Of a stretch of 12,978 bases of DNA, positions 1-12,978 are shown piece after piece (the first letter of the stretch is position 1; each line of letters begins with the position of its first letter). The stretch is taken from contig JALOTR010000076.1 in the NCBI GenBank assembly GCA_025457805.1, forward strand, positions 1 to 12,978, written 5' to 3'. Origin of the DNA: Akkermansiaceae bacterium (GTDB taxonomy: Bacteria; Verrucomicrobiota; Verrucomicrobiia; Verrucomicrobiales; Akkermansiaceae). The notes beneath the pieces were generated by a model. The model was not told the origin of the DNA, did not search any database, and saw only the letters and a list, made by a program, of their open reading frames with translations. Position numbers and translations under genes: made by a program.

Positions 1-1
1 G

Positions 2-274
2 GCGGATCCGGCGGAGCGCTTTGCGGCCTGCGTGGCGTGTCGGACTCCTCGTGGTGCGATTGAAGGCTATGCGGTGTCCGCGTTGTTCGATTCCGGCGGC
101 CATCTAACAAGTGGAGCGCTGCCACTTTTGATTTGCCGGCCCTGCATCGGCCGCATGACCGCCGGTCTATCCGAGGAGAGTCGTGCGGTGTGGAAGGAAT
201 TCATTGCCACCCATTTCCCGGGACCGCCGGATGGCAGTGGCGACGAACCTTTGGGGGAATTCGGGATGTTCTGA
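2..274 (+). CDS. Small CxxC/CxxC (zinc-ribbon-like) protein, 5' partial
   Basis: The frame is open from the first complete codon of the window to the TGA at 272-274, so the start probably lies outside. Counting from the window edge, it contains Cys10-x2-Cys13 and Cys45-x2-Cys48. This four-cysteine layout suggests structural zinc binding. An acidic, glycine- and proline-rich tail follows and ends in Gly-Met-Phe. A GTG at 32 could serve as a start, but it would cut off the first cysteine (codon 29-31), which argues for a start further upstream. The gene converges on the PLP enzyme, with 19 bases between the stop codons. No family is recognised. Zinc binding is inferred from the motif only, and the function is unknown. 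Confidence 0.55.
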   Translation, partial: ADPAERFAACVACRTPRGAIEGYAVSALFDSGGHLTSGALPLLICRPCIGRMTAGLSEESRAVWKEFIATHFPGPPDGSGDEPLGEFGMF

Positions 275-297
275 GAGTGGGGAAAATTTTTCCTCAG
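271..297. terminator. Possible bidirectional terminator between convergent genes
   Basis: Between the two convergent stop codons lies a short palindrome, GGAAAATTTTTCC (281-293). An overlapping outer inverted repeat, CTGAG (271-275) and CTCAG (293-297), surrounds it. The A/T-rich arms would give a T-run on either strand. The stem is short and A/T-rich, so this is a weak candidate supported mainly by its position. Confidence 0.25.
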
Positions 298-1781
298 CCC
301 AGCGCCAGCGCTTCTTCGAAGGCGGCGGTGATGGTGGAAATGGCTTCCAGTCCGCACGAGACGCGGAGCAGGTTGGCCGAGACGCCGCAGCCTTCCGCCC
401 ACTCCATTTCATGATAGTGTGCCAGCATGGTATAGGGGCAGACGAGGGTGAAGGGCGTGCCGAAGCTGGGCCCCTTGCTCACGCGGAGGCCATCATAGAC
501 CTTGCCGGTTTTCTTCGGGTTTTTGAGCGTGAAGGAGAGCAATCCACCGTAGCCGCCGTTTTTGCGGCGGACGGCATCGTAGTTTTCCCGATTGGTCAGC
601 GATGGGTGCCAAACCTCGGCGACTGCGGCGTGATTGGCCAACCAGGCGGCAAGTTCGCTGCCATTGGCATTCACCGTTTTCATGCGCTTGGAGTAGCCCT
701 TCAGATTGGAAAGCAGCACCTCGGCATCCGCGATGTAGAGCGGGGCGCTTTCGCTGGCGTCGATGGCCAGGGAACCCGCCAGTGTGGCGGCGAGCGGCGA
801 ATCCGCGCGGACCGTGGCCATCCCGGCCATCACGTCGCCTTCCCCAGAGATCCACTTGGTGAGGCTGCCGGTCACGACGTCGGCGTAACGCAGCGCATCC
901 ACATTGAATGGGCCCGTCGCGGAATCATCCACGATGAATGGCGTTTCCGATTCCGCACAGGCCTGGGCAACCCGAACCAGATCCACGGTGCGCAAAAGCG
1001 GGTTGCTGGGAACCTCGGTGAAAACACCGGCAAACTCACCTTGGCGAATTCGCTTGAGTGCTTCGTCGAATGATTCACCCACCGCTTCATTCAGATAGAC
1101 CACGCCTTGGCCGAAAAGCTCCTGGACTTTCAAACAATCCACATAAGGAAACTCGAGTTGCAATGTCTTCTTGCCTTTTTGCAATCCAGGCAAGGCTCTC
1201 AACACCGATGTCACCGCCGCCATGCCACTCGCAAAGATAAATGTATGATCCGGTGCGGCTCCGGTGGTTTTGGCAAGCGCGCGAGATATCAGATGGGATT
1301 TGCTTCCCTCGCGATGTTTGCCATCCAGGAAATCCTGTGCCTGGCGGCTGCTCACCACTTCGCCGGAAAATCTCCAGTATGCATTTGCCTCGGCCTTGGC
1401 CTTGGAGGGAACAATCAATACCTGCAATCCATGATAACTTGTAATCCTCACCGCCGTCTCGGCACGACGCTCAACCCAGCGATGGGCGCGTTGCACGGAT
1501 GCTCGGGTAGGAAGTACAATAACATCTTCATTCTCCCCGGCGACTTCCGCTTTTGCATTGTCAAACAAGCGCTCGACGGTGGGATGTTTGAAAAATCGCG
1601 GGTAACCCACACGCATGCGCTTGATCACCTTGTCGCGGCCTTCCTCATAGCCAATGACCGAATCCCATGTGGGCAGGCAGACCGAACAGGCGTGAGGAGA
1701 ATCCGGGAGCGGAAGCCCCAGATCCTTTTCCTCCCATGCCGGATTGGCTGATAGGTCACGCGTCACACCCCCTCCATGCAT
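294..1781 (-). CDS. Cystathionine gamma-synthase-like PLP enzyme (Cys/Met metabolism family, long fungal-like form)
   Basis: This is a PLP-dependent trans-sulfuration enzyme. In this family cystathionine gamma-synthase joins cysteine to an activated homoserine on the way to methionine. The core shows the family marks: Ser-Gly-Met-Ala-Ala for phosphate binding, Val-Asp-Asp-Ser for the pyridine-contacting Asp, and Ser-Leu-Thr-Lys-Trp with the Schiff-base Lys309 followed by Gly-Asp-Val-Met-Ala-Gly. Upstream of the core is an extension of over 100 residues with SVCLPTWDSVIGYEEG and VGYPRFF. I associate this arrangement with fungal MET/STR2-type cystathionine gamma-synthases rather than the roughly 390-residue bacterial MetB. 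Length is 495 aa from the ATG at 1781. A TTG at 1811 would add 10 residues, and neither start has a good ribosome binding site. No SAM riboswitch was recognised upstream. Exact substrate specificity is inferred. Confidence 0.85.
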   Translation of the reverse strand: MHGGGVTRDLSANPAWEEKDLGLPLPDSPHACSVCLPTWDSVIGYEEGRDKVIKRMRVGYPRFFKHPTVERLFDNAKAEVAGENEDVIVLPTRASVQRAHRWVERRAETAVRITSYHGLQVLIVPSKAKAEANAYWRFSGEVVSSRQAQDFLDGKHREGSKSHLISRALAKTTGAAPDHTFIFASGMAAVTSVLRALPGLQKGKKTLQLEFPYVDCLKVQELFGQGVVYLNEAVGESFDEALKRIRQGEFAGVFTEVPSNPLLRTVDLVRVAQACAESETPFIVDDSATGPFNVDALRYADVVTGSLTKWISGEGDVMAGMATVRADSPLAATLAGSLAIDASESAPLYIADAEVLLSNLKGYSKRMKTVNANGSELAAWLANHAAVAEVWHPSLTNRENYDAVRRKNGGYGGLLSFTLKNPKKTGKVYDGLRVSKGPSFGTPFTLVCPYTMLAHYHEMEWAEGCGVSANLLRVSCGLEAISTITAAFEEALALG

Positions 1782-2444
1782 CGCCAGAGGGGTTTGGGCA
1801 AGTCGTATCAACGGCCATCAGGCACAAATCCCGGTTCTGGCAGAGTCATCGGAGAAGTCTGCAAATACCGCAAGAGGGTTGTTTGTTTTCAATGAGTTAG
1901 GATGCTTTTTCACGTCCGGTGAGGCCTCGGATTCGCGGATAATGTGCAGACTGACGCGATCGCGGAGGGTCGAGGGAAACAGAGTGGTCTCCGGGTTTGG
2001 CACGATTTCCTGGTTTTGCCCAAATTCTGATTCTCCAGAGAAAGGGAGTGGACATTTCTGAAATACACAGCTCCCGAGCGGTGAATCCGAATCAAATGGA
2101 CCCATGGAGAAGGCTTCAATCCGACGATGGATTTCACATCATCTTCAAGATGCCATGATAGGTAATGGCAAAACTTGGCACAGTTGGATTTGTTTCATTC
2201 GTCTATCCGAACTGCCGCTTGCCGATCATGCCGGTGTGATATTCCGATTCATCGGGATTGGGGCATGAGATGAGTGAATGTCATGCAGACGCCGGCGTAT
2301 TCCCTGCGATCCTTCAGATTCGAATTTTCACCCGTTTGAGGCGCGCCCGGTGGCACTTGCTTTGACTTTCCTCGGCCCGCCATCTTCGGTTCCCGGAAAG
2401 CGTAAACCCTTAGCCAGGAACGGGCGAATTTCAAAAGGCCCGGA
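1782..2444. other. 663-base stretch without a convincing gene
   Basis: Short ORFs occur on both strands, for example 1818-2105 on minus, but none has a recognisable domain, a good ribosome binding site or convincing composition. The stretch should hold the promoter of the minus-strand PLP gene and the 3' trailer of the tRNA. Two small palindromes are visible: CATCTT-C-AAGATG at 2140-2152 and CCGAT-TC-ATCGG near 2244. Either could be an operator, but nothing identifies a regulator. I looked for SAM-I and SAM-II riboswitch signatures upstream of the methionine-type gene and did not see any. Confidence 0.5.
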
Positions 2445-2519
2445 TGGTGCGCGCTGCAGGGTTCGAACCTGCGACCCCATCCGTGTGAAGGATGTGCTCT
2501 ACCACTGAGCTAAGCGCGC
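2445..2519 (-). tRNA. tRNA-Val (anticodon CAC)
   Basis: A complete 75-nt cloverleaf can be read on the minus strand. The acceptor stem GCGCGCT pairs fully with AGCGCGC. The D arm is GCTC-AGTGGTA-GAGC. The anticodon stem CATCC/GGATG encloses the loop TTCACAC, giving anticodon CAC, which reads GTG (Val). The T arm is GCAGG-TTCGAAC-CCTGC. The discriminator A is followed by an encoded CCA. No T-run hairpin follows. The tRNA is divergent from dnaG, so its promoter must lie in the dnaG leader. Confidence 0.97.
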
Positions 2520-2558
2520 TTTTGTTCCGTGGCCGCCTTGGCGGTGGCCGGGGCGGGA

Positions 2559-2587
2559 GAATTACGCGGCATCGGGGCGCTTGGCAA
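2559..2587 (-). promoter_or_regulatory. Possible promoter for tRNA-Val
   Basis: On the minus strand, TTGCCA (2582-2587) matches the sigma70 -35 consensus at 5 of 6 bases. It lies 15 bases from CGTAAT (2561-2566, 4 of 6 to TATAAT), or 17 bases from the weaker TAATTC (2559-2564). Transcription would begin some 30 bases before the mature tRNA 5' end, a normal leader length. Position and the good -35 support it. The -10 element is poor. Confidence 0.3.
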
Positions 2588-2651
2588 GTATTTCGGTGGC
2601 GGAGGAGCGATTTTCGTTTTTTGGATTCTTGCGGGACGGGGGCGGCGGCCT

Positions 2652-4583
2652 ATGCTGCCCCCCGCAGCGGAAGTCGTGGCCCAGATACCCAAGGAAAGCG
2701 TGGAACAGGTTCTCAGCGCGACGGACATCGTCGATCTGATCAATTCCTACGTACCCTTGAAGCGGGCCGGGTCGCAATTCCGGGCGAATTGTCCGTTCCA
2801 CAACGAAAAGTCGCCCTCGTTTTACGTGAATCCGTCCCGACAGAGCTTCAAATGCTTCGGCTGCGGGGTGGGTGGGGATGCGATCACCTTTGTGCGCGAC
2901 TACGAGAACCTGCCGTTCATGGAGGCCGTCAAGCGCCTCGCCAGCCGGGCGGGGATCCAGATCCGCGAGGAGGAGTCCGATCCGGAGGCGGACAAGCAGC
3001 GGAAGAGCAAGGGCCGCTTGCTGGATCTCCACCGCGAGGCCACCGATTTTTTCCATCAGCTTCTGATGAAGGACCCCGCCGCGGGGCATGCGCGGGAGTA
3101 TTTGAAATCCCGCGGTTTCGGCAGTGAGATGGCTGCCCGCTGGAAGGTCGGCTGGATGCCGGACAATACCCAGCGCTTTCTCGATTGGGCGAAGTCGCGC
3201 AAATTCACGGGCTGGGAACTCAAGGAATCCGGAATCTGTTATCTTCGCGAGGAAAACAATCCGAAGTCCGGCCTGCGGGTGCGTTTTCGCGACCGCCTGA
3301 TGTTTCCCGTCTGCAATGAGATCGGCGATGTGATTGCCTACAGCGCACGTCAACTCCGCGCGGATCCGAACAGCGGAAAATATGTCAACTCGCCAGAGAC
3401 CGCGCTGTTCAAGAAGTCGCGCGTGTTGTTTGGTTTGGATCGCTCGAAGAAACCCATCCTCAAGGAAAAGGCCGCCTTGTTATGTGAAGGGCAGATTGAT
3501 GTGATTGCATGTCATGAAAATGGTGTGGAAAACGCCTTGGCTCCACTGGGCACATCATTCACTCGGGAACATGCGAAGTTGCTCAAACGATATACAGGAC
3601 ATGTGCTGGCTTGTTATGACTCCGACAAGGCGGGCGTGGCCGCATCGGAACGTTTGTTCCGCGAGCTTGCGCCGGAAGGATTGTCGATGCGGGTGGTTTG
3701 CATGCCGGAGGGCGATGATCCGGACACTTATCTGAAAGCCCACGGACTGGATGAATTCCGCAAGTTGATGCAAAACGCGAAGGAGTTTTTTGATTTCAAA
3801 CTCGAACACGCCCGCAATCAGGGCACCCTCGATACTGCGGCGGGGCGCACGGAGGCTCTCACGAAATGTGCGGAGGCGCTTGCCTTGGTAAGTGATGTGG
3901 CCGCACGGGAGGATCAGATCAATACCGTCGTGGCACACTTGCGGACATCGGCCACGGTGTTGCGGCAGGAAATTGCACGCATTAAGTCCAAGCCACAGCG
4001 GAGTTATCAGGACCGCAGTGATTCATCCGCAATTGTGGAGGCTCCCGCCGAGCCCACTTCCATGCACCGGATCGTCGCGTTTCTCTGTCATCTTGCTCTC
4101 AACTCAGCCCCGGCGCAGCATTTGTTGGGAGAACAGTTTGAAACCTTGCACGAGGCATCGAGATGGTTGGAGGGGATTCCCTTGTTGGAGTCCATCCTCG
4201 CTGCCGCTCCGGATCCCACGTCGAATGCGGCGGTGAACGCATTCATCAGCAGTCTGCCGGAAAGTGATCGGCTTGCATTGGGCTTGGAAGCAGCTATCGA
4301 GGCGGCACCGGATGATGGCATGCAGGCAGCCGAGCATGCGCTTGCCCTGCTCTCCGGCACGGTGCTTCAAAAACGCGATGCCGCCATCAAAGCCGCTTTG
4401 AAGGAACCCGGACTCTCCACCGAACGCATGATGGAGTTGTTGGAGGAAGCCAAGGAAATCCGTTCGCTCATGCAAGGCATCGGCCAGCGATCCGAATTCG
4501 ATGACGAACTCCCCGCCTCCACCTTCAAACCCAAAGTGCCGGAGTGGAAAAAGAAATGGCAAGACAAGGGACCGAAGGGGTAG
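2652..4583 (+). CDS. dnaG: DNA primase DnaG
   Basis: DnaG synthesises RNA primers at the replication fork in partnership with the DnaB helicase. From the ATG at 2652 the protein is 643 aa. The N-terminal CHC2 zinc ribbon shows Cys47-Pro-Phe-His50 and Cys68-Phe-Gly-Cys71. The central catalytic core includes the Toprim domain, with Glu279 in CEGQIDV and the metal-binding Asp323-Ser-Asp325 in CYDSDKAG, followed by GDDPDTYL. The remaining C-terminal part, about 200 residues, is helical and divergent, as expected for the helicase-binding region. The GTG at 2676 (Met-Ala-Gln-Ile-Pro-Lys-Glu-Ser) is an alternative start that fits the usual DnaG N-terminus better. The open frame continues upstream to 2529 but looks non-coding there. 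The gene converges on the large cytochrome gene, with 25 bases between stop codons. Confidence 0.96.
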   Translation: MLPPAAEVVAQIPKESVEQVLSATDIVDLINSYVPLKRAGSQFRANCPFHNEKSPSFYVNPSRQSFKCFGCGVGGDAITFVRDYENLPFMEAVKRLASRAGIQIREEESDPEADKQRKSKGRLLDLHREATDFFHQLLMKDPAAGHAREYLKSRGFGSEMAARWKVGWMPDNTQRFLDWAKSRKFTGWELKESGICYLREENNPKSGLRVRFRDRLMFPVCNEIGDVIAYSARQLRADPNSGKYVNSPETALFKKSRVLFGLDRSKKPILKEKAALLCEGQIDVIACHENGVENALAPLGTSFTREHAKLLKRYTGHVLACYDSDKAGVAASERLFRELAPEGLSMRVVCMPEGDDPDTYLKAHGLDEFRKLMQNAKEFFDFKLEHARNQGTLDTAAGRTEALTKCAEALALVSDVAAREDQINTVVAHLRTSATVLRQEIARIKSKPQRSYQDRSDSSAIVEAPAEPTSMHRIVAFLCHLALNSAPAQHLLGEQFETLHEASRWLEGIPLLESILAAAPDPTSNAAVNAFISSLPESDRLALGLEAAIEAAPDDGMQAAEHALALLSGTVLQKRDAAIKAALKEPGLSTERMMELLEEAKEIRSLMQGIGQRSEFDDELPASTFKPKVPEWKKKWQDKGPKG

Positions 4584-4588
4584 GTGTT

Positions 4589-4609
4589 TGAAATCTGAAA
4601 TCTGAAATT
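4589..4609. repeat. Three tandem TGAAATC heptamers between convergent genes
   Basis: TGAAATC, TGAAATC and TGAAATT follow one another without gaps, filling most of the 25 bases between the dnaG stop and the stop of the minus-strand gene and just touching the latter's stop codon. There is no stable hairpin, so a terminator role is not supported. Replication slippage is a simple origin. Confidence 0.6.
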
Positions 4610-7600
4610 TATCTCAAACTCATGAGATAAGTGAAAAGATCACTCACTTGCGTATCGCTGAAGCCATCGATGAGGCCCTCGGGCATGAGTGAACGTTTTG
4701 ATATCTGATGCGCCTTCACTGCCGAGCGCGGGATGGCGCGTTCATCGGCACCGATCTGGCGGAGCACCAAGGTATCTTTCGTTTCAGATGCAAGGAAGCC
4801 GCTGGCCAGGCTGCCATCCGTCAAAGTGATATCATGGCGGTAGTAGCCGCTTTCCAATTGGGCGTTCGGCGTGAGGATATTGCGCAAGAGACTTTCGGTT
4901 CCCATCGCGCCGGCACCGCTGAGATCCGGGCCGATGGCCACGCCTTCGCCGGCGGCCTGGTGGCAGATCATGCAAGAGCTTTCAAACAGTTTTCTCCCTG
5001 CGGCGGCGTTGCCAGCCACTCCGGCGGCGTTGCGGAACCGCTCGAATTTTGCGGCAAGTGCGGCGGATTCCTCCGGATTCATGAGCTTGGGAAAATCGGC
5101 AGACCAATCGGTGCGGGCTCCTCCTTCAAGTGGCAGAGGCGACTTTTCTCCTGAATCCACCCAGCGATGGATGAGCCCGGCAGGTGCCTGGGTCATGCGC
5201 GTGTTGTGATCGCTGCGGATCTGTTCCGGCGTCCGTGCCAGATTCCAAATCCGGAACTCGCACAATCGTGCTGCCGTTCCACCGGGTTGGTTCGCTTTGC
5301 CGAGATCGAGGGACTTGAGTGGCAACTTGTAAGGTTCGCTTGAGGTGCCTGCGGGCTCGCCGTCGAGAAAGAGGGAGATGATGCCATTTGCATCCCGCGT
5401 GACGGCACAATGCGTCCACAGTCCGGCGGTCATGGGGCGCGTGGCGATCACCCAGTCTCTGGCTGCATAGAAACGCAGCAGGCCATCGTAAAAATTGATG
5501 TCCATTCCACCACCGCGCGAGCCGATGATGGCATCGCGGTTGTCGATTTGTTTATCTAACAAAATCCAGCATTCGATGGTGAATGCGCCATCCAGATCAA
5601 TGCCGGTTTTGACTGTTGCCTTGGCTGTGCCAGGGAAAAGAATCATCGGCTCAAGGAGTCCGCTCACATTCTTGAGCACTCCCTGCACCGCCGGATGATC
5701 CCGACCTAACAGCGCGGAAAATTTTTCGATGAGCGAAGGATCAAATCCAGCGAACTCTCCCGAGGCGACGCGTGAGGCAAGGGCCTCTGCCGTGGACTTG
5801 TGGGTGAGGAGTCCGTTGAGGGCGATGGGGCGGAGCACGCCCGGCATGGTGGCCCAGCGCTTGGAGAGGGTTTCCACTGCCTTGGGATCTGCTGATGAAG
5901 CGCAAAGAATCAGCGCCTCGCGCGCGACGGCGGGATCCGCATGATCAAGCAGTGAGGCGGCGAAGTCGTGTTCCTCGGCACCGATTTCATGAAGGGTGCG
6001 CAGAAGATTCGCAAGGGCCGCCGGATCTTTTTGGGATTTGGCCTCGGCGGTCACGATGGGTGCCATGCCTTGCAGCCGGAAATGCCGCGCAAGATCCAAT
6101 GCCAGCGGGAGTGATGTCGGAGTTTTCTCTAACAATCCGCGGGTTGCCTTTTCCACGATGGGCGCGAGTGCCGGATGGCGGGCGGATGCGGGGTCGAGTT
6201 TCAGCAAGGCCTTGAGAACTCCCTCGCGTTGGGTGGTGTTATCCAGAAGCTTGCGGAATGCCTCCTGCACTTGTGGATCGCCGATCTGCGATCCGAGCAA
6301 TGAGGCTTCTTCCGTATGAAGCGGGCGTCCCAGTGACGGCAAGATTTTCAACAGCGCCTCCGCAGCCTTGGCGGGCGGCAAGGCAAGGATGGCGAGGCTT
6401 TGGGTTGCGGGTGCGATTCCGGTTGGCGAAGATAGAAGTTTCTCCAGCGGTTCGGGGTGGGTTTCCATGGCCCAACGGATGAGATATCTCAAAAAATCAT
6501 CTTGATAGCGGACTCTTGGGTGTGGGGAATCATTCGTTGGAATCAAATCGCCGAGCCTGATCAACATGGCGGGCGTGACCGTGGTGCTTGGTTGGCGGCG
6601 GATGGCGTTGGCAAGGGCGCAGCGGACTTCGAAGTCGGGCTCGGCAGGGGCGGACAAGGCAAGAAACTCGCTCTCGGCCAACACCCGGTCCCCAGCGGCT
6701 TCGATCGATTCGCGGCGCATGGCGGGATTTGAGTCGCGGGCAAGTGAGATGAGATCGTTGACGTCCAGCGTTCCCATTTCCTGCATGGCCCAGAGTGCGT
6801 TGAGGCGTTTGGGGAGAGTTTGTGAGGTGTCCAGTGCCAGCTTGCGGAGTTCGGGTAAAATGGATGAATCCCTGCGATCACCGATCTCCGCCCATGCCAT
6901 GCGCGCCACGCGTGAGTTGGGATGTCCGAGCATGTCTAACAATTTGCCCGCTTCCATTTTTGTTAGATCTGGCGTCGCGGCGGGTGGCGTGCCCTTGGGG
7001 CGGATGCGCCAGATGCGGCCGCGGGTTTTGTCCCGATCCGGATGGGCGCGCGGGACTTCGTTGTGGGAAATGATTTTGTTATACCAATCGACCACATACA
7101 AACATCCATCCGGTCCGAAGTGGGTGGCGACCGGGCGGAACCAGACATCGCTGGATGTCATGAAATCCTCGCGCTTGGTCGTGACCGGATGACCATCCGC
7201 ATCCTGTCCACGCGTCACGATCTGGATCCGGTTGGTGATGGGGTTGGCGATGTAAAAGGTTTTTTCACCGGGCCATGCGGTGGCGAAGGGACTGCCCTCA
7301 TCATCTGCAAGCGCCATGCCGCTCAACCCCGTGCCGCCCATCGGCTGGCCGGGTGTGGATGGCGGCAGAACCGGTGCATAGGGCCGCAACGATTGTTTGT
7401 AGCCGCTCGGGTAATGTGTGCCGGCGATGAATTCGGAAACCGGATGACCAAGGTCGTTGGCCTCCTGCAAATACTCGCTGCCGTCGCGAGCGGTGGCGAA
7501 TCCCCAAATGTTGTTAGGCCCGGCGGTGACGAGTTCGAAGTCCGAGCCATCGAGTTTTGCACGGGCGAGTTTGCAGAAATCGAAAGCGACTTCTTTTTCT

Positions 7601-8799
7601 CCGTTCGCAAAAGCCTGGCCATCGGGCCGCACTACGGTGGAGCGATTGAACAAGCCTTGCGCGAGATAGAACCAGCCGCCGGGCGATCGCTCGAATTGAT
7701 GGGGAAATAAATGGGAATCCTGAATCCCGAAACCGGTAAGAACAACCTGATGGGAGTCGGCTTTGCCATCGCCGTTTTCATCCTGATAGAAACGGATCTC
7801 ATGACCATGCTGAACGAACACGCCGTTCTTCCATGGCAGGATTCCAAGTGGAATCGCGAGTCCTTCGGCAAAGACGCGCGGGGTTTGGGGACCGGGTTTC
7901 CATGGCTCGTCGAACACCAGAATCTTGTCCTTTCCTCCGCTTTTGAAGAGCGCTTCGGCGGCAGCGGCGTTTTCATTGGCGTCCACCGGATATTCGGTGG
8001 CGGTCATCGTCCACATCCGTCCGGCGTGATCCCATGCCACGGTGACTGGCTTGTGAACGCCTTCCTTCTCGGAAGCCACCAACTCGACCTCATATCCCGC
8101 TGGCAGTTTGAATGAGGTTTTTTCTTTTTCGGGAGAACGATCCCCCTCAACGGGCCAAGCCGGGGCGCCGGGAGTGGGTGGCAGTTCCTCCAATGTGATA
8201 TCTTTGAACTGAACCAAAAACTTGCCGCCGCTGTGAGCTTGCAGGCCAATGAGACCTTCGAGGGGGATGGCTGCATCTTTCTCGGTATAGTCGAGGGCGG
8301 GAACCCCGTTGATCCATGAACGAATCCGCGGACCTTCGCAAAGGATGCGGTAGTCATTCCAATCCCAATCCTTTGCGGTGGCGGCGATGGCAGCGGCGTC
8401 GATGGGTTCTCCGATAACCTTGTTTCTACGGGATTCATCGTACAACTTGCCCCACCAGCCGACTCCCGCGTCCACTTGATAGCCGGACATTTCATGATTC
8501 CCCGGCACGCGGATACTGCGAACCTGCACGCCGGAGTTGATGAAGCCTTCACCCCGGGTCAGGCGCACTTTGAAGCGGAGATCGAAGTTGGAAAAGCGCT
8601 TGTGATGAGTGAGGAAGGTGTTTTTGGGGACTTTTTTCTCAAGCGACCCGCCGGTGATCATGCCATCCTGCACGCGCCACCATGCCTCCTCGCCTTTGCG
8701 GATTTCCCAGCCATCGAGAGTCTTGCCGTCGAACAAGGAGACCGGCTCGGCGATCAGGGAGGAAATCGAGAGGACCCAGCAGAGAGTGAATGATTTCAT
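4609..8799 (-). CDS. Secreted PVC-type multidomain protein: DUF1080 + dehydrogenase-like propeller + HEAT + LamG-like + haem-binding CxxCH
   Basis: This 1396-aa exported protein starts with a signal peptide (residues 1-17, Lys2 then a hydrophobic core ending Leu-Ile-Ala). Residues about 20-205 form a DUF1080/3-keto-disaccharide hydrolase-type domain (LFDGKTLDGWE, later SGVQVRS). Residues about 230-615 form the beta-propeller of the PVC 'membrane-bound dehydrogenase' type (TIGR02604-like), with GPDGCLYVVDWYN and a final GRIWRIRPKG. HEAT-like repeats span about 640-1060. A LamG/concanavalin-like domain follows at about 1095-1250. The end is a PVC-type cytochrome domain, with Cys1276-Met-Ile-Cys1279-His1280 binding haem c and Met1372 as a possible distal ligand. 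A role in periplasmic oxidation and hydrolysis of a sugar polymer is inferred from the domains. The substrate is unknown. The start lies 12 bases after the stop of the broken Dabb gene, with no clear ribosome binding site, so translational coupling was probably the original arrangement. Confidence 0.9.
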   Translation of the reverse strand: MKSFTLCWVLSISSLIAEPVSLFDGKTLDGWEIRKGEEAWWRVQDGMITGGSLEKKVPKNTFLTHHKRFSNFDLRFKVRLTRGEGFINSGVQVRSIRVPGNHEMSGYQVDAGVGWWGKLYDESRRNKVIGEPIDAAAIAATAKDWDWNDYRILCEGPRIRSWINGVPALDYTEKDAAIPLEGLIGLQAHSGGKFLVQFKDITLEELPPTPGAPAWPVEGDRSPEKEKTSFKLPAGYEVELVASEKEGVHKPVTVAWDHAGRMWTMTATEYPVDANENAAAAEALFKSGGKDKILVFDEPWKPGPQTPRVFAEGLAIPLGILPWKNGVFVQHGHEIRFYQDENGDGKADSHQVVLTGFGIQDSHLFPHQFERSPGGWFYLAQGLFNRSTVVRPDGQAFANGEKEVAFDFCKLARAKLDGSDFELVTAGPNNIWGFATARDGSEYLQEANDLGHPVSEFIAGTHYPSGYKQSLRPYAPVLPPSTPGQPMGGTGLSGMALADDEGSPFATAWPGEKTFYIANPITNRIQIVTRGQDADGHPVTTKREDFMTSSDVWFRPVATHFGPDGCLYVVDWYNKIISHNEVPRAHPDRDKTRGRIWRIRPKGTPPAATPDLTKMEAGKLLDMLGHPNSRVARMAWAEIGDRRDSSILPELRKLALDTSQTLPKRLNALWAMQEMGTLDVNDLISLARDSNPAMRRESIEAAGDRVLAESEFLALSAPAEPDFEVRCALANAIRRQPSTTVTPAMLIRLGDLIPTNDSPHPRVRYQDDFLRYLIRWAMETHPEPLEKLLSSPTGIAPATQSLAILALPPAKAAEALLKILPSLGRPLHTEEASLLGSQIGDPQVQEAFRKLLDNTTQREGVLKALLKLDPASARHPALAPIVEKATRGLLEKTPTSLPLALDLARHFRLQGMAPIVTAEAKSQKDPAALANLLRTLHEIGAEEHDFAASLLDHADPAVAREALILCASSADPKAVETLSKRWATMPGVLRPIALNGLLTHKSTAEALASRVASGEFAGFDPSLIEKFSALLGRDHPAVQGVLKNVSGLLEPMILFPGTAKATVKTGIDLDGAFTIECWILLDKQIDNRDAIIGSRGGGMDINFYDGLLRFYAARDWVIATRPMTAGLWTHCAVTRDANGIISLFLDGEPAGTSSEPYKLPLKSLDLGKANQPGGTAARLCEFRIWNLARTPEQIRSDHNTRMTQAPAGLIHRWVDSGEKSPLPLEGGARTDWSADFPKLMNPEESAALAAKFERFRNAAGVAGNAAAGRKLFESSCMICHQAAGEGVAIGPDLSGAGAMGTESLLRNILTPNAQLESGYYRHDITLTDGSLASGFLASETKDTLVLRQIGADERAIPRSAVKAHQISKRSLMPEGLIDGFSDTQVSDLFTYLMSLR

Positions 8800-8811
8800 G
8801 AGACGGATTGC

Positions 8812-9034
8812 TTAGATTTCGAAGTCGAATACGACCACGCGCTCGAGGCAGGGCACCACGATGTCGCGCACCCTTTCGTGTTCGGGGTGGGGGAGATAGG
8901 CATCGCGGCTGGCGGCGGTGTCGAAGCTCATGATGAATCTTGCCGACCATGCCTTTCATTTCTGCAAAGCAATTGTCGATCTGTGAAGGGCTGATGCCTT
9001 CCTTGAATTGGAACATGCCGAAGTGTCTGACCAT
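8812..9034 (-). pseudogene. Dabb-family (stress-responsive A/B barrel) protein, broken by an internal deletion
   Basis: The gene starts at the ATG at 9034 and encodes a typical Dabb N-terminus (MVRHFGMFQFKEG, then Met-Val-Gly-Lys-Ile) to about 8938. A second reading frame, 8937-8812, encodes the matching Dabb C-terminus: FIMSFDTAASRDAYLPHPEH, then the final strand Val-Val-Val-Phe-Asp-Phe-Glu-Ile and TAA. The middle of the domain, about 24 residues in complete members, is absent. The total length of 223 nt is not a multiple of three, so the two halves are out of frame. As it stands, translation from 9034 would continue in the wrong frame to 8639, running through the start of the large downstream gene. 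Dabb proteins are small dimeric ferredoxin-like barrels with varied or unknown roles. An assembly or sequencing error is possible. Confidence 0.75.
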
Positions 9035-9065
9035 GGAGTTTTTTTTGGGATTCGCGGAGTCTTAC

Positions 9066-9070
9066 GGAGG
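9066..9070 (+). promoter_or_regulatory. Shine-Dalgarno-like GGAGG upstream of GTG 9079
   Basis: GGAGG lies eight bases before the GTG at 9079, which is in frame with the hydrolase. This is the best-looking ribosome binding site near that gene, yet it favours a start that conflicts with the signal peptide beginning at 9181. Either the gene has a long N-terminus or the match is fortuitous. Confidence 0.3.
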
Positions 9071-9180
9071 ATGGGGGCGTGAACAATCTCCAATGTGATA
9101 TTCCAAATCCACATGAGCGGTCCGCTGAAGACCCCTCAGCCGCGCTTGCCGGGAGCGGATGCAGGCCCTATTTTTTCGAA

Positions 9181-10053
9181 ATGGATCTCCGCCCCTTCCT
9201 TTTTGCTCTCCTTTTCCCGCATGCATTGACTTGCGGTGCCGCCGCCGGGGAACCCGACATCGTGGTGCCTGCGGACTACGCAGCGCTCGATCCCGCCATC
9301 GCCGGCTGGCAGGCCCGGCTCGAAAGGGAAAACCCGGATCGCTTCGAAGCCCGCACATTTCGAAACGGGGATCGGACCGTCCGCTATCGCTGGTTTGCTC
9401 CAGAGCGCAGCGACCGGCCTCTTCCCCTTGTCATCGTCCTGCACGGCAGCTCGGGCAAAGGCAGCGACAATCTCGCCCATCTCGTCACCGGAAACAGCGT
9501 CGTTGGTGCCGGCTACTGGGCCGCGTCGGAGCAACAGCGCGGAAATCCCTGTTTTGTCCTGGCGCCCCAATGTCCGCCCGGCGAGATGTGGACCCGGACC
9601 GCCTCGTGGACTTCGCCCGTGCATCCCCTCTCTCCGGAACCGGCCCCCGCCCTTGCCGACCTCATGGCCTTGCTGGATAAAACGCTCGCCGCCCATCCCA
9701 TCGATCCCGGGCGCATCTATCTTCTCGGCGCCTCCATGGGCGGATACGGCGTTTGGGACTGGATCGTGCGCGACACTCGGCGCTTCGCCGCCGCGGTTGC
9801 TATCTGCGGAGGCATGCCCGAGGGTCAGGCGGCGGCACTTCGCGATCTGCCCCTGTGGATTTTCCATGGAGAAAACGACGGCATCGTACCGGTGGAGAAG
9901 TCCCGCCTCGCGTTCAGGGAGATTCTCGCTGCGGGCGGTCGGCCCCGCTACCGGGAATACCAGGATGGGCCGCACAGCATTTCTTCATATGCTTACCTCG
10001 ATCCCGGAGTCACCAAGTGGCTTTTTGCGCAGAGACGCAAGGCTGCGGAGTGA
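9181..10053 (+). CDS. Secreted alpha/beta hydrolase (esterase, PHB-depolymerase/dienelactone-hydrolase-like)
   Basis: This is a serine hydrolase of the alpha/beta fold, 290 aa from the ATG at 9181. It begins with a signal peptide (Arg4, then a Phe/Leu/Ala-rich core to about residue 22). The oxyanion-hole segment LHGSSGKGSDN is near residue 85. The nucleophile elbow Gly-Ala-Ser185-Met-Gly-Gly-Tyr, Asp233 in FHGENDGIVP and His265 in DGPHSIS form the catalytic triad with the expected spacing. A longer frame opens at the GTG at 9079, which has a well-placed GGAGG at 9066-9070. That start would put 34 residues before the signal peptide, so 9181 is preferred although its own ribosome binding site is poor. 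The substrate is unknown; an ester in carbohydrate or polymer breakdown is plausible. The gene is divergent from the Dabb/cytochrome unit. Confidence 0.85.
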   Translation: MDLRPFLFALLFPHALTCGAAAGEPDIVVPADYAALDPAIAGWQARLERENPDRFEARTFRNGDRTVRYRWFAPERSDRPLPLVIVLHGSSGKGSDNLAHLVTGNSVVGAGYWAASEQQRGNPCFVLAPQCPPGEMWTRTASWTSPVHPLSPEPAPALADLMALLDKTLAAHPIDPGRIYLLGASMGGYGVWDWIVRDTRRFAAAVAICGGMPEGQAAALRDLPLWIFHGENDGIVPVEKSRLAFREILAAGGRPRYREYQDGPHSISSYAYLDPGVTKWLFAQRRKAAE

Positions 10054-10100
10054 TCCGCGAGAGGAGGCCATCAGCTCGGGCCGCATTTCTATAATACAAA

Positions 10101-10133
10101 AATCCCGCCGACGGACTGGCCGCGGGCGGGATT
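10101..10133 (-). terminator. Intrinsic terminator for the TIGR04073 gene
   Basis: The nine-base arms AATCCCGCC (10101-10109) and GGCGGGATT (10125-10133) form a perfect G+C-rich stem with a 15-base loop. Read on the minus strand, the stem is followed by a T-run (GGCGGGATTTTTGTATT). It begins 52 bases beyond the stop codon of the minus-strand TIGR04073 gene. On the plus strand no T-run follows, so it is not a good terminator for the hydrolase. Confidence 0.65.
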
Positions 10134-10185
10134 GGTGAAAATAGGAGAAACGAATCGTGCGATCTGCTTCCTCCAAGCAAGCAAC

Positions 10186-10596
10186 TCAGTATTTCTGAGT
10201 GCGGGCGTGGTGGAAGTAGGTCTCGAATCCGAGTTCCGGTGGGAATTCGGAGAGGCCGTCGTGCACGTTCATCTCGATGCGATTGTCCTCACCGCAACGC
10301 TCATAAGGTGGCTTGAAGGTGCCGCGATAGGTGGGGCATGTGAAGGTGAAGAGCTCGTAGAAACCGTAACCGAGGCGGCGAAGCGCACGGTTGGTGCCAT
10401 CGACCGCACCGTAAGTCCAACCAGCCTTGCGACCGTAGGCCTCGTTCTTGCGGACGATTTGTTCCGGGATTTCGACAATGCCGTAAACGATGTTGCTGAT
10501 GGCGCGGCCGAGCTTGCGGGAGGATGTGTAGGTGGATCCGGGAGGTGCCTGGATGTCCGCCGAAACAAGTCCGGTGAGCGAGATCGTTGGGTTGCT
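10186..10596 (-). pseudogene. TIGR04073-family exosortase-system-associated protein, 5' end missing
   Basis: On the minus strand, 136 codons are open from just after an in-frame TGA (10597-10599) to the TGA at 10186-10188. The protein carries the family's signature: Arg-Lys-Leu-Gly-Arg-Ala, then Val-Tyr-Gly-Ile-Val-Glu-Ile-Pro-Glu-Gln-Ile. It continues with a Gly/Arg/Tyr-rich stretch (GRKAGWTYG, RRLGYGFYELFTF) and ends HARTQKY. Its first residues, SLTGLVSA before Asp, look like the last part of a signal peptide with its cleavage site. No ATG, GTG or TTG start lies in frame and the start of the signal sequence is lost. The break falls where G+C-rich DNA becomes A+T rich. The family is known from Verrucomicrobia with exosortase systems, and its role is unclear. 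The protein could be expressed only from an unusual start or a frameshift. Confidence 0.75.
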
Positions 10597-10796
10597 TCAA
10601 CCATATAAATAGACTTAAACGCTTATTCAGCAAAGATTACAGGTGACATACAAAATCGAGTACCTAAGTATATTAATTACTCATGCAGAATGTGGGGTTG
10701 GGGGAATTTCACAAAGATTAACATGGTCGAACAGTATAATGTTGGACTATTTGATCTAATATTTAAGTTATTCATTTTTCTATCTTTTAAATCACC
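10597..10796. other. A+T-rich junction region, no supported gene
   Basis: The region begins at the break in the TIGR04073 gene. At the boundary is a perfect five-base inverted repeat, GGTTG-CTT-CAACC (10590-10602). A TATAAT at 10735-10740 matches the -10 consensus exactly but has no acceptable -35 partner. It would place a transcript start some 50 bases before the 38-codon ORF. A 29-codon hydrophobic ORF (10723-10812) overlaps that ORF and has no ribosome binding site. I see no transposase, integrase or terminal repeats. Confidence 0.4.
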
Positions 10797-10913
10797 ATGT
10801 TTATACATATAGCAGAAACATTAAACTATGGAAGCATTGAGAGTTTTTTGCTTAGAAGTGAGCTAACGCAGCTTCAAACGATTATGAATAAGGTATGCAA
10901 GTTTATTAGTTGA
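10797..10913 (+). CDS. Small 38-aa ORF ending in Phe-Ile-Ser: candidate RiPP precursor
   Basis: ATG to TGA encodes 38 residues: an N-terminal part MFIHIAETLNYG, an amphipathic stretch around SELTQLQTIM, then Val-Cys-Lys and the C-terminus Phe-Ile-Ser. FxsA-type precursors of three-residue cyclophane peptides end in or near Phe-x-Ser, and an FxsB-like radical SAM gene lies about 680 bases downstream on the same strand. The only gene between them is the unknown 191-aa protein. An in-frame TAA at 10788-10790 fixes the ATG as the only upstream start. Against it: no Shine-Dalgarno sequence is visible, a 38-codon frame is easily open by chance, and real FxsA peptides are usually longer with one or two residues after the motif. 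The role as precursor is an inference from position and C-terminus. Confidence 0.35.
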   Translation: MFIHIAETLNYGSIESFLLRSELTQLQTIMNKVCKFIS

Positions 10914-10946
10914 TGTATTCAGATAAAAAATAAATCTTATGCAGCA

Positions 10947-10975
10947 TTGATCTTCATTCAACTATGGTATCTTAT
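10947..10975 (+). promoter_or_regulatory. Weak candidate promoter for the A+T-rich gene pair
   Basis: TTGATC (10947-10952, 4 of 6) and TCTTAT (10970-10975, 4 of 6) are separated by 17 bases. A transcript would start near 10982, after the ATG at 10964 but before the ATG at 11006, which would favour the shorter start. Such matches are frequent in A+T-rich DNA. Confidence 0.2.
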
Positions 10976-11005
10976 TTGTACATCTCTACCTTTATATATA
11001 TAGCA

Positions 11006-11581
11006 ATGGTTAACTTTTTGAATGGTCTTGAAAGCCTTATCAGTGAATGGGATGATCAAACTCCTCGTGAACCCGATAAAGATAAAGATTTAATCTTTGT
11101 AAATGGAGAAGAAGGAACCATAAATTCTAATGGTAAATTATCTTGCTTGGAAGCTTCGATTTTTTCAAGAAATAGTCGAATTTTTGAAGATGCTATAGAA
11201 AAAGGTGTTAAATCTTTGGTCTTATATCTTACTGATTCTGTTGGGCTAATAACATATACTAGCTGTGAAGGGCATCGAGTTAATCGAGAGTTAAATATAT
11301 TGAAGCATCGCAATGTTGGGATTTTACCCAGAAACTTGGAAGAGTATAATTTTGTCAAATACAATTTAAAACAGGTTGAAAGTTTTTTTGTTAAGTTAAA
11401 TAATAATAAATGTGTTCAAGTCACTATTGATGAAAATTTCGTTGAATCAGAAAATGGGAAAATGCCTTGCATAGATATTCTTTTTCTGCCCAAACTGGGA
11501 AAAGAAAATGACTATTTTCTTGCTCTGGAAGAAGTCTATCAGAATTTTCTAGAGCTAACAAAACGCCAATTCAAACGATAG
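11006..11581 (+). CDS. Unrecognised 191-aa protein paired with the radical SAM gene
   Basis: I do not recognise this family. From the ATG at 11006 it has 191 residues. An upstream in-frame ATG at 10964 would add 14 mostly hydrophobic residues, and neither start has a ribosome binding site. It begins FLNGLESLISEWDD, followed by a charged linker. Next come a helical/beta core (SLVLYLTDSVGLITYT), a striking Ser-Cys87-Glu-Gly-His90 motif, then RNVGILPRNLEEY, and a helical C-terminus ending KRQFKR. Its stop codon overlaps the AGGAG of the radical SAM gene, which starts 13 bases later, so the two are probably co-translated. Possible roles are a partner or recognition protein, or a second modifying protein. 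Its length argues against a simple peptide precursor. Codon use is A+T rich, unlike genes before 10600. Confidence 0.7.
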   Translation: MVNFLNGLESLISEWDDQTPREPDKDKDLIFVNGEEGTINSNGKLSCLEASIFSRNSRIFEDAIEKGVKSLVLYLTDSVGLITYTSCEGHRVNRELNILKHRNVGILPRNLEEYNFVKYNLKQVESFFVKLNNNKCVQVTIDENFVESENGKMPCIDILFLPKLGKENDYFLALEEVYQNFLELTKRQFKR

Positions 11582-11584
11582 GAG
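11580..11584 (+). promoter_or_regulatory. Ribosome binding site of the radical SAM gene, overlapping the upstream stop
   Basis: AGGAG lies ten bases before the ATG at 11595 and shares bases with the TAG stop (11579-11581) of the preceding gene. The arrangement indicates translational coupling and supports 11595 as the start. Confidence 0.7.
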
Positions 11585-11594
11585 CATACCCTAT

Positions 11595-12623
11595 ATGTCT
11601 AAATTCACGACATTTTTATTAAAAGTAGCTAGTAGGTGTAATTTGGATTGCACTTATTGTTATGAGTTTAAACTTGCTGATCAATCTTGGAAAGACCAGC
11701 CACACCTTATGACTTCTGAAGTTTGGAGAGTTTCTGCCGAAAAAATCTCAGATTATGCTCTTAAACATGAATTATTATCCGTAGGTATTAATCTACATGG
11801 AGGAGAACCCCTGCTTTTGGGGAAAAAGAACATTAGGTTTCTGCTTAGTGACTTTAAGTCAATTCTAAGTAAAAATAATATTAATGTGAGTTATGGTCTA
11901 CAAACTAATGGGGTTTTACTTGATCAAGAATGGTTAGATATTTTTAGTGAGTTTAATGTCCGAATAGGTATCAGTCTTGATGGGGATCCAAATGCTCATG
12001 ATAAAAATAGAGTGTTTTTTTCGGGCAAAGGATCTTATGCTATAGTCAGAGAGGCTATTAATTTATGCCTATCTCAAGCTAAAAACAGGGAAGTTTTTGG
12101 TGGGACTTTAGCTGTGATTGATGTTGAATCAGATCCGATAGAAGTTCTGCATCATTTCTTAGATATAGGAGTGAAGACAGTTGATTTTCTATTTCCAGAT
12201 GCAAATTGGGATTCTTTGCCTCCTGGTAAGAAACATTTTCATGAAACTATTTATGCGGATTGGTTAATAAAAGTTTTTAATGAGTATTTGAGGATCAATG
12301 ACCCAAGTATTTCTATTAGGATATTTGAAACTTTGATCAAGCTTTGCCTTGGTTATAAGCATAACATGGACATATTTGGGATTGCGCCTATAGAAATCTT
12401 GGTTATATCAGCTAACGGAGATCTACATGCTTTAGATTCTTTGAAGGCTTCCCTACCAACTTACTTAGGAAAGAACATCCTTAGTGATGACTTTGAATAT
12501 TCTACTATTGCCAAAACTGAGTTAGGAAAAGCACAGACAGGTGGATACGAAAATTTGGCTGATAAATGTAAAGCATGTGTGAACTCGTTAATCCCATCAT
12601 TCACTTACATTCGTTATGGATGA
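11595..12623 (+). CDS. FxsB-like radical SAM peptide maturase with degenerate C-terminal SPASM region
   Basis: This is a radical SAM enzyme of 342 aa. Cys15-x3-Cys19-x2-Cys22 in SRCNLDCTYCYEF binds the catalytic [4Fe-4S] cluster. His68-Gly-Gly-Glu-Pro72 and Ser127-Leu-Asp-Gly130 are the usual SAM-binding and core motifs. The flanking sequence matches my recollection of FxsB-type RiPP maturases, which crosslink Phe-x-Ser: LADQSWKDQP after the cluster, the pattern IRIFETLI, then FGIAPIEILV and Leu-Asp-Ser-Leu-Lys. The SPASM region starts normally (Cys325-Lys-Ala-Cys328), but the following cysteine and Gly-Gly-Gly are replaced by Pro-Ser-Phe-Thr. The frame ends soon after at Ile-Arg-Tyr-Gly. A plausible continuation lies in the next frame (12616-12690). 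The enzyme may therefore be frameshifted, or may have lost its auxiliary cluster. Family membership is likely. The substrate is inferred. Confidence 0.85.
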   Translation: MSKFTTFLLKVASRCNLDCTYCYEFKLADQSWKDQPHLMTSEVWRVSAEKISDYALKHELLSVGINLHGGEPLLLGKKNIRFLLSDFKSILSKNNINVSYGLQTNGVLLDQEWLDIFSEFNVRIGISLDGDPNAHDKNRVFFSGKGSYAIVREAINLCLSQAKNREVFGGTLAVIDVESDPIEVLHHFLDIGVKTVDFLFPDANWDSLPPGKKHFHETIYADWLIKVFNEYLRINDPSISIRIFETLIKLCLGYKHNMDIFGIAPIEILVISANGDLHALDSLKASLPTYLGKNILSDDFEYSTIAKTELGKAQTGGYENLADKCKACVNSLIPSFTYIRYG

Positions 12624-12690
12624 ATACGGCTTTAGATCTCGTAATATCGTAAGCTATGACCGTAATTTTTCCAATGCTGTTCATCTGTAG
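12616..12690 (+). pseudogene. Possible frameshifted C-terminal tail of the radical SAM enzyme
   Basis: In the +1 frame relative to the radical SAM gene, 24 codons from 12616 to a TAG at 12688-12690 read Asp-Glu-Tyr-Gly-Phe and then SRNIVSYDRNFSNAVHL. In complete FxsB-type proteins, His-Arg-Tyr is followed by Gly-Phe-Asp-Asn-Pro-Ser-Val-Tyr-Cys and a hydrophobic helix. The order Arg-Tyr, Gly-Phe, Asn, Tyr and hydrophobics is kept here, which suggests one continuous protein interrupted by a single-base shift near 12612-12623. The expected final cysteine is absent. The stretch is short, so the resemblance is suggestive only. Confidence 0.4.
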
Positions 12691-12738
12691 TGGTACTGAC
12701 AAAAATTTTAGCAGTAAGCAGCGATCTTACACATTTAC

Positions 12739-12864
12739 ATGGTGAGCCATAATTACTGGAATCCTTGGGTATCGATCGGCGTAGCTCTGCTATATGTGTT
12801 AGTCCTACACTACAATTTCAGTTGCTATACTTGTGATAATGCTAAGTGCAATTGCGGGTGTTAA
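12739..12864 (+). CDS. Small 41-aa ORF with membrane-like helix and Cys-rich tail
   Basis: ATG to TAA encodes 41 residues. The N-terminus has two tryptophans (Asn-Tyr-Trp-Asn-Pro-Trp), followed by a hydrophobic run of about 14 residues (VSIGVALLYVLVLH). The tail holds five cysteines in 13 residues: Cys29-x2-Cys32-x4-Cys37-x-Cys39-x-Cys41, the last being the C-terminal residue. It lies 115 bases after the radical SAM stop on the same strand. The layout suggests a small membrane-anchored metal- or disulfide-rich peptide, or a cysteine-rich RiPP substrate. No ribosome binding site is visible, and an open frame of this length can arise by chance. The cysteine clustering is the main reason to list it. 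Confidence 0.3.
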   Translation: MVSHNYWNPWVSIGVALLYVLVLHYNFSCYTCDNAKCNCGC

Positions 12865-12978
12865 CTGTTCCGTTCTTTGCGTTTGCATTCCGTTTTGCCT
12901 TTCAGTCCATTAAAGGTGTCATACGTAACACATAATCACGTGATTTTACTCGGTAGAGTGCATCTATCTTAAAGATGC
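12865..12978. other. Terminal stretch without a gene; short hairpin at the edge
   Basis: No ORF is supported in the last 114 bases. The final 19 bases form a stem-loop, GCATCT-(7 bases)-AGATGC (12960-12978), cut by the window edge. No T-run can be seen because the sequence ends there. Confidence 0.3.

Follow-up and report, generated by a model that had tools for sequence, protein, structure and literature searches.

Putative fragment of a cyclophane-type RiPP locus at an A+T-rich contig end, and SCEGH proteins as candidate partners of radical SAM maturases

The closest described systems are the radical SAM (rSAM) maturases that build cyclophanes on ribosomal peptides. As set out in the passages of a review dealing with these enzymes (PMC11002830), YhhB links Tyr C3 and His C2 to the Arg beta-carbon, HaaB links His C2 to the Ala beta-carbon, and MscB links Phe C4 to the Ser beta-carbon. 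By sequence, the solved rSAM enzyme closest to the one described herein is ChlB (PDB 9gm3; E 7.7e-55), the rSAM domain of a protein that fuses it to alphaKG-HExxH. The partner protein of our locus resembles a different group, TYW3/Taw3 (PF02676), SAM-dependent methyltransferases of wyosine/wybutosine synthesis that act on an imidazole-fused ring and, to our knowledge, in no other process. As described in parts of PMC7761594, this synthesis takes place in tRNA, and the radical SAM enzyme Taw1 makes imG-14 before TYW3 acts; here, too, TYW3 comes after a radical SAM step.

The radical SAM gene and its surroundings

The window, that is, the whole stretch of 12,978 nucleotides analysed, is a complete contig (C240) of bin G000, an Akkermansiaceae assembly of 736 contigs that is 59% complete. 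Its first 10.59 kb are host-type DNA with a G+C content of 0.58, encoding a Cys/Met-metabolism PLP enzyme, a DNA primase, an alpha/beta hydrolase, and a large protein with DUF7133, HEAT, and cytochrome c domains. The remainder, from 10596 to the contig end at 12978, is A+T-rich (G+C about 0.34; 0.30 upstream of the gene pair and 0.34 within it) and holds a 191-aa ORF, an rSAM ORF, and a tail. An earlier note on this DNA had counted 43 and 20 G/C bases in 60-base samples at 9241 and 11101 and described an abrupt shift near 10600; both counts were reproduced, and the maximum-likelihood change point fell at 10596, where the log-likelihood rose by 141.5; in 200 shuffles the gain never exceeded 7.9. 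Homology also bore out both ORFs of the pair as real genes. The features are as follows:

10192..10596, minus strand: TIGR04073 gene (exosortase system-associated family), 5' end missing; NCBIfam, 78.9 bits
10596, no strand: composition break from host DNA to A+T-rich DNA; maximum-likelihood change point
11006..11581, plus strand: 191-aa SCEGH protein, partner of cyclophane-type rSAM enzymes; homology, profile search, structure model
11595..12623, plus strand: rSAM gene, YhhB/FxsB-like, 3' end broken; homology, NCBIfam, DNA alignment
12593..12978, plus strand: tail in which nothing was recognised, 386 bases, G+C 0.39, reaching the contig end

The rSAM product (342 aa) carries the motif CxxxCxxC at residues 15/19/22 and matches its relatives up to ...KCKAC, diverging at the last Cys-rich part and ending 33 residues short of relatives of 375 aa. 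The segment C-G-(G/A)-G...HR with the C-terminal tail, kept in all 13 aligned relatives, is absent from it, and with it the complete C-terminal SPASM part by which FxsB enzymes are recognised. At the DNA level, the gene pair is homologous to its nearest named relative, the Chloroflexota locus L003, only over 11005-12592 (64.9% identity). The translational coupling claimed for the two genes is no more than plausible, because they do not overlap and are separated by a gap of 13 nt.

Among the NCBIfam models, those for YhhB (NF041707) and FxsB (TIGR04269) matched the rSAM protein best, with 309 and 295 bits, but under their cut-offs of 445 and 370; the best model outside the cyclophane maturases gave 131 bits, and among defence models there was no more than a general resemblance to rSAM enzymes (viperin). 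The missing C-terminus does not account for these low scores, because two relatives with full-length sequences, Cys-rich C-terminus included, also fall under both cut-offs: the L003 enzyme (YhhB 375.9, FxsB 333.6 bits) and P0012 (371.8 and 346.6 bits). Of the 47 rows in the tree that was built, 30 were P rows chosen for it, 16 came from the loci, and one was the contig's own protein; in the underlying sequence search, the best 120 of 1046 matches were examined. The contig's enzyme grouped with P0012, P0013, and the second L003 enzyme (98/93), inside a clade (98/98) taking in the other chosen matches, four of which bear the name FxsB in a source; these names are source labels in a tree without a biochemically tested enzyme, and its long-branch joins may be false. 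Profile scores and tree together point to a cyclophane-type rSAM enzyme in the wide sense, best described as kin to the YhhB/FxsB maturases but outside the curated limits of both. The earlier description as FxsB-like thus stands as a statement of kinship, but not as membership in the curated family.

Edges and origin of the A+T-rich end

The left break coincides with the change in G+C and falls in the signal-peptide region of the TIGR04073 gene (NCBIfam cut-off 50), whose reading frame hits a stop before any start codon. This gene is present in 37 of 39 genomes, its own one counted (24/25 in the genus), and in the nine readable copies among 11 of the same genus the protein starts with MKKL. 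Nucleotide homology of the region to 11 relatives stops at 10560-10578, and eight of these carry one further gene past the break point, which we take to be SerA-like; a 150-residue piece of it matched nothing in the bin. The right edge lies inside the rSAM gene, with the contig end 386 bases later. In the tail, no homology to L003 DNA and no match among the plasmids searched were found, and the whole A+T-rich stretch, tail included, had no match in the phage DNA search. A 41-aa ORF at 12739 had no family match above cut-off, and cyclophane motifs were enriched in neither of the two short flanking ORFs. The Rfam search gave one match only, far below the gathering score; the one tRNA found was a tRNA-Val at 2445, with none at the edge of the A+T-rich part. 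No mobility gene was seen among three scanned ORFs of the A+T-rich stretch, and the repeat search returned short or imperfect repeats only, so that an inverted chimera is not indicated.

Because the contig ends at 12978, a single edge is visible, and the earlier term "island" is not borne out. Lateral acquisition, also claimed for this DNA, was not borne out by edges that lie inside genes; since the contig ends within the A+T-rich stretch, transfer is possible but unproven, and a chimera is no less likely. The junction with Verrucomicrobiota-type DNA marks either a chimeric end of the contig or an insertion that has decayed. Probably, the A+T-rich end stems from a different organism and was attached during assembly, in which case it would be uninformative on the Verrucomicrobiota genome. 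In favour of this are the lone edge, situated at a contig end and within a gene conserved in the genus, the rSAM gene that runs out into unrelated DNA, and the lack of a second copy of the A+T-rich DNA in the bin. Also in line with it, SCEGH was found in one of the 387 genomes of the phylum sample, namely its own, a count that may be low because scoring was limited to 7, 8, or 15 first-look candidates in each genome. The SerA-like neighbour missing from the bin adds to this, but weakly, since the bin is only 59% complete, and a genuine insertion followed by decay would look the same. The reading as a chimera concerns the host and is compatible with the explanation of the genes preferred below.

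The SCEGH family and its loci

A sequence search with the 191-aa protein found 10 proteins, its own included, and a profile search found 144, of which the best 120 were examined. In an alignment of 78 rows (the contig's protein and 77 other matches), W15, G37, E65, Y84, S86, C87, E88, G89, H90, and R102 are invariant, and we named the family SCEGH because of the run S86-C87-E88-G89-H90. The contig's protein had no match in Pfam or PADLOC and a single chance-level row in NCBIfam (E 0.062), and 10 members scanned against NCBIfam hit no model at E up to 1. The family is without a name in any library searched, and its gene in the contig is apparently intact.

The structure model of the 191-aa protein (pLDDT 93.1) is a small alpha/beta protein, for which the three best rows in the structural comparison were TYW3. 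Profile alignment placed SCEGH in register with the SCSGR of TYW3 (P 7.6e-4, 0/300 shuffles, probability only 25%), the last residue being His in place of Arg. Other searches were less favourable. The Pfam model of TYW3 (gathering score 27 bits) did not match the contig's protein, listed three of the 78 members with a best E of just 0.14, and was absent from a Pfam rescan of 10 members; a PDB profile search with SCEGH did not find TYW3, and a global hhalign comparison of the two was unsuccessful. SCEGH proteins also differ from TYW3: their part downstream of the motif is shorter by about 40 residues, and their genes lie beside those of peptide maturases. A shortened TYW3-like fold, with the SCEGH turn where TYW3 has SCSGR, is supported, but not proven.

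The pattern TY[TS]SCEGH, run against 84,980 species represented by a single genome each, gave 11 loci, which with two plasmid loci and two further genome loci made 15. An rSAM gene is present in 14 of them. It directly adjoins SCEGH in six (L003, L005, L006, L007, L009, and L012) and lies in the same same-strand gene run in five (L008, L010, L011, L043, and L044). In the plasmid loci of Streptomyces clavifer (L014) and Kitasatospora cathayae (L015), the two are fused, and SCEGH makes up the last third of the product, which carries the annotation "radical SAM protein"; the partner fused to ChlB, by comparison, is HExxH. In L013, where the SCEGH piece is short, the rSAM gene is about 2.4 kb away, and in the Okeania locus L004 none was found within 8 kb either side. 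A gene for an alphaKG-HExxH peptide hydroxylase, as in the ChlB protein, occurs in 12/15 loci (absent from L003, L004, and L013); 11 of the 12 were scanned, all above the TIGR04267 cut-off. No such gene was seen in the contig's stretch.

The rSAM partners belong to several lineages and lie under the NCBIfam cut-offs wherever scanned. They are YhhB-like in the contig and L003, XyeB-like (TIGR04496, cut-off 450) in L008 and L044 (275.5 and 280 bits), and AmcB-like (NF041718, cut-off 425) in L043 (395 bits), these being the best-scoring models; the last three loci differ from XyeB and AmcB systems in that they also carry HExxH and SCEGH genes. The other rSAMs lack a close model, and six rSAM-bearing proteins matched nothing in NCBIfam at E 1e-45. 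SCEGH genes are found repeatedly next to, or fused with, genes for cyclophane-type rSAM enzymes, in most cases together with an alphaKG-HExxH gene, and this pairing occurs in several bacterial groups. The suggestion that such enzymes have an unusual partner was, in this respect, strongly supported.

Precursor candidates and proposed role

Among the short ORFs of the contig's stretch, which ends 355 bases past the rSAM gene, none stands out as a precursor. In L008, L010, L011, and L044, a peptide of 58-70 aa containing His-x-Ser repeats is encoded immediately ahead of the rSAM gene. In the C-terminal half, aromatic-x-(N/D/S), a pattern picked after viewing the sequences of these close kin, exceeded shuffles (L008 0/5000, L044 0.0014, L010 0.0018, L011 0.0194). 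L003 has a 75-aa peptide with YTD, WID, HIN, YRD, HSD, and HAN (P 0.0174 against shuffles); for the candidates of L005, L007, L012, L014, and L015, motif counts were not above shuffles. L007 and L012, which belong to different phyla, have YHIK[DE]SGP[ST]WV[DN]SP in common. The Phe-x-Ser substrate proposed earlier found no support: no FxS precursor was recognised in the contig, another difference from FxsB systems, and F-x-S was in the C-terminal half of 0/10 candidates from related loci.

On balance, we read the stretch as a fragment of a cyclophane (triceptide)-type RiPP locus, in whose intact counterparts SCEGH would tailor the crosslinked peptide. The fragment would consist of a broken YhhB/FxsB-like rSAM gene preceded by an apparently intact SCEGH gene. 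In intact loci, the rSAM enzyme would join an aromatic side chain to the beta-carbon two residues on, the HExxH enzyme would hydroxylate (for this part of the maturation scheme, see PMC12636437), and SCEGH would act on the crosslinked product as a tailoring enzyme, in all likelihood a SAM-dependent methyltransferase. The His imidazole may be a reasonable target, a guess made because His occurs in many candidate cores and TYW3 acts on an imidazole-fused ring.

A possible, though unlikely, alternative is that SCEGH is a non-catalytic subunit that acts like a RiPP recognition element, binding the precursor or supporting the rSAM enzyme. Its small alpha/beta build and its position, adjoining the rSAM gene in six of 15 loci and fused to it in another two, would suit such a role, but the invariant five-residue turn with Cys, Glu, and His, together with Glu65 and Arg102, resembles an active site, and SCEGH pairs with several rSAM lineages and dissimilar precursor candidates. 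The more specific version of tailoring, in which TYW3-type methyltransferases have moved from RNA to peptides and methylate the imidazole of a His-cyclophane or a hydroxylated neighbour, is rather doubtful; if true, crosslinking and HExxH hydroxylation would be followed by a third tailoring step, common to RiPP loci with several cyclophane-type maturase lineages. Improbable is a thiol or metal-dependent leader peptidase, to which the invariant Cys, Glu, and His in a single turn might point, as the model is TYW3-like and L008, L010, L011, and L044 already own an exporter resembling peptidase-type ones (in L010, the best NCBIfam match is under cut-off). Most improbable of all is a laterally acquired RiPP locus still at work in this genome: the differing composition and the nearest named relative in Chloroflexota would agree with it, but the rSAM protein lacks a part that its aligned relatives keep, a host gene is cut, no precursor was recognised, and neither a tRNA at the edge nor a mobility gene in the three scanned ORFs was seen.

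As it stands, the gene pair of the contig is not expected to work, because the rSAM protein lacks its C-terminal Cys-rich part and no precursor was recognised; being a broken copy, it is of little importance in itself. A TYW3-like protein beside several cyclophane-type rSAM lineages would add a new type of tailoring partner to those of RiPPs. Our literature search found no paper joining TYW3 with ribosomally synthesized peptides or biosynthetic gene clusters, and none combining cyclophane, radical SAM, and FxsB. TY[TS]SCEGH offers a handle for mining such loci. SCEGH patterns had no match in viral contigs, and the genome counts, which may be low for the reason given above, were 1/400 in the Chloroflexota sample (the genome of L003), 2/377 in Myxococcota, and 2/198 in the family of L008.

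Intact relatives and natural fusions

Among the named relatives in which the gene pair of the window is intact, the best is the locus of Chloroflexi bacterium HGW-Chloroflexi-2 (L003), and a radical SAM enzyme and the SCEGH domain are naturally fused on two large linear Streptomycetaceae plasmids.

L003 2608-7753: SCEGH gene flanked by two radical SAM genes
L014 (Streptomyces clavifer) 6735-8630: radical SAM-SCEGH fusion
L015 (Kitasatospora cathayae) 6753-8639: radical SAM-SCEGH fusion

Also present in L003 are a 75-aa candidate precursor and, in the same stretch, two possible methyltransferase genes. Downstream of each plasmid fusion lies an alphaKG-HExxH gene, and between the two is a small peptide gene, the products of which (51 and 46 aa, respectively) are mutually similar.

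HExxH hydroxylases and atypical settings

L009 (Pseudomonas SCEGH locus) 9368-10795: open frame matching Nudix hydrolases as well as the model for the HExxH hydroxylase
L004 (Okeania) 7992-8552: SCEGH gene
L013 (Thermoanaerobacter MAG) 7935-8177: SCEGH-like piece of 80 aa

The Pseudomonas open frame is perhaps a fusion. In L008, L010, L011, and L044, from Stenotrophomonas, Acanthopleuribacter, and a genome from the family of L008, a run of genes for an XyeB-like radical SAM enzyme, an HExxH hydroxylase, a peptidase-type-like exporter, and SCEGH is accompanied by a His-x-Ser repeat peptide. No radical SAM gene was present within 8 kb of the Okeania SCEGH gene; it is adjoined by an ABC transporter-like gene and by a gene whose start resembles the cold-shock type. 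The Thermoanaerobacter piece is perhaps a minimal or truncated form.

A multidomain protein elsewhere in the window

Window 4609-8799: 1396-aa protein

This protein joins 3-keto-disaccharide hydrolase, DUF7133, HEAT, LamG-like, and cytochrome c domains.
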